A stretch of 64,000 bases of DNA from Prauserella alba. Its GTDB lineage: Bacteria; Actinomycetota; Actinomycetes; Mycobacteriales; Pseudonocardiaceae. The stretch is from the NCBI RefSeq assembly GCF_024171735.1, contig NZ_JAMTCH010000003.1:608841-672840 (forward strand), written 5' to 3'. Every line of letters starts with the position of its first letter. Positions within the stretch are counted from its first letter, which is position 1. The notes under the pieces are model-generated. The model was not told the DNA's origin. It did no database searches and was given only the letters and a program-made list of their open reading frames with translations. This document shows positions 1-64,000 of the stretch, piece by piece. A program made the position numbers and the translations under genes.

Positions 1-513
1 CACGCCGGCGCGCACTGGCGGGCGGAGGCGAAGGCAGGCCGCACCCCCGACGCGCGGGTGATCAACACGAGCTCGGGTGCGGGCCTGCTCGGCAGCGTCG
101 GCCAGGCGAACTACTCCGCTGCGAAGGCAGGCATCGCGGGCCTCACCGTCGTGGCTGCGGCCGAACTGGGCCGGTACGGGGTGACCGTCAACGCGATCGC
201 CCCGTCGGCGCGTACCCGTATGACCGAGGACGTCTTCGCCGACATGATGGCGCGTCCGGACGGTGGATTCGACGCCATGGCACCGGAGAACGTCTCGCCG
301 CTGGTCGTGTGGCTGGGCAGCGCCGAGTCCGCCGATGTCACCGGGCGGGTGTTCGAAGTGGAGGGAGGCAAGGTCTCGGTCGCACAGTCGTGGCGGCACG
401 GGCCGGAGATCGACAAGGGGGCCCGCTGGGATCCGGCCGAACTCGGCCCTGTCGTGGCGGACCTGCTGGCCAAGGCGCCGGCACCGGAACCCGTCTACGG
501 GGTGAGCCGATGA
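1..513 (+). CDS. SDR-family dehydrogenase, C-terminal part, steroid C/D-ring cluster
   Basis: The reading frame is open from base 1, so only the last 170 codons of a short-chain dehydrogenase are present. The fragment carries the conserved INTSS strand and the catalytic YSAAK motif (Tyr38, Lys42 of the fragment), and ends with a cofactor-proximal VEGGKV segment. The Rossmann nucleotide-binding half lies outside the window. The stop codon overlaps the echA20 start (ATGA), so it is the upstream member of the same operon. Its sequence resembles the SDR beside echA20 in mycobacteria (Rv3548c type). A role in oxidising or reducing a hydroxylated steroid-derived CoA thioester is inferred from that context, not shown. 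Confidence 0.85.
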   Translation, partial: HAGAHWRAEAKAGRTPDARVINTSSGAGLLGSVGQANYSAAKAGIAGLTVVAAAELGRYGVTVNAIAPSARTRMTEDVFADMMARPDGGFDAMAPENVSPLVVWLGSAESADVTGRVFEVEGGKVSVAQSWRHGPEIDKGARWDPAELGPVVADLLAKAPAPEPVYGVSR

Positions 514-1259
514 CCGTCACGAGAACACGCATCGACGAGCACATCGCGGTGATCACGGTCGACGCGCCGCCGGTCAACGCGCTGCCGGTGGCGGGATGGT
601 TCGAACTGGCCGATGCGGTACGCGCGGCGGGTGCCGACCTCGGCGTGCACGCCGTCGTGCTCCGAGCCGAGGGCCGCGGTTTCAACGCGGGCGTCGACAT
701 CAAGGAGATCCAGGCGACCAGCGGATACGAGGCGCTCGTCGGCGCCAACCGGGGCTGCCACGCGGCGTTCGGAGCCGTCTACGACTGTGCCGTGCCCGTG
801 ATCGCCGCGGTGCACGGACACTGCCTGGGCGGCGGGATCGGGCTCGTCGGCAACGCCGACGTCGTCGTGGCCTCCGAGGACGCCACCTTCGGTGTGCCGG
901 AGGTGGAGCGCGGCGCGCTCGGCGCGGCGACGCACCTGGCCCGGCTCGTGCCGCCGCACCTGATGCGGACGTTGTACTTCACCGCACGCACGGTCACGGC
1001 GGCCGAGCTGCAGGGATTCGGTTCGGTGTACCGGGTCGTGCCCGCCTCCGAACTCGACGAGGCCGCATGGGACGTGGCTCGGTCGATCGCTGCCAAGGAC
1101 ACGCGGGTGATCCGGGCGGCCAAGGAGGCCTTGAACGGCATCGACCCGCAGGACGTGCACCGCAGCTACCGGTTCGAACAGGGCTTCACGTTCGAGCTCA
1201 ACCTGCTCGGCGCCGCCGACGATGCCCGGCAGTCGTTCCTGGACGAGAAGGGGTCGTGA
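510..1259 (+). CDS. echA20: EchA20-type enoyl-CoA hydratase/hydrolase of steroid ring D
   Basis: Crotonase-family protein of 249 residues, close in length and sequence to mycobacterial EchA20. The oxyanion-hole elements are visible as FNAGVD (residues 58-63) and GGGIG (107-111), followed by the FGVPEVERGALGAATHL helix region typical of this subgroup. In mycobacteria EchA20 hydrolyses ring D of the bicyclic CoA thioester HIEC-CoA to give COCHEA-CoA during cholesterol breakdown. The ATG overlaps the preceding stop by one codon register, and the end overlaps ipdA (TGATG), indicating translational coupling. Identification is strong because the adjacent genes are exactly those of the pathway. Confidence 0.93.
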   Translation: MTVTRTRIDEHIAVITVDAPPVNALPVAGWFELADAVRAAGADLGVHAVVLRAEGRGFNAGVDIKEIQATSGYEALVGANRGCHAAFGAVYDCAVPVIAAVHGHCLGGGIGLVGNADVVVASEDATFGVPEVERGALGAATHLARLVPPHLMRTLYFTARTVTAAELQGFGSVYRVVPASELDEAAWDVARSIAAKDTRVIRAAKEALNGIDPQDVHRSYRFEQGFTFELNLLGAADDARQSFLDEKGS

Positions 1260-2125
1260 TGGCCGACAAACGCACCACCGTCGACGACGCGGTCGCCGAG
1301 CTGCGCGACGGGATGACCGTCGGCATCGGCGGCTGGGGCTCCCGGCGCAAGCCGATGGCCGCGGTCCGCGCGATCCTGCGCAGTCCGGTGAAGGACCTGA
1401 CCGTCGTCTCCTACGGCGGACCCGACGTGGGACTGCTGTGCGCCGCGGGAAAGGTGCGGCGCGTCGTGTTCGGATTCGTGACGCTCGACTCGATTCCGTT
1501 CGACCCCCACTTCTCCCGCGCTCGGGAGAACGGTGACGTCGAGGTCACCGAGTACGACGAGGGCATGTTCGGCCTGGCGCTGCAGGCGGCGGCCCAGCGG
1601 CTGCCGTTCCTGCCGACGCGGGCGGGACTGGGCTCCGACGTGCCACGGTTCTCGCCGCACCTGCGGACGGTGCGCTCGCCGTACCCCGACGGGGAGGAGC
1701 TGCTGGCCGTGCCCGCACAGCCGCTCGATGTGGCGTTCGTGCACCTGAACCGGGCCGATGCCCGGGGTAACGCCCAATACCTCGGGCCGGACCCGTACTT
1801 CGACGACCTGTTCTGCCTCGCCGCGCAGCGGCGTTTCGTGTCGGCAGAACGGGTCGTGTCCACGGCGGAGCTGACCGAGGGCGGGCCGGTGCAGTCGCTG
1901 CTGCTGAACCGGTCCGTTGTGGACGGTGTGGTCGAGGCTCCGGGCGGGGCGCATTTCACCACCGCGGCACCGGATTACGGCAGGGACGAGCGATTCCAGA
2001 AGCACTATGTCGACTCGGCCAAGGACCCGGAGCGCTGGCCGTCGTTCGTCGACCGGTTCCTGTCCGGCGACGAGGCCGGATACCGGGCAGAGGTCGACAG
2101 GTTCGCAGCGGAGGCGGTCGCATGA
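1259..2125 (+). CDS. ipdA: IpdA, alpha subunit of the COCHEA-CoA ring-opening hydrolase
   Basis: 288-residue protein of the CoA-transferase alpha fold that in mycobacteria pairs with IpdB to hydrolyse the last carbocyclic steroid ring, giving MOODA-CoA. The N-terminal GIGGWGSRRKPMA loop (residues 22-34) and the SYGGPDVGLLCAAGKV segment (51-66) are family hallmarks. An acidic TEYDEGMF segment (97-104) lies where the catalytic glutamate of the mycobacterial enzyme is expected; which glutamate is the functional one I cannot decide without an alignment. The start is the ATG overlapping the echA20 stop, and the end overlaps ipdB by four bases. Confidence 0.92.
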   Translation: MADKRTTVDDAVAELRDGMTVGIGGWGSRRKPMAAVRAILRSPVKDLTVVSYGGPDVGLLCAAGKVRRVVFGFVTLDSIPFDPHFSRARENGDVEVTEYDEGMFGLALQAAAQRLPFLPTRAGLGSDVPRFSPHLRTVRSPYPDGEELLAVPAQPLDVAFVHLNRADARGNAQYLGPDPYFDDLFCLAAQRRFVSAERVVSTAELTEGGPVQSLLLNRSVVDGVVEAPGGAHFTTAAPDYGRDERFQKHYVDSAKDPERWPSFVDRFLSGDEAGYRAEVDRFAAEAVA

Positions 2126-2856
2126 ACGACGTGACGAGGGCCGAGATCGCAGTGGTGGCGGTCGCCGAGCTGTTCCGCGGGGACGGCGAGATCGTGGCGA
2201 GCCCGATGGGCACCGTCCCGTCGCTGGGCGCGCGGCTGGCGCGGGCGACGTTCGAACCGGGCCTGCTGTTGTCGGACGGCCAGGCCTACCTCGTCGACGG
2301 TGACGGCACGGTCGAAGGGTGGCAGCCGTTCCGGCGGATGCTCGACACGATCGTCCCGCACGGCACGCGGCACGTCGTGATGGGTGCCAACCAGATCGAC
2401 CGGTTCGGCAATCAGAACATCTCCGCGATCGGCGAGCACAGCCGTCCGGCGAAACAGCTGCTCGGCGTGCGCGGCGCGCCCGGCAACACCGTCAACCACC
2501 GCACCAGCTACTGGGTGCCGCGGCACGCCACGCGCGTCTTCGTGGACTCGGTGGACGTCGTGGCCGGCGTCGGCTACGACAACGCGGCGAAAGCGGGCGC
2601 GGCGGCGCAGCGGTTCCACGACGTGCACCGGGTGGTGACCGACCTCGGCGTGTTCGACTTCGGCGGACCGGACCACGTGATGCGCGCTCTGTCGCTGCAT
2701 CCCGGCGTGACCACGGCGGAGGTGGCGGAGGCGACGTCGTTCCCCGTCGAGACCGCGGCGGCTGGCACCACTCGCATGCCGACGGCCCACGAGCTGCAGC
2801 TGATCCGTGAGGTCCTCGATCCGGAGGCCGTGCGGGAGAAGGAAGTGCGGTCATGA
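2122..2856 (+). CDS. ipdB: IpdB, beta subunit of the COCHEA-CoA hydrolase
   Basis: 244-residue CoA-transferase beta-type subunit, the usual partner of IpdA. Recognisable segments are the GDGEIVASPMGTVPSLGARL nucleotide/CoA loop (residues 20-39), RHVVMGANQIDRFGNQNIS, and PGNTVNHRTSYWVP near the middle. The start codon sits in an ATGA overlap with ipdA and the stop overlaps ipdC the same way, so stoichiometric co-translation of the two subunits is likely. Nothing looks truncated. Confidence 0.92.
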   Translation: MNDVTRAEIAVVAVAELFRGDGEIVASPMGTVPSLGARLARATFEPGLLLSDGQAYLVDGDGTVEGWQPFRRMLDTIVPHGTRHVVMGANQIDRFGNQNISAIGEHSRPAKQLLGVRGAPGNTVNHRTSYWVPRHATRVFVDSVDVVAGVGYDNAAKAGAAAQRFHDVHRVVTDLGVFDFGGPDHVMRALSLHPGVTTAEVAEATSFPVETAAAGTTRMPTAHELQLIREVLDPEAVREKEVRS

Positions 2857-3944
2857 CCGCCGGGGCGGACGCCACGGCCACAGTGGACACTCCGCTCACG
2901 CGCCTGGCCGGTGTTCGGCATCCGGTCGTCCAGACCGGCATGGGCTGGGTGGCGGGCTCGCGGCTCGTCGCCGCGACGGCCGAGGCGGGCGGCCTCGGCA
3001 TCCTCGCCTCGGCGACGATGAGCTACGACGAGCTGACGGCCGCGATCGGGGAGACGAAACAGCGCACGGGGCGGCCGTTCGGTGTGAATCTGCGTGCCGA
3101 CGCCGAGGACGCCGACCGGCGCGTCGACCTGCTGATCGCCGAGGGGGTGCGCGTGGCGTCGTTCGCGCTGGCCCCGCGAAGGGAACAGCTCGCGAAGCTC
3201 AAGGACCACGGCATCGTCGTGATCCCGTCGGTGGGCGCGGTGCGGCACGCCGAGAAGGTCGCCTCGTGGGGCGCCGACGCCGTCGTGGTGCAGGGCGGCG
3301 AGGGCGGCGGGCACACCGGACCGGTGGCGACGACGGTGCTGCTGCCGTCCGTCGTGGACGCGGTGGACATCCCGGTCGTCGCGGCCGGCGGGTTCTTCGA
3401 CGGGCGAGGTCTCGCCGCGGCGCTGTCCTACGGCGCCGCGGGGATCGCCATGGGCACGCGGTTCCTGCTCACCGCGGACAGCACGGTGCCGGAGGAGGTC
3501 AAACGTCACTATCTGGAGCGGGACATCTCCGGCACGGTCGTGACCGACCGGGTCGACGGCATGCCGCATCGCGTGCTGCGCACCGACCTCGTCGAACGTC
3601 TCGAATCGTCGGGCCGGTTCACCGGGGCCGTCAGGGCGTTGCGCAACGCCGCGCGGTTCCGTGCGCTCACGGGCCAGTCGCCGGTCGCCATGGTGCGGGA
3701 GGGGTTGGCGATGAAACGCGGCAACGACCTGACGTGGAGCCAGGTGCTGATGGCAGCCAACACGCCGATGCTGTTGCGGGCCGGACTGGTCGAGGGCCGT
3801 ACCGACACCGGAGTGCTCGCCTCGGGACAGGTTGCGGGTGCCGTCGACGACCTGCCCACGGTGGCCGAGTTGGTCGAGGGCATCGTCGCCGACGCGGCCG
3901 CCGTGCTGCAGGCGAACGCTGCCCTCGTCGCGCGCACCGGCTGA
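2853..3944 (+). CDS. ipdC: IpdC, FMN-dependent dehydrogenase of the nitronate monooxygenase family
   Basis: 363-residue TIM-barrel flavoprotein of the 2-nitropropane dioxygenase/nitronate monooxygenase family. FMN-site motifs are QTGMGWVAG (27-35), QGGEGGGHTGP (147-157) with the family histidine, and AAGGFFDGRG (177-186), then GIAMGTRF (197-204). In mycobacterial cholesterol catabolism the orthologue (Rv3553) desaturates HIC-CoA to HIEC-CoA, just before EchA20 acts. It is the last gene of the operon and is followed by a perfect stem-loop at 4003-4020. Placement after ipdB makes the steroid role much more likely than generic nitronate oxidation. Confidence 0.9.
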   Translation: MTAGADATATVDTPLTRLAGVRHPVVQTGMGWVAGSRLVAATAEAGGLGILASATMSYDELTAAIGETKQRTGRPFGVNLRADAEDADRRVDLLIAEGVRVASFALAPRREQLAKLKDHGIVVIPSVGAVRHAEKVASWGADAVVVQGGEGGGHTGPVATTVLLPSVVDAVDIPVVAAGGFFDGRGLAAALSYGAAGIAMGTRFLLTADSTVPEEVKRHYLERDISGTVVTDRVDGMPHRVLRTDLVERLESSGRFTGAVRALRNAARFRALTGQSPVAMVREGLAMKRGNDLTWSQVLMAANTPMLLRAGLVEGRTDTGVLASGQVAGAVDDLPTVAELVEGIVADAAAVLQANAALVARTG

Positions 3945-4002
3945 CCGCGTCCGATCGCGTGTCCTGCGCCCACCCGTCGCCCGGCCGCCACCCCCAACGT
4001 CG

Positions 4003-4020
4003 CGCTGCCGCGCGGCAGCG
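4003..4020. terminator. Stem-loop after ipdC
   Basis: Perfect inverted repeat with 8-bp arms (CGCTGCCG / CGGCAGCG) and a 2-base loop, in the gap between the convergent ipdC and BioF-like genes. There is no T-tract, so it would be an actinobacterial-type hairpin terminator serving either strand. Confidence 0.5.
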
Positions 4021-4027
4021 CCGATGG

Positions 4028-4062
4028 CGAGTTCTGCGCCCGGTACCGCGAGTTCTGCACTC
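4028..4062. repeat. Copy 1 of a 35-bp dispersed intergenic repeat
   Basis: On the minus strand this reads as two GCAGAACTCG decamers spaced by about ten bases. A second copy with about four mismatches is at 55193-55227. Both lie outside genes. The 4028-4062 copy follows directly on the hairpin at 4003-4020. No coding role is apparent. Confidence 0.6.
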
Positions 4063-4166
4063 GTGCTGCACCCGGCCGCACCTTGCCGGCGTGCCGACGC
4101 GCGGCGAGGTCCTCGCGCCGAAACCCCGCGGAGCGGGCGCAGTTCAGGGCGGAGCGGGGGCGCAGG

Positions 4167-5342
4167 TCAGGAACGCGGTGCCGTCTCGGAAACGACCTTG
4201 ACCGCAGCGTCCACATCGGATTCCGAAAGACCGGCGCGGGCGGTCAACCGGAGCCGGGTCACCCCGTCCGGGGCGACCGGCGGGCAGACCCGTCCCACGT
4301 GCACGCCGTGTTCGGCACACGCGTCGGCCCATGCGGCGGCGGCCGGGGCGCTGGGTGCGGGCAGCGACACGATGGCCGCTGCGGGCAGGCTCGTGCGCAG
4401 TCCCGCCGCGCGCAGCCCCTGGGCGAGCGACATCGCGCCGTCGACGGCCGTACCGGGCCGCTCCGGTTCCTCCCGCAACGCGGCGAGCGCGGCCAGCGCG
4501 GCGGACACGGTCCCGGGGGCGGGGGCGGCGTCGTAGCCGTAGGCGCGGGCGACGTCGGTGATCTGACGGATCGCCCTGCGCGGCCCGACGACCGCCCCGC
4601 CCTGCACCCCGAGGGCGCCGCCGAGTGACAGGGTCGTCACGACGTCGGGTGCCGAGGACAGTCCGGCGTCGTGCACGGCGCCGCGGCCACCGTCGCCGAG
4701 CACACCGAACCCGTGTGCATCGTCGACCAGCAGTGCCGCGCCGTGGCCTCGGCAGGTGTCGACGAGCGTGCCGAGGTCGGCGGCGTCCCCGTCGACGGCG
4801 AACACCGATTCGGTCACCGCGAGCGCGCGTGGTTTCCGCCGCGTCGACAGGGCGTGGGCGACGGCATCGGTGTCGAGGTGGGCGACCGCCGCGACGTCGC
4901 CGCGAGCGAGGCGGCAGCCGTCGACCAGTGAGGGCTGGACGTACTTGTCGCTGACGATCGCCGATTCCGCGCCCGACAGCGCGGTGACGGCCGCCAGATT
5001 CGCGGTGTAGGCCGAGGGGAACACGGCCGCGGCCTGCGCTCCTACGAACCGGGCGAGTTCGTGCTCCAGCTCGGCGTGCAGTTCGAGCGCGCCGCCGAGC
5101 AGCGGGGTTCCTGCCGCGCCCGCACCCCACTTGAGCGAGGCGGCGGCCGTGGCGCCGGCGACCCGCTTGTCCCGTGCCAGCCCCAGGTAGTCGTCGCCGG
5201 CGAGGTCGATCTCGCCGGGTGCGGGCGTGGCGCCGCGCTGCCGCGGCCTGCGCGTGAGACCGGAATCGCTCCGGGTGGCGGCTTCGGCGTCGAGCCAGTC
5301 GAAAACCTCGTCGGGCGGAAGAGCTGGACCGGGTGCGTTCAC
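4167..5342 (-). CDS. BioF-like (8-amino-7-oxononanoate synthase fold) protein lacking the PLP lysine
   Basis: 391-residue protein matching the alpha-oxoamine synthase family over its full length, closest in look to actinobacterial BioF, which condenses pimeloyl thioester with alanine in biotin synthesis. Kept features are DLAGDDYLGLA (46-56), the LVDDAHGFGVLG strand (205-216) with the pyridine-binding Asp and its His, and a typical C-terminal domain ending in TRLRLTARAGLS. Lost features are striking: the Schiff-base lysine (TLSK in BioF) is TLSL at 237-240, the ring-stacking His of the SHAS motif is Gln136, and the phosphate-contact Thr/Ser of FDT is Ala272. The frame is intact and the start is GTG, so it looks like a maintained pseudoenzyme rather than debris. 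Biotin synthesis by this protein is doubtful, and no bioA or bioD is nearby. Confidence 0.8.
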   Translation of the reverse strand: MNAPGPALPPDEVFDWLDAEAATRSDSGLTRRPRQRGATPAPGEIDLAGDDYLGLARDKRVAGATAAASLKWGAGAAGTPLLGGALELHAELEHELARFVGAQAAAVFPSAYTANLAAVTALSGAESAIVSDKYVQPSLVDGCRLARGDVAAVAHLDTDAVAHALSTRRKPRALAVTESVFAVDGDAADLGTLVDTCRGHGAALLVDDAHGFGVLGDGGRGAVHDAGLSSAPDVVTTLSLGGALGVQGGAVVGPRRAIRQITDVARAYGYDAAPAPGTVSAALAALAALREEPERPGTAVDGAMSLAQGLRAAGLRTSLPAAAIVSLPAPSAPAAAAWADACAEHGVHVGRVCPPVAPDGVTRLRLTARAGLSESDVDAAVKVVSETAPRS

Positions 5343-5386
5343 GGGTGGCAGTGTCGCACCAGACCGACGACGAGAGGGGAGCGAGG

Positions 5387-6121
5387 GTGGCCGACACTCC
5401 GCAACTGGAGGTCATGCCCGGTGACTGGGACCGGGCGCTGGCCGTGGTGGCCCATCCGGACGATCTCGAATACGGCGGTGCGGGCGCGGTCGCGCGGTGG
5501 ACCCGGGAGGGCAAGTCCGTGGTCTACACCCTTGCCACGCGCGGAGAGGCCGGTATCGACGGCATGCCGCCCGAGGAGGCTGCGGTCGTGCGCGAGCGTG
5601 AGCAGGTCGCCGCGGCACGGGTGGTGGGCGTCGAGGAGGTCGAGTTCCTCGACCACGCCGACGGCGTCATCGAATACGGCTTGCCGCTGCGCAGGGACAT
5701 CGCTGCGGCGATCCGCAGGCACCGGCCGGAGCTGGTGATCATGACGAACCACCGCGACACGTGGCCGGGCGGGCCGTGGCTGAACATGGCCGATCACCGC
5801 AACGTCGGACTCGCGACCCTGGATGCGGTACGGGACGCGGCGAACCGCTGGGTCTTCCGTGAACTCACCGACGAGGGCCTCGAACCGTGGGACGGCGTGC
5901 GCTGGGTCGCGGCCGTCGCATCACCGCAGGCCACGCACGCCGTCGACATCACGGGCACGCTCGACCTGGCCGTGGAGTCGCTGCGCGAGCACCGCGCGTA
6001 CCTCGACGGGCTCGGTGATTCCTCGATGGCCGATCCGAGCTTCCTGCGCGAGGCCGCCGCCGAAGCGGGCACCCGCTTCGGCGGCGTGCCGGCGTGCGAA
6101 TTCGAACTGTTCCCGATGTAG
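5387..6121 (+). CDS. PIG-L/LmbE-family N-deacetylase
   Basis: 244-residue zinc hydrolase of the PIG-L family, whose members deacetylate N-acetylglucosaminyl or related N-acetyl substrates (MshB, Mca, LmbE). The metal motif AHPDD is at residues 22-26 and the third ligand is expected in MADHRNVG (His137), preceded by TNHRDTW. The start is GTG at 5387, chosen because GAGGGGAG lies at a proper distance upstream; the frame is open further up to 5333. The protein is shorter than MshB/Mca (about 290-300 residues), so a mycothiol role is not supported; the substrate is unknown. Confidence 0.85.
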   Translation: MADTPQLEVMPGDWDRALAVVAHPDDLEYGGAGAVARWTREGKSVVYTLATRGEAGIDGMPPEEAAVVREREQVAAARVVGVEEVEFLDHADGVIEYGLPLRRDIAAAIRRHRPELVIMTNHRDTWPGGPWLNMADHRNVGLATLDAVRDAANRWVFRELTDEGLEPWDGVRWVAAVASPQATHAVDITGTLDLAVESLREHRAYLDGLGDSSMADPSFLREAAAEAGTRFGGVPACEFELFPM

Positions 6122-6230
6122 CGCTCCGGAGGCACCGTGGCTTGCCCGTAGCGGACTCGGCTCGCGGACGTGTGTCCGTGGCCGGGTGGGCGCACCGCAC
6201 CCATCGATCGCGAGGGGAGGATGCGTCGCG

Positions 6231-6261
6231 TTGAGTGCAACCAAGGTGCCCCCGGGGGCAC
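6231..6261. repeat. Half copy of a dispersed palindromic repeat with a GC hairpin
   Basis: The segment TTGAGTGCAACCAA followed by a perfect 16-base palindrome of C and G runs (6246-6261) matches one arm of the larger hairpin at 56335-56387. It lies between the convergent PIG-L and helicase genes, so it can act as a bidirectional terminator. Confidence 0.65.
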
Positions 6262-6272
6262 GCCGGCCTCGG

Positions 6273-7700
6273 TCAGGCGTCGACCGGCCTGCGGGGCCTG
6301 CGGCCGCCGCCACGGCGCTGCCCGCCGTTACCGCCGCGACCCTGACCGCCCTGACCACCACGCGCCTGACCACCACGGCCCTGCCCGCCGCGGTCGCCGG
6401 GACGGCCGCCGTTCCTGCCACCGGGACGACCACCGCCGGGGCGTCCGCCGCCGGAGCGGCGCTGCTCCTGCTGCGGCTGCTTGTCGACCAGAGCCACACC
6501 GCTGGGCCTGCGCGCACCGGTGATGCGCGCCAGCTCGGCGTCCCCCGGCGTGACGAGCAGGGACTTCGGCTTGACGCCCGCCTTGTCGGTGAGCCGGAGC
6601 GTCTGCCTGCGCTGGTCCCGCGTGATCAACGTGACGACGGTGCCCGAGGCTCCCGCCCGCGCGGTCCGGCCCGCACGGTGCAGGTAGTCCTTGTGGTCGG
6701 CGGGCGGGTCGACGTGCAGCACGAGGCTGACGTCGTCGACGTGGATGCCGCGCGCGGCGACGTCGGTCGCGACCAGCACCGTGGTGCGGCCGTCCTTGAA
6801 GTCGGCGAGCACGCGGTTGCGCTGTCCCTGCGTCTTGCCGCCGTGCAGTGCGCCCGCGGGCACGCCCTGCGAGCGCAGCTTCGTGGTGAGGCGATCGACG
6901 TGGTGCTTGGTCCGCACGAACATGATCGTGCGGCCGTCCCTGGCACCGATCTCGGTGATCACGGGCATCTTGTCCGGCTGCGCGAGCTGCAGCAGGTAGT
7001 GGTCCATGCTCGTCACCGACGCCGTCACGGGCGCGACCGAGTGCGTCACCGGGTTGTGCAGGTAACGCTGGACGAGCTTGGACACGTCACCGTCGAGGGT
7101 GGCCGAGAACAGCAGGCGCTGGCCGTCGGCGGGCGTGAGATCGAGGATCTCGCGCACCTGGGGCAGGAAGCCCATGTCGGCCATCTGGTCGGCCTCGTCG
7201 AGCGCGACGTAGCCGATCTCGTCGAGGGCGCACGTGCCCTGGCGGACGTGATCCGACAGCCGGCCGGGCGTGGCGATGAGCAGATCGACGCCGCGGGACA
7301 GCGCGTCGGCCTGCCGGTTGAAGGCCATGCCGCCGACCGCGGTGCGGCACCACAGGCCCAGCGTCTTGGCGAGCGGGATCAGCACTTCGGCGACCTGCAT
7401 GGCCAGTTCGCGCGTGGGCACGAGCACCAGCGCGCGGGGCTTCTTCGGGCTGGCCTTGCCGCCGTCGAGGCGGGCCAGCAGTGCCAGGCCGAACGCGAGG
7501 GTCTTGCCGGAGCCGGTCTGCGCCCGGCCGAGGACGTCGTGCCCGGCGAGGGCGTCGGGGAGGGTGGCCGCCTGGATGGCGAACGCGTCGGTCATGCCGT
7601 CGGCCTCCAGTGCGCGCACGAGCGGGCGCGGCAGGCTCAGGTCGGCGAACGGGACGGACGCGGTGGTCGTGGATGCGGACGTGGACAGGTTTGTGCTCAC
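6273..7700 (-). CDS. DEAD-box ATP-dependent RNA helicase with RGG-rich tail
   Basis: 475-residue RhlE/DeaD-type helicase that unwinds structured RNA. Motifs in order: Q motif around FADLSLPRPL and IQAATLP, Walker A AQTGSGKT (60-67), PTREL, TPGR, DEAD (168-171), SAT (199-201), and HRAGRTAR in the second RecA domain. The last 65 or so residues are Gly/Arg repeats (GGGRPGG and GGQGRGG types), a single-stranded RNA-binding tail common in actinobacterial cold-shock helicases. I place the start at GTG 7700 (VSTNLS) because the upstream frame to 7946 has no helicase-like sequence. A 287-base gap separates it from the divergent oxidoreductase; no clear promoter was identified. Confidence 0.93.
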   Translation of the reverse strand: MSTNLSTSASTTTASVPFADLSLPRPLVRALEADGMTDAFAIQAATLPDALAGHDVLGRAQTGSGKTLAFGLALLARLDGGKASPKKPRALVLVPTRELAMQVAEVLIPLAKTLGLWCRTAVGGMAFNRQADALSRGVDLLIATPGRLSDHVRQGTCALDEIGYVALDEADQMADMGFLPQVREILDLTPADGQRLLFSATLDGDVSKLVQRYLHNPVTHSVAPVTASVTSMDHYLLQLAQPDKMPVITEIGARDGRTIMFVRTKHHVDRLTTKLRSQGVPAGALHGGKTQGQRNRVLADFKDGRTTVLVATDVAARGIHVDDVSLVLHVDPPADHKDYLHRAGRTARAGASGTVVTLITRDQRRQTLRLTDKAGVKPKSLLVTPGDAELARITGARRPSGVALVDKQPQQEQRRSGGGRPGGGRPGGRNGGRPGDRGGQGRGGQARGGQGGQGRGGNGGQRRGGGRRPRRPVDA

Positions 7701-7987
7701 ACAGGCCTCTCGGACGTGGCACGTCGCAAGGAGGCCCGGGGGAGTCGCACGTCGGTGGTGCGGTGGGCTTTCACAAGGACGAACCCGGCGCGCCGGAGCC
7801 CCGTGCCGTGTTCGACCGGTGTGGCGCGCCAATGGATGGGAAATCGGAAATCGCCGTGTGAAGGAGCCCTTCGGCTCACGGCGCTTCAGGCACTCTACCC
7901 CAACCGTGGCCTCGCCGTCAGCCGAGGTCGCCGTGACGGACGGCACCGACCACGCTGTTCGCCGCCGTGGCGCGGCATAGTGGCGGC

Positions 7988-9118
7988 ATGCGCATCGTGA
8001 TCATCGGGTCGGGCATCGCAGGTGCGGGCACCGCATGGCAGCTGGCGCGGCGCGGCGCCGACGTCGTCGTGGTGGACGCCGACCACGCCGGGCGGGCGAC
8101 GGCCGCGGGCGCCGGAATCGTCTCGCCGTGGAACTCGCGGACGCTCGACGGCGACGAACTCGCCTTTCACGCCGAGGGCGCGGCCTACTACCGCACGATG
8201 GTCGACGAGCTGGCGGCCGACGGGGCAGGGGAGACGTCGTTCGCGATCGTCGGCGGGCTCGTCGTGTCGCAGGACGAGACGTGGCTGCGCGAGTTCCACG
8301 GACGCGCGCTCGAGCGGGCGCGGCGCTGGCCCGAGATGGGCGAGGTGTCGCTGCTCGACCCGGCGGCCGCCGCGGAGCGCATGCCGCTGCTGGCGCCCGA
8401 CCTCGGCGCGGTGCGCATCGCCGGGGGAGGACGGGTCGACGGGCGGACGCTGCGCGAGACGTTCCTCGCCGCGGCCGTCGCGCGCGGTGCGCGACTGCGT
8501 GGCGGCACGGCCGAACTCGTCGTCCGCTCCGGCCGCGTCGCGGGCGTGCGAGTGGCCGGCGACCTGGTGGAGGCGGACGGCGTGGTGCTCGCCGCCGGCG
8601 CGTGGACCGCCCCGCTGGCCGCGTCCCTCGGCGTGGCGCTTCCCGTCGAGCCCCAGCGTGGTCAGATCAGCCACTTCGGGGTCGGCGGTGCCGGCGACGA
8701 TCGCGGTACCGCGTCGTGGCCCGTCGTGTCCCCGGTCGGGTCCGGGCACTACATGCTCGCGTTCCCCGACGCCCGGGTCGTCGCGGGGGCGACCCGGGAG
8801 ACCGGGTCGGGCTTCGACCACCGTGTGACGGCCGCGGGGCAACGCGAGGTGCTGACCCAGGCGCTCGCCGTCGCCCCGGGCCTGGCCGACGCGACACTGC
8901 TCGAGACGCGCGTCGGCTTCCGGCCGGTCACGCCCGACGGGCGGCCCGTCATCGGTGCGCTCGCGGCGCACCCCGAGGTGACCGTGCTCACCGGCTTCGG
9001 CGCGGGTGGGCTGACGATCGGGCCGAACGCGGCGCGCCTGGCCGCGGCCGCTGCGCTCGGGGAGCGCCCGGACATCCCGGAGCTGTTCCGACCCGAACGG
9101 TTCGGCGGCGCCGCCTGA
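7988..9118 (+). CDS. FAD-dependent oxidoreductase, D-amino-acid oxidase (DAO) family
   Basis: 376-residue flavoprotein. The FAD dinucleotide loop GSGIAGAGTAW is at residues 7-17, followed by the acidic VVVDAD strand end. The C-terminal TGFGAGGLTIGPN segment contacts FAD in glycine oxidase and D-amino acid dehydrogenase relatives. The substrate is probably an amino acid or amine, but the sequence does not say which. The start ATG at 7988 is preferred over an in-frame codon 21 bases upstream because the beta-strand of the Rossmann fold begins immediately (MRIVIIGSG). It stands alone, divergent from the helicase and convergent with yaaA. Confidence 0.85.
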   Translation: MRIVIIGSGIAGAGTAWQLARRGADVVVVDADHAGRATAAGAGIVSPWNSRTLDGDELAFHAEGAAYYRTMVDELAADGAGETSFAIVGGLVVSQDETWLREFHGRALERARRWPEMGEVSLLDPAAAAERMPLLAPDLGAVRIAGGGRVDGRTLRETFLAAAVARGARLRGGTAELVVRSGRVAGVRVAGDLVEADGVVLAAGAWTAPLAASLGVALPVEPQRGQISHFGVGGAGDDRGTASWPVVSPVGSGHYMLAFPDARVVAGATRETGSGFDHRVTAAGQREVLTQALAVAPGLADATLLETRVGFRPVTPDGRPVIGALAAHPEVTVLTGFGAGGLTIGPNAARLAAAAALGERPDIPELFRPERFGGAA

Positions 9119-9138
9119 GGCCCCGCTCCGCCCGGTGG

Positions 9139-9879
9139 TCAGTGATCGGTGACGAGGACGAGGTCGGTCTCGCCCGCGCGCTCCATGGTCATGCCCGCCT
9201 TCTCCGCGACCGCCACCACTTTGTCCACAGTGGACGGCTCGGCGCGGCTCGTCACCAGTGCGGCGGCCAGCCTGCCCTTGTAGGCCTTGTTGTGGTGGCT
9301 GACGGTCCTGCGGTTGCCGGACGCGTCCTCGGTGACCACGCGCACCGTGACGGCACCGGGAATCCGCGCGAGCGCCGCGTACGCACCCGAGCGCAGGTCG
9401 ACGACGAGTTCGTCGGACTGCAGCACCGGTTCCAGCACCGGGCGCCACACCGACCGCAGCGCCGGGAACCCGGGCAGTGAGCTGCCGCCCGAGAGCCGGT
9501 AGGCCGGAATCGGATCACCCGCGCGCACGACACCGAACAGCGCCGACGCCACGGCCAGTCTGCTGCCGGCCCGGCCGGCCTCGGCACCGGTGAAGGACCC
9601 GGCGTCCAGGGCGTCGTAGAGCACGCCGGTGTAGCGCCGCAGCGCGGGCATCGTCGGCGACGTCCACAGCGCCGCGTTCCGCTCCACCTCGCCCGCCTGC
9701 CGCTCGGAGAGGCCGAGTGCGGCCAGGCTCGCGGGTACGTCGGCGGCCAGCTCGACGAGCGCATCGGCCAGCTTGCGCCGCACGGGGTTCAGTTCGGGCA
9801 GTGACAGCGCGTCCAGGTCGAGCGGGGCGCCGTCACCGCCTGCGGCCTTGGTCTCGGAAGGGGGCAACAGAACGAGCAC
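9139..9879 (-). CDS. yaaA: YaaA-family peroxide stress protein (DUF328)
   Basis: 246-residue protein of the YaaA/UPF0246 family, which in E. coli lowers intracellular free iron during peroxide stress and binds DNA. Family signatures are the start MLVLLPPSETK, the ALWTSPTMPALRRYTGVLYDAL segment in two parts around residue 70-90, the SALFGVVRAGDPIPAYRLS block, and the C-terminal SHHNKAYKGRLA basic patch. Length is normal (about 245-260). The start is GTG. It is divergent from proS with about 110 bp between them. Confidence 0.9.
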   Translation of the reverse strand: MLVLLPPSETKAAGGDGAPLDLDALSLPELNPVRRKLADALVELAADVPASLAALGLSERQAGEVERNAALWTSPTMPALRRYTGVLYDALDAGSFTGAEAGRAGSRLAVASALFGVVRAGDPIPAYRLSGGSSLPGFPALRSVWRPVLEPVLQSDELVVDLRSGAYAALARIPGAVTVRVVTEDASGNRRTVSHHNKAYKGRLAAALVTSRAEPSTVDKVVAVAEKAGMTMERAGETDLVLVTDH

Positions 9880-9992
9880 GCCGTCCGAGGGTAGTGCCGC
9901 TCCGGCGGCGCCCCGATAACCGGTTGTCCCGGCTCACGGCGCGCCGACTACCCTTCGTCCATCACCGCTTTCCGTCTCCCTAGGAGCACACC

Positions 9993-11741
9993 GTGATCAC
10001 CAGGATGTCGTCGTTGTTCCTGCGCACGCTGCGTGAGGACCCGGCGGACGCCGAGGTGCCCAGCCACCGGTTGCTGGTGCGCGCAGGCTACGTCCGCCGC
10101 GCCGCCCCGGGCGGCTACTCCTGGCTGCCGCTCGGCCTGCGCGTGCTGCGCAACATCGAGCGGGTCGTGCGTGAGGAGATGGACGCCATCGGCGCGCAGG
10201 AGATCCAGTTCCCCGCGCTGCTGCCGAAGGAGCCCTACGAGGCCACCGGCCGGTGGAGCGAGTACGGCGACACCGTGTTCCGGCTCAAGGACCGCAAGGG
10301 TGCCGACTATCTGCTCGGGCCGACGCACGAGGAGCTGTTCACGCTCACCGTCAAGGGCGAGTACAGCTCGTACAAGGACTATCCGGTGATGCTGTACCAG
10401 GTGCAGACGAAGTACCGGGACGAGGCGCGCCCCCGCGCGGGCGTGCTGCGCGGGCGCGAGTTCGTCATGAAGGACTCGTACTCGTTCGACCTCGACGACG
10501 AGGGGCTTGCAGCCTCGTACCAGAAGCACCGCGACGCCTACATCAAGATCTTCGACCGCCTCGGGCTCGACTACGCGATCGTCGCGGCGACGTCGGGGGC
10601 GATGGGCGGTTCGGCGTCGGAGGAGTTCCTGGCGACCGCCGAGTCCGGTGAGGACACCTACGTCCGCAGCACCGCCTCCGGCTACGCCGCCAACGTCGAG
10701 GCCGTGGTGACGCCCGCGCCGCCCGCGCGCGATCTGGCAGGCCTGCCCGAGGCGCAGGTGCACCACACCCCGGACACGCCGACGATCGAGACGCTCGTCG
10801 ACTTCCTCAACGGCGCGGGCATGGGCCGCGAGTTCACCGCCGCGGACACGCTCAAGAACGTGCTGGTCAAGACGCGCACTCCCGGCGAGAAGGAGTGGAC
10901 ACTCCTCGGTGTCGGCGTGCCCGGTGACCGCGAGGTCGACATGAAGCGCCTCGAAGCCGCGCTGGAACCCGCCGAGGTCGCGCTGGTCGAGGAGGCCGAC
11001 TTCACGGCGAACCCGTTCCTGGTCAAGGGCTACATCGGGCCGGGTGCGCTCCAGGCGAACGGCATCCGCTTCCTCGTCGACCCGCGCATCGTCACGGGAA
11101 CGGCGTGGGTCACCGGTGCGGACAAGTCCGACCACCACGTCGTCGACCTGGTGTGCGGCCGCGACTTCACCCCGGACGGCACCGTCGAGGCGGCCGAGGT
11201 GCGCGAAGGCGACGCCTCGCCCGACGGGCAGGGCACGCTCGTCGCGGCACGCGGCATCGAGATCGGCCACATCTTCCAGCTCGGCCGCAAGTACGCCGAC
11301 GCGTTCGAACTCGATGCGCTCGGGCCGGATGCGAAGCCGGTGCGCATCACCATGGGCTCGTACGGCATCGGCGTCTCCCGCCTGGTCGCGGCCATCGCCG
11401 AGCAGCACCACGACGAACTCGGCCTCGTGTGGCCGCGCGCCGTCACGCCCGCCGACGTGCACCTGGTCGTCGCGGGCAAGGACGACAGCGTGTTCGAGGG
11501 TGGCGAGCGCATCGCGGCCGAACTGTCGCAGCGTGGCGTGTCGGTGCTCTTCGACGACCGCACCGTCTCGCCCGGCGTGAAGTTCGCCGACGCGGAACTC
11601 ATCGGCGTGCCGACGATCGTCGTCGTGGGCAAGGGACTGGCGAAGGGCGTCGTCGAGGTGAAGGACCGTGCTTCCGGCGAGCGCACCGAGGTCGACGTCG
11701 ACGCCGTCGTCGAGCACCTGACGGGCCTCGTGCGCGGGTAG
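9993..11741 (+). CDS. proS: Prolyl-tRNA synthetase, bacterial type with editing domain
   Basis: 582-residue class II aminoacyl-tRNA synthetase that charges tRNA-Pro. The N-terminal catalytic region shows the LGPTHEE ATP loop and motif 2 ([16 protein letters not shown]), followed by the inserted cis-editing (INS) domain of bacterial-type ProRS, motif 3 ([10 protein letters not shown]), and a C-terminal anticodon-binding domain ([21 protein letters not shown] in part). Length matches the bacterial form. The GTG start has an AGGAG ribosome site seven bases upstream; an internal ATG at 10005 is a weaker alternative. Confidence 0.97.
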
Positions 11742-11768
11742 TCCGCGCACGAGCCGGGGGAGACATCG

Positions 11769-12902
11769 GTGATCTTCGGTCGCAAGAAGCGTGACGAGAC
11801 GTCGGCGCGCTACGGGTACGAGGACAAGGCCGCGCTGAAGGGTGTCGGCGGGTACGAGCCCGCCGATGCGAGCGACGCGTACCGGCCGCAGTCGTCACCC
11901 GCGCCGGATCCGTCCGCCCACCACCCGGCGGCGCACCGTCCGGCCGCGCCGTACTCGGGGACGGCCGGGCAACACGATCCGGCCACGCAGCACCCCGCCG
12001 GACAGCACCCGGCCGGACAGGGTGCGCCGACACCGGACCCTGCCACCCGGGGACCGGCGCACGGGCCCGCGCAACAGCCTGCCGCTCCCGGCCCGGGCGG
12101 GCCGGTGCCGCCGCCGCGGGTGAAGACGTCGTCACGGGCTGCGGGGCGGAGACGTTCGATCGGCTGGATTCCCCCGCTCGTGGCGGTTGCGGCGATGTGG
12201 GGTGTGCCGCAGCTGTTCCCCGAGGACGACGGGACGAGTGCCCACGTGGATTCGGACGCCCCGACGTCGGAGTACACCCCGCCGCCGGAAACGCGGGTCA
12301 GCGTGCCGGCGGCCGTCGACGGCTGGCACTCGGTGGCCGGTGGTGACGGCGCGTACGCCTACGACGTGCCGCCGGACTGGCAGCCCGAGCAGGGTGTGGT
12401 GCACGGCTGGGAGGCAGGCGGCGGATACGACGCCCGGTTCGCGCTGTCGACGTCGGCGTTCGTCGGCAAGGAGTGCGACGACGCGACGCATGCCGGTGGT
12501 GCTGGTGTCACCAGCTATGACCGGCCCGTGGACGCGGCGGCTCGGCCGCTCGTGGAGGAGGTGTCCGCCCGGGCCTACGCCGCGGACGGCGGTGCGAAGC
12601 CGCGGGTGCGGGTGGTCGCGGAGGACGCGGGCCGGTTCTCCGGTGGTGAGCGTGGCTCGGGGCGGACGCGGTCGCTGATCGCCGAGGTGACGCCCGCCGA
12701 GCCCGGAGGATGCGTGCCGGATCGCGCCGTCGTCGGCACCAGGACCGTCGGCTCGGCCGAGGGCGACGGCACCGTCGTGGCGCTCGTCGTCTACGCCGAC
12801 GCCGAGCTCGCCTCGGCGGAGGACGTCCGGCGGATCCTCGGCAGCTTCCGCGGAGTTCCCGAGTCCGACCGCAGCACGGTCACGGTCACGCCGACCGGCT
12901 GA
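11769..12902 (+). CDS. Single-pass membrane protein with proline/histidine-rich cytosolic part, unknown function
   Basis: 377 residues. Residues 1-30 are charged, about 35-120 are a disordered Pro/His/Ala region with repeated HPAGQ-type units, and one membrane helix follows (GWIPPLVAVAAMWGVPQL, around 137-154). The remaining 220 residues are predicted extracytoplasmic and contain two well-spaced cysteines (GKEC, GGC) that could form a disulfide. No catalytic motif was recognised. GGGGGAG precedes the GTG start by seven bases, and the gene follows proS by 27 bases, so it may be co-transcribed. The layout resembles many uncharacterised actinomycete envelope proteins. Confidence 0.7.
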   Translation: MIFGRKKRDETSARYGYEDKAALKGVGGYEPADASDAYRPQSSPAPDPSAHHPAAHRPAAPYSGTAGQHDPATQHPAGQHPAGQGAPTPDPATRGPAHGPAQQPAAPGPGGPVPPPRVKTSSRAAGRRRSIGWIPPLVAVAAMWGVPQLFPEDDGTSAHVDSDAPTSEYTPPPETRVSVPAAVDGWHSVAGGDGAYAYDVPPDWQPEQGVVHGWEAGGGYDARFALSTSAFVGKECDDATHAGGAGVTSYDRPVDAAARPLVEEVSARAYAADGGAKPRVRVVAEDAGRFSGGERGSGRTRSLIAEVTPAEPGGCVPDRAVVGTRTVGSAEGDGTVVALVVYADAELASAEDVRRILGSFRGVPESDRSTVTVTPTG

Positions 12903-12961
12903 CCGCGCCCCCGGCCGCCGGACGGGACGGGTTCCGGATAGGGCGGTGGTTCGGGCACCGG

Positions 12962-13660
12962 CTAGCCCAGGATGGCCCGTAGCGCCGCGCCGGTGTCGCC
13001 GAGGTCGGGCAGGACGGCGTGGGCTCCGGACGCGCGCAGTTCGTCGACGCCGTGCCTGCCCGTCGCGACGGCCACGGCGACGGCGTCGCACGCGAGCGCG
13101 GCGGCGACGTCGTGCGGGGTGTCGCCGATGACGACGACCTGCTCCGGGGCGCGGTTGTGCTTGCCGGAGGCGAGCTCGACGGCCTTCGCGACGAGTTCGG
13201 GGCGGTGGGCCGACAGCGAGCCGTAGCCGCCGATCTCGAAGTCCAGGTGGGTGTGCAGGCCGAACGCGCTCAGCTTGTGACGGGCGATCGCCGGCAGGTT
13301 GCCGGTCACCAGCGACTGCACGACGCCGTGGGTTTCGGCCAGCCGGGTCAGCACGTCGGTGACGCCGGGCAGGACCGTGCCGCGGGCGCGCAGGTCGTCG
13401 GCCGGGTCGGTGGCGAGCGCGGTGAGTTCCCGCCACAGCCGGTCGATCAGTTCGGGTGTCGGTTCGACGCCGTGTGCGGTGAGCAGCTCGGTGGTGATCG
13501 CGAGCTCGGTACGGCCGGGAAACGGTGGCATCCGTTCGAGGGTCACGCCCGCGACCGTCGCGAGCGCTTTCCGGTACCAGTCGCCGCCACTGCCGGACAG
13601 GTCGACGAGCGTGAGGTCGATGTCCCAGAGCACGAGGTGGGCGGGCTGGCTGTGGGTCAC
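12962..13660 (-). CDS. HAD-superfamily hydrolase (phosphoglycolate-phosphatase-like)
   Basis: 232 residues from the GTG at 13660. Motif I is DIDLT near the N-terminus, with the nucleophilic first Asp. Motif II falls in the SLVTGNL strand, a lysine is available in KAVELASGKH, and motif IV is VVIGDTPHDV. A helical cap is inserted between motifs I and II, as in phosphoglycolate and beta-phosphoglucomutase-type enzymes. The substrate cannot be read from sequence. The start is uncertain: GTG 13669 and an ATG further upstream are also in frame; I prefer 13660 because the HAD core begins seven residues later. Confidence 0.82.
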   Translation of the reverse strand: MTHSQPAHLVLWDIDLTLVDLSGSGGDWYRKALATVAGVTLERMPPFPGRTELAITTELLTAHGVEPTPELIDRLWRELTALATDPADDLRARGTVLPGVTDVLTRLAETHGVVQSLVTGNLPAIARHKLSAFGLHTHLDFEIGGYGSLSAHRPELVAKAVELASGKHNRAPEQVVVIGDTPHDVAAALACDAVAVAVATGRHGVDELRASGAHAVLPDLGDTGAALRAILG

Positions 13661-13685
13661 GTCGGACACGGTATCGGACCGTTTT

Positions 13686-13748
13686 TCAACAAGCGTTGAC
13701 ATCTTCCGGTGGTCCGCGTGTACGTTGACTTCTACATCCGAATTCAAC
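13686..13748. promoter_or_regulatory. AT-richer promoter/operator region with TCAAC/GTTGA repeats
   Basis: Two inverted repeats are visible: TCAAC-4-GTTGA at 13686-13699 and a 9-bp arm pair at 13724-13748 (GTTGACTTC / GAATTCAAC, one mismatch, 7-base spacer). A TTGACA hexamer at 13696 with TACGTT 19 bases later could be a promoter for the membrane protein gene starting at 13787. Repeat and promoter overlap, which suggests repressor control; no regulator gene is adjacent. Confidence 0.45.
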
Positions 13749-13786
13749 ATCCGAAGAATTTAGTGGCTCAGGGTTGGGAGGTCGCC

Positions 13787-14938
13787 ATGTCGGAGACCGG
13801 GACGCGGGCGCGCACGCTCGTCGTGGGTACGGCGGTGGCGGGGGCGCTGGTCGCGATCGTGCTGGGTTTCCTCACGTTCGGCGCGCAGGCGAGTTCGCAG
13901 CCGCATCGCCTTCCCGTGGCCGTGGCCGTGCCGGACGCCGCCCCGCCAGAGCTGCACGCGGCTGCCGAACGTGTCGCCGCGACGGGTGGCGAGGCGCTCG
14001 AATGGTGGGTTGTCGAGCCCGGCGAGGGGCGCGCACTCCTCGACGACCAGGACGTCTACGGAGTCCTGGAGCTCGGTCTCGGCCGCGGCGGGCCCACGGT
14101 CACCGCGGTGACGTCCGGCGCCGTCAACCCGGCGGGAACGCAGATCGCCGGGCAGGCCGTGACGACGGCGGGGCAGCGGGTCGCGGAGGCTCTCGGTGAG
14201 GCAACACCGGCGGCGTCACCGCAGGTGCGCTCGGAGACGATCCACGACACGGGCCCTGCCGGACGGACGGCGCCCCTCGGGATCAGCGCCCTCGCGTGGG
14301 TCGGCGGCCTGGCCGGTTCGGCGCTGCTGGCGGTGCAGGTGCGCCGCCAGCGGTTGCGTCCGGGCGCCGGCGCCCGCTGCGCACACCTGGCGCTCACCGT
14401 CGTGCTCGTGACCGGTGTGCTCGCCGGATTCCTGGCGCTGTGGGACTCCTCGTGGGACCTGGGCTGGCCGGTGCTCGGCTTCCTCGCCCTCACCGCGAGC
14501 GCTTTCGCCGCCGTGCAGGGTGCGCTGCTGCGGTGGCTCGGGATCCCTGCGATGGCCGTACTCGGCCCGCTCTACCTGCTGGCACCCTCGGTGGCCTCGC
14601 AGGTACCGGAGACACTCGAACCCGCCTACCGGGTCCTGCTGTGGTCCTGGACGCCGTTCCGGTTCTCGACCGAGGGCCTGCGCAGTCTGCTCGCCGGCAC
14701 TCCGGGGACCGACCAGGTCACCGTCGCGCTCTGGGTGCTCGGCGCGATGCTCGTGGTGGGCCTGACCGCGCTGCTGTGGCCGCGGGGGACCCCGGACGGG
14801 GCGCGGTCAGCCGGCGAGGAAGCTGAGCCGGACGCGGCGGACCGCGTTGTCGACGTTGGTGTCGACGAGACAGACCGACTGCCACGTACCGAGCGCGAGC
14901 GCCCCGCCGAACACCGGGACGGTGGCATACGGCGGTAG
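13787..14938 (+). CDS. Multi-pass membrane protein, ABC-2/YhgE-like topology
   Basis: 383 residues. One N-terminal helix (about 12-34) is followed by an extracytoplasmic domain of roughly 130 residues and then five to six hydrophobic helices (from about 165 to 345). This layout is shared with ABC-2-type permeases and YhgE/Pip-like proteins, but no ATPase gene is adjacent, so function is open. The start ATG is chosen for its GGGAGG ribosome site; the frame is open upstream to 13709 through the presumed operator. The last 44 codons, polar and charged, lie on the strand opposite the end of the convergent YjbQ gene (132-bp overlap). Confidence 0.72.
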   Translation: MSETGTRARTLVVGTAVAGALVAIVLGFLTFGAQASSQPHRLPVAVAVPDAAPPELHAAAERVAATGGEALEWWVVEPGEGRALLDDQDVYGVLELGLGRGGPTVTAVTSGAVNPAGTQIAGQAVTTAGQRVAEALGEATPAASPQVRSETIHDTGPAGRTAPLGISALAWVGGLAGSALLAVQVRRQRLRPGAGARCAHLALTVVLVTGVLAGFLALWDSSWDLGWPVLGFLALTASAFAAVQGALLRWLGIPAMAVLGPLYLLAPSVASQVPETLEPAYRVLLWSWTPFRFSTEGLRSLLAGTPGTDQVTVALWVLGAMLVVGLTALLWPRGTPDGARSAGEEAEPDAADRVVDVGVDETDRLPRTERERPAEHRDGGIRR

Positions 14939-15223
14939 GAACGCGGGCAGCACGTGGTCGCGGCCGTGGCCGTGGCTGCCGTGGTGGTGCCGCCAGCGGT
15001 CGTCGCGCGGCAGCAGGTCGTCGAGGGCGGCGAGCAGGTCGTCGTCACTGCCCGCGCCGGTTTCCAGGACCGCCAGCCCGGCCGTCGCGTGCGGTACCCA
15101 CACGTGCAGCAGACCGTCCCCGGCCCCGTCCGGCACGTCCGCGAGGAAACGTTCAGCCTCGCGCGTCAGATCGGCCACCACCGCACTGCCGCCGGTGCGG
15201 ATCTCGATCTCGGTGGAGTGCAT
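14807..15223 (-). CDS. YjbQ/UPF0047-family protein (secondary thiamine-phosphate synthase type)
   Basis: 138 residues, the normal length for this family. Hallmarks are LLHVWVPHATAGLAVLE with its conserved His, a His/Gly-rich loop in the middle (six or more His within 20 residues, candidate metal site), FGGALALGTWQSVCLVD and a C-terminal NVDNAVRRVRLSF strand. YjbQ proteins can supply weak thiamine-phosphate synthase activity, but their physiological role is unsettled. The ATG at 15223 begins directly before the first beta strand. Its final third overlaps the convergent membrane protein gene. Confidence 0.88.
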   Translation of the reverse strand: MHSTEIEIRTGGSAVVADLTREAERFLADVPDGAGDGLLHVWVPHATAGLAVLETGAGSDDDLLAALDDLLPRDDRWRHHHGSHGHGRDHVLPAFLPPYATVPVFGGALALGTWQSVCLVDTNVDNAVRRVRLSFLAG

Positions 15224-15381
15224 GCCCCCACCGTACGCAGCGTGGGCTGGATCCGCGGAGACGATCACCGGCAGGCGAGTGCTTCTACGTCACCTCGCCA
15301 CGACACACAAGACGTGATCTTCGTTACAACATGGTCCATGATGGTGATCGACAGGTTCCTCGGGCGAGGAGGACGTGCAAG

Positions 15382-16512
15382 GTGGCAGGACCGCTGACGG
15401 TCGGTGTCGTCGCCGAGACGGCGCCGGGGGAACGACGGGTCGCACTGGTGCCGAAGCTTGCCGAGCGCCTGGCCGGCCGGGGGCTACGGGTCGTGGTCGA
15501 ACCGGGGGCGGGCAGCCGGGCGGGACTGCCCGACGAGCTGTACACAGCAGCCGGCGCGGAGCTCGGGAGCGGAGCCGAGTCCTCCGGCGGCGATGCGGGC
15601 GATCCCCGCCGCAGCGACATCGTGCTCACTGTGACGCCACCGTCCGAGGAGGACATCGCGCGGCTCGCCGCCGGTACCGTCCTCATCGGATTTCTCGACC
15701 CGCTCGCCGCCCCCGAACGGGTCCAGGCCCTGGATCGCGCCGGGATCGTCGCGCTGGCCGTCGAATCGATCCCGCGGATCTCACGCGCGCAGGCGATGGA
15801 CGCGCTGTCGTCGCAGGCGAACGTCTCCGGGTACCGTGCCGCGTTGCTGGCGGCGCAACTCTCGCCCCGGTTCTTCCCGATGCTCACGACCGCGGCAGGC
15901 ACCGTGCCGCCCGCGACGGTGCTCGTGCTCGGTGCAGGTGTCGCCGGACTGCAGGCACTCGCGACGGCGAAACGGCTCGGCGCGCAGGCGACCGGCTACG
16001 ACGTGCGCCCCGAAGTCGCCGAACAGGTGCGGTCGGTGGGTGCGCAGTGGCTGGACCTGGGTATCGAGGCGATCGGTGACGGCGGTTACGCCCGCGAACT
16101 CACCGACGACGAACGCGCCGAGCAGCAACGCAGGCTCACCGAGGCGATCGGCGGCTTCGACGTCGTGATCACCACGGCACTGGTCCCCGGACGCACGGCC
16201 CCCACCCTCGTCACCGCGGGCGCCGTGCGGGGGATGCGCCCCGGCAGCGTCATCGTCGACCTGGCAGGGGCGACCGGCGGCAACTGCGAGCTGACCGAAC
16301 CCGGCGAGGACGTCGACGTCGGCGGCGTGACGATCAGCTCGCCGCTCAACCTGCCCGCCGGGATGCCCCTGCACGCCAGCGAGCTGTACGCGCGGAACCT
16401 CGTCGAACTGATCGAACTGCTCGTGGACTCCGAAGGCCGGTTCGCGATCGACCCGGCCGACGAGATCGTCGCCGGCGCCTGTGTCGCCGGCAGGCCGGAG
16501 GAGGTGGCGTAG
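15382..16512 (+). CDS. pntAa: NAD(P) transhydrogenase alpha subunit, soluble NAD-binding part
   Basis: 376-residue NAD(H)-binding domain I of proton-translocating transhydrogenase, homologous to alanine dehydrogenase. The N-terminal GVVAETAPGERRVALVP block, the AMDALSSQANVSGYRAAL signature, the VLGAGVAGLQALATAKRLGA dinucleotide fold and TTALVPGRTAP are visible. The enzyme transfers hydride from NADH to NADP+ using the proton gradient. GTG 15382 is preferred because GAGGAGG precedes it; the frame is open upstream to 15331. Its stop shares a base with the pntAb start, giving a three-gene operon as in many actinobacteria. Confidence 0.94.
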   Translation: MAGPLTVGVVAETAPGERRVALVPKLAERLAGRGLRVVVEPGAGSRAGLPDELYTAAGAELGSGAESSGGDAGDPRRSDIVLTVTPPSEEDIARLAAGTVLIGFLDPLAAPERVQALDRAGIVALAVESIPRISRAQAMDALSSQANVSGYRAALLAAQLSPRFFPMLTTAAGTVPPATVLVLGAGVAGLQALATAKRLGAQATGYDVRPEVAEQVRSVGAQWLDLGIEAIGDGGYARELTDDERAEQQRRLTEAIGGFDVVITTALVPGRTAPTLVTAGAVRGMRPGSVIVDLAGATGGNCELTEPGEDVDVGGVTISSPLNLPAGMPLHASELYARNLVELIELLVDSEGRFAIDPADEIVAGACVAGRPEEVA

Positions 16513-16874
16513 TGCCGATCGAAAGCATCGCGATCCTGGTACTGGCCGGATTCGTGGGCTACACCGTGATCTCCAAGGTGCCCAACACGCTGCACACCCC
16601 GCTGATGTCGGGGACGAACGCCATCCACGGCATCGTGCTGCTCGGCGGGCTCATCGTGCTCGGCCACGGGGTCGACGGGGTGCTGAACAAGATCCTGCTC
16701 GTCGTGGCCATCGCGTTCGGGATGATCAACGTGGTCGGCGGGTTCCTCGTCACCGACCGCATGCTCGGCATGTTCAAACAGCGCCCCGGCGGACAGCGCC
16801 CCGGCGGACAGCGCCCCGACGGACAGCGCGCCGGCGGGCAGCGGCCCGGCGCGCGTGAGGAGGGCGAGCAGTGA
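16512..16874 (+). CDS. pntAb: NAD(P) transhydrogenase alpha subunit, membrane part
   Basis: 120 residues. Three membrane helices (about 3-20, 34-54, 56-80) include the family's KVPNTLHTPLMSGTNAIHGI sequence. This is the separate transmembrane section of the alpha subunit. It ends in a cytosolic tail made of five near-copies of a QRPGG pentapeptide (about residues 90-113), which is not part of the usual subunit. The GTG start overlaps the pntAa stop and the end overlaps pntB by four bases. Confidence 0.92.
   Translation: MPIESIAILVLAGFVGYTVISKVPNTLHTPLMSGTNAIHGIVLLGGLIVLGHGVDGVLNKILLVVAIAFGMINVVGGFLVTDRMLGMFKQRPGGQRPGGQRPDGQRAGGQRPGAREEGEQ
16779..16850 (+). repeat. 15-bp tandem repeat in the 3' end of pntAb
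   Basis: Unit CAGCGCCCCGGCGGA is repeated at 16779, 16794, 16809, 16824 and partly at 16839. The first two are identical and the rest have one to three changes. It keeps frame and encodes the QRPGG-type tail. Confidence 0.85.
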
Positions 16875-18262
16875 ACACGCTCGTCTCCGTGCTCTACATC
16901 GTTGCGTTCGTCCTGTTCATCTACGGGCTGATGGGGATGACGGGGCCGCGCACTGCGGTACGGGGCAACTGGATCGCCGCGGCCGGTATGGCGGTCGCGG
17001 TCGTCGCGACGCTGCTGCTGCCGGGCATGGGCAACTGGCCGCTCATCGCGCTCGGGCTCGGCATCGGCGCGGTGATCGGTGTTCCCGCGGCCCGTCGGGT
17101 GAAGATGACGGCGATGCCGCAGATGGTGGCGCTGTTCAACGGCGTCGGCGGTGGCGCGGTGGCACTCATCGCCTGGGTGGAGTTCCGGGTGACCACCGGT
17201 TACGAGGCCGAACCGCGGTACGTGGCGATCGCCTCGCTGTTCGCGGCGATCGTCGGTTCCGTCTCGTTCTGGGGGTCCGGGATCGCGTTCGGCAAACTGC
17301 AGGAGATTCTGCCGGGAAGGCCGGTGACGCTCGGACGATTGCAGCAACCGCTGAACATCGTGGTGCTGACGGCCGCCGTCGTGTGCGCCGTGATCATCGC
17401 CTCGGGCGGGCGATCCGAATTGCTGATCATCGGCGTGCTGGTCGCCGCGGGCCTGATCGGTGTCATGGTGGTGCTGCCGATCGGCGGCGCCGACATGCCC
17501 GTGGTGATCTCGCTGCTCAACGCGTTCACCGGACTGTCCGCCGCGGCGATGGGCCTCGCGCTGGACAACACGGCACTCATCGTCGCAGGCATGATCGTCG
17601 GCGCGTCCGGGTCGATCCTGACGAACCTCATGGCGCAGGCGATGAACCGGTCCATTCCGGCCATCCTCGCGGGCGGTTTCGGCGGAGGTGGCGACGCGGG
17701 CGCGGCCACCGTGAGCGGTGCCGGGGACCGTCCCGTGCGCAGCACCAGCACGGCCGACGCGGCGATCCAGCTCGCCTACGCCGGCCGCGTCATGGTCGTG
17801 CCCGGCTACGGGCTGGCTGTCGCCCAGGCGCAGCACGCCGTACGCGAGATGGCCGATCTGCTGGAGGCGAAGGGCATCGACGTCGCCTACGCGGTACACC
17901 CCGTCGCCGGGCGCATGCCGGGCCACATGAACGTGCTGCTGGCCGAGGCAGACGTGCCGTACGAGGCGCTCAAGGAGATGGACGAGAGCAACTCCGCGTT
18001 CCCGCAGGTGGACGTCTCGCTGGTGATCGGCGCGAACGACGTGACGAACCCGGCCGCCCAGTCCGACCCGAGCTCACCGATCTACGGCATGCCGATCCTG
18101 CACGTCACGTCGAGCCGGTCGGTGATCGTGTTGAAACGCTCGATGGGTTCCGGGTTCGCCGGCATCGACAACGCCCTGTTCACCGATGCGAAGACGGCCA
18201 TGCTGTTCGGCGACGCCAAGGAATCCGTCGCCGGCATCGTCGAGGAGCTGAAAACGTTGTGA
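16871..18262 (+). CDS. pntB: NAD(P) transhydrogenase beta subunit
   Basis: 463 residues. About eight to nine membrane helices fill the first 265 residues (proton channel half) and an NADP(H)-binding domain III follows. The latter shows VMVVPGYGLAVAQAQHAV, the HPVAGRMPGHMNVLLAEADV block and VIGANDVTNPAAQ, all characteristic of PntB. It closes the pntAa-pntAb-pntB operon; the next gene is convergent. No missing key motif is apparent. Confidence 0.95.
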   Translation: MNTLVSVLYIVAFVLFIYGLMGMTGPRTAVRGNWIAAAGMAVAVVATLLLPGMGNWPLIALGLGIGAVIGVPAARRVKMTAMPQMVALFNGVGGGAVALIAWVEFRVTTGYEAEPRYVAIASLFAAIVGSVSFWGSGIAFGKLQEILPGRPVTLGRLQQPLNIVVLTAAVVCAVIIASGGRSELLIIGVLVAAGLIGVMVVLPIGGADMPVVISLLNAFTGLSAAAMGLALDNTALIVAGMIVGASGSILTNLMAQAMNRSIPAILAGGFGGGGDAGAATVSGAGDRPVRSTSTADAAIQLAYAGRVMVVPGYGLAVAQAQHAVREMADLLEAKGIDVAYAVHPVAGRMPGHMNVLLAEADVPYEALKEMDESNSAFPQVDVSLVIGANDVTNPAAQSDPSSPIYGMPILHVTSSRSVIVLKRSMGSGFAGIDNALFTDAKTAMLFGDAKESVAGIVEELKTL

Positions 18263-18369
18263 GCCGGCAGCGACGCACGTGGGTCGCCGAACGCCGGTGA
18301 GCGACGGCCTTCCGGTGGTCGACGACCGGCCGGAGGTGACCGCGGCGAGCGCCTGCGGCCGACAGGAAC

Positions 18370-19362
18370 TCAGCGAGCGGCCGAGAACGTGACCTGAGGG
18401 ACGGGCGGCTTGCCGCGCTTCTTCCCGGCGGCCTGCGGTTCCGTGGCGGGCTGTGCCTGCGCGGCCTGCCGGCCCGCCTTTCCGGTGGTTCCCGGCGCCG
18501 GGGCCGCGGTGGCCGCGCTCTTCGTGCTCGTGCCCTTCTTGGCGGCGGCTTTCCCGGCCTTCCCTGCGGCCTTCGTCGAGGCCGACGACGTCCCGGTGGT
18601 CTTCGGCGCGGCCTTCTTCGTGCCGGTTCCCGTGGCGGCCTTCGTGGCGGTGGTGCTCGCGGCGGCCGTTGTTGCCACCGTCGCCGTTGCGGTCGTCTTC
18701 TTCGTCGACGCCTTTCGTGGCGCGGCCTTCCGTGTTGCGGCCTTTGGCGGCGCCGGCTTCTCTGCCGCCGTCTTCGTGGCGGTCGTGCGCTGCCCTCCGG
18801 TGGAGGTCTCGGACGTGGGGTTCTTCGCCGCGGTCTTCTTTCCCGTGTTTTTCTTTTCTGCGTTCTTCTTCCCCGAGGTCTTCGTCGCCGCTGCCTGCTT
18901 CGTGGCGGTGTTCTTGCCCGCGGTCGTCGTAGCCGCTGCCTTCTTCACCGTCGCCGTCTTCGGCTCCGCCTTCTCGGAAGCTGCCTTCTCGGAAGCTGCC
19001 TTCTTGGTCGCCGTCTTCTTCGGCGCCGCCTTCTCGGGTGCTGACCTCTTGGTCGCTGCCGTCTTCGGCTCCGCCCTCTTCGTGGCGGCCTTCTTCGCCG
19101 TGGGTTTCGTGGCCGTGGGTTTCGTGGCCGACGTCGTGGTCGTGCCGGAGGAGCCGGAGGTGATCATCCGCCGGGGGCGCTTGCGACCGCCGGTGCGGCG
19201 GCCGTTGCCTGCGTAGCGAGTGAGGGTGCTGCGCAGCACGTCGGCGCCCGCCGTGGCCAGGTCGATCTCGTAGTGAACGCCATCGAGGGCGAACCGCACC
19301 GTTTCGTGGGCGGGTTCGCCACTGATGTCGTCGAGCACCTCGACCGCCGTGTTCCGTGCCAC
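18370..19362 (-). CDS. Hybrid nucleoid protein: Lsr2-like N-terminal domain fused to a histone-H1-like Lys/Ala tail
   Basis: 330 residues from GTG 19362, which has GGAGG eight bases upstream. Residues 1-65 match the Lsr2 dimerisation domain: VEVLDDISG, ETVRFALDGVHYEIDL and GRRTGGRKRPRR line up with the Lsr2 pattern. The expected Lsr2 C-terminal DNA-binding domain (RGR minor-groove hook) is absent. Instead about 250 residues of Lys/Ala/Thr/Pro repeats (KKAAPKK, EKAASEKA, TKKTTAT types) follow, like eukaryotic H1, chlamydial Hc1 or the tail of mycobacterial HupB, ending in a short PQVTFSAAR segment. A chromosome-binding role is inferred. The tail is low in secondary structure and its repeats are degenerate. 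Confidence 0.8.
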   Translation of the reverse strand: MARNTAVEVLDDISGEPAHETVRFALDGVHYEIDLATAGADVLRSTLTRYAGNGRRTGGRKRPRRMITSGSSGTTTTSATKPTATKPTAKKAATKRAEPKTAATKRSAPEKAAPKKTATKKAASEKAASEKAEPKTATVKKAAATTTAGKNTATKQAAATKTSGKKNAEKKNTGKKTAAKNPTSETSTGGQRTTATKTAAEKPAPPKAATRKAAPRKASTKKTTATATVATTAAASTTATKAATGTGTKKAAPKTTGTSSASTKAAGKAGKAAAKKGTSTKSAATAAPAPGTTGKAGRQAAQAQPATEPQAAGKKRGKPPVPQVTFSAAR

Positions 19363-19495
19363 CAACGTCCTCCGCGTTTTCCTGTGTGTGGGGGCATTCC
19401 CGCGGTCCTCCGGGCGCTCGGCCCGTGTTGTCCGCTCCTGGGCGAGGGTAGTTGCCGGGTTGCGGGGGAGTGCGCGGTGGTGTGCGCTCGACGGT

Positions 19496-20899
19496 ATGGC
19501 ACAACACGCGTACGACGTCGTCGTCATCGGAGCCGGTCCGGTCGGGGAGAACGCGGCCGCACGTGCCGTGGCCGGCGGTCTGACCGTGGCCCTCGTCGAC
19601 CACGAACGGTTCGGCGGGGAATGCTCCTACTGGGCGTGCATTCCCAGTAAGGCATTGCTGCGGCCGGGAAATCTGCTTGCGGCCGTGCGGCGCATGCCGG
19701 GGGTCGACCATGTCGGCGGGCTCGACCCGGCCGCGGTGTTCGCGCGCCGCGACGCGTTCACTCACGAAGGGGACGACAGTGCCCAGGTCGAGTGGGTTCG
19801 CAGCGCGGGTATCGAACCGGTGCGCGGGCACGCGCGGATCACCGGGGAGCGGGAGGTCACGGTCGACGGTGACGTGTTCCGCGCGCGACAAGCCGTGATC
19901 GTGTGTACCGGCAGTGTGGCGCGGATGCCGTCGGTGGCGGGGCTCGCGGAGCTGTCGGGCAAGTTGGTGTGGACGTCGCGCGATGCCACGGCCGCGTCGA
20001 CCGTGCCGGGACGGCTGGCCGTGCTGGGCGGTGGCGTCGTCGGTACGGAACTGGCGCAGGCGTGGGCGCACCTGGGTGCCGAGGTGCACCTGCTGATGAC
20101 CGGACCGCGGCCGCTGCCCGCCTATCCGGAGTTCGCAGGAGACGCGGTCGCAGAGGGGCTCCGCGGCGGCGGTGTCCGGTTGTATCCGGACACCGCCGCC
20201 GAGCACGTGTCCGAAGTGGATGAATCAGGGGCGAGTGCGGTGCGGATCGCGCACGCCGGCGGCGTCGTCGATGCCGACCGGCTGCTGATCGCCACCGGCC
20301 GCAGGCCCGCGACGGCGGAGCTCGGGCTCGACGCCGTGGGGCTCGAACCCGGCGATCCGTTGCGGGTCGACGACAACGGTGTCGTGTCCGGAACCGATGG
20401 CTGGCTCTTCGCCGCAGGGGACGTGACCGGCCGCGCTCCGTTGACGCACCAGGGCAAGTACGCGGCACGGATCGTCGGCGACGTCGTCGTCGCGGCGGCC
20501 CGCGGTGACACCGTGTACCGGTCGCCGTGGAGCGCCCACACGACGACCGCCGACCATCACGCGGTGCCGCAGGTGGTGTTCACCGACCCCGAGGTGGCGT
20601 CGGTCGGGATGCGAGAGGCCGCCGGGCCGGGCCAGCGGGCCGTGGAACTGGACATCGCCGTCGCCGGATCGGCGCTCCACGCCGACGGCTACACCGGACG
20701 GCTGCGCGCGATCGTCGACACCCGGCGGGACGTGCTGCTCGGCATGACGTTCGTCGGCCCGGACACCGGTGAGCTGTTGCACGCCGCCACGATCGCCATC
20801 GTGGGCGAGGTGCCGCTGCACCGGTTGTGGCACGCCGTTCCCGCGTTCCCGACCATCAGCGAGGTCTGGCTCCGGTTGCTGGAGGAGTACGGCCTGTGA
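19496..20899 (+). CDS. FAD-dependent pyridine nucleotide-disulfide oxidoreductase
   Basis: 467 residues of the lipoamide dehydrogenase/mercuric reductase/glutathione reductase family. FAD loop GAGPVGENAA (12-21), redox-active CSYWACIPSK with the Cys-x4-Cys pair, NAD(P) loop GGGVVGTELAQ, the FAAGDVTG FAD site, and a dimerisation domain ending in WHAVPAFPTISE, where the base histidine is expected. It is unlike true lipoamide dehydrogenase at the disulfide (GGTCLNVGC type) and lacks any dehydrogenase-complex neighbour; the real lpdA is at 60925-62298. Related actinobacterial enzymes (LpdA/Rv3303c type) reduce quinones. It is divergent from the Lsr2-like gene. Confidence 0.85.
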   Translation: MAQHAYDVVVIGAGPVGENAAARAVAGGLTVALVDHERFGGECSYWACIPSKALLRPGNLLAAVRRMPGVDHVGGLDPAAVFARRDAFTHEGDDSAQVEWVRSAGIEPVRGHARITGEREVTVDGDVFRARQAVIVCTGSVARMPSVAGLAELSGKLVWTSRDATAASTVPGRLAVLGGGVVGTELAQAWAHLGAEVHLLMTGPRPLPAYPEFAGDAVAEGLRGGGVRLYPDTAAEHVSEVDESGASAVRIAHAGGVVDADRLLIATGRRPATAELGLDAVGLEPGDPLRVDDNGVVSGTDGWLFAAGDVTGRAPLTHQGKYAARIVGDVVVAAARGDTVYRSPWSAHTTTADHHAVPQVVFTDPEVASVGMREAAGPGQRAVELDIAVAGSALHADGYTGRLRAIVDTRRDVLLGMTFVGPDTGELLHAATIAIVGEVPLHRLWHAVPAFPTISEVWLRLLEEYGL

Positions 20900-20950
20900 T
20901 GCGGCCGGTCGGCACCCTGGCGGGACCGCGCCACCGCCGGTGACGAAGGC

Positions 20951-22891
20951 TCAGTCGTTGAGCTTCACCAGGCCGAGTGCGGCCTCGGCGGCGTCGGCGA
21001 CCTCCGGCGAGTCCTGAGAGGCTCGGTCGCGCGGCGACGCCAGCACGAGCCGCACCGTGGAACCTTCGAGGTCGCTGACGTAGGCGGCGCCCGACCAGTC
21101 CGGTGCGGGCGGTGCCCACCGGCCGGAGGTCGTCGCGAGGTCACGGATCGTGCCGGTTCCCGGGGTGTCGGCGACCTCGAGGAACCGCTGTGCCGCCTGC
21201 TCGTCGGTGAAGGTGAGGGCAGCCACCGAGACGGCCACGTCGGTGCCGCGGACGGTGGTGCCGAAACTGCCGCGGCGCAGTTCCGTACATCCGCCGTCGG
21301 CCAGCGCCACGCTCAGGTCACCCACCGCATGGTCCGCGCACTCCTCGGTGAGCTGTGCCGCGCGCTGGGTGAACTCCAATCCACCCGCCTCCATGCGGAC
21401 CGGCCCTGCCTCCTCGCTATCGCCGCCCAGGACGGTGAACGTGATGATCACGACGAGGGCCACGACGAACACGGCACCGGCCGTGATCCACCGCCACGTC
21501 CGCACCGACGACCGCCGCCACCACGCCTGCCGCGGCGTGCCACGTCGTAGCGGCGCTCCTCCCGCGGGAACGCTCGTGGGGGGAGCGGCGCGCGGCGGAT
21601 GATGTGCACCGGACGGAACAGGGCTGGACGGGACAGGGCTGGACGGGGTGCCGGACGGGGCGGTGCCGGGCCGGGTGGCCATGGGCTGGGTGGCGGCGGA
21701 CGGCTTCGCCGGCATACCCGGCGACGGGTGAGCGGCCGGTGGCGGGGCTGCCGGGGCCGAGCCGGCAGTAAGGGCACCGGTCTGCACCCCCGGCGTTACG
21801 GCAGCGTCCGCGCCGGTCGTCTGCTGCGGACCGGCGGGCGGGGCGGGCGACTGCACGAACGCGGCGGGCCGTGCCGGCGACATCGTGGCGGGGGTGGTCG
21901 CCGTGCCCGCGGTCGCTCCGCCCGGAGGTTCGGTCCGCGCCGCCTCGCCTGCAGGACGCGGGGTCGCGGTCTTCGGAACTGCGGAGGTCGGAGCTGCGGA
22001 GGCCGGAACTGCGGAGGTCGGAGCGGCGGTGTTCGGGGCCGTGGGGAGCGGCGCCGCCCCGGACGGGGGAGCGGAGCCGCCGGTCGAGGCGTCCGGGGTG
22101 TCCGCACCCGCTGCGGCGCGGTTCGACGTCGGAGTGGTGGGGCCGGGCGAACCGGAGTGCGGCGTGCCGTCGAGCGCTTCGGTGTCGGCGTCGTCGGTCA
22201 GTGGGTCGGTCGCGTCGGCCGGCGAGTCCCGGGTGGCCGGCGAGTCCGCAGGGACGGGCACGGCGCTCGGGGCTGTGGCGAAGCCTTCGCCTGCGAGGGC
22301 GTCGTCGTCGAGCTCGGTGTCGGGGGACAGCGCGGCGACCACGGCACGCGCCTGCTCAACCGTGAGCGGCCGGGACGCCGAGGACAGGGAGACGATCGAG
22401 GCGAGCAGGCTCGTGGAGCTCGGATACACGATGCGGACCGGGCCGGCGAGCTCGTCGGCGGGCTGTTCGACGTGTTCGACGAACGGTCCCACGGCGATGA
22501 CCGTCCCGATCGCGGTTCCAGGGGATCCGGCTGCCGCCCGGACGCGCTCGGCCACCTGTTCGGAGACGGCCAGCGCCTCGCTGGAGGGGTTTCCCGCGTC
22601 CGAACCGGACTCGGCGTCACCGCGGGTGAGCGGCCAGTCGTCGGCCTTCCACGCCCCGCGCAACGGCGCCTCCAGCCGGATGGCCGGGTCGGGCAGATCC
22701 ACGCCCACGACGACCACGACGCCATGGGCGGTGACGATCACCGCGTCGACCGGCGTGTCGGCCTCCGGAGGCTGCACCCCGACGAGTCCGACCCCGCCGA
22801 CCCGGTCGCCGCTGCGCCCGAGGGAGGTCAGCGCTGCGCGAATGTCCGGCGAGATCTGCGCGGGACGGGTCGAAAACCGGACGAGTCGCAC
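20951..22891 (-). CDS. Large low-complexity single-pass membrane protein, unknown function
   Basis: 646 residues. The first 190 residues form a folded alpha/beta-like region (DAVIVTAHGVVVVVGVDLPD, then a helical SEALAVSEQVAERVRAA segment). The order of elements loosely recalls NERD nuclease-related domains, but the catalytic-type acidic/Lys residues are not evident. Residues about 200-455 are Pro/Ala/Thr/Ser-rich and disordered. One membrane helix (about 467-489) precedes a 157-residue extracytoplasmic domain with a likely disulfide (TEEC...GGC). The start is GTG. No family could be assigned. It is convergent with the flavoprotein and divergent from DUF3145. Confidence 0.7.
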   Translation of the reverse strand: MRLVRFSTRPAQISPDIRAALTSLGRSGDRVGGVGLVGVQPPEADTPVDAVIVTAHGVVVVVGVDLPDPAIRLEAPLRGAWKADDWPLTRGDAESGSDAGNPSSEALAVSEQVAERVRAAAGSPGTAIGTVIAVGPFVEHVEQPADELAGPVRIVYPSSTSLLASIVSLSSASRPLTVEQARAVVAALSPDTELDDDALAGEGFATAPSAVPVPADSPATRDSPADATDPLTDDADTEALDGTPHSGSPGPTTPTSNRAAAGADTPDASTGGSAPPSGAAPLPTAPNTAAPTSAVPASAAPTSAVPKTATPRPAGEAARTEPPGGATAGTATTPATMSPARPAAFVQSPAPPAGPQQTTGADAAVTPGVQTGALTAGSAPAAPPPAAHPSPGMPAKPSAATQPMATRPGTAPSGTPSSPVPSSPVPSGAHHPPRAAPPTSVPAGGAPLRRGTPRQAWWRRSSVRTWRWITAGAVFVVALVVIITFTVLGGDSEEAGPVRMEAGGLEFTQRAAQLTEECADHAVGDLSVALADGGCTELRRGSFGTTVRGTDVAVSVAALTFTDEQAAQRFLEVADTPGTGTIRDLATTSGRWAPPAPDWSGAAYVSDLEGSTVRLVLASPRDRASQDSPEVADAAEAALGLVKLND

Positions 22892-23127
22892 CCCTCAAGC
22901 CTCCCTGCGCCTGGCGAACTGGCATCGGGAATCTACCGGCTCGCCGGGCGGCACGGGTCCACCTGGCCCAGGTCGAGGTGTGAACTGTGGGGTCCGTGTG
23001 GCGCAATGGGCCCCTGCGGTGCAAAATGTGCGAGAGAAAACTGAAGCGGTGTTCATGCACTGGGCTCGGCACGTGGTTCGCGAGGTCGTAGGGGAAGACG
23101 CCCCTCGTCGAACAGCGGAGGTCAGCA

Positions 23128-23619
23128 GTGAGCACACGTGGCGTTGTGTACGTCCACTCGTCGCCGTCTGCGGTGTGTCCGCACGTCGAGTGGGCGATTT
23201 CAGGCACGCTGAGCACGCGTGCCGAGTTGCGCTGGACTGCGCAGCCCGCGGCACCCGGCCAGCTGCGCGCGGAATGCGAGTGGCGTGGTCCGGCGGGTAC
23301 GGCGGGCAAGCTGGCCAACGCGCTCAAGGCGTGGCCGATGGTCCGGTTCGAAATCACCGAGGAACCCAGTGCGGGGGTCGACGGTCAGCGCTTCTGTCAC
23401 GTGCCCGGTCTGGGCCTGTGGCATGCCCGCACCAGCGCGAACGGCGACATCGTGGTGCCCGAGGACCAGCTGCGCAGCCTGGTCGCCAAGAGCCGTGCCT
23501 CCGAACAGCTCGCACACAAGATCGACGAGCTGCTCGGGGCCGGTTGGGACGAGGCGCTCGAACCGTTCCGGCACGCCGGGGACGGCGCACCGGTGACGTG
23601 GTTGCACCAGGTCGGCTGA
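23128..23619 (+). CDS. DUF3145-family protein
   Basis: 163-residue cytosolic protein of a family restricted to actinobacteria and of constant length (about 160-170). The start GVVYVHSSPSAVCPHVEWA, the GTAGKLANALKAWPMVRFE block and the terminal APVTWLHQVG are characteristic. No enzymatic motif is known. The GTG start has GGAGG seven bases upstream. Regulation is not visible; it stands alone between a divergent gene and an unrelated secreted protein. Confidence 0.85.
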   Translation: MSTRGVVYVHSSPSAVCPHVEWAISGTLSTRAELRWTAQPAAPGQLRAECEWRGPAGTAGKLANALKAWPMVRFEITEEPSAGVDGQRFCHVPGLGLWHARTSANGDIVVPEDQLRSLVAKSRASEQLAHKIDELLGAGWDEALEPFRHAGDGAPVTWLHQVG

Positions 23620-23774
23620 CGCGCTCGGCCCGGCGGTCCTGCGGGCGGCGGGTTCGGCAGGCCTTGTCCCCGCTCGCCTGCGGTGGGACGAACCGGTGGC
23701 GGGTCGGCGGGGCGTATCGCCGACAGGTGCGCGTCTCCGGGTGCACGGTGCTGCGGGAGCAGTAGTCTGGACCG

Positions 23775-24368
23775 GTGCCGACCACGTCTCTACCGCACCG
23801 GCGCTGGCTGGTGCCGGTGCTCGTCGCGGTCGTGGCGCTGACGGTCGGGGGCGGACTCGTCGCACGGGAGGTCTATCAGCCGCCGTCCCGGACGTCGCGG
23901 CCCGCTGCCCCGCCGACCTCGGCCGCACCGAGTTCGGTGGAACCGGCCGACCAGCCCGGCCCCACGCGAGTGCAGCTCACCAGTGACGCGGCCGCCCATC
24001 CGGACGCCCAGGCCGTGCGCGGTGTGCTGCAGAAGTATTTCGACGCCATCAACGGGCGCGACTACGACCTGTGGGTCACGACGGTCGTCGCGGAACGCGC
24101 CGCGTTGCAGGGCGAGGAGGAGTGGCGGGACAACTATCGCAGCACCCGGGACGGCAGTATCCGCGTGTACCGCATCGAGGCCGCACCCGACGACGGGCTG
24201 ACGGTGCTGCTCGGCTTCACGAGCGTGCAGGACGCCACGGACGCGCCGGATGACCTGCAGTCCGACTGCATCCGCTGGCGCCTGGCCTTCCCGCTTACGC
24301 GGGCCGAAGTGGAGTGGCGGATCGGCACGGTCCCGCCCGGCACGGTGCCCGAGCAGTCCCGCTGCTGA
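23775..24368 (+). CDS. Secreted or membrane-anchored protein with NTF2-like domain, unknown function
   Basis: 197 residues. An N-terminal hydrophobic helix (about 11-30, LVPVLVAVVALTVGGGL) acts as an anchor or uncleaved signal, followed by a Pro/Ser linker to about residue 65. The rest (VRGVLQKYFDAINGRDYDLW onward) has the helix-then-strand pattern of NTF2-like/DUF4878 domains often found in actinomycete envelope proteins. Two cysteines (SDC, SRC) could pair. No catalytic residues were identified. Confidence 0.7.
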   Translation: MPTTSLPHRRWLVPVLVAVVALTVGGGLVAREVYQPPSRTSRPAAPPTSAAPSSVEPADQPGPTRVQLTSDAAAHPDAQAVRGVLQKYFDAINGRDYDLWVTTVVAERAALQGEEEWRDNYRSTRDGSIRVYRIEAAPDDGLTVLLGFTSVQDATDAPDDLQSDCIRWRLAFPLTRAEVEWRIGTVPPGTVPEQSRC

Positions 24369-24380
24369 ACCCGACACCGC

Positions 24381-24421
24381 CGGCTCGGACCAGCAACCCT
24401 CCGGTTAACAGCTCCGAGCCG
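24381..24421. terminator. Stem-loop between convergent genes
   Basis: Perfect 9-bp arms (CGGCTCGGA / TCCGAGCCG) around a 23-base loop, in the 130-bp space between the secreted-protein gene and fabF, both of which end here. Confidence 0.5.
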
Positions 24422-24498
24422 ACGGCCGGTGCTCAGCCGGTCGGTGGATGCCGGTCAGGACGCCGTCGGCCGGACGCCACTACCGGGCTCGCCGCTGT

Positions 24499-25746
24499 TC
24501 AGGCTGCCGTGAACAGCAGCGCCGTGTTGTGGCCGCCGAAGCCGAACGAGTTGCTGATCGCCGCCGACAGTTCCATCTTGCGCGGTTCACCCGCGACGAC
24601 GTCGAGCTCCACCTTCGGGTCGAGCTCGCCGAGGTTGAGCGTCGCCGGCACGATGCCGTGGTAGATCGACAGCAGCGTGGCGATGCCTTCGACCGCACCG
24701 GCACCGCCGACCAGGTGGCCGAGCGCGCTCTTCGGCGCGGTCACCACCGGGTGGTCGCCGAGCGCCTTGTGAATGGCCGCGGCCTCGCCGACGTCGCCGA
24801 CCACTGTCGACGTCGCGTGGGCATTGACATGACCGACGTCGCGGGCGGTGACACCGGCCTGTTCGATGGCCTGGCGCATCGCCGCGATCTGACCGATGCC
24901 GTCGGGGTGGTTGCCCGTGATGTGGTAGGCGTCGGACGTGATGCCCGTACCCGCGACCTTGCCGTACACGCGCGCTCCGCGTGCTTCGGCGTGGGCCGCG
25001 CTCTCCAGCACCACGACGCCCGCACCCTCGCCGAGCACGAACCCGTCGCGGTCGACGTCGAACGGCCTGGAGGCCCGTCCGGGGTCGTCGTTGCGGGTCG
25101 ACACGGTGCGTGCCTGCGCGAATCCCGCGATCGTGATCGGGTGGATGCACGCCTCGGCACCGCCCGCGACCACCACGTCGGCCTTGCCGGAGCGGATCAT
25201 GTCGAAGGCCTTGGCGATGCCTTCCGCGCCCGACGCGCACGCCGACGCGGGCGAATGCACGCCGGCACGGGCCCGCAGTTCGATGCCGACGTGAGCGGCG
25301 GGCCCGTTCGGCATCAGCATCGGCACGGTCAGCGGTGACACCTTCCGCATGCCGTGCTGTTCGAGGTTGTCGTCCTGTTCGAGCAGCGTGACCGGACCAC
25401 CGATGCCGGTGCCGATGGACACGCCGAGTCGTTCCGGTTCGACGTCCTCGCCGTCGTCGGACGGTAGGGCGAACCCGGCGTCCTCCCAGGCCTGCCAGGC
25501 CGCGATGAGCGCGACCTGTTCACAGCGGTCGAGCCGCCGGGCCCGCACGCGCGGGATCTTCTCGGTCGGCTCCTCGGCGAGGGTGGCGCCGATGCGGACC
25601 GGGAGATCGTAGGTCTCCGCCCAGTCCGTCTCGAGGGCGCGAACGCCGCTGCGCCCGGCGAGCAGACCGTCCCAAGTGGACGTCACATCCGGTCCGAGCG
25701 GCGTGGTCGCACCGATACCGGTGATCACGACGTCGGTGTTGCTCAT
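24499..25746 (-). CDS. fabF: 3-oxoacyl-ACP synthase II
   Basis: 415 residues, normal for FabF/KasA. Catalytic triad: Cys in SPASACASGAEG, His in NAHATSTVVGD, His in KSALGHLVGGAG; the C-terminal SNSFGFGGHNTALLF glycine loop is intact. It elongates acyl-ACP by condensation with malonyl-ACP. It is last in fabD-fabH-acpP-fabF, 35 bp after acpP. Only one copy is present here, whereas mycobacteria have kasA-kasB, in keeping with an organism without mycolic acids. Confidence 0.95.
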   Translation of the reverse strand: MSNTDVVITGIGATTPLGPDVTSTWDGLLAGRSGVRALETDWAETYDLPVRIGATLAEEPTEKIPRVRARRLDRCEQVALIAAWQAWEDAGFALPSDDGEDVEPERLGVSIGTGIGGPVTLLEQDDNLEQHGMRKVSPLTVPMLMPNGPAAHVGIELRARAGVHSPASACASGAEGIAKAFDMIRSGKADVVVAGGAEACIHPITIAGFAQARTVSTRNDDPGRASRPFDVDRDGFVLGEGAGVVVLESAAHAEARGARVYGKVAGTGITSDAYHITGNHPDGIGQIAAMRQAIEQAGVTARDVGHVNAHATSTVVGDVGEAAAIHKALGDHPVVTAPKSALGHLVGGAGAVEGIATLLSIYHGIVPATLNLGELDPKVELDVVAGEPRKMELSAAISNSFGFGGHNTALLFTAA

Positions 25747-25781
25747 GTGGGGTCTCCCCGAGGTAGCCGTCCGAGTGGCGT

Positions 25782-26027
25782 TTACTTGGAGTTGGCGGCG
25801 ACGTAGTCCACGGCGTCACCGACCGTCTTCAGGTTCGCGAGCTCGTCGTCCGGGATCTTCACGCCGAACCGGTCCTCGGCCTGCACGGCGATCTCGACCA
25901 TGGACAGCGAGTCGATGTCGAGGTCGTCCACGAACGACTTCTCGGCCGTCACGTCGTCCTTGGCGACACCGGCGACCTCCTCGACGATCTCGGCGAGTCC
26001 GGTCAGCAGCTCCGTCTTGTCAGCCAC
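25782..26027 (-). CDS. acpP: Acyl carrier protein
   Basis: 81-residue acidic protein. The phosphopantetheine serine is Ser40 in DLDIDSLSMVEIAV. It carries acyl intermediates for FabD, FabH and FabF. GTG 26027 is chosen because AAAGGA lies nine bases upstream and residue numbering then matches other ACPs; the frame runs far upstream with no ACP-like sequence. An 83-bp gap separates it from fabH, larger than the other gaps of the operon. Confidence 0.96.
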   Translation of the reverse strand: MADKTELLTGLAEIVEEVAGVAKDDVTAEKSFVDDLDIDSLSMVEIAVQAEDRFGVKIPDDELANLKTVGDAVDYVAANSK

Positions 26028-26110
26028 TTTGATGTTCCTTTCGTTGCTTGTGGATGGATGGTCGGGACGAACACTAACGGACCAGGCCGCTCGGTCGTCC
26101 GCGTTTCGGG

Positions 26111-27085
26111 TTAAGGGCAGATGAGGACCTGTCCCGCATACGACAGACCGGCGCCGAAACCGACAGCCAGCACGACGTCGCCCGACGAGACTGTGCCCGA
26201 CGCGCGCATGTGGTCGAGTGCGAGGGGGATCGATGCCGACGAGGTGTTGCCGGAGTAGCGGATGTCGTCGGCGACCACCATGTCCTCGCGCGCGCCCTGG
26301 GCCCGCAGCCGTTTGGCGATCGACTCGACGATGCGCAGGTTGGCCTGGTGCGGGATCAGCACGTCCACATCGGATAGCTGCAGGCCCGCACGCTCGACGG
26401 CCTCGGTGGCGACGGGCGCGATCTGCGTCGTCGCCCAGCGGAACACCGACTGTCCCTCCTGGAACAGGTACTTGTGCTCGCGCATGTAGATCATGTCGAC
26501 CTGGTCGCCCGCACTGCCCCACGAGACCGGTCCGATGCCCGGTTCGTCCGACGGTCCGACCAGTGCCGCACCCGCACCGTCGGCGAAGATGATCGCCGTC
26601 GAGCGGTCGGCCGGGTCGACCACGTCGGTGAGCTTCTCGGCGCCGATCACGAGGACCTTGCCCGCCGAGCCGCCGCGGATCAGGTCGGAGGCGAGTGCCA
26701 GCCCGTAGCAGAACCCGGCACACGCGGCGTTGATGTCGAACGCACCTGCGCCCGCGATCCCGATCCGGTCGGCGACCTGTGCGGCCGCGTTGGGGATCGG
26801 CGAGGGCATGGTGCAGTTCGGCAGGATGACCGTGTCGACCTCCGACGGGTCGGTGCCCGCGTCGGCGAGCGCCTTCGACCCCGCCGTGACCGCCATGTCG
26901 ACCAGCCGCTCGTCCTTGCCCGCGAATCGGCGTTCGATGATGCCGACGCGTTCGCGGATCCACTGGTCGTTGGTGTCCATGTGCTGCGCGAGCTCGTCGT
27001 TGGTCACGGCCCGGTCCGGCTGGGTGCTGCCGATGCCGAGCACGCGGGTCGCGGCGGGTCCCTGCCGGAGGCTCAGCGCGCTCAT
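26111..27085 (-). CDS. fabH: 3-oxoacyl-ACP synthase III
   Basis: 324 residues. Catalytic Cys in DINAACAGFCYGL, His in IPHQANLRI and Asn in YSGNTSSASIP are all present. FabH starts fatty-acid synthesis by condensing an acyl-CoA primer with malonyl-ACP; in actinomycetes branched primers are often used. The ATG overlaps the end of fabD by four bases. Confidence 0.95.
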   Translation of the reverse strand: MSALSLRQGPAATRVLGIGSTQPDRAVTNDELAQHMDTNDQWIRERVGIIERRFAGKDERLVDMAVTAGSKALADAGTDPSEVDTVILPNCTMPSPIPNAAAQVADRIGIAGAGAFDINAACAGFCYGLALASDLIRGGSAGKVLVIGAEKLTDVVDPADRSTAIIFADGAGAALVGPSDEPGIGPVSWGSAGDQVDMIYMREHKYLFQEGQSVFRWATTQIAPVATEAVERAGLQLSDVDVLIPHQANLRIVESIAKRLRAQGAREDMVVADDIRYSGNTSSASIPLALDHMRASGTVSSGDVVLAVGFGAGLSYAGQVLICP

Positions 27086-27981
27086 GCGGCGGGGTCCACG
27101 TCGTCGAGGTCGGCCGGCTTCTTCAGCGCGACCGTGGCGGTGCCTTTGAGTTCACGGCGGACGAGGCCACTCAGCGTGCCCGCGGGCGGCAGTTCCGCGG
27201 TCGCGGTGACCCCGAGACCGGCGAGGCCCTGCATGGTCAGATCCCACCGCACCGGCTTCGTGACCTGGGCGACGAGGCGGTCCAGGTACTCCGCGCCGTC
27301 GGTGACGACGGCGCCGTCGGCGTTCGAGAGCAGTGGCCGGGTGGGGTCGGCGGGGGAGAGGCCCGCGACGTGCTCACGCAGCGTCTCCTCGGCGGGGGCC
27401 ATGTACCGGGTGTGGAACGCGCCCGCCACTTGCAGCGGGCGCACCTTCGTACCCGCCATCGGCTCGGCGACGATCGCCTCGATCGCCTCCGCCGAGCCGG
27501 ACGCCACGATCTGACCGGCGCCGTTGCGGTTGGCCGCTTCGAGGTCGTGGTCGGCCAACCAGGCGACGACCTCGTCCGGGTCGCCCAGCATGACCGCCGC
27601 CATGCTGGTGGGTTCGAGCGCACAGGCCTTGGCCATCGCGGCGCCGCGGACGGCCGCCAGCGCGACGGCCTCCTCCGCGGGGAACACACCGGCGATCGCG
27701 GCGGCCGCCAGCTCACCCACCGAGTGGCCTGCCACCGGTGCGCCGGACGGAGTCTCGGGCAGGTGTTCGGCGGCCAGCAGCGCGGCGGCCACCGTCAGCG
27801 GCTGAGTGATCGCGGTGTCGCGGATCTCCTCGGCACCGGCCTCGGTGCCGAGATGGACGAGGTCGAGGTCCGTCCTCTCGGACCACTGCCGCAGTCGCTG
27901 GTGGGCACCGTCGAGTTCGAGCCAGTCGTTGAGCATGCCAGGGGATTGCGCACCCTGGCCCGGGCATAGCAGCGCGATCAC
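27082..27981 (-). CDS. fabD: Malonyl-CoA:ACP transacylase
   Basis: 299 residues from GTG 27981 (VIALLCPGQGAQSPG). The nucleophile motif GHSVGE and the later FHTRYM histidine are conserved, as is the QxxTQP-type ITQPLTVAAALL segment. It loads malonate onto ACP. An in-frame GTG at 27996 would add five residues; I prefer 27981 because homologues start at this strand. First gene of the fab operon, directly downstream of the PucR-type regulator. Confidence 0.94.
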   Translation of the reverse strand: MIALLCPGQGAQSPGMLNDWLELDGAHQRLRQWSERTDLDLVHLGTEAGAEEIRDTAITQPLTVAAALLAAEHLPETPSGAPVAGHSVGELAAAAIAGVFPAEEAVALAAVRGAAMAKACALEPTSMAAVMLGDPDEVVAWLADHDLEAANRNGAGQIVASGSAEAIEAIVAEPMAGTKVRPLQVAGAFHTRYMAPAEETLREHVAGLSPADPTRPLLSNADGAVVTDGAEYLDRLVAQVTKPVRWDLTMQGLAGLGVTATAELPPAGTLSGLVRRELKGTATVALKKPADLDDVDPAA

Positions 27982-28145
27982 GCCACCAGACAACACGTCG
28001 GCGGGCCGGCGCGGGGATGCCGACGCTTCACGAACTCGGGGCGCCTCGCTTGTGGGAAGCCTACAAACGTTCTCGGCGTCGGCCGCTGTCCTGCGAGATC
28101 ACCTTGTCGGTTCTGGGCAGTTCGATCGCCGCCCTGGGCGTGATA

Positions 28146-28165
28146 GTGATCGTTCTCACGATCAC
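28146..28165. promoter_or_regulatory. Perfect palindrome upstream of fabD
   Basis: GTGATCGT-4-ACGATCAC, 8-bp perfect arms, 165 bp upstream of fabD and about 90 bp after the regulator gene stop. It is a candidate binding site for the adjacent FasR-like regulator, or else a transcription terminator of that gene. No clear promoter hexamers could be assigned beside it. Confidence 0.4.
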
Positions 28166-28168
28166 CCA

Positions 28169-28207
28169 CCGGACCACGGGGTGCCGGACCACGGGGTGCC
28201 GGACCGC
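28169..28207. repeat. 15-bp direct repeat upstream of fabD
   Basis: CCGGACCACGGGGTG occurs twice in tandem (28169, 28184), then a partial third unit starts at 28199. It sits next to the palindrome at 28146-28165 in the fabD upstream region. Confidence 0.6.
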
Positions 28208-28253
28208 GAGGCGGCGGGCGTGGCTGGAGGAGGGGACGCGGAGCGGCCGCCGG

Positions 28254-29723
28254 TCACCACTGGCTGCGGGCGGCGGCGAGTCTGCTCGCGGCCAGCGCCA
28301 CGCGCAGCACGAGCGCATCGCGGGGGTCCGCGGCGTTGCGGCCCGTCAGCTCGGCGGCCTTGCGCAGCCGGTAGCGCACCGTGTTCGGGTGCACGAACAG
28401 CTGGCGGGCGCACATCTCCAGGACACCGCCGGTCTCCAGGTAACCCTCGACGGTGGCCAGCAGTGCGGGGCCCGCGTCCTCCAACGGTTTGGCGATCTCG
28501 TCGACGAGCCGCCGCTCCGCGGACGGGTCACCGGCGAGGGCACGTTCGGGCAGCAGGTCGATCGAGCGGACCGGACGCGGCGCGCCGGGCCACGCGACGA
28601 CCGCGCGCATGGCCGACAGGGCTTCCGCGGCGCTGGCGTGTGCCTCGCCCAGGCCGGCCACCGTCGGTCCCGCGACGATCGGCCCGTCACCGAATGCCGC
28701 CGCGAGGGTGTCCAGCAGGGCGCCGTCGCGGGCCTGCTCGTCGTCAGCGCCGCCGGCCACCACGACGAGCCGTGTGCCCTGCACGCCCAGCAGGACGGGA
28801 CAGCCGGCGCGCGCGGCACGGCTGCGCACCTCGAACACCACGGTCGGCGGATCGTCCGACGGCGACGTGCCGACCATCACCGTCGCGCTGGCCGCGGGGT
28901 CCCAGCCGAGCGCGGCAGCGCGGGAGAGCACGGACTCCTCGGCGTCGCCGCGGACGATGCCGTCGACGACGAGAGCCTCGAGGCGGGCGTCCCACGCGCC
29001 CCGCGCCTCGGCGGCCGCCGCGTAGGAACTCGCGGCGGCGAACGCCACCTCGCGGCCGTACCGCAGGATGCCTTCGACGAGCGCGGCGTTCTCGGCCCCG
29101 TCCGCGGCGAAATCGGGCAGCTGCTGTTCGAAGACCTCGATGGCCAGCCGCACCAGGCCGACGGTCTGGCGCAGGCTGATCCAGCGTGAGAGGTCGCGCG
29201 GGGCGGCGCGGAACGCTTCGGTGGTCAGTTCCAGGGCGTGCTCGGGGTCGCGCAGCCAGCGGACGAAACCTGCCGCGCCGGTCTGCGTGATGAGCAGGAC
29301 GCTGGCCCGCTGGTCGGCGGGCAACCGGCTGAACCAGGACAGTCGCTCCTCCATCGCGGCGACGCTGGCCTTGGCGAGCCTGCCCGAGGCCCGTTCCAGC
29401 TCCCGCAGCGTCCGCGCCGACAGCCGGTTCGGCCCGCGTGCTTCCCCCGGTGCCGGACCCGGCGGCGAGGTACCGGCCGTGTCGACCGGGGTGGTGTCCG
29501 GGTGTGCCGTGTCCTCCGGTCCCGCGGTGCGCCCCGGTCCAGCGGTGTCCTCCGGTCCCGTGTGCGCGGGCGTCGAGCTCGGGTCGGCCGGGGTGGTGGT
29601 TTTCGAGCGCGGGGCCTTTCGGGCCTTCGCGGGCCTCGGCCCCGTCGAGGCGTGGGAGGTCGCCGGGGACGCCGTTCTCGCGCCCCTGTTCGACCGGGTG
29701 CGCCGGGGATCGTCGGAGGTCAT
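28254..29723 (-). CDS. fasR: PucR/CdaR-family transcriptional regulator of the fab operon (FasR/MabR type)
   Basis: 489 residues from ATG 29723. Residues 1-90 are a Pro/Thr-rich disordered extension, then a GGDEF-related PucR domain and a C-terminal helix-turn-helix (MCARQLFVHPNTVRYRLRKA) typical of this family. Streptomyces FasR and mycobacterial MabR (Rv2242) occupy the same position directly upstream of fabD and control the fatty-acid synthase II operon. The assignment rests on both sequence type and position. The effector is probably a long-chain acyl derivative, known from relatives, not visible here. Confidence 0.85.
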   Translation of the reverse strand: MTSDDPRRTRSNRGARTASPATSHASTGPRPAKARKAPRSKTTTPADPSSTPAHTGPEDTAGPGRTAGPEDTAHPDTTPVDTAGTSPPGPAPGEARGPNRLSARTLRELERASGRLAKASVAAMEERLSWFSRLPADQRASVLLITQTGAAGFVRWLRDPEHALELTTEAFRAAPRDLSRWISLRQTVGLVRLAIEVFEQQLPDFAADGAENAALVEGILRYGREVAFAAASSYAAAAEARGAWDARLEALVVDGIVRGDAEESVLSRAAALGWDPAASATVMVGTSPSDDPPTVVFEVRSRAARAGCPVLLGVQGTRLVVVAGGADDEQARDGALLDTLAAAFGDGPIVAGPTVAGLGEAHASAAEALSAMRAVVAWPGAPRPVRSIDLLPERALAGDPSAERRLVDEIAKPLEDAGPALLATVEGYLETGGVLEMCARQLFVHPNTVRYRLRKAAELTGRNAADPRDALVLRVALAASRLAAARSQW

Positions 29724-30069
29724 TTGCCTGCGATCGTACGTCGCCCGCGGTCCGACCGGCCACGGCGGAGTCGCCCCTGGTGGTAGCCGCCGGTACCCGG
29801 CCGACGTGGCCGATCCGGCCGCCCCGGCGACCCGGCGACCGACCGGCCGACGATGCGAAACCGCCCGATGCGGCGATGAATCGCTGCATCGGGCGGTTTC
29901 GTTCTCCCCGGTCCCCACCGGTGATTCCACTATGGACCGGCGGGATCATTGCTGGCCAGGGGGCTCACTCGTTCGTGGAACGACCTCACGCGAACGGCGA
30001 AGCCGACCGCGTGACGGGTTCACTTTCAGTGGTGGGCGCCATCCTTTTCGTCCGGAAGTTCCGGTGGGA
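29724..30069. other. Intergenic region between aceE and the FasR-like gene
   Basis: 346 bp without a supportable gene. It contains the long stem-loop at 29857-29900, which would end the aceE transcript, and presumably the promoter of the regulator gene, which I could not define. Confidence 0.6.
29857..29900 (-). terminator. Long stem-loop terminator downstream of aceE
   Basis: Perfect 15-bp arms (GAAACCGCCCGATGC and its complement) continue inward through a G-T pair and five more pairs to a tiny loop, giving a stem of about 20 bp. It lies 170 bp beyond the aceE stop and before the next minus-strand gene. No T-tract follows on the minus strand. Confidence 0.65.
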
Positions 30070-32877
30070 TCAGGCCACCCCGGAGTCGGACGTCTGCGGT
30101 CCGGCCGCGCCGACGTCGTCGATCCGGTACTGCTGGGCCGCGCGCGACACCGTGTCCTGGTCGACCGCGCCCTGTTTCGCCAGTGCCGTGAGCACGCCGA
30201 CCGTGATCGACTCGGCGTCCACCAGGAAGTGGCGGCGCGCCGCAGGGCGGGTGTCGGAGAAACCGAAGCCGTCGGTGCCGAGGGTGAGCATGTCGCCGGG
30301 CACCCACGGGCGGATCAGGTCCGGCACGGCCCGCATCCAGTCGGACACCGCCACGTACGGACCGTTCGCGCCCTGCAGCGCCTCGGTCACGTACGGCACC
30401 TGCGGCGTATCGTCCGGGTTCAGGAAGTTGTCCCGGTCCACGTCCACGGCGTCGCGGCGCAGCTCGGTCCACGACGTGGCCGACCACACCGCTGCGCGCA
30501 CGCCCCACTCGTCGAGCAGCATCTGCTGTGCCCGCAGCGCGTCGGGCATCGTCACGCCGGAGACCAGGATCTGTGCCTCCGGGCCGTTGCCCGCCGGTGC
30601 CTCGGCGTAGCGGTACAGGCCCTTGAGTAGGCCGTCGACGTCGATGTTCTCCGGCTCGGCCGGCTGCTGGTACGGCTCGTTGTAGATGGTGATGTAGTAG
30701 AAGACGTTCTCACCGTTGCCGTCCGGGCCGGTCTCGCCGTACATGCGGCGCAGGCCGTCCTTGACGATGTGGGCGATCTCGAACGACCACGCCGGGTCGT
30801 AGGTCACCGCCGCCGGGTTCGTGGCCGACAGCAGGATCGAGTGACCGTCGGCGTGCTGCAGGCCCTCACCCGTGAGGGTGGTGCGGCCCGCGGTGGCGCC
30901 CAGCACGAAGCCGCGCGCCATCTGGTCGGCCGCCGCGTACAGGCCGTCGCCGGTGCGCTGGAACCCGAACATCGAGTAGAAGATGTAGATCGGGATCATC
31001 GGCTCGCCGTGCGTGGCGTACGACGTGCCGATCGCGGTGAACGACGCGGTGGAGCCCGCCTCGTTGATGCCCTCGTGCAGCAGCTGGCCCTGCTCGGACT
31101 CCTTGTAGGCCAGCATCAGCTGCGCGTCCACCGAGGTGTAGGTCTGCCCGTGCGGGTTGTAGATCTTGTTCGTGGGGAACATCGAGTCGAGGCCGAAGGT
31201 GCGCGCCTCGTCCGGGATGATCGGCACGATGCGCTGCCCGAGTTCGGCGTCCTTGGCCAGCTCGCGCACGAGCCGGACGAAGGCCATCGTCGTGGCGACC
31301 TCCTGCTTGCCCGACCCCTTGCGGATGGCGTCGTAGACCTTGTCACCGGGCAGTGTGAGCGGCTTGGCGCGGGCGGGACGCCGCTCCGGCACGTAGCCGC
31401 CGAGGGTCTTGCGGCGGCCCTGCATGTACTCGATCTCGGGCGAGTTCTCACCCGGGTGGTAGTACGGCGGCAGCTTCGGGTCGCGCTCGAGTTCCTCGTC
31501 GCTGATCGGGATGCGCTGGGCGTCCCGGAACGTCTTGAGGTCGTCGAGGGTCAGCTTCTTCATCTGGTGCGTGGCGTTGCGGCCCTCGAACGCGGGGCCC
31601 AGGCCGTAGCCCTTGATGGTGTGGGCGAGGATCACGGTCGGCTGGCCGTGGTGTTCCATCGCCGCCTTGTAGGCCGCGTACACCTTGCGGTAGTCGTGCC
31701 CGCCGCGCTTGAGGTTCCAGATCTCGGCGTCGGAGAGGTCCTTGACGAGGTCCTTCGTGCGCGGGTCACGGCCGAAGAAGTGCTCGCGGACGTAGGCGCC
31801 GTCGTTGGCCTTGTACGTCTGGAAGTCGCCGTCCGGGGTGACGTTCATGAGGTTGACCAGCGCGCCGTCCCGGTCGCCGTGCAGCAGCGCGTCCCACTCG
31901 CGGCCCCAGACGACCTTGATGACGTTCCAGCCCGCACCGCGGAAGTACGCCTCCAGTTCCTGGATGATCTTGCCGTTACCGCGGACCGGTCCGTCGAGAC
32001 GCTGCAGGTTGCAGTTGATGACGAACGTCAGATTGTCGAGGCCCTCGCCCGCGGCCACGTGGATGAGGCCGCGGGATTCCGGCTCGTCCATCTCGCCGTC
32101 GCCGAGGAACGCCCACACGTGCTGGTCGCTCGTGTCCTTGATGCCCCGCGCGTCGAGGTAGCGGTTGAAGCGCGCCTGGTAAACGGCGTTCATCGGGCCG
32201 AGGCCCATCGACACCGTCGGGTACTCCCAGAACTCGGGCATCAGCCGCGGATGCGGGTACGACGGCAGGCCGCCGCCCTCGCCCGCGTGGGAGAACTCCT
32301 GGCGGAAACCGTCCATCTGGTCGGCGCTGAGCCTGCCTTCGAGGAAGGCGCGGGCGTAGATGCCGGGGGAGGCGTGGCCCTGGATGAAGACGTGGTCGCC
32401 GCCGCCGGAGTGGTCCTTGCCCCGGAAGAAGTGATTGAAGCCCACCTCGTACAACGCCGCCGACGAGGCGTACGTGGAGATGTGCCCGCCTACGCCGACG
32501 CCGGGGCGCTGTGCCCGGTGCACCATGACGGCCGCGTTCCACCGGATGTAGGCGCGGTAGCGGCGCTCGAGCTCTTCGTCACCGGGGAACCACGGCTCGT
32601 TCTCGGTGGGGATGCTGTTGACGTAGTCCGTCTCGGTGAGCGGAGCGACGCCGACGTTGCGCTCCCGTGCCCGTTCCAGTACCCGCAGGAGCAGGTACCG
32701 GGCGCGCTGCTTGCCGCCGGTGGCGAGCGCGGCGTCGAAGGAGTCGAGCCATTCGCCCGTCTCCTCCGGATCGATGTCGGGCAGGTGTGCCGCCAGGCCG
32801 TTGCGGATCACGTGGACGCGCGCCGGGTTGCCCTGGCCGGTCTCGTCGCGCCCGGCCTTGTCGTTCTGCGGGGCCAA
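30070..32877 (-). CDS. aceE: Pyruvate dehydrogenase E1 component, homodimeric type
   Basis: 935 residues, normal for single-chain AceE. The thiamine-diphosphate motif ([10 protein letters not shown]... to [12 protein letters not shown] region) lies at about 240-280, and the transketolase-like pyrimidine and C-terminal domains follow. It decarboxylates pyruvate and passes the acetyl group to the lipoyl E2 (here 59017-60867). The start is TTG at 32877, preceded by GAGGAG at correct spacing; no ATG or GTG fits the N-terminus ([12 protein letters not shown]). The upstream 545 bp is shared with the divergent DUF3052 gene and contains a CAGTGACAA direct repeat near the start. Confidence 0.96.
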
Positions 32878-33423
32878 GGGGTCTCCTCGCCAGTCGTCGC
32901 TGTTGGTTCCAGCTTCTCGTCACTGTTGTCACTGCGTTGTCCGGGGCCGCCGTCGTCCGTACCCGGCGGCCGGGTGCGCGCGGGTTCTCGGCGCGTATCC
33001 GGCGAGCCGGGCACGAAATCGGTGCGGTGACCCGGGTGCGGGCCGTTCGAGGGACATGGTCGTCGCATCCACGAGCCGTGTCAGCGCTACTCGGTGGTAA
33101 CGCCGACTCGGCGGTTTCCCGGTCATCGGCCCCGGTCAGTCCCCTGTCGGGGACCGGTGAGCCCACCCTAGACCCGCCGCGCTCGCGGCGTGTGTCGAGT
33201 CGGTTCCATGCCTCTTCTACGCGCGCGCGTGCGCGCGCGTCAACTCCCGGTTCCGGCAGGGCCGCCACCGGCGCGGCGTGCGATGCTGGGCACAGCTGAG
33301 GTGTCGGATCCGGTGTGGACGGTTGCATCGGAGCCGCGCTCAGTGTTCGCTTGACCCAACCGTGAAAGCAGCGCGGCCGGAATCCGCCGGTCGCGCACCG
33401 TCGTTCGTTGGAGGATTGAAGTC
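32878..33423. promoter_or_regulatory. Divergent regulatory region between aceE and DUF3052
   Basis: 546 bp with no convincing gene. It must contain promoters for both aceE and the DUF3052/ahpE side, and includes a 22-base alternating purine-pyrimidine tract at 33219-33240. No consensus promoter could be assigned with confidence. Confidence 0.5.
33219..33240. other. Alternating purine-pyrimidine tract (Z-DNA-prone)
   Basis: 22 bases of strict R-Y alternation, almost entirely CG steps with two GT/AC steps. A similar tract is at 62411-62434 upstream of lpdA. Confidence 0.75.
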
Positions 33424-33849
33424 GTGGTCGCCGCGGGAGACGCTGATCAGCACAGCGTCGCCGAGAGGCTTGGCATCAAGCCGGACATGGTGGTCCAGGA
33501 GATCGGCTGGGACGAGGACGTCGACGACGACCTGCGCGCGGCCATCGAGGAACACACCGGTGCCGAACTGCTCGACGAGGACGCGGACGAGGTGATCGAC
33601 GTGGTCCTGCTGTGGTGGCGGGACGGCGACGGCGACCTCGGCGACGCGCTCGTCGACGCCAGGGCGCCTCTCGACGACGAGGGCGTGGTGTGGGTGCTGA
33701 CCCCGAAGACGGGGGAGGCGGGCCACGTCGAGCCCAGCGAGATCGCCGAGGCGGTGCCGACCGTGGGCCTGTCGCAGACCTCCAACCTGTCGGTCGGCGA
33801 CAGCTGGACGGCGACGCGGCTCGTGCCGCGGTCCACGTCCCGCCGCTGA
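33424..33849 (+). CDS. DUF3052-family protein
   Basis: 141 residues, the usual size of this actinobacterial family (M. tuberculosis Rv2239c). The characteristic LGIKPDMVVQEIGWDEDVDD block and DVVLLWWRDGDGDL segment are present. Function is unknown, but the gene is conserved next to aceE and ahpE across actinobacteria, as here. The GTG start is preceded by GGAGG (33411-33415). The composition is strongly acidic, and no membrane segment is present. Confidence 0.88.
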   Translation: MVAAGDADQHSVAERLGIKPDMVVQEIGWDEDVDDDLRAAIEEHTGAELLDEDADEVIDVVLLWWRDGDGDLGDALVDARAPLDDEGVVWVLTPKTGEAGHVEPSEIAEAVPTVGLSQTSNLSVGDSWTATRLVPRSTSRR

Positions 33850-33974
33850 GCTCATCCGCGGCAGATCACCGGTGCTGGCTCTCGCCCCGCCGGGTCACGT
33901 TAAGGTGGTCGGGCACATGCGGCCGCGCCGGGTCTCGGCGGGCCGGACGAGCACGCGCGCGAGAGGAATCTCCT

Positions 33975-34436
33975 ATGGCGGTCGAGGTCGGTTCGCAGGC
34001 CCCGGACTTCACGCTGAACGACTACAACAAGCAGGAAGTCACCCTGTCGTCGTTCCGCGGCGACAAGCCGGTACTGCTGGTCTTCTACCCGTTCGCCTTC
34101 AGTGGCATCTGCCAGGGTGAGCTCTGCCAGCTCCGTGACGAGTTCGCCGACTACGACAACGAGGGCGTGCAGGTCCTCGGCGTGTCTGTGGACACCCCGT
34201 TCTCGCTCAAGGCCTGGGCCGAGCAGCAGGGCTACCAGTTCCCGCTGCTGTCGGACTTCTGGCCGCACGGCGAGGTCGCCACGAAGTACGGTGTGTTCAA
34301 CGACCAGGCCGGTCTCGCGGTGCGCGGCACCTTCCTGATCGACACGGAGGGTGTCGTCAAGTACGCCGAGGTGAACCAGCCCGGCGAGCCGCGCGACCAG
34401 GAGGCCTGGAAGAAGGCCATTTCAGACCTCGCCTGA
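33975..34436 (+). CDS. ahpE: AhpE-type peroxiredoxin with a second cysteine
   Basis: 153 residues. The peroxidatic cysteine is Cys46 in AFSGICQGEL, matching AhpE Cys45 of M. tuberculosis, with the conserved preceding YPFAFSG and the later Arg in VRGTFLID. It reduces peroxides and peroxynitrite. Unlike the mycobacterial enzyme, regarded as one-Cys, there is a second cysteine at residue 51, five positions on, the same spacing as the resolving cysteine of BCP/PrxQ proteins. GAGAGGAAT precedes the ATG. The gene follows DUF3052, as in the mycobacterial locus. Confidence 0.93.
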   Translation: MAVEVGSQAPDFTLNDYNKQEVTLSSFRGDKPVLLVFYPFAFSGICQGELCQLRDEFADYDNEGVQVLGVSVDTPFSLKAWAEQQGYQFPLLSDFWPHGEVATKYGVFNDQAGLAVRGTFLIDTEGVVKYAEVNQPGEPRDQEAWKKAISDLA

Positions 34437-34447
34437 CGAGGTTGTCG

Positions 34448-34475
34448 GGTGGCCGGCGCGATCGGCGCCGCCACC
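34448..34475 (+). terminator. Stem-loop after ahpE
   Basis: An 11-bp stem with one bulged base (GGTGGC-C-GGCGC paired with GCGCCGCCACC) and a 5-base loop, 11 bp after the ahpE stop and just before the tRNA gene. Confidence 0.55.
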
Positions 34476-34481
34476 TGTCAC

Positions 34482-34556
34482 GGGCGCATAGCTCAGCGGA
34501 AGAGCACCTGCCTTACAAGCAGGGGGTCGCTGGTTCGAACCCAGCTGCGCCCACCA
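34482..34556 (+). tRNA. tRNA-Val (anticodon UAC)
   Basis: A full cloverleaf can be drawn: acceptor GGGCGCA / TGCGCCC, D-arm GCTC...GAGC, anticodon arm CCTGC-CTTACAA-GCAGG with anticodon TAC, T-arm CTGG-TTCGAAC-CCAG, and an encoded CCA end. It reads the valine codons GUA and GUG. It marks one edge of a block of apparently accessory genes to 38 kb. Confidence 0.97.
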
Positions 34557-34795
34557 CATAGCCTTTCACCTGCGAAAACGTCGGCGCGAGGCTCGACCCG
34601 TGATTTCTTGTGACGGTCGCACGGTCTGGGCACGGCGCGCTCAGCATATGGTCGAGACGCCGAGTGGACGGCTCCGTTCGCTGCACGAGGTGGACGATTG
34701 GCGCGGCGCCGACCCGGCGAGTACGCGATGGCCAGGACAATGAGCGGTGCGCCGGACTCCACCCCGGCCCTCGAACCGCGGACAGGTCAGTAGCA

Positions 34796-35392
34796 GTGCA
34801 TCAGAAATCTCGAGCTTTCCGCCGTTGCCCGACGCTCATCGTGACGTGCCTGGCCATGGCCATGGCCTTCGCGGGATGCGGGAGCGAGTCCCCGAACGGA
34901 GGGGCAGAGGGTGATACGGACGCTGAGCCATCGCAGGGTGCCTTCGATGAGCTTTCTGCGCGTTCGAATATCGAGGTCGTGATAGACAAGCACAAGGCGA
35001 TCGAGCGCGAGATTCAACGCCGCTTGGCAGCCGAGGTGGGGCTGCCTGACGCTTGGGAGGCAACCGACGAGGAGTCGGAGAGTGGCTGTGGCGGCAGGTA
35101 CTCCGATCGCGATGCCGTGACGATCCATATGCCCAACTGGGCCAACTTCGATCACCCGATCCAGGAGGCGGACTGGCCCCGCGCGTTGGAGATCTTCACC
35201 GAGATCATGGGCAAGTACGGCTTCGACAAGCCGAAGGCTGTTCTCGACCGGCCGAACGATCACCTCGTGAGCGCTCACCACGACAACGGTGCAGAGTTCT
35301 CGTTCGGGACGAAGAAGGCCACCTCGCTGTCGTCGGTTACGGGCTGCCACCTGACTGAACGTGCACACCCCGAGACCGCGAACGGTTCGTGA
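34796..35392 (+). CDS. LppA-like lipoprotein
   Basis: 198 residues from GTG 34796. The N-terminus has basic residues, a hydrophobic stretch (TLIVTCLAMAMAFAG) and a lipobox FAGC giving Cys28 as the lipidated residue. The mature part contains SGCGGRYSDRD, WPRALEIFTEIMGKYGF and a closing TGCHL, the pattern of the LppA-like family of M. tuberculosis and other actinobacteria. The function of that family is unknown. It probably sits on the outer face of the membrane. The ribosome site is weak (ACAGGTCAG). No partner gene is evident. Confidence 0.78.
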   Translation: MHQKSRAFRRCPTLIVTCLAMAMAFAGCGSESPNGGAEGDTDAEPSQGAFDELSARSNIEVVIDKHKAIEREIQRRLAAEVGLPDAWEATDEESESGCGGRYSDRDAVTIHMPNWANFDHPIQEADWPRALEIFTEIMGKYGFDKPKAVLDRPNDHLVSAHHDNGAEFSFGTKKATSLSSVTGCHLTERAHPETANGS

Positions 35393-35715
35393 CCGGCAAG
35401 CAGGCACCGGACGTGGCACTCCGCTCGAGCTGAACGACATGACCCTGCTCGCCGACCGGTACGAGCTGTCCTACGAGTGGGCCGCTGACTGAACTGTGAC
35501 TCCGGGCGGGTCGTCCATCGGCTGCGCGCAGGCGACACGCAGTGCGGAGATCACTCGACGTCCCGCACGCCGAGGCCGTCGACGAGGTGGCGAAACACCG
35601 ACGCGCCGGAGATGCCGGCGAGCGTGACCACGCGCAGGCCGCCATGATCGGGCAGTGGATCAGGCCGGCAACGGTCGGCGCGAAACCGCGTGACGAACAG
35701 GGTGGGTGGAAACCG
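35393..35715. other. Intergenic region after the lipoprotein gene
   Basis: 323 bp. I see no supportable gene or clear hairpin. A short open segment ending at the TGA near 35491 (reading LLADRYELSYEWAAD) might be a fragment of an older gene, but is too short to assign. Confidence 0.4.
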
Positions 35716-36165
35716 GTGAATACACGTGCGAACAGCGGCGGCGCTCGTCGTCCGTGGCACCTGTGGCTCGTGGCGATCGCGGGGTTCGCGCTGTATCTCG
35801 GCGGCGCTCGTGACTATCTCCTCATCCTGGTCCAGTCCTCCGACTACATTCGCGGACAGTTCGGCCAGGGCGGCATCGAGTACTTCGCCGACTATCCCTC
35901 CGTGCTGCGGGTTGTCTGGACGATCAACATCCTCGGCGGGCTGATCGCTCCGATGCTCCTCGTGGCGCGCCATCGCTGGGCTCTTCCCGCAGCGCTGGTC
36001 GCGACGGCTGCACAAGCGGTGCTCCTCGTAACGACCTTCGCATTCCTCGACCGGTGGGCGATGCTCGGTGCCATGACGTCGTGGTTCGACATCGGAGTCG
36101 GAGTAGTGACGGCGCTGCTGGCCGCCTACTGCTGGGCGCTCCGACGCCGGGGACACCTGGTGTGA
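35716..36165 (+). CDS. Four-helix small membrane protein, unknown function
   Basis: 149 residues from GTG 35716. Hydrophobic helices are at about 14-30, 63-84, 89-111 and 123-141, with an extracellular loop between the first two containing SSDYIRGQFGQGGIEYFADY. The pattern is that of small uncharacterised membrane proteins annotated as sugar-transporter-like; there is no diagnostic motif. The start is chosen for a GGGTGGA element upstream; an upstream frame to 35542 is open but not protein-like. Confidence 0.65.
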   Translation: MNTRANSGGARRPWHLWLVAIAGFALYLGGARDYLLILVQSSDYIRGQFGQGGIEYFADYPSVLRVVWTINILGGLIAPMLLVARHRWALPAALVATAAQAVLLVTTFAFLDRWAMLGAMTSWFDIGVGVVTALLAAYCWALRRRGHLV

Positions 36166-36307
36166 CGGCGGTTGTGCTGCGGCCCAACGACCGGTTCGTC
36201 CTCGGCGACGGTCACCCGCCGCGCAGCTGCGCCCACGCAGAGCCCCTGCCCGGGCGGTGCATCGGGACAGGGGCGCTGCGCGCCGGCCGTGTTGTGCGGA
36301 ACTCGCC

Positions 36308-36490
36308 TCAGTCGATGGGATGCCGACGGATCCGGGGACTGATACGAAGCATGGCGGCCCCCACAGCGATCAGGGTGATGGCCGCGATGACCATCCATAA
36401 CACGGATCCCACTCCGGTGGACGCGAGACCGCCGGCTGTGCCGGCTCCGCCGACACCTGCTGCTGCCGCATTGCTCAATTTTCCGTACAT
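36308..36490 (-). CDS. 60-residue peptide with LASTG sortase-like signal and one membrane helix
   Basis: Begins MYGKLSNAAAAG, then a Gly/Ala segment, LASTG (residues 22-26), a hydrophobic helix (about 30-48) and a basic tail RISPRIRRHPID. LAxTG followed by helix and positive tail is the layout of class E sortase substrates. The peptide is almost nothing but a sorting signal, and there is no ordinary secretion signal in front. A strong AGGA site precedes the ATG. It starts 22 bp after the glycosyltransferase stop, so it is very likely in the same transcript. No sortase gene is in the window. Confidence 0.7.
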   Translation of the reverse strand: MYGKLSNAAAAGVGGAGTAGGLASTGVGSVLWMVIAAITLIAVGAAMLRISPRIRRHPID

Positions 36491-36512
36491 ATCCTGCGTT
36501 CCTTTCTCTTCC

Positions 36513-37607
36513 TTACTCGTCAGTGGCGTGGTGCCACTCGGTGGAGCGCGTGAATACCGCATCGAAAGCGGCGCGCACGAATACGGCCTGCTGGAACAGG
36601 TCGTACAAGAATTCGATCACGAGTGGGGCGGCGAGAAGTGTCGCGCGCCAGCCTCGCCGGCGTACGGTGACGATGCGCTCGACAACGAACACGGCGGTGA
36701 CCGCCAGCCAGAATCCGCGGGGCGGGCCGTAATCGCCCATGGTGATGAAAAGGACCGTGCCGACCAGTAGTAAGGCGATCGCCACTATCCCGAGATACAT
36801 GACGACCTGTTTCGCGACGTAGGGCAGCGTCACACGGTTGACGCCGTAGTTCCGCAGGTTCTCGAGGGCGCCGCGTTGCCAGCGCAGACGCTGTTTCCAC
36901 AGATCGCCCCAGGTGGTCATGATCTCCGTCGTGACGCGACACCTGCGGGGCGAGACGGCGCGCCAGCCGAGCGTCTTGATGGCGAGGGTGATCTCGTTGT
37001 CCTCGGTGAGGGCCAGCGTGTCGTAGACCCTGCCGGGGATCCCGGGCAGCTCGCCGCCGCGAGCTGCGGCCACGTCGCGCAGCACACTGACGCGGAATAC
37101 GCTCCCGGTTCCGGTGAGCACGCTGGCACGGCCGCTCTTGCGGTGGATCTCGCGGGCGTAGCGTGCGTACTCGTTCCGCTGCAACGCCCCGATCAGTCCG
37201 CCTCCGCTGTGGCCGTGGAACACACCACCGACCGCCCCCACATCCGGGTTGCGGGCGAGGATGTCCCGGGAAGTTTCGAGGAAGTCGGCTGCGAGTACGG
37301 AGTCCGCATCCATGACGAGCAGATGATCGGTCGGCTCCAGTTCGGGAAGCAGCACGGCGAGCGCTTGGTTCAGGGCCCCGGCCTTCTTGTCCGTGTTGCC
37401 TTCGGTGGTGAACACGCGCACGCCCCGCCGGTGAGCGATCTCGGCCGTGTCGTCCGTGCAGTTGTCGCAGACGACCACGGTCCATGTCGGTGGCAGGCCC
37501 TGCCGTTCGAGAGACGTGAGTGTGTCATCGATCGTGGCGGCCTCGTTGTGAGCAGGAATGAGCGCAAGAAAATGTGCAACCGGCTGACCGTGAGAGTGGG
37601 AAATCAC
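36513..37607 (-). CDS. Processive family-2 glycosyltransferase
   Basis: 364 residues from GTG 37607. The GT-A core begins ALIPAHNEAATIDDTL; DAD (100-102) binds the metal-nucleotide sugar, GTGSVFR lines the acceptor site, TED (201-203) carries the catalytic base and QRLRW (239-243) is the QxxRW motif of processive enzymes such as NodC, PgaC and hyaluronan synthases. Three membrane helices follow (about 264-290, 298-312, 323-345). It would polymerise a beta-linked polysaccharide across the membrane; the sugar is unknown. Directly downstream is the LASTG peptide. Confidence 0.88.
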   Translation of the reverse strand: MISHSHGQPVAHFLALIPAHNEAATIDDTLTSLERQGLPPTWTVVVCDNCTDDTAEIAHRRGVRVFTTEGNTDKKAGALNQALAVLLPELEPTDHLLVMDADSVLAADFLETSRDILARNPDVGAVGGVFHGHSGGGLIGALQRNEYARYAREIHRKSGRASVLTGTGSVFRVSVLRDVAAARGGELPGIPGRVYDTLALTEDNEITLAIKTLGWRAVSPRRCRVTTEIMTTWGDLWKQRLRWQRGALENLRNYGVNRVTLPYVAKQVVMYLGIVAIALLLVGTVLFITMGDYGPPRGFWLAVTAVFVVERIVTVRRRGWRATLLAAPLVIEFLYDLFQQAVFVRAAFDAVFTRSTEWHHATDE

Positions 37608-38131
37608 TTCCCGGCGATAATGCGAACGAGGCGGGTTCGCGACAGATAGCGCAGCAGTTCTTCGCACGATGGATGGCCCCTTGCTGGCAGTGGTGCCGGA
37701 ATGGGAGGTAAACGCAGGTATCGTTGTCGAGGGCGAACCTGTTACTTCAGTCGTACAAGTCCGTGGGATTCTGCGGCGCTCTGCCACCCCCGTGCAGACC
37801 GTGCAGCACGCAAGATATTGCCCGCTCTCAGCCCGTTCAAACCATGACTTTGCTCCGCGCATGCTTTGGCCCATACCGCACGTGATGCCGCGGCGGGTTC
37901 TCAAGCCGGAGTCGTCCACTCGGGCCGCCGTCATTGACAGGGGAAACCGAGGTGTTCGAAACCACGGTTCGGTCCTGCTGACCTGCGGGACGAGGCGGAA
38001 TTGCGCACATCCGCGGAGTCGTCTCATCGAACCGCACGTTCGAACCGGCTGTGCCCACGATTTCCGTCATGTTCTGGACCGGTTCAAGGCCAAAGCCTCG
38101 CAGCCTCGACTCCGCCTCGACAGGGCGCCGT
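37608..38131. other. Intergenic region upstream of the glycosyltransferase
   Basis: 524 bp between two minus-strand genes with no protein-like frame that I trust. It should hold the promoter of the glycosyltransferase/LASTG unit. At 38038-38060 it includes a sequence resembling the 3' end of the tRNA-Val at 34482. Confidence 0.5.
38038..38060 (+). other. Possible degenerate copy of the tRNA-Val 3' end
   Basis: GTTCGAACCGGCTGTGCCCA plus three bases aligns to the last 24 bases of the tRNA-Val (34533-34556) with one gap and about three mismatches. Such copies mark the far end of elements integrated into tRNA genes, but no integrase is present and chance similarity is possible. Confidence 0.3.
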
Positions 38132-39160
38132 TCACGGCCGGGGGAGCGCGGAGGTCGCCGAACCGGGTGCCGCGCCGTCGTTCGCCGGACCGTCGACCCT
38201 GCGTTCGGTCTGCGTGCGGATGCGGCGCAGCATGCGGGCGTCGGCGAACCCGACCGCTCGGGCGGCGGCCTCCGCGGTCGCGCCCCGGGTGAGCAGCTGG
38301 TCGGCGCGTTCCAACCGGAGCGCGTGCTGGTAGCGCAGCGGCGTCAATCCGGTGGCGCGGACGAACAGCCTCGTCACGGTGCGCTCGCTGCAGCGTGCCG
38401 CCCCGGCGAGAGTGGCCAGCGGGAGCGAATCGGTGAACCGTGCGTCGATCAGATCCTGCACGCGGTGCACCGCGTCGTCGAGATGCCCGCGGTGCCGCAA
38501 CATCACGCTCTCCTGGTGCTGATCGCCGTTCCTGCGGGCGTAGACGACCATCTCGCGGGCCACTCGCGCGGCGACGCCGGGACCGTGCCGGGCCGCGAGC
38601 AGATGCAACGCCAGGTCGATGCCGCTCGCGACGCCCGCCGACGTCACGACGCGCCCGTCGGTCACGTACAGCACGTCCCGCACCACGCGGGCCGCCGGAT
38701 AGCGCCGCGCGATCTCGTCCTGCAGCTCGTGGTGCGTCGTGCAGCGGCGGCCGTCGAGCAGTCCCGCACGCCCCAGCGCATCTGCCCCGGAACACACGCT
38801 CGCGACGGTGCCCCCGTCCCGATGGTGCCGCCGCAGCCGCTCGGCCGTCTCCGGGTGCACCCGCGGCCACCGGGGCGGCTGGGCGATGCGTGAACCGGGC
38901 ACCACGACGAGGTCCGCCGGGTCGAGGTCGGGCCACGCGACGTCGGCTCGCAACGGCAGGCCCTGCGCACTGCGCACGTCCCCGTCACCGTCGTCGTCAC
39001 CGTCGTCGGACCGGGCTGCCGGCCGGGAAGCGAGCTCGGGCTGAGACACGTAGTGCAACACGTAGTCGCAACCGATCTCCGCGGCGGTGGAGAACACCTG
39101 TGCCGGCCCGGCGAGATCCAGCAGGTGCAGCTGCGGCAGAAGCACGAAGACGATACGCAC
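38132..39160 (-). CDS. GlxA/FtrA-type AraC-family regulator with DJ-1/PfpI domain
   Basis: 342 residues. An N-terminal class-I amidotransferase-like domain (VFVLLPQLHLLDLAGP, then SVCSGADALGRAGLLDGR with the nucleophile-position Cys) is followed by two AraC helix-turn-helix motifs (LATLAGAARCSERTVTRLF and AARAVGFADARMLRR). An acidic Asp/Gly insert (DDGDDDGDGD) lies at about 52-61. Such regulators often control amino-acid or quaternary-amine use. The adjacent cysteine hydrolase on the same strand, 35 bp upstream, is the likely partner. The second HTH is followed by a short tail without known motif. Confidence 0.85.
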   Translation of the reverse strand: MRIVFVLLPQLHLLDLAGPAQVFSTAAEIGCDYVLHYVSQPELASRPAARSDDGDDDGDGDVRSAQGLPLRADVAWPDLDPADLVVVPGSRIAQPPRWPRVHPETAERLRRHHRDGGTVASVCSGADALGRAGLLDGRRCTTHHELQDEIARRYPAARVVRDVLYVTDGRVVTSAGVASGIDLALHLLAARHGPGVAARVAREMVVYARRNGDQHQESVMLRHRGHLDDAVHRVQDLIDARFTDSLPLATLAGAARCSERTVTRLFVRATGLTPLRYQHALRLERADQLLTRGATAEAAARAVGFADARMLRRIRTQTERRVDGPANDGAAPGSATSALPRP

Positions 39161-39195
39161 GATCCGGTCAGCGTACGCCTGTCAGCCCGAACCGC

Positions 39196-39795
39196 TCAGC
39201 CCGAGCCGGTCACCCCGGCGACGCTGCGGATCGTGGCGAACCGGCCGGACAGCGCGTACTCGGTGCGGGCGACGAGTTCGCCGGTGCCGAGCGTGCGCGG
39301 ATCGGCGAGGAGGTCGTCGACCGAACGGCCCGCAGGGGCGTCGCGGTGCGCCACCGGATTCGTCGCCGTGGCGTCGGTGACGAAGTCGACGTCGTAGCCC
39401 AGGTCGGCGGCGACCCGTGCGGTCGTCTCGCAGCACTGCTCGGTCCGGATGCCGCACACCGCCAGCTCCCGGACGCCCCTGCGGGTCAGCATCCGGTCGA
39501 GGCCGGTCGTGGTGAAGGCGTTGTGCGCCGTCTTGGTCAGCACCGGCTCGTCCTCGTCCGGCGCCAGGCCCGCCATCGGTCGGACGTGCCCGCTCGCCGG
39601 GTCGAAGACGTTGCCCGTACCCGGCTCCGTGTGCAGCACCCACACGAGGAGATCCCCCTCGGCCCTCGCGTGCTCGACCAACGTCGACACGGGCGTGACG
39701 ATGTCCGGATTCGAGATCGTGGGCCACAGCTCGTGCCGCCGGAACGACTCCTGCACATCGACCACCAGCAGCGCGCGATTCCTGTCCCCGTTCAT
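39196..39795 (-). CDS. Isochorismatase-family cysteine hydrolase
   Basis: 199 residues from ATG 39795. The catalytic triad is visible as Asp13 (VVDVQ), Lys88 (LTKTAHNAF) and Cys121 (RTEQCCETTAR). Members hydrolyse amides such as nicotinamide, N-carbamoyl compounds or isochorismate. The substrate cannot be assigned. It precedes the GlxA-type regulator in the same direction with a small gap, so the two may form one unit. An in-frame ATG at 39839 is a less likely start. Confidence 0.85.
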   Translation of the reverse strand: MNGDRNRALLVVDVQESFRRHELWPTISNPDIVTPVSTLVEHARAEGDLLVWVLHTEPGTGNVFDPASGHVRPMAGLAPDEDEPVLTKTAHNAFTTTGLDRMLTRRGVRELAVCGIRTEQCCETTARVAADLGYDVDFVTDATATNPVAHRDAPAGRSVDDLLADPRTLGTGELVARTEYALSGRFATIRSVAGVTGSG

Positions 39796-39926
39796 GCTCT
39801 CCGAGTCTGGTGCCCGCCTCGCCGCGCCGGAAGGCATGATCAGGCCGGGCGAGTGCACGATCCGGTCAACGCCGTCGCCGTGTGTGCGGCACCGGGGCCT
39901 CGGCGGCGACGGCGTAACGACCGTCG

Positions 39927-40754
39927 TCAGCGGGCGACCTTTCTGGGGAAGATCACCGCGGCCAGCCACACCGCGAGCACGATGAACCCGCCGCACCAGA
40001 GCAGGCCGATCCACCATTCGTCACCCGGAGTCCGGCCGCTGAACAGGGCGCGGGATGCGTCGATGATCGGCGTCATGGGCTGGTGTCCCGCGAATCCCTG
40101 CAGCCATCCGGGCATCGTCTCCACCGGCGCGAACCCCGAGGACAGGTAGGGCAGGAACAGCAGGACGAAGCCGTAGCCGCTGGCCGCCTCCGCCGACCCC
40201 GCGACCATGCCCAGCACGGCGAAGACCACGGTGATCACCAGAATCCACAGCGCGATCAGCCCCACCGCGCCGGCGAGTTCGGCGACACCCGCGTCGGTCC
40301 GGAACCCCAGGCCGAAGGCGATGGCCAGTACCACGCCCGTCGCCAGCAGATTGCGCACCATCGACGCCGCGGTGTGCCCCAGCAGCACCGTCACCGCCGG
40401 GAACGGCATGGTGCGCAGCCGGTTCATGAACCCGGTCGTCATGTCGTTGGAGACGACGACGGCGGTGTAGGACGCCCCGAAACCGGCGGCCGTGAGCGCC
40501 ACGGCCGGCAGCACGTACGCCAGGTAGTCGCTGCGGTCGCCGCCCTGTCCCGCGGCGATGGACTCGCCGAAGATGAACACGAAGATCAGCATGAGCATCA
40601 CCGGCAGCAGGATCGCCATCAGCAGCGACTCGGGGTCCCGGAACGAGTGCTTCAGGCCGCGGCCGGTGAACACGCGCAGCCCGGTCAGCGCTCCGGTGCC
40701 GTTGCGACGGGACGTGGGTGCCTGCACCCCTCGCGGTGAGGTCGTCATGGTCAC
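39927..40754 (-). CDS. ABC-2-type exporter permease (DrrB-like)
   Basis: 275 residues with six predicted helices, beginning around LLMAILLPVMLMLIFVFIFG, and a YLSSGFAPVETMPGWLQ loop typical of DrrB/NodJ permeases. It forms the channel for the ATPase encoded just upstream, overlapping it by four bases (GTGA). Exporters of this type move hydrophobic drugs such as anthracyclines. Control is presumably by the TetR protein encoded divergently beyond the ATPase. Confidence 0.9.
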   Translation of the reverse strand: MTMTTSPRGVQAPTSRRNGTGALTGLRVFTGRGLKHSFRDPESLLMAILLPVMLMLIFVFIFGESIAAGQGGDRSDYLAYVLPAVALTAAGFGASYTAVVVSNDMTTGFMNRLRTMPFPAVTVLLGHTAASMVRNLLATGVVLAIAFGLGFRTDAGVAELAGAVGLIALWILVITVVFAVLGMVAGSAEAASGYGFVLLFLPYLSSGFAPVETMPGWLQGFAGHQPMTPIIDASRALFSGRTPGDEWWIGLLWCGGFIVLAVWLAAVIFPRKVAR

Positions 40755-41686
40755 GCTGCCACCCCTTCCCGGCCCTGGTCCTGCTGATCCGCGGTGCCTG
40801 CCTGCTCCCCGGTGAGTTCGAGGAAGACCTCGTCGAGTGTGGGGCGGCGGACGGTCACGTCGACGTCGGGACGGGCGCGCGCCACGGCGTCCAGATGGCG
40901 GGCCACGTCGATCGCCGACCCGCGGGTGGGGATCTCCTCGAGGATGTGGCCCGCGTCGTCGTGGAGCTGGATGGCCGCCCCGCCGATCCGGGCCTTCAGT
41001 TGCGCCGCGGTGCCGTCGGCGACGATGTGGCCGTCGTGGAGCACCACGATGCGCTCGGCGAGCGCGTCCGCCTCCTCGAGGTACTGGGTGGTGAGGAAGA
41101 TCGAAGCCCCGGAGTCGGCCAGTGCCGTGATCTCGTCCCAGAGTGCCTGCCTGCTCCGGGTGTCGAGGCCGGTCGTGGGTTCGTCCAGGAAGATCAGCTG
41201 CGGCTGTGCGATCAGGCCTGCGGCGATGTCCAGCTTGCGGCGCATGCCGCCGGAGTAGGTCGCGACCCGGTCGCCGGCCGCTCCGGTGAGGTCGAAACGC
41301 TCCAGCAGCCCGTCGGCGCGCTGCGCCGCGGCACGGCGGGAGAGCCCGAAGAGCCGCCCCATCATGAGCATGTTCTCGGTGCCGCTGAGCTTCTCGTCCA
41401 CGGCGGCGTACTGCCCGGTCAGCGATACGAGGCCCTGCAGGGTCTTCCGGTCCCGGCGCGGGTCCAGGCCGAGCACCCGCACCTCTCCCGCGTCGTAGGG
41501 GATGAGGGTCGACAGGACGTTGACCAGGGTCGTCTTGCCCGAGCCGTTGGGGCCGAGCAGGGCGTGGATGCCGGGCGGCAGTGTCAGGTCCAGGTCGGTC
41601 AGCACGCGGTGTCGGCCGTAGCTCTTCGACAGCCCCGTGATCTCGAGAAGTGGCGTCTCGGCGCGCACGGTATCTGTGTATGCCAT
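40751..41686 (-). CDS. ABC exporter ATPase (DrrA-like)
   Basis: 311 residues. Walker A GPNGSGKTT, signature YSGGMRRKLD, Walker B LIFLDEPTTGLD and the switch TTQYLEEAD are all in order. The C-terminal 90 residues form the DrrA-specific extension. It energises the permease encoded by the overlapping downstream gene. ATG 41686 is inside the operator palindrome, so regulator binding would cover the start of the transcript. Confidence 0.93.
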   Translation of the reverse strand: MAYTDTVRAETPLLEITGLSKSYGRHRVLTDLDLTLPPGIHALLGPNGSGKTTLVNVLSTLIPYDAGEVRVLGLDPRRDRKTLQGLVSLTGQYAAVDEKLSGTENMLMMGRLFGLSRRAAAQRADGLLERFDLTGAAGDRVATYSGGMRRKLDIAAGLIAQPQLIFLDEPTTGLDTRSRQALWDEITALADSGASIFLTTQYLEEADALAERIVVLHDGHIVADGTAAQLKARIGGAAIQLHDDAGHILEEIPTRGSAIDVARHLDAVARARPDVDVTVRRPTLDEVFLELTGEQAGTADQQDQGREGVAA

Positions 41687-41714
41687 AAACCGATTATGGC
41701 ATAAACTGTTTATG
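41681..41714. promoter_or_regulatory. Double palindromic operator between the ABC exporter and TetR genes
   Basis: Two adjoining inverted repeats: TGCCATAA-5-TTATGGCA (41681-41701) and CATAAAC-1-GTTTATG (41700-41714), both perfect. They share CATAAAC half-sites and lie in the AT-rich gap between divergent genes, the expected place for TetR autoregulation. Confidence 0.75.
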
Positions 41715-41762
41715 AAGCACACTCACGCTGGCGGGGCAGTTGGTGATGAGAGGATGCGCAGC

Positions 41763-42542
41763 ATGGCCGAGACCACCGAGACCGGACTTCCGCGAGCCGT
41801 CACCGTCGCCTGGGGGATGCAGGAGGTGCCCCAGCGCGGGCCGAACCGCGGGCTGAGCCACGAACGGATCGTGGCCGCCGCCATCGAGATCGCCGACAAC
41901 GAGGGGCTGGCCGCGGTCACCATGCAGGCGGTGGCCACGTCGCTGGGCTTCACGACGATGTCGCTGTACCGCTACGTCTCCGGCAAGGACGAACTGCTCC
42001 GGCTCATGCAGGACGCCGCACTCGCCGTGCCGGAGCAGGTGACGCTGCCCGGCGACTGGCGCGAGGCGCTGCGGGTGTGGGCCGGTCTCGTGCGCGACGC
42101 CTTCCACGGCCACCCGTGGGTACTCGGGATTCCCCGCGGCCAGGTCTCGGTGCTGATGCCGAACAGCGTGCGCGCGGCCGACCTGGGCCTCGCGGCGCTG
42201 CACGACCTGCCGCTGGACGACGAGGAGAAGGTCGGCGTCATCCTCGTGGTGTCCCAGTACGTGACCTCCACTGTGGAGCTGGAACTGAACCTGGCCGACG
42301 AGGGCACCGTGGCGGTGTCGCGCGAGGGGCTGGACCTGCTCGGCGGGGTCGTCACCCCGGAGCGGTTCCCACATCTGGCCCCTGTGCTGCAGGCCGGTCA
42401 CTTCCTGGGCTCCGAACCCGCGGGCGCCGCGGGTGAGGGCGCCGAGACCGACTACGGGCTCGACGCCGACTACGACTACGGGCTGGACCTGATCGTTGCC
42501 GGTCTCGAACAGCGGGTGCGGGACGTCTCGGCCTCCGACTGA
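41763..42542 (+). CDS. TetR-family regulator of the adjacent ABC exporter
   Basis: 259 residues from ATG 41763. The HTH segment reads IVAAAIEIADNEGLAAVTMQ then LGFTTMSLYRYVSGKDELL, followed by a TetR C-terminal ligand domain and an acidic Tyr/Asp/Gly tail (DADYDYGLD). GAGAGG nine bases upstream supports this start over ATG 41754 or 41712, the latter lying within the operator. Divergent position and shared palindromes imply that it represses the exporter until a drug binds. Confidence 0.88.
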   Translation: MAETTETGLPRAVTVAWGMQEVPQRGPNRGLSHERIVAAAIEIADNEGLAAVTMQAVATSLGFTTMSLYRYVSGKDELLRLMQDAALAVPEQVTLPGDWREALRVWAGLVRDAFHGHPWVLGIPRGQVSVLMPNSVRAADLGLAALHDLPLDDEEKVGVILVVSQYVTSTVELELNLADEGTVAVSREGLDLLGGVVTPERFPHLAPVLQAGHFLGSEPAGAAGEGAETDYGLDADYDYGLDLIVAGLEQRVRDVSASD

Positions 42543-42700
42543 GCAACGGCACGGGTGGTCCCGCCGCGACGGTCACGGGATGACGGCGCCACACCGGGCG
42601 CGGCCGCTGCGCATGGACCGGACGACCGCGAGCGACGGGTTATGCTCGACGGTGCCCCGGCCGTTTCCCCCGACGGCCTCACCCCGACCCGAGGTTGTCC

Positions 42701-43648
42701 GTGGACCCCGACGACAGCACCGGACCCGCCGGTGCGGACCACCCCGAGCGCGCACCCGCACCCGCGGGCCGCAGGCGACCGCGCTGGCTGCCCGTGGCGA
42801 TCGCCGTGGCAGCGTCCCTGTTGATGCTCGCCACCGTGGTCGTGGTCAGCGACGTCGTCTCGGGCGACGGCGACACGGCGTCGGGCATCACACCGGCGGC
42901 CGATCCGAGCGCCCCCGATTCGGCAGCGACCGCGTTGCGCGACAGCGAGGCGCAACTGGCCACCGTCGACTGCGAACCCGGCGAACTGCGACCCGGTCGC
43001 GACGCGGCCCGCGCCTACTACCGCGAGGTGCTCGACTGTCTCGACCGAGCGTGGCAACCGGTGTACGACCGGATGGGCGTTCGGCCACAGCCCGCCTCCG
43101 TCGACGTCGCCGACGTCCGCACGACCGAATGCGGCGAGCTGCCACCCGCCGATCGCGCGCTCGGCCTGTACTGCGACGCCGACCACACGATCCACCTGCC
43201 GTACTCGCGGCTGACCACGGCCGTCGGCGGCACGGACGAGCCCGCGTTCCTCGCCACGCTCGCGCACGAGTACGGCCACCACGTCCAGGCACTCACCGGC
43301 GTGTTCACCGAGACGGGCAACGCGATGTCCGACGCGGACGGGGCGGCGGAGAGCGAGGTGGGAAGGCGGTTCGAACTGCAGGCGACCTGCTTCGCGGGCC
43401 TGTTCCTCGATGCCGCGCGCGACACCGGACTGGCGGGCCCGAGTGGGGGTCCCGAGGTCGCGGTGCAGGATTTCGCCAACTGGAGCGGTGGCGAGAGTCA
43501 TGGCGGCGCCCGCCTCCAACAGCAGTGGGCCACCACCGGATTCACGGGCGACTCGGTCGCCGCGTGCGACACCTGGAGCGCCCGCGCCGCCGACATCGGC
43601 GGTGCGGGGGAGTGGAGCGGCGGGAGCAGCTCGCCCGCGTCACCGTGA
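42701..43648 (+). CDS. Membrane-anchored neutral zinc metallopeptidase (YpfJ-like)
   Basis: 315 residues. After a Pro-rich start there is a single membrane helix (about 29-51). The extracytoplasmic domain holds the zinc site HEYGHH (189-194), with a downstream RRFELQATCFAGLFLDAA segment giving the third ligand. Four cysteines upstream could form disulfides. The family is annotated as neutral zinc metallopeptidase; substrates are unknown. GTG 42701 has GAGG six bases upstream, while the TTG at 42695 leaves no room for one. Confidence 0.85.
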   Translation: MDPDDSTGPAGADHPERAPAPAGRRRPRWLPVAIAVAASLLMLATVVVVSDVVSGDGDTASGITPAADPSAPDSAATALRDSEAQLATVDCEPGELRPGRDAARAYYREVLDCLDRAWQPVYDRMGVRPQPASVDVADVRTTECGELPPADRALGLYCDADHTIHLPYSRLTTAVGGTDEPAFLATLAHEYGHHVQALTGVFTETGNAMSDADGAAESEVGRRFELQATCFAGLFLDAARDTGLAGPSGGPEVAVQDFANWSGGESHGGARLQQQWATTGFTGDSVAACDTWSARAADIGGAGEWSGGSSSPASP

Positions 43649-43664
43649 GCGCGCCGGTGAGCCG

Positions 43665-44522
43665 TCAGTCCGACTCGGCTGCCGCTCCGCCTGCCGCGGC
43701 GCTCGCACCGGCGTCGTTTCCGGCGCCGTCGGCGTCCCCGGCTTCGGCGTCCTGACCGTCGGTGGCCCGGCCGTCGGAGTCCGGGGCGGCCACGTGCACC
43801 ACGACACAGGTGATGTTGTCCGGACCGCCCGCCTCATTGGCGAGTTCGATGAGGGTCGCGACCGCGTCGGACGGTTCGTCCGTCGAGCCGAGGACCGCGC
43901 CGATCTCCTGGATGGACACGACGTCGGTGAGCCCGTCGGAGCACAGCAGGTACCGGTCACCCGGGTGGGCCTCGTGCATCTCGAGGTCCGGCTCGGCCAC
44001 CTGGCCCGCGAGCAGTGCCTTGATCAGCACCGACCGGCCAGGGTGTACCGCTGCGCTCTCCTCGTCGAGCTTGCCCTCGTCGACGAGTGACTGGACGAGC
44101 GTGTGGTCGCGGCTCAGCTGTGTCAGCTCGGCGCCGCGCAGCCGGTAGGCGCGCGAGTCGCCGATGTGGCCGAGCGCGAACTCGCGGCCCAGCCACAGCA
44201 TGACGGTGAGCGTGGTGCCCATGCCGGAGAGCTCGGGATCGGCTCCGACGCGCTCGTCGAGCACGCTCGAGGCCTGCGTGAACACGGCGGCCAGTTCCTC
44301 GAGCGGGTCCAGATCACCGTTCTCGGCGAGCCGGGTGTCGAGCTCGCCGGCGGCGTCGATCGCGATCGCGCTGGCGACCTCGCCGGCCGCGTGCCCGCCC
44401 ATGCCGTCGGCCACGGCGACCAGGTGCGCGGTCGCCAGCGCCGAGTCCTCGTTCCCGCTACGCCGCTGGCCGACGTCGGAGCCTGTTGCGCACCTCAGCT
44501 CGAGCGCCTCGTCACGTGTCAT
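43665..44522 (-). CDS. PP2C-type serine/threonine phosphatase, soluble
   Basis: 285 residues. Metal-binding Asp residues are in VADGMGGHAAGE, in CSDGLTDVV and in GGPDNITCVVV, the standard PP2C/PstP set. It removes phosphate from Ser/Thr-phosphorylated proteins. Unlike PstP of mycobacteria there is no transmembrane helix; the last 45 residues are a low-complexity Ala/Asp tail. No kinase gene is in the window. It faces away from dnaE and its start is separated from it by 326 bp. Confidence 0.92.
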   Translation of the reverse strand: MTRDEALELRCATGSDVGQRRSGNEDSALATAHLVAVADGMGGHAAGEVASAIAIDAAGELDTRLAENGDLDPLEELAAVFTQASSVLDERVGADPELSGMGTTLTVMLWLGREFALGHIGDSRAYRLRGAELTQLSRDHTLVQSLVDEGKLDEESAAVHPGRSVLIKALLAGQVAEPDLEMHEAHPGDRYLLCSDGLTDVVSIQEIGAVLGSTDEPSDAVATLIELANEAGGPDNITCVVVHVAAPDSDGRATDGQDAEAGDADGAGNDAGASAAAGGAAAESD

Positions 44523-44848
44523 GTCTGCAGTGAACCATCACGGCCGCGCGCGTGTGACGGTGGCACGGGAAGAACGGGGCATTTCGCGCAGATCCCCCTG
44601 ACCTCCTGGGGTGAGTGACCGCGTTCGGCCGCCGGTCCGGTGCGTACCGTGATCGATTCCGCGTGGTCGCGGTCGTGTCCGTCGCGGTCCGGAGGGTGCC
44701 GGATCGGGGCGCCGGCCGTCGGCTGCGATCGCACTCGACGGGCCTCCGGGATGTCGTCGCAGAAGCCCGGCGGCGGCCCATTAGGGTGGGCACTTCACCG
44801 AGTTTCGCGGGCCCGCGCACGCGCGCGGTCGAAGGGGAGGTTTCGCCG
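44523..44848. promoter_or_regulatory. Divergent region between PP2C gene and dnaE
   Basis: 326 bp with no gene I can support. A frame in phase with dnaE is open from 44615 but is not protein-like. Promoters for both genes should lie here; no clear hexamers were seen. Confidence 0.5.
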
Positions 44849-48412
<3,564 letters not shown>

Positions 48413-48505
48413 CGACGGCAGCCCGCCGCCGAGGGGACGAGCAGCGCCCGCGGCGGCAGGTGTGGTCGGCGCGCCTGCAACCGGCGCGGGTCCTACCGTG
48501 GCGGG

Positions 48506-49975
48506 GTGGACGAAACCGCCGTCTCCACCCCGGATCCGCGTCGTTGGCGGGCGCTGGCCGTCACGCTGACGGCCGGGTTCATGTCGCTGCTCGACGTCAG
48601 CATCGTCAACGTCGCGCTGCCGTCCATCCAGGACGGCCTGGACGCGACCGTCGCGGGCACCCAGTGGGTCGTGTCGGGCTACGCGTTGACGTTCGGACTG
48701 GTGCTCGTCACGGGCGGGCGGCTCGGTGACGCGTTCGGCAGACGCCGCATGTTCCTCGTCGCGCTGTCGGCCTTCGTCGTCACCAGCGGCATCGCGGGCG
48801 CCAGTTCGAGCGAGGGCATGCTCATCGCGGCGCGGCTCGCGCAGGGCATCGCCGCCGGCATGCTCACGCCGCAGAACACGGGACTGATCCAGGAACTGTT
48901 CCACGGTGCGGAGCGGGGCCGGGCGTTCGGCATGTTCGGCGCGACCGTCGGCCTGTCCACCGCGGTCGGCCCGGTGCTGGGCGGCCTCATCATCGCCGGG
49001 TTCGGTGACGACGGTTGGCGCTGGGTGTTCTACGTCAACCTGCCGATCGGCCTGTTGGCGCTGGCGCTGGCAGCACGGTGGGTGCCGAAACGCGATCCGG
49101 CGCGGCGGGCCGCGTCGGCCCAGTTGGATCTTCCCGGCATGGCGCTGCTCGGACTGGCGGTGCTCGGAGTGCTGCTGCCACTCGTGCAGTCCGAACACGG
49201 TGGGCTGACCACGTTGTGGTGGATGTTCCCGCTGGCAGTCTGCGTCGCGTGGCTGTTCGTGACGTGGGAACGCGCGGTGGTGCGGCGCGGCCGGATGCCG
49301 CTGCTGCACCCGCGGCTGTACACGAGCACGCCCGGCTACGCGGTCGGCGCGACCATCGGTGCCACCTACTTCTGCGGATTCGCCGGTATGTGGTTGGTGT
49401 TCGCGATGTTCTTCCAGCAGGGCCTCGGCTACTCGCCGTTGGAATCGGGTCTGCTGGTGACGCCGTTCGCGCTCGGTTCGGCCGTGTCGTCGGCACTCGC
49501 AGGCCGCGCCGTCGCCCGCTGGGGCAGGCGCGTGACGATCACCGGCCTCGGCCTCGTCGTGGTCGGCATCGGCCTGGTGGCGGTGCTGGTGCCGTTCGTG
49601 CCGGAGGACGCGATCGGCTACGCGGTCGCCGCGCCGCTGCTGCTCGGCGGCATCGGCGGTGGCATGGTGATCTCGCCGAACACGACCCTGACGTTGGACC
49701 GGGTGCCGACGACCATGGCCGGGGTCGCGGGTGCGGCGTTGCAGACCGGACAGCGGCTGGGAACGGCGCTCGGTGTGGCCGTACTGGGTGCCGTGTTCCA
49801 CGCGGGGGTGGCTGAAGGCGAGGGATACCGTGCGGGCCTGGCGATGGCGATGCTGTGCACCGTCGGGTTCACGTTCGTGGCGTTGACGCTGGCGCTGCTC
49901 GATGCGCGACGGCATCCGCGGCGCAGCCTCGCCGGGCAGCAGGCTCCGGTCGGCCGCGAGGGCCCGCTCACGTGA
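48506..49975 (+). CDS. MFS drug exporter, DHA2 (14-helix) family
   Basis: 489 residues with 14 predicted helices. Family motifs: LLDVSIVNVALPSIQ in helix 1, motif A GGRLGDAFGRRRMF in the 2-3 loop, and motif C in the region TVGLSTAVGPVLGG. DHA2 proteins export hydrophobic drugs and dyes with protons. The start is GTG. Its 3' end overlaps the sirtuin gene on the other strand by eight bases. No regulator is adjacent. Confidence 0.88.
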   Translation: MDETAVSTPDPRRWRALAVTLTAGFMSLLDVSIVNVALPSIQDGLDATVAGTQWVVSGYALTFGLVLVTGGRLGDAFGRRRMFLVALSAFVVTSGIAGASSSEGMLIAARLAQGIAAGMLTPQNTGLIQELFHGAERGRAFGMFGATVGLSTAVGPVLGGLIIAGFGDDGWRWVFYVNLPIGLLALALAARWVPKRDPARRAASAQLDLPGMALLGLAVLGVLLPLVQSEHGGLTTLWWMFPLAVCVAWLFVTWERAVVRRGRMPLLHPRLYTSTPGYAVGATIGATYFCGFAGMWLVFAMFFQQGLGYSPLESGLLVTPFALGSAVSSALAGRAVARWGRRVTITGLGLVVVGIGLVAVLVPFVPEDAIGYAVAAPLLLGGIGGGMVISPNTTLTLDRVPTTMAGVAGAALQTGQRLGTALGVAVLGAVFHAGVAEGEGYRAGLAMAMLCTVGFTFVALTLALLDARRHPRRSLAGQQAPVGREGPLT

Positions 49976-50723
49976 GCTGCGGCAGCACCTCGGCCAGCGG
50001 TTCGCGCAGCACCACGTCGGCGACGTCGTCGTACGGCGTGGGGGAGGCGTTGCAGATGATCACCGATGCTCCGGTGCCGACGGCGATGTCGACCAGCCCG
50101 GCCGCGGGGTGCACGGTGAGCGACGTCCCGGCCGCCACCAGCACGTCGCACGAGATCGCGGCGACGCGGGCCCGGTCGAGCACGGCGGCGTCGAGGGCCT
50201 GACCAAACGAGATGGTGGCGGATTTGAGGATCCCGCCGCACACCGCGCACGGCGGGTCGTCCGTACCGGCGCGCACGCGGTCGAGTGCTTCGGACATGTC
50301 CCGCCGGTCACCGCAGCCGAGGCATTCGGTGTGGAACATCGTGCCGTGCAGTTCGATGACCGTCTCCGGCGCCGAGCCCGCTCGCTGGTGCAGTTCGTCG
50401 ATGTTCTGCGTGACGATCGCGGTGAGCGTGCCGCCGCGCTGCAGTGCGACGAAGGCGTCGTGGGCCGGGTTCGGCCTCGCCTCCCACGCAGGGTGACCGA
50501 GCCGGGCCTGCCAGGCGCGCCTGCGGACGTCACCGCTGGCGAGGTAGTCCTGCAGGTTCGACAGCTTCTCGGCTTCCGGGTCCCGTGTCCACAGGCCGTT
50601 CGGACCGCGGAAGTCGGGGATGCCGGAGTCGGTCGAGATCCCGGCACCGGTGAGAGCTGTGATGCGGCTCGCTCCGGTGACCAGGTCGCGAGCGCGCCGG
50701 AGGTCGGCGTTCATGCGTTCCAT
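49968..50723 (-). CDS. cobB: NAD-dependent protein deacylase, sirtuin family
   Basis: 251 residues. NAD site GAGISTDSGIPDFRGPNGLW, TQNIDELH, catalytic His in VIELHGTM, four zinc cysteines as CLGC and CAVC pairs, then GTSLTVHPAAGL. It removes acyl groups from lysines, in actinobacteria notably on acetyl-CoA synthetase. The long form with the zinc module complete suggests a deacetylase rather than a desuccinylase, but this is not certain. Confidence 0.92.
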   Translation of the reverse strand: MERMNADLRRARDLVTGASRITALTGAGISTDSGIPDFRGPNGLWTRDPEAEKLSNLQDYLASGDVRRRAWQARLGHPAWEARPNPAHDAFVALQRGGTLTAIVTQNIDELHQRAGSAPETVIELHGTMFHTECLGCGDRRDMSEALDRVRAGTDDPPCAVCGGILKSATISFGQALDAAVLDRARVAAISCDVLVAAGTSLTVHPAAGLVDIAVGTGASVIICNASPTPYDDVADVVLREPLAEVLPQLT

Positions 50724-50773
50724 GATGCGCCCGGCGGCTGCCGTGCCGGCAGGGCGGGCGTGATCGGACGGTC

Positions 50774-51523
50774 TCAGCCGGTGGATGTCGACGGCCGGTG
50801 GTCGTCGGGATCGGCTCCGGTGACCGGCGTCGCCGCACCGTCGGCGGGAGCGGCGGCGGCATCGTGGCCCTCGGCCGCGAGGGCCGTGGCCTCACCGCGG
50901 GCGGGAGTCATCGTCGACATCGCCTTCTTGCGCTTGTACCGCAGCAGCGCGAACACGGCGATCGCCGCGAAGACCGCCACCACGATCATGCCGCCGGTGC
51001 TCATGGCGTCCTCGACCTGCTTGGCGGCTTCACCGAGTGCCGCGCCGAGTGCGATGTGCAGGGCGGACCAGCACGTGGCACCGGCGACCGCGGCGGGCAG
51101 GAACTTGTGGAACGGCAGCCCCGACGTGCCGGACGCGGCGGGCGTCAGCGTGCGCACGACGGGGAAGAACCGGGCGAAGAACACGGCCCACGCGCCGCGG
51201 CGCTGGAGGATGCCGGTGGCCTTGTCCCACGCGTCGACGCCGTACTTCTGGATCAGTTTCGTCTCGCGCAGTTTCGGCCCGAAGCGCCTGCCGATCGTGT
51301 AGCCGATCGAGTCGCCGATACCGGCGCAGACCGTCACGACGACCCACAGGATGAGGAACCGTGGCACCGTGTTGGCGGTCGTGGCCGCGATCAGCAGTCC
51401 CGACTCGCCGGGCGCGAGGAAGCCCAGGCCGATCGTGCATTCGAGCAGCACGAGCATGCCGGTCGCTCCCACCAGCGCCGGTTGCGGCAGGCTCTGCAGC
51501 CAGTTCAGTAAGTCGGTGACCAC
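50774..51523 (-). CDS. DedA-family membrane protein
   Basis: 249 residues. DedA/VTT hallmarks: CTIGLGFLAPGESGLL near the N-terminus, the GDSIGYTIGRRFG helix, and FFARFFPVVRTLTPAASG, the FARFxPxxR motif. Members are thought to act as lipid scramblases or transporters of undecaprenyl phosphate. Five helices are followed by a 45-residue Ala/Asp/Thr-rich cytosolic tail. It is 50 bp upstream of the sirtuin gene and may be co-transcribed with it. Confidence 0.9.
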   Translation of the reverse strand: MVTDLLNWLQSLPQPALVGATGMLVLLECTIGLGFLAPGESGLLIAATTANTVPRFLILWVVVTVCAGIGDSIGYTIGRRFGPKLRETKLIQKYGVDAWDKATGILQRRGAWAVFFARFFPVVRTLTPAASGTSGLPFHKFLPAAVAGATCWSALHIALGAALGEAAKQVEDAMSTGGMIVVAVFAAIAVFALLRYKRKKAMSTMTPARGEATALAAEGHDAAAAPADGAATPVTGADPDDHRPSTSTG

Positions 51524-51572
51524 GTCAACCCCTGTTCGTCATCCCCACCAGACGCGGCCGCCGAAACGGGCC

Positions 51573-51617
51573 GCCGCGTGTGCGAGACGACACTATCGGT
51601 CGAAGCGCACACGCGGC
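51573..51617 (-). terminator. Stem-loop after lipA
   Basis: Perfect 12-bp arms (GCCGCGTGTGCG / CGCACACGCGGC) around a 21-base loop, immediately beyond the lipA stop and before the DedA gene start. Confidence 0.6.
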
Positions 51618-51642
51618 GTCAGGGATCACCCGGAAGTCCTTC

Positions 51643-52656
51643 TCAGGATGAGGACTCACGAGCCAGCACGCTGCTGGCCTCCTGGGCTGCGGGCGCTTCC
51701 GCGGCCAGATGCTGCAGGTTCTCGGGGAGCTCCTCGCCGCGGTGCGCCTTGGTCTTGGCGTAGAGCTTGCCCGCGCGGTACGACGAGCGCACGAGCGGGC
51801 CCGCCATGACGCCGGGGAATCCGATCTCCTCGGCGGCCTTGGTGTGCTCGACGAACTCCTCCGGCTTGACCCAGCGGTCGACGGGGTGGTGGCGCGGCGA
51901 GGGGCGCAGATACTGCGTGATCGTGAGGATCTCGCAGCCCGCGTCGAACAGGTCCTGCATCGCGGGCGCGACCTCGTCCGGGGTCTCGCCCATGCCGAGG
52001 ATCAGGTTCGACTTGGTCACCAGTCCTGCCTCGCGGGCCTCGGTGATGACCTGCAGCGAACGCTCGTAGCGGAACCCCGGCCGGATGCGCTTGAAGATGC
52101 GCGGCACGGTCTCGGTGTTGTGGGCGAGCACCTGCGGCTCCGAGCTGAACACCTCGGCCAGCTGGTCCGGGTTCGCGTTGAAGTCGGGGATCAGCACCTC
52201 GACGCCGGTGCCAGGGTTGAGCTGGTGGATCTGGCGGACCGTCTCCGCGTACAGCCACGCCCCGCCGTCCTCGAGGTCGTCCCTGGCGACGCCGGTGACC
52301 GTCGAGTAACGCAGGCCCATCGCCTGCACGCTCTCGGCGACCCGGCGCGGCTCGTCGGTGTCGAGCTCGGCCGGCCTGCCGGTGTCGATCTGGCAGAAGT
52401 CGCACCGGCGCGTGCACTGGTCACCGCCGATGAGGAAGGTGGCCTCGCGGTCCTCCCAGCACTCGTAGATGTTGGGACAGCCCGCCTCTTCGCACACGGT
52501 GTTCAGACCTTCGCGGCGGACGAGTCCCTTGAGTTCGGTGAACTCGGGCCCCATCCGGGCTCGGGTCTTGATCCACGACGGCTTTCTCTCGATCGGGGTC
52601 TGGCTGTTGCGCACCTCGAGACGCAGCAGCTTCCGACCCTCCGGCAACGCAGTCAC
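51643..52656 (-). CDS. lipA: Lipoyl synthase
   Basis: 337 residues from GTG 52656. The auxiliary cluster cysteines are in [12 protein letters not shown] and the radical-SAM cysteines in CTRRCDFC; the C-terminal RSSYRAG motif is present. It inserts two sulfurs into octanoyl groups on lipoyl domains of the E2 and glycine-cleavage H proteins. In many actinobacteria lipA directly follows lipB; here they are 3.7 kb apart. The frame upstream of the GTG is not protein-like. Confidence 0.96.
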
Positions 52657-52693
52657 GGCTCCCACCCTACGCGCCCGCGTGGAGCCGACAAGG

Positions 52694-53647
52694 TCATGCC
52701 GGGTCGGGCGTGACACCCGTCAACTCGGCCGTGAGATCCCACAACGCGGTACCGGTCGCCGGGTCGGCGGCCGCGTCGACGGGACGGACAGTGCCGGGCT
52801 TGCCGCGCAGCTGGCCGGGGCCGAGCGGGCCGAAGTAGTCGCCGCCGGACACGTCGGGTGCGGTCGCGGCGTAGAGCTGCGGCGCGGCTCCCCGCTCGGT
52901 GCTCTGCGCCAGGAGCAGTCCGCCGAGGCGTCCGCCGACGTTCATGACGGTGCGGAGCACGACGTTGCGCTGTGCCCGGGCCATCGCAGGCGCCAGGCCG
53001 GTGTCGCTGTAGCCGGGGTGCGCGGCGACGCTCACGACGTCCTCTCCTGCGGCCCGAAGCCTGCGGTCGAGTTCCAGCGCGAACACCTGGTTGGCGAGCT
53101 TGGACTGGCCGTAGGCCGCGACCGGGCTGTACCGGCGGTGCTCGAAATGAGGATCGACGGTGTCGATGCGTCCTGCGCGGGCGGCGAGGCTGGAAACCGT
53201 GACGACCCGTGAGCCCGGGCGCGTGCGCAGCGCCGGCATGAGCAACCACGTCAACGCGGCGTGGCCCAGGTGGTTGGTGCCGAACTGGAGCTCGAACCCG
53301 TCGGGGGTCGTCTCGTGGGGCGGGGCCATCACGCCCGCGTTGTTGACGAGGACGTCGAGCGTGTCCCCGGTGCGTTCCCGGATGTCGGCGGCGGCCCGGC
53401 GGACGGAGGCCAGGTCGGCGAGGTCGAGTTCCATCAGCTGTGGTTCGGCCGCGGCGCCGGCGGCGATCGTCGCGAGGGCGTCCTTGCCGCGTTCCGGGGA
53501 GCGGCAGGCGAGCAGGACCGTGGCGCCCCGCGCCGCCAGTACCCGGGCGGTGTGCAGCCCGAGGCCCGAGTTCGCACCGGTGACCAGAACCGTCCTGCCG
53601 CTCTGGTTCGGGATGTCGGATTCGGTCCAGTTGTCCGCACGCGCCAT
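52694..53647 (-). CDS. SDR-family oxidoreductase, retinol-dehydrogenase-like
   Basis: 317 residues. Cofactor loop [28 protein letters not shown] strand with the catalytic Ser, and YGQSK (Tyr/Lys). CRSPER after the second strand suggests NADP preference. The C-terminus is longer than in classical SDRs. The length and GYSDTGLAP loop match actinobacterial proteins annotated as protochlorophyllide-reductase- or retinol-dehydrogenase-like, whose substrates are unknown. It ends within 40 bp of lipA. Confidence 0.85.
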
Positions 53648-53797
53648 GGCATCAACTTACCCGTGAGTAAAGACACTGCGCCAACCGAGGTGCCGTTGCC
53701 GGCGCTGCTCGGGGCGGTGCGCGACAGGAGCGCGAAGCTCCTGCCCGACGCAGGCCCGGATCGGGTGTTCGGGTCGGCGTCGGACTCGGCAGCCGGC

Positions 53798-54337
53798 TCA
53801 GCCGGTCGGGGCGAGCTTGCGGAGGAACTGGCCGACCGGGTTGCGGGGCGGTGCGCCCAGGTCGGACGCGCGGGTGCGCATGAGTCCGACGAGGGTGTTG
53901 CCCACCTGCGTGACCTCGTCGGCGGGTTCGCCGGGTTCGGCGAGTCCCGCTGTGACGGCCAGCATGCGCAGTTGTGCCTCGTGGGCGCGGCGCAGGGCGG
54001 GATGCTCGTCCAGGTGCGCGTCCAGCAGGGCACGCAGGGCCGCGTGGTCGGAGCACGTCTTGCGCCATGCGCGTGACACGGCCTCGACGTGGTCCGCGTC
54101 GCGCCCGCCCGGCAGATCCGCCGAGTCCTCCGGGCCGCCGACCTCGGCGCGGAGCCGTCCGCTGAGCGCCTGCTGCCAGCGGTAGTGCAGGGCGAGCAGT
54201 AGTTCCTCCTCGGAGGCGAACTCGTCGGCCGCTCCGGGGATCTCCTGGAGCGACAGGGGTGCCGCGGGGTCGCGCCGGGCGCGGCGCACGACGGTGTCGA
54301 GGATGTCGCGTCGTCTGTAGTAGTCGTTCCAGCTCAT
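53798..54337 (-). CDS. Unknown 179-residue protein divergent from a TetR gene
   Basis: Begins MSWNDYYRRRDILDTVVRRA with a charged, helical N-terminal part; later helices contain EEELLLALHYRWQQAL and EAVSRAWRKTC. The C-terminus (GAPPRNPVGQFLRKLAPTG) is basic. No membrane segment or catalytic motif was recognised; the helical layout is reminiscent of TetR ligand domains without the HTH. The upstream frame to 54490 covers the operator sites and is not coding. It probably belongs to the regulon of the divergent TetR gene because both share the three palindromes between them. Confidence 0.7.
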   Translation of the reverse strand: MSWNDYYRRRDILDTVVRRARRDPAAPLSLQEIPGAADEFASEEELLLALHYRWQQALSGRLRAEVGGPEDSADLPGGRDADHVEAVSRAWRKTCSDHAALRALLDAHLDEHPALRRAHEAQLRMLAVTAGLAEPGEPADEVTQVGNTLVGLMRTRASDLGAPPRNPVGQFLRKLAPTG

Positions 54338-54386
54338 GGGATCCCCCTGCTGCGTGGTCACGCGACTCTGGGCCGGGATACATGGC

Positions 54387-54450
54387 CATACCGCGGGTTT
54401 GCGGCATACCGTGGGTATGGAGCCGACGTCACGAACATACCACCGGTATG
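54387..54450. promoter_or_regulatory. Three TetR-type operator palindromes
   Basis: CATACC-GTG-GGTATG (54405-54419) and CATACC-ACC-GGTATG (54436-54450) are perfect; CATACC-GCG-GGTTTG (54387-54401) differs in one base. They fill the gap between the divergent unknown gene and the TetR gene and are the likely binding sites of that TetR protein. Confidence 0.8.
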
Positions 54451-54480
54451 GCGGTGGGAAACCCGAGTAGAGTTGTGAGC

Positions 54481-55092
54481 GTGGTGACAATGCGGTCCAG
54501 GCGTGACGATTACTCGGAATCGACGCGAGCTGCCCTGGTCAAGAGTGCCGTCAGGCTGTTCACGGAACGCGGCTACGCGGGTACGTCGCTCGACGAGATC
54601 GCGAAGCGCGCGCGCGTGACCAAAGGTGCGCTGTATCACCACTTCAGCGGCAAACAGGCGGTGTTCGAGGCCGCGTTCGACGAGGTCGAAAGCGACGTCA
54701 AAGGGCGGCTGGAGAAGATCCTGAGCGGACCGGAGGCGCCGTGGGACCGCGCGCTGAACGGACTGCGCGAGTTCATCGCCAGCTGCCTCGACCCCGCCTA
54801 CCAGCGGCTCGCGCTACAGGAGGCGCCCGTCGTCATGGGCTGGGCGCGCTGGCGCGAGGCCGAGGACCGCTACAGCTTCGGGCTCATCAAACAGGCGCTG
54901 CAGGACCTCATCGACGCGGGTGAGGTGCTCGCCGTGCCCGTCGAGGTGACGTCCCGGCTGCTGTTCGGCGCCCTGTGCAGCGCCGCCACCGAGATCGCTC
55001 ACTCCACCGACCAGCGCAAGGTCGGCGACGAGATCGAGGACGTGGTCGTGCGCCTGCTGAACCAGGTGCGCAGGCCGGCAGCCGGCGCATGA
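54481..55092 (+). CDS. TetR-family transcriptional regulator
   Basis: 203 residues. HTH region: LVKSAVRLFTERGYAGTSLD then ARVTKGALYHHFSGKQAVF, a textbook TetR DNA-binding domain; the C-terminal ligand domain includes CLDPAYQRLALQEAPVVMGW. The start is uncertain among GTG 54475, GTG 54481, GTG 54484 and ATG 54490; a GAGTAGAG element favours 54481. It presumably represses itself and the divergent gene through the palindromes upstream. The ligand is unknown. Confidence 0.88.
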   Translation: MVTMRSRRDDYSESTRAALVKSAVRLFTERGYAGTSLDEIAKRARVTKGALYHHFSGKQAVFEAAFDEVESDVKGRLEKILSGPEAPWDRALNGLREFIASCLDPAYQRLALQEAPVVMGWARWREAEDRYSFGLIKQALQDLIDAGEVLAVPVEVTSRLLFGALCSAATEIAHSTDQRKVGDEIEDVVVRLLNQVRRPAAGA

Positions 55093-55192
55093 CCGACCGG
55101 CGCACCGAGGACCGCGCCGAGGATTCCGCCGCGGGGTAGCGCGTCGCCGATCGGCGGTTGGGCGACGGGTCGTGTGCAGACCTCACGGAGCC

Positions 55193-55227
55193 GAGTGCAG
55201 AACTCGCGGTGCCGGCTGCAGAGCTCG
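55193..55227. repeat. Copy 2 of the 35-bp dispersed intergenic repeat
   Basis: Matches 4028-4062 (opposite strand) with about four mismatches; it contains GCAGAACTCG followed by GCAGAGCTCG. A more decayed unit precedes it at about 55173. Confidence 0.6.
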
Positions 55228-55234
55228 GTGCGGG

Positions 55235-55357
55235 TAGCGCGCCCGTCTCCCACCGCCGCCGCACCGCCACCCAAGCCACGGGGGACACGCTTCGCGTGAC
55301 CTTCTAGCGCGCCCGTCTCCCACCACCGCCCAAGGGGACACGCTTCGCGTGACCTTC
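55235..55357. repeat. Tandem duplication upstream of the LLM oxidoreductase
   Basis: Unit 1 (55235-55304) and unit 2 (55305-55357) share both ends: each starts TAGCGCGCCCGTCTCCCACC and ends with GGGGACACGCTTCGCGTGAC plus CTTC. Unit 2 lacks 17 bases from the middle. Each contains a small CACGC/GCGTG hairpin. The second copy ends eight bases before the possible start of the next gene. Confidence 0.8.
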
Positions 55358-55370
55358 TAGTCTCGTGACC

Positions 55371-56303
55371 GTGGAACTCAGGATCTTCACCGAACCCCAG
55401 CAAGGCGCCGACTACGAGGACCTTCTCCGGGTCGCGAAGGCGACCGAGGACAACGGCTTCGGCGCGTTCTTCCGCTCCGATCACTACCTGAAGATGGGCG
55501 ATGCGTCCGGTCTTCCGGGCCCGACCGACGCGTGGCTCACGCTCGCCGGACTCGCTCGTGAGACCTCGACCATCCGGCTGGGCACGCTCGTCACGGCGGC
55601 GACGTTCCGGCACCCGTCCGTGCTGGCCATCTCCGCGGCACAGGCCGACCGCATGTCCGGAGGTCGTATCGAGTTCGGTTTCGGCTCCGGCTGGTACGCC
55701 GACGAGCACAAGGCCTACGGCATCGAACTGCCCGCGACGAAGACGCTGTTCGACCGCTACACCGAACAGCTGGCCGTCATCACCGGCCTGTGGGACACGC
55801 CGGAGGGGGAGACGTTCTCGTTCTCCGGTGAGCACTACACGCTCGACGGCGCGCCCGGCCTGCCGAAACCCGCCCAGCGACCGCACCCGCCGGTGATCCT
55901 CGGCGGCGGTGGCAAGAAGCGCACGCCCGCCCTCGCGGCCCAGTACGCCGACGAGTTCAACACCCCGTTCATGGACGCGGCGTCCGCGGCGGCGCAGTTC
56001 GAACGCGTCGACGCGGCCGCGCGGGAAGCAGGGCGCACCACCCCGATCCGCCGGTCGGCCGCGCTCGTCGTGGCCGTGGGAGGCGACGACGCCGAGATCT
56101 CCCGGCGCGCGGCCGCCATCGGGCGTGAGGTGCCGGAACTGAAGGAGAACGGCCTCGCCGGTACGCCCGCCGAGGTCGTCGACACGATCGGCATCTGGCG
56201 GGAGAAAACTGGCGTCTCGCGCCTGTACCTGCAGGTGCTCGACCTGTCGGATCTCGACCACCTCGAACTCATCGGTTCCGAGGTGGCCCGCCAGCTCGAC
56301 TGA
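55371..56303 (+). CDS. LLM-class F420-dependent oxidoreductase
   Basis: 310 residues with the luciferase-like barrel: FFRSDHYLKMG near residue 33, RLGTLVTAATFRHPSVLA, GRIEFGFGSGWYADEH and VILGGGGKKRTPALAA are family signatures. Such enzymes reduce or oxidise substrates with coenzyme F420, common in actinobacteria. The substrate is unknown. The start is GTG 55371 or 55365; no ribosome site is visible and the tandem repeat ends just before, so a leaderless transcript is possible. Confidence 0.85.
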   Translation: MELRIFTEPQQGADYEDLLRVAKATEDNGFGAFFRSDHYLKMGDASGLPGPTDAWLTLAGLARETSTIRLGTLVTAATFRHPSVLAISAAQADRMSGGRIEFGFGSGWYADEHKAYGIELPATKTLFDRYTEQLAVITGLWDTPEGETFSFSGEHYTLDGAPGLPKPAQRPHPPVILGGGGKKRTPALAAQYADEFNTPFMDAASAAAQFERVDAAAREAGRTTPIRRSAALVVAVGGDDAEISRRAAAIGREVPELKENGLAGTPAEVVDTIGIWREKTGVSRLYLQVLDLSDLDHLELIGSEVARQLD

Positions 56304-56334
56304 GCACCCGCGAGGACGGACCGGGTACCGGACT

Positions 56335-56387
56335 GCCCCCAGGGGCACTTTGGTTGCACTCAACGCAACCAAAGTGCCCTTGGGGGC
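56335..56387. terminator. Palindromic repeat forming a 23-bp hairpin between convergent genes
   Basis: Arms 56335-56357 and 56365-56387 pair with one mismatch around the loop ACTCAAC. The core is GGCACTTTGGTTGC. It lies between the LLM oxidoreductase and lipB stop codons, so it can end both transcripts. A half copy is at 6231-6261, again between convergent genes. Confidence 0.8.
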
Positions 56388-56391
56388 CTTC

Positions 56392-57135
56392 TCAGTTCTG
56401 GAGGGCGAAGGTGACACCGGGGGCCGACGGCTGCTGGCGTGCGAGCCAGCGGTCGTCGCTCACCGGCAGTTCGCCTTCGAGCGCGGCCAGTACCGCGTCG
56501 CGCGCGTACGGCAGCGCTTCGGCGACCGGCACGTCACGGCCCAGTTCCTTCGACAGCGACGTCGTGCCCGCGTCGCTGATGCCGCACGGCACGATCCGGT
56601 CGAACGCGCTCAGATCGGCGTTGCAGTTGAGTTCGAACCCGTGCATGGTCACGCCGCGCTGCACGCGAATGCCGATCGCGGCGATCTTGCGTTCCGGACC
56701 GCGTTCGTCGGCCGGCAGCCACACGCCGCTGCGGCCGTCGACGCGTCCCGTGTGCACGCCGAAGGTCTCACACACGTGGATGAGGGCCTCTTCGATCCGC
56801 CGGACGTACTGCACCACGTCGACGGGGTCGGCCAGCTTCACCAGCGGGTAGCCGACGAGCTGCCCCGGCCCGTGCCAGGTGATCCGGCCGCCGCGGTCGA
56901 CGTCGATCACCGGCGTGCCGTCGGTCGGCCGGTCCTCGGGCTGAGTGCGCTTTCCTGCCGTGTACACCGACGGGTGCTCCAGCAGCAGCATCGTGTCCGG
57001 CCCGGTTTCGTCCGCGCGCGCCTCGGCGTGCCCGCGCTGCAGGTCCCAGGCTTCGAGGTAGTCGATCGTGCCGATCTCCCGCACATGGACCGGGTCGGAC
57101 GTGGTGCGGCAGGAAGGGTTCGGGTTCGCAGTCAC
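56392..57135 (-). CDS. lipB: Octanoyl-ACP:protein N-octanoyltransferase
   Basis: 247 residues from GTG 57135. [18 protein letters not shown], the lysine in ERKIAAIG and the catalytic Cys in VPCGISDAG are conserved. It moves octanoate from ACP to lipoyl domains such as those of the E2 protein encoded upstream. Downstream, where lipA would be expected, a block of unrelated genes intervenes. Confidence 0.95.
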
Positions 57136-57812
57136 GGAGCCGACTGTACTCCCGGCGGCCCTGGCGGCACCGGCGTCAGTCGCAGCGCTGCCGCTGTCAC
57201 CAGGCCCGCACCGGTGACGCCCACGACCGCGCCCACGGTGTCGGTCAGCCAGTGCACCTCCAGCACGATGCGACTCGCCGCGCACACCGCGATGGCCGCG
57301 CCCGCCGCGACGGCGGCCCGGCGGCGCAGGTGTGGCGCCGTCCACGCCGCCAGCAGCCAGACAGCGAATCCGGTCGCCGCGACCGAGGTGACGTGTCCGC
57401 TGGGAAAGGCCCAGTCCGGGAACTGCCGGGGCCGGTCACGCGTGAAGAGGGGTTTCGCCACGGCGCTCACCAGCCGGCAGGTGCCGAGTACGACGAGCAC
57501 CCGCACCAGCAGGCCCGCGAGGTGCGGATCGGATCGGCGGTGTCGTAGCGCGGCCACGGCGAGGGCGACGGCCAGGAGAACGGGCAGCACCGGGCCCAGC
57601 ACCAGACCGGCGATCCCCGCGATGTCACCCGCGGCGGTGCGCCACACCCCGTGCAGCCCGCTGCTCAGTGCGCGATCGAGGTCGGTGCCGTTGCGGGCGA
57701 CGAGTCCGAGCGCGGTGAACAGCACCAGCAGTGCGAACCCGGCGCTCGCCTGCCACGCACGACTCGTGCCGGTGCGAGGCCGATGCGACGGGGTGGTCGG
57801 CGGTGCGGGCAT
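57132..57812 (-). CDS. PAP2-family membrane phosphatase
   Basis: 226 residues, about six helices. The three acid-phosphatase motifs are [13 protein letters not shown] and [12 protein letters not shown]. It would dephosphorylate a lipid phosphate or undecaprenyl pyrophosphate on the outer face. The last residues overlap the lipB start by four bases, so it is translationally coupled to lipB. The gene is an insertion relative to loci where TIGR01777 is directly next to lipB. Confidence 0.88.
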
Positions 57813-57827
57813 GGCGGTGGACGCGCG

Positions 57828-58712
57828 TCACGTGACGGCGGCCAGCGCCTGGTCGATGCGCGGGTGGGTGAACGTGAATCCGGTCCCGGGCAGCCGGGAC
57901 GGTACGGCACGCGGGCCCGACAGCAGCATCTCGTCGGCCGCGTCTCCGAGCACGGTTCGCAGTGCGATGCCGGGCACGCGCCACGGTGTCGGCCAGTGGA
58001 GCGCCCTGCCCAGGGCCTTGGTGAACTCGGCGTTGGTGACCGGTTCGGGAGCGGTCAGGTTCACGGGGCCGGACATTCCGGCATCGCGCAGCAGCAGTTC
58101 CATCGCGGCGAGGTGGTCGTCGATGCCGATCCACGGGAAGTACTGCCTGCCGTCGCCGAGGGTGCCGCCGAGGCCCAGCCGGAACAGCGTCCGCAGCGGG
58201 CCGAGCAGTCCGCCGTGGGAGGACAGCACGGGCGACGTCCGCAGGTGCACGACCCGGGATCCCGCACGTACCGCGGGCTCGGTGGCGGACTCCCACGCAC
58301 GGCACAGGCCGGCGAGGAACCCGGACCCGGCCGGTGCGGATTCGTCGACCTCGCGGTCGCCGGTGTCGCCGTAGACGTTGATCCCGGAGGCGTTGAGCAG
58401 CACGGGCGTTCCGTGGCGGGCGACGGCGTCGGCAATGACCTCCGTCGGCTCGACCCGGCTGTCGACGAGGCGCTGCTTCCGTGCGTCGCTCCACCGGCCG
58501 GACGCCAGCGGCGCGCCGCACAGGTTCACCACGGCGTCGACGCCGTCGAACGCGCCGTCGTCGATGCGTCCCGCGGGCGGGTCCCAGCCCCGTTCGTCGG
58601 CGGCGCCCGGAGCGCGCCGGACCAGCCGCAGCACGTCGTGTCCGGCCGTGCGCAGCCGGGTGACCAGGGCTCCGCCCAGCAGTCCGCTCGAACCCGCGAC
58701 CAGTACTCGCAT
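57828..58712 (-). CDS. TIGR01777-family NAD(P)-binding epimerase-like protein
   Basis: 294 residues. An N-terminal GSSGLLGGALV loop, VVNLCGAPLASGRWSDARK, then the PWRVPGIALRTVLGDAADEM C-terminal block define this family (SulA/YfcH-type, Rv2216). The activity is unknown; it is conserved beside the E2 and lipB genes in actinobacteria. It starts with ATG and lies 15 bp upstream of the PAP2 gene. Confidence 0.9.
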   Translation of the reverse strand: MRVLVAGSSGLLGGALVTRLRTAGHDVLRLVRRAPGAADERGWDPPAGRIDDGAFDGVDAVVNLCGAPLASGRWSDARKQRLVDSRVEPTEVIADAVARHGTPVLLNASGINVYGDTGDREVDESAPAGSGFLAGLCRAWESATEPAVRAGSRVVHLRTSPVLSSHGGLLGPLRTLFRLGLGGTLGDGRQYFPWIGIDDHLAAMELLLRDAGMSGPVNLTAPEPVTNAEFTKALGRALHWPTPWRVPGIALRTVLGDAADEMLLSGPRAVPSRLPGTGFTFTHPRIDQALAAVT

Positions 58713-58760
58713 GACGCCACCCTAGCGGCGATGCGGTACGCGTGGTCGTCGGTGAGTCGA

Positions 58761-58788
58761 CGCGGAGTGGCACGCGCGCCACTCCGCG
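58761..58788. repeat. Perfect 11-bp stem-loop
   Basis: CGCGGAGTGGC and GCCACTCCGCG around the loop ACGCGC, about 50 bp upstream of the TIGR01777 gene start; its position would put it in or near that promoter or leader. Confidence 0.6.
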
Positions 58789-58872
58789 CTGCCGACGCGC
58801 GGTCGAGGATCGTTCACGACGTCCCTCGCGGCGGCGAGCGATCCGAGCGTGTCCGTCGAGCAGTGCGCTCAT

Positions 58873-58921
58873 GCAGCGAGGGTCCGAACCCGGTCGGGTG
58901 CCGGGTTCAGACCCTCGCTGC
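58873..58921. repeat. 21-bp stem-loop
   Basis: Arms 58873-58893 and 58901-58921 pair with one mismatch; the loop is TCGGGTG. The stem contains GCAGCGAGGGTC. Second hairpin downstream of the E2 gene. Confidence 0.65.
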
Positions 58922-58980
58922 GAGTGACGGGCTCAGGCCCGACCTCTTCGGTTGTACGTCGACGGAGCGGCGACGCCGAT

Positions 58981-59013
58981 CGGTTGTCCCCGGCGCGGCG
59001 CCGGGGACAACCG
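58981..59013 (-). terminator. 16-bp stem-loop at the end of the E2 gene
   Basis: Perfect arms CGGTTGTCCCCGGCGC / GCGCCGGGGACAACCG starting three bases beyond the E2 stop codon. No T-tract. Very likely ends the lpdA-sucB transcript. Confidence 0.75.
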
Positions 59014-59016
59014 AGG

Positions 59017-60867
<1,851 letters not shown>

Positions 60868-60924
60868 CGTCTGCTGACTCCCTTGGTTCGTTGTCGATGT
60901 TGGTCTTGGGTGCGAGCCGGGGCG

Positions 60925-62298
60925 TCAGCCGTGGACGTGCAACGGCTTGCCCGCGAGTGCGAGATGTGCCTCGCCGAGCGCCTCGGACTGGGTCGGGTGC
61001 GCGTGGATCAGCGGAGCGACGTCCTCGGGGAAGGCCTCCCAGCTGTAGATCAGCTGCGCCTCGCCGATGAGCTCGCCGACGCGGTCGCCCACGAGGTGCA
61101 GCCCCACGACCGGTCCGTCCGGCGCCTTGACCAGCTTCACCGCGCCGGAGGTCTTGAGGATCTGGCTCTTGCCGTTGCCGCCGAGGTCGTAGGTGAACAC
61201 CTCGACGTCGGCGCCGTACTTCTCCTTGGCGGCGGCCTCCGTCAGGCCCACGGACGCGACCTCGGGGTGCGAGTACGTCACCCGCGGGATGCCGGCCTCG
61301 TCGATCGGCGACGGGTTCAGGCCCGCGATCTCCTCGGCGACGAACACGCCCTGCTGGAAGCCGCGGTGGGCCAGCTGCAGGCCGGGGACGATGTCGCCGA
61401 CGGCGTAGACGTTCGGGTTGCTCGTGCGCAGGCGCTCGTCGGTGACGACGAAGCCGCGGTCGAGCTGGATGCCCGCCTCCTCGTAGCCGTGGCCCGCGGT
61501 GTTGGGGCCGCGGCCGACGGCGACCAGCAGCACGTCGGCCTCGAGCGTCTCACCGGATTCGAGGGTCACCGTGACGCCGCTCTCGTCCTGCTTGGCCTCG
61601 GTGAACTTCACGCCGGTCTTGTAGCCGATCTTGCGGCGGCGCAGCGCGCGCTCGAGCTGCTTGGAGGCGAACTCGTCCTCGTTCGGCACGAGCCGTGGCA
61701 GCGCCTCGACGATCGTCACGTCGGTGCCGAAGGACGCCCACACGCTGGCGAACTCGACGCCGATGACGCCGCCGCCCAGCACGATCGCCTTCTTCGGCAC
61801 GTAATCGAGCTGGAGGGCTTCCTCGCTGGCGATGATGCGCCCGCCGAGCTCCAGGCCCGGCAGCGTCTTCGAGTACGAACCGGTCGCCAGGATGATGTTC
61901 TTACCCGTGTACCGGGTGCCGTCGACCTCGACCGTGGTGCCGCCGACGTAGGTCCCGGCCCCTTCGACGAAGGTGACCTGGTGTGCCTTCGCCAGCCCCT
62001 GGAGGCCCTTGTGCAGCCGGGTGACGATGCCGTCCTTGTACTTGTGGACCCCGGCCATGTCGACGCCCTCGAGCGTGCTCTTCACGCCGAACTGCTCGCC
62101 TTCGCGGGCCGAATCGGCGACCTCGGCGGCGTGCAGCAGCGCCTTGGTCGGGATGCACCCTCGATGCAAGCAGGTGCCGCCCAGTTTGTCCTTCTCGATC
62201 AGCGTGACGGACATGCCCAGTTCGGCGGCCCGGAAGGCCGCGGCGTAACCGCCCGATCCGCCACCCAGGATCACCAGGTCGGCTTCAGCGTCGCTCAC
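60925..62298 (-). CDS. lpdA: Dihydrolipoamide dehydrogenase (E3)
   Basis: 457 residues. FAD loop GGGSGGYAAAF, redox pair GGTCLHRGCIPTK, NAD loop GGGVIGVEFASVW, VGDIVPG FAD site, and C-terminal HAHPTQSE with the base histidine. It reoxidises dihydrolipoamide on E2. The GTG start follows 113 bp after an alternating purine-pyrimidine tract. First gene of lpdA-sucB. Confidence 0.96.
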   Translation of the reverse strand: MSDAEADLVILGGGSGGYAAAFRAAELGMSVTLIEKDKLGGTCLHRGCIPTKALLHAAEVADSAREGEQFGVKSTLEGVDMAGVHKYKDGIVTRLHKGLQGLAKAHQVTFVEGAGTYVGGTTVEVDGTRYTGKNIILATGSYSKTLPGLELGGRIIASEEALQLDYVPKKAIVLGGGVIGVEFASVWASFGTDVTIVEALPRLVPNEDEFASKQLERALRRRKIGYKTGVKFTEAKQDESGVTVTLESGETLEADVLLVAVGRGPNTAGHGYEEAGIQLDRGFVVTDERLRTSNPNVYAVGDIVPGLQLAHRGFQQGVFVAEEIAGLNPSPIDEAGIPRVTYSHPEVASVGLTEAAAKEKYGADVEVFTYDLGGNGKSQILKTSGAVKLVKAPDGPVVGLHLVGDRVGELIGEAQLIYSWEAFPEDVAPLIHAHPTQSEALGEAHLALAGKPLHVHG

Positions 62299-62410
62299 TT
62301 GTCCAACTCCCTCGCGCAGGTTTCCTCCGGCACCCGGTCGGCCCTGTGAACACTACGCGGCGCTGTGGGGCGTCGGCTGTCCACGCGGCCTCCCAGAGGG
62401 TGTCTGTGGT

Positions 62411-62434
62411 GTACGCACGCGCGCACGCGCGCGC
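62411..62434. other. Alternating purine-pyrimidine tract (Z-DNA-prone) upstream of lpdA
   Basis: 24 bases of strict alternation made of GC, AC and GT steps, in the divergent region between lpdA and the small basic protein gene. A similar 22-base tract lies upstream of aceE. Confidence 0.75.
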
Positions 62435-62557
62435 TTGTCATGCCACATCCTGTCACTTCGTGCCTGGGAGGCGCGAAGTGTGGTCGGTGAGGCTGTCCCA
62501 CGAGTTCGGAAATAAGGGACAATGATCGTCGGAGGCGAACGTGGAGAGGTGATCGAC

Positions 62558-62920
62558 GTGGGGCTGTTCGACCGGCTGCGGCGCAAGCGCGGTGGGAAAC
62601 AGCGGCCCGGGACGTTGCGCGGGGCGAGCGACGCGGACACGAGCCATCTGGACGCGTGGGCGTCGCAGCGGCGCGGGGTCGAGGCGTACGTGGAGCCCAG
62701 GACGAACGTCACCGAGACGACGGTCGTGCTGGTCGCGCACGACGGCGAGTGGACCCGCAGGCGCATCGGGAGTCTGGGGCAGGCGCAGGACTTCGGCGGC
62801 AAGCGCTCGATCCCGGTGTACGAGGTCGCGCGCACCGGATATCCGCAGCGCATGCGCGACTACACGCAGCGGCAGAAGATCCTGGAGCGCCGCAGGCGGG
62901 AGGCCGAACGCGACGCGTGA
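62558..62920 (+). CDS. Small basic protein, unknown function
   Basis: 120 residues from GTG 62558 (VGLFDRLRRKRGG); GGAGAGG upstream supports this start over GTG 62549. Basic N-terminus, a central TTVVLVAHDGEWTRRRIGS beta-rich part, then a helical RDYTQRQKILERRRREAERDA end. The conserved-looking GGKRSIPVYEVARTGYPQRM segment suggests a small folded domain. No catalytic residues recognised; related short proteins in actinobacteria are sometimes labelled oxidoreductase without evidence. It is divergent from lpdA. Confidence 0.7.
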   Translation: MGLFDRLRRKRGGKQRPGTLRGASDADTSHLDAWASQRRGVEAYVEPRTNVTETTVVLVAHDGEWTRRRIGSLGQAQDFGGKRSIPVYEVARTGYPQRMRDYTQRQKILERRRREAERDA

Positions 62921-63037
62921 GGTGTTCAGCGGGCCGTCGGGTGTCAGCCATACCGGCGACCGCGACCGGACATGCCGTGATCAGCTCGACCTGATGACCG
63001 GTCCCTCCGATCGGTGAACACGACGGAGGAGAACGGC

Positions 63038-64000
63038 ATGAACGGCTTCGATCGACGCAGGTTTCTGGAACTCGGCGGCGCGGCCGGTGCCGCACTCGCC
63101 GCGGGAGGGCTGAACACCGGATGGACCTGGGCCTCACCGGCAGAGCGTTCCCGGTTCACGGGGCATCCGTTCGCACTCGGCGTCGCCTCCGGCGATCCGC
63201 TGCCCAGCGGGGTGGTGCTGTGGACGCGGCTGGCTCCCGACCCGCTGGCCGAGGACGGTTCGGGCGGGATGCGCGGCCGGGGTGTGGTGCCCGTCCGCTG
63301 GGAGGTGGCCGAGGACGAGCTCTTCGCCGGCCGGGTCGCCCACGGTGTGGTCAATGCCATACCGGAACTCGGTCACTCGGTTCACGTCGAGGTCGACACG
63401 TTGCGCCCGGATCGCGAGTACTTCTACCGGTTCCGGGTGGGTGGCGAGATCAGCGCCGTCGGGCGGACCCGCACCGCGCCGGCGGCCGACGCGAACGTCG
63501 ACGCGCTGGCGTTCGCGTTCGTGTCCTGCCAGAACTACCCGGCCGGGTAGTACACGGCGCACCGCCACCTCGCCGGCGAGGACCTGCGCGCGGTGGTGCA
63601 CCTCGGCGACTACATCTACGAGGGATCCGCGACGGGCCGTCGGCCGTGCTCACGTGCCCGCCCACGAGATCGTCTCGCTGGCCGATTACCGCATGCGGCA
63701 CGCCCAGTACAAGACCGACCCCGACCTGCAGCGGTGCCACGCGGCGTTCCCGTGGATCGTGACGTGGGACGACCACGAGGTCGAGAACGACTACGCGGAC
63801 GAGATCCCCCAGCACGACGGCGTCGACCCCGGCGATTTCCTGGTCCGCCGCGCCGCGGCCTACCAGGCCTACTACGAGCACCTGCCGCTGCGGCGCTCGT
63901 CGGTGCCGAAGGGGGGCCGGACATGCGGATCTACCGGCGGCTGCGGTTCGGCGCGCTCGCCGAGTTCGACGTGCTCGACGGCCGCCAGTACCGCAGCGAC
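63038..64000 (+). pseudogene. PhoD-type alkaline phosphatase/phosphodiesterase, disrupted, and cut by the window end
   Basis: ATG 63038 has GGAGGA eight bases upstream. The N-terminus is a Tat signal (DRRRFLELGG, then an Ala/Gly hydrophobic stretch). PhoD sequence is clear (HPFALGVASGDP, LWTRLAPDP, FVSCQNYPAG). After that the frame meets TAG at 63548-63550, at a position where homologues have tyrosine (the next codons read [12 protein letters not shown] and HLGDYIYEG). A shift to the +1 frame between about 63625 and 63650 is needed to continue with [12 protein letters not shown] and [13 protein letters not shown], and a second shift at the six-G run 63911-63916 to continue with [19 protein letters not shown]. 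So one nonsense and two frameshift changes are seen; the end is outside the window. Confidence 0.82.

Follow-up and report, generated by a model that had tools for sequence, protein, structure and literature searches.

Lsr2 is conserved across actinobacteria, where it binds AT-rich DNA and represses, for example, specialised-metabolite clusters, as reported in the available part of PMC6584129. The stretch of Prauserella alba DNA analyzed here (64,000 nucleotides; the window) contains a gene in which the dimerisation domain of Lsr2 is followed by a long basic tail, which raises the question of what such a fusion protein does. A conserved paralogue that has no AT-reading domain and should still dimerise would be a built-in modulator of Lsr2 silencing, and the fusion protein may alter both the packing and the silencing of DNA by Lsr2. 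Its single chain joins an Lsr2 N-domain and an HU-like basic tail, modules that are reported to interact in M. tuberculosis, where they belong to separate proteins.

Domain content of the fusion gene

The gene and its parts were delimited as follows.

18370..19362, minus strand: Lsr2-N/basic-tail/tip protein of 330 aa, GTG start, TGA stop (from orthologues)
19189..19362, minus strand: Lsr2 dimerisation domain, residues 1-58 (from PF11774, PDB 4e1p and dimer-core residues)
19165..19203, minus strand: Arg-rich hinge, residues 54-66 (from an alignment of 14 orthologues)
18409..19164, minus strand: basic low-complexity tail, residues 67-318 (from composition and imperfect tandem repeats)
18373..18408, minus strand: conserved C-terminal tip PPVPQVTFSAAR, residues 319-330 (from orthologue comparison)
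19369..19373, minus strand: Shine-Dalgarno GGAGG, 6 nt 5' of the GTG, in 6/6 aligned same-genus sequences (that of the window included)
19445..19450, minus strand: TACCCT, candidate -10-like hexamer, kept in 6/6 aligned same-genus sequences

We take the TACCCT hexamer to be a candidate -10-like motif; a sigma-70 scan found no promoter.

The earlier note on this DNA had read the N-terminus as an Lsr2 dimerisation domain, and a profile search, whose failure it had named as a refutation, confirmed this: PF11774 matched residues 2-58 with an E-value of 1.3e-18 and 66.8 bits (cut-off 29.6), or 70.8 bits when the protein was given an M start instead. The structure of the M. tuberculosis Lsr2 N-domain (4e1p) aligned with the same N-terminus at an E-value of 4.8e-10. 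The normal DNA-binding domain of Lsr2, which that note considered to be replaced, was indeed missing, as PF23359 did not match the window protein; the separate canonical Lsr2 that the note presumed in the host was found as a PF23359-positive gene scoring 71.7 bits. We also considered that the domain might be hidden in another frame and rejected this, the best tblastn match of the canonical C-terminal domain having an E-value of 0.51 in the window and 7e-26 at the canonical locus. The genome contains two Lsr2-domain genes above the cut-off and one sub-threshold match. No match of the HU domain (PF00216) to the window protein was obtained at E 1, the HU of the genome being a separate gene, and searches of Pfam, NCBIfam, PHROGs and PADLOC gave no model of the architecture as a whole. 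A described protein of such architecture, of which the earlier note knew none, was likewise not found in the literature searched (subscription papers and preprints lay outside it), in which no paper appeared to deal with the tip or with a long basic tail attached to an Lsr2 domain.

The tail comprises 264 residues with a net charge of +47 (K 18, R 3, A 27, T 22, S 7, P 7 and D+E 3 %); the description of it as Lys/Ala-rich holds, with Thr to be added. Its DNA contains imperfect tandem repeats with periods of 15, 30, 45 and 60 bases. In the preceding hinge, R55, R56, G58, G59, R60 and R65 were invariant among 14 aligned orthologues. In codons 1-60, the third positions were the most variable in 15/15 pairs of the six same-genus copies, and the tip codons showed third-position variation as well. 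Because the architecture recurs in orthologues of nine genera and the N-domain codons vary in this manner, the ORF is more than a product of chance.

We next mapped the dimer core. The available text of PMC3374832 names ten well-conserved residues of the Lsr2 N-domain and an Asp28-Arg45 salt bridge of the dimer. Among these 12 positions, 10 were kept in all 29 orthologues compared: nine of the ten core residues were invariant except for Leu48 (28/29), the tenth, Trp51, was replaced by Tyr in 29/29, and the Asp28/Arg45 pair was present in 29/29. Since the core residues and the salt-bridge pair are kept, the Lsr2 fold and its pairing are very likely retained in the fusion, and the retained core also makes mixed dimers with canonical Lsr2 plausible. 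The fusion thus shares with M. tuberculosis Lsr2 (PDB 4e1p/4e1r; described in the accessible part of PMC3374832) the N-terminal dimerisation domain, its core residues, Asp28-Arg45 and the GRR-x-GGR following the helix, whereas it differs in having no C-terminal Lsr2_DNA-bd, in its long basic tail and tip, and in Tyr for Trp51.

Distribution, locus and descent

A search for the same fusion in Pseudonocardiaceae, which the earlier note had suggested, recovered it in at least 33 of 150 genomes. With the N-domain profile, long-tailed proteins were top-ranked in 9 of 46 genera, and the 33 genomes represent 33 of the 35 sampled from these nine. Six of the seven genomes of the own genus encode it; named relatives are Prauserella isguenensis, salsuginis, aidingensis, halophila, rugosa and cavernicola. 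In the other genera of the family, no fusion was seen among 60 loci that were chosen, mainly for long frames, from the matches listed for one genome per genus. Occurrence outside the family was rejected on 394 class-wide genomes, in which all 29 frames of at least 170 aa among the matches listed from outside it carried the canonical C-terminal domain, recognized by PF23359 in 20 and by motif in 9. Carriage by phages or plasmids was rejected as well, because no record covered 80 % of the N-terminal query; for phages, none of 21 records covered 80 % of this 67-aa query, and the 15 matches listed stayed within 76 % cover and 54 % identity. A phage profile, the Lsr2-like phrog_6509 (70 positions), matched the N-domain at an E-value of 3.6e-12 and stops where the fusion tail starts.

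Each of the 33 fusion genomes had at least one further Lsr2-domain match, confirmed as canonical Lsr2 in some. Across the 150 family genomes, the copy number of Lsr2 domains ranged from 1 to 12, the highest being that of G028. One canonical-type Lsr2 (L126, G020:C2) lies on a contig of 134495 bases that agrees in length and position with the Prauserella marina plasmid NZ_CP016354.1, so that an Lsr2 of this family is also carried by a plasmid.

Three neighbours served as synteny markers.

16871..18262, plus strand: pntB, NAD(P) transhydrogenase beta, convergent neighbour (PF02233)
19496..20899, plus strand: pyridine nucleotide-disulphide oxidoreductase, divergent neighbour (PF07992, PF02852)
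23128..23619, plus strand: DUF3145 gene (PF11343)

Across 20 fusion flanks from the nine genera, pntB was the convergent neighbour in 19, the DUF3145 gene was near in 19 and the oxidoreductase was present in 16, and the genes compared gave no sign of mobile DNA. None of the three markers was present in two canonical lsr2 flanks. Twenty of 30 genomes without a fusion match had pntB; a fusion lay within 1,500 bases of it in none of the 20 and a canonical Lsr2 in one. The NAD(P) transhydrogenase conserved beside the fusion is encoded by three genes (window 15331-18262, plus strand) for AlaDh/PNT domains, a 4TM piece and the beta subunit.

Within the nine genera, the fusion is absent from genomes G006 and G030, where ~130 and ~90 bases, respectively, separate pntB from the oxidoreductase. 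An assembly gap was rejected as the cause, as the two genes are contiguous there. Because they stand side by side and no Lsr2 match occurred in the stretch fetched around them, these are clean losses rather than gaps.

For phylogenetic comparison, we used 136 distinct Lsr2-N proteins, a non-random set gathered via the fusion profile and frame length. The tree was built from 64 columns of 135 N-domains (one of two L122 proteins was left out), and the program warned that many forks were unresolvable and the bootstrap not yet converged. All 29 fusions fell into one group with support of 100/97, which also included a long-branch intruder, L057, the Lsr2 of Amycolatopsis saalfeldensis, which has the DNA-binding domain. 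The fusions alone formed a single side of a branch in 40 % of bootstrap trees, a value below all because of the L057 row. Taken with the fixed locus, the single tree group speaks for one origin followed by vertical descent; the fusion is best read as a vertically inherited Lsr2 paralogue in part of Pseudonocardiaceae. This orthologous family at a fixed locus goes beyond the earlier note, as does the conserved C-terminal tip.

Basic tail and C-terminal tip

The likeness of the tail to histone H1, as first proposed, was overstated. HC2 (PF07382) scored 25.8 bits against the window protein (cut-off 40) and hist_H1_lk_Burk (NF038053) scored 26.5 (cut-off 80); at E 0.01, HC2 was touched by 4 of the 44 Lsr2-N proteins classed as having no DNA-binding domain. 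Orthologue tails ranged from 76 to 338 residues, with K+R at 17-26 % in 29/29. In genus g25, the tails were Arg/Pro-rich (K 2-8 %, R 12-20 %; 5/5 read) and measured 76-109 residues with net charges of +13 to +15, while the HU tails of the same genomes remained Lys/Thr-rich. Lys/Ala richness is not a conserved trait, because the g25 tail departs from it; judged by composition, basic charge is what is conserved in the tail, and the Lys/Ala idiom is not. The histone-H1 label is therefore mostly compositional, and the sub-cut-off scores do not establish H1 homology of the tail. Bulk coating of DNA would be less likely in g25, given the shrunken tail and its lower net charge.

The tail also resembles that of actinobacterial HU. 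The HU protein of the genome (L102:1495-2382, plus strand; 295 aa) has a ~200-aa Lys/Ser/Thr/Ala tail, to which the fusion tail is close in composition; the HU tails of 21 further family genomes measured 120 to 254 residues. A copying of the fusion tail from the HU tail was considered and rejected: DNA matches between the two were many but short (longest 75 bases, 71-100 % identity, best E-value 1.9e-7), a pattern that fits shared repeats and convergence alike. Fusion and HU tails were weakly correlated in their R/K balance (rho 0.47, p 0.04; 19 pairs, with G142 entered twice and relatedness not corrected).

The tail ends in a conserved tip. A motif of the type P-x-V-x-F-S-[A/S] was present at the C-terminus of all 33 copies read (29 and four further orthologues). 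In its strict form, it occurred within the last 14 residues of 28/29 orthologues, and a loose form, [VI]-x-F-S-[AS], within the last 25 residues of 29/29, compared with 9 of 58,000 shuffled tails. Two to five residues follow the motif, or 13 in L097. The only Phe of the tail sits in the tip in 27/29 orthologues (L093 and L095 have a second), and Trp and Tyr are absent from all 29 tails. No such tip was seen in the last 25 residues of HU proteins (24/24 read). Apart from the tip, the tails compared have no conserved hydrophobic element. Roles of the tip as a degron, a clamp-binding motif or an SSB-like end were considered as well and set aside.

We also searched the DNA of the own genome and one sister with a strict tip pattern (serine as TCN only, FSA only), which gave six matches per genome, one in each being the fusion gene. 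A second match, found in both genomes, stood 11 codons 5' of the stop in a 50-aa frame and is presumed not to be a gene. Of the other eight matches in the two genomes, which we took for non-genes or internal sites, those at L223 and L227 stood 15-16 codons before the stop, that at L224 23 and that at L222 44, in frames of 44-134 aa, and the remaining four lay farther inside frames.

The tip extends to other Lsr2-N proteins. PF23359 matched 92/92 members of the set classed as having the DNA-binding domain and 2/44 classed as lacking it (L057 and the contig-end fragment L071), leaving 42. An FS[A/S/G] tip ended 39 of these 42, compared with 9/92 proteins with the domain; these are not population frequencies, because the fusion profile and frame length determined which proteins entered the set, and fusion orthologues account for 29 of the 39. 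The other three of the 42 are a 66-residue stub and two proteins ending in PVFQPPQR. The latter ending is common to L133 and L134 of genome G023, both of which have no DNA-binding domain. Nine Lsr2 proteins (L105, L106, L110, L118, L119, L121, L122, L147 and L156) combine the DNA-binding domain with an additional tail in which FSG, FSS or FSA stands at the terminus or close to it.

Nine other genera have a second Lsr2-N protein, of the form MAER...VDD, encoded divergently beside canonical lsr2 (L111, L124, L125, L142, L144, L153, L155, L161 and L100). It has a Glu/Arg-rich middle and a C-terminal LPQFSSA or similar, PF23359 was absent from the one member scanned, and the class formed a separate tree group (98/75). 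No genus among 46 had both this class and the fusion (nine genera each, the divergent class being sought in one genome per genus), with ~2 shared genera expected by chance if relatedness is not considered. Tentatively, the tip may mark an unrecognised class of Lsr2 adaptors, in which Lsr2 would have been converted to a dimer-plus-tip protein more than once, connecting the Lsr2 system with a single shared partner, perhaps by beta-strand docking on the exposed N-terminal strand of Lsr2. Conversion more than once is suggested by the differing middles (basic versus Glu/Arg-rich) and the separate tree groups.

Proposed role and alternatives

We consider it probable, at roughly 0.6, that the fusion is an Lsr2 paralogue associated with the nucleoid, forming dimers, contacting DNA through its charge and offering its tip for docking to another protein. 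Domain content, conservation, grouping, synteny and the tip were observed; that the protein pairs with itself or with canonical Lsr2, has disordered tails, binds DNA and docks on a partner is what we infer from these features. The N-domain dimer would form units with two long basic tails each, which are probably disordered. Like histone-like tails, they would bind DNA by charge with little choice of sequence, so that the dimer, although devoid of the AT-hook-like reading seen in canonical Lsr2, might bridge DNA or coat it. The tip, as a short linear motif ending a flexible linker, may dock on a partner protein, and the fusion may also tune Lsr2 filaments by pairing with canonical Lsr2, with which it shares the dimer fold. 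The accessible part of PMC6936261 reports that in M. tuberculosis the Lsr2 N-domain binds the basic (P)AKKA tail of HU, and, citing Datta et al. 2019, that the two form thick linear filaments rather than bridges. Because of this binding, an Lsr2 N-domain and a basic tail can be regarded as modules that already work together. The tip would provide a testable handle on the partner protein, and the two relatives that lost the gene (loci L180 of G006 and L185 of G030) are natural knock-outs for comparison.

Besides the shrunken tail of g25, two observations count against this reading. Removal of the first residues of M. tuberculosis Lsr2 triggers chain formation according to PMC3374832, as far as its text is available, and the first residues of the fusion are unlike these. 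In addition, the gene can be lost, as it has been in 2/35 genomes of the nine genera.

Known systems resemble the fusion in part. MSMEG_1060, an Lsr2 paralogue of M. smegmatis, is likewise a second Lsr2 with a basic tail and without Q/RGR, and its reported DNA targets are both GC- and AT-rich; it differs in that its basic tail measures 20 residues and a C-terminal domain, albeit a divergent one, is still present, and the available text mentions no tip (PMC8125055). HupB and actinobacterial HU have Lys/Ala/Thr-rich tails of similar composition, but the HU domain is not matched in the fusion and the FSA tip is absent from the HU tails read. H-NST and truncated CgpS share with the fusion a silencer dimer domain without a DNA-binding domain; H-NST is described on genomic islands whereas the fusion occupies a conserved chromosomal locus, and the available parts of PMC7074111 and PMC6936261 mention neither a basic tail nor a tip for them.

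Another possible role is that of a natural anti-silencer, in which a hetero-dimer with canonical Lsr2 would drop one DNA-reading head and weaken xenogeneic silencing as H-NST does to H-NS, with the tail as a spacer. The kept dimer domain, the loss of the DNA-binding domain and the further Lsr2-domain match in each of the 33 fusion genomes are in line with this, and the available text of PMC7074111 reports that silencers truncated so as to retain the N-domain can act in a dominant-negative manner, and that prophage genes are derepressed when an N-terminal part of CgpS is overexpressed. We nevertheless regard this role as unlikely, as a mere spacer would need neither a constant K+R content nor a conserved tip, the locus was fixed in the 20 flanks with no mobile DNA sign in the genes compared, and the grouping of the fusion N-domains apart from canonical Lsr2 may mean self-preference.

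It is less probable still that the protein is a plain H1/HupB-like DNA condenser in which the tail does everything and the tip is incidental. The closeness in composition to the own HU tail and the weak, sub-cut-off HC2 and H1-like matches would agree with such a function; however, the tip is kept in 33/33 fusions and absent from 24/24 HU ends, and in g25 a short, Arg/Pro-rich fusion tail coexists with a Lys/Thr-rich HU tail.

Finally, a decaying or spurious gene, that is, a low-complexity ORF in GC-rich DNA after an Lsr2 remnant, is very improbable: GC-rich repeats open several frames and two genomes have lost the gene, but nine genera have orthologues that share the N-domain and the tip at the C-terminus, third-position variation is seen in both N-domain and tip codons, and the Shine-Dalgarno sequence is kept in the six same-genus sequences.
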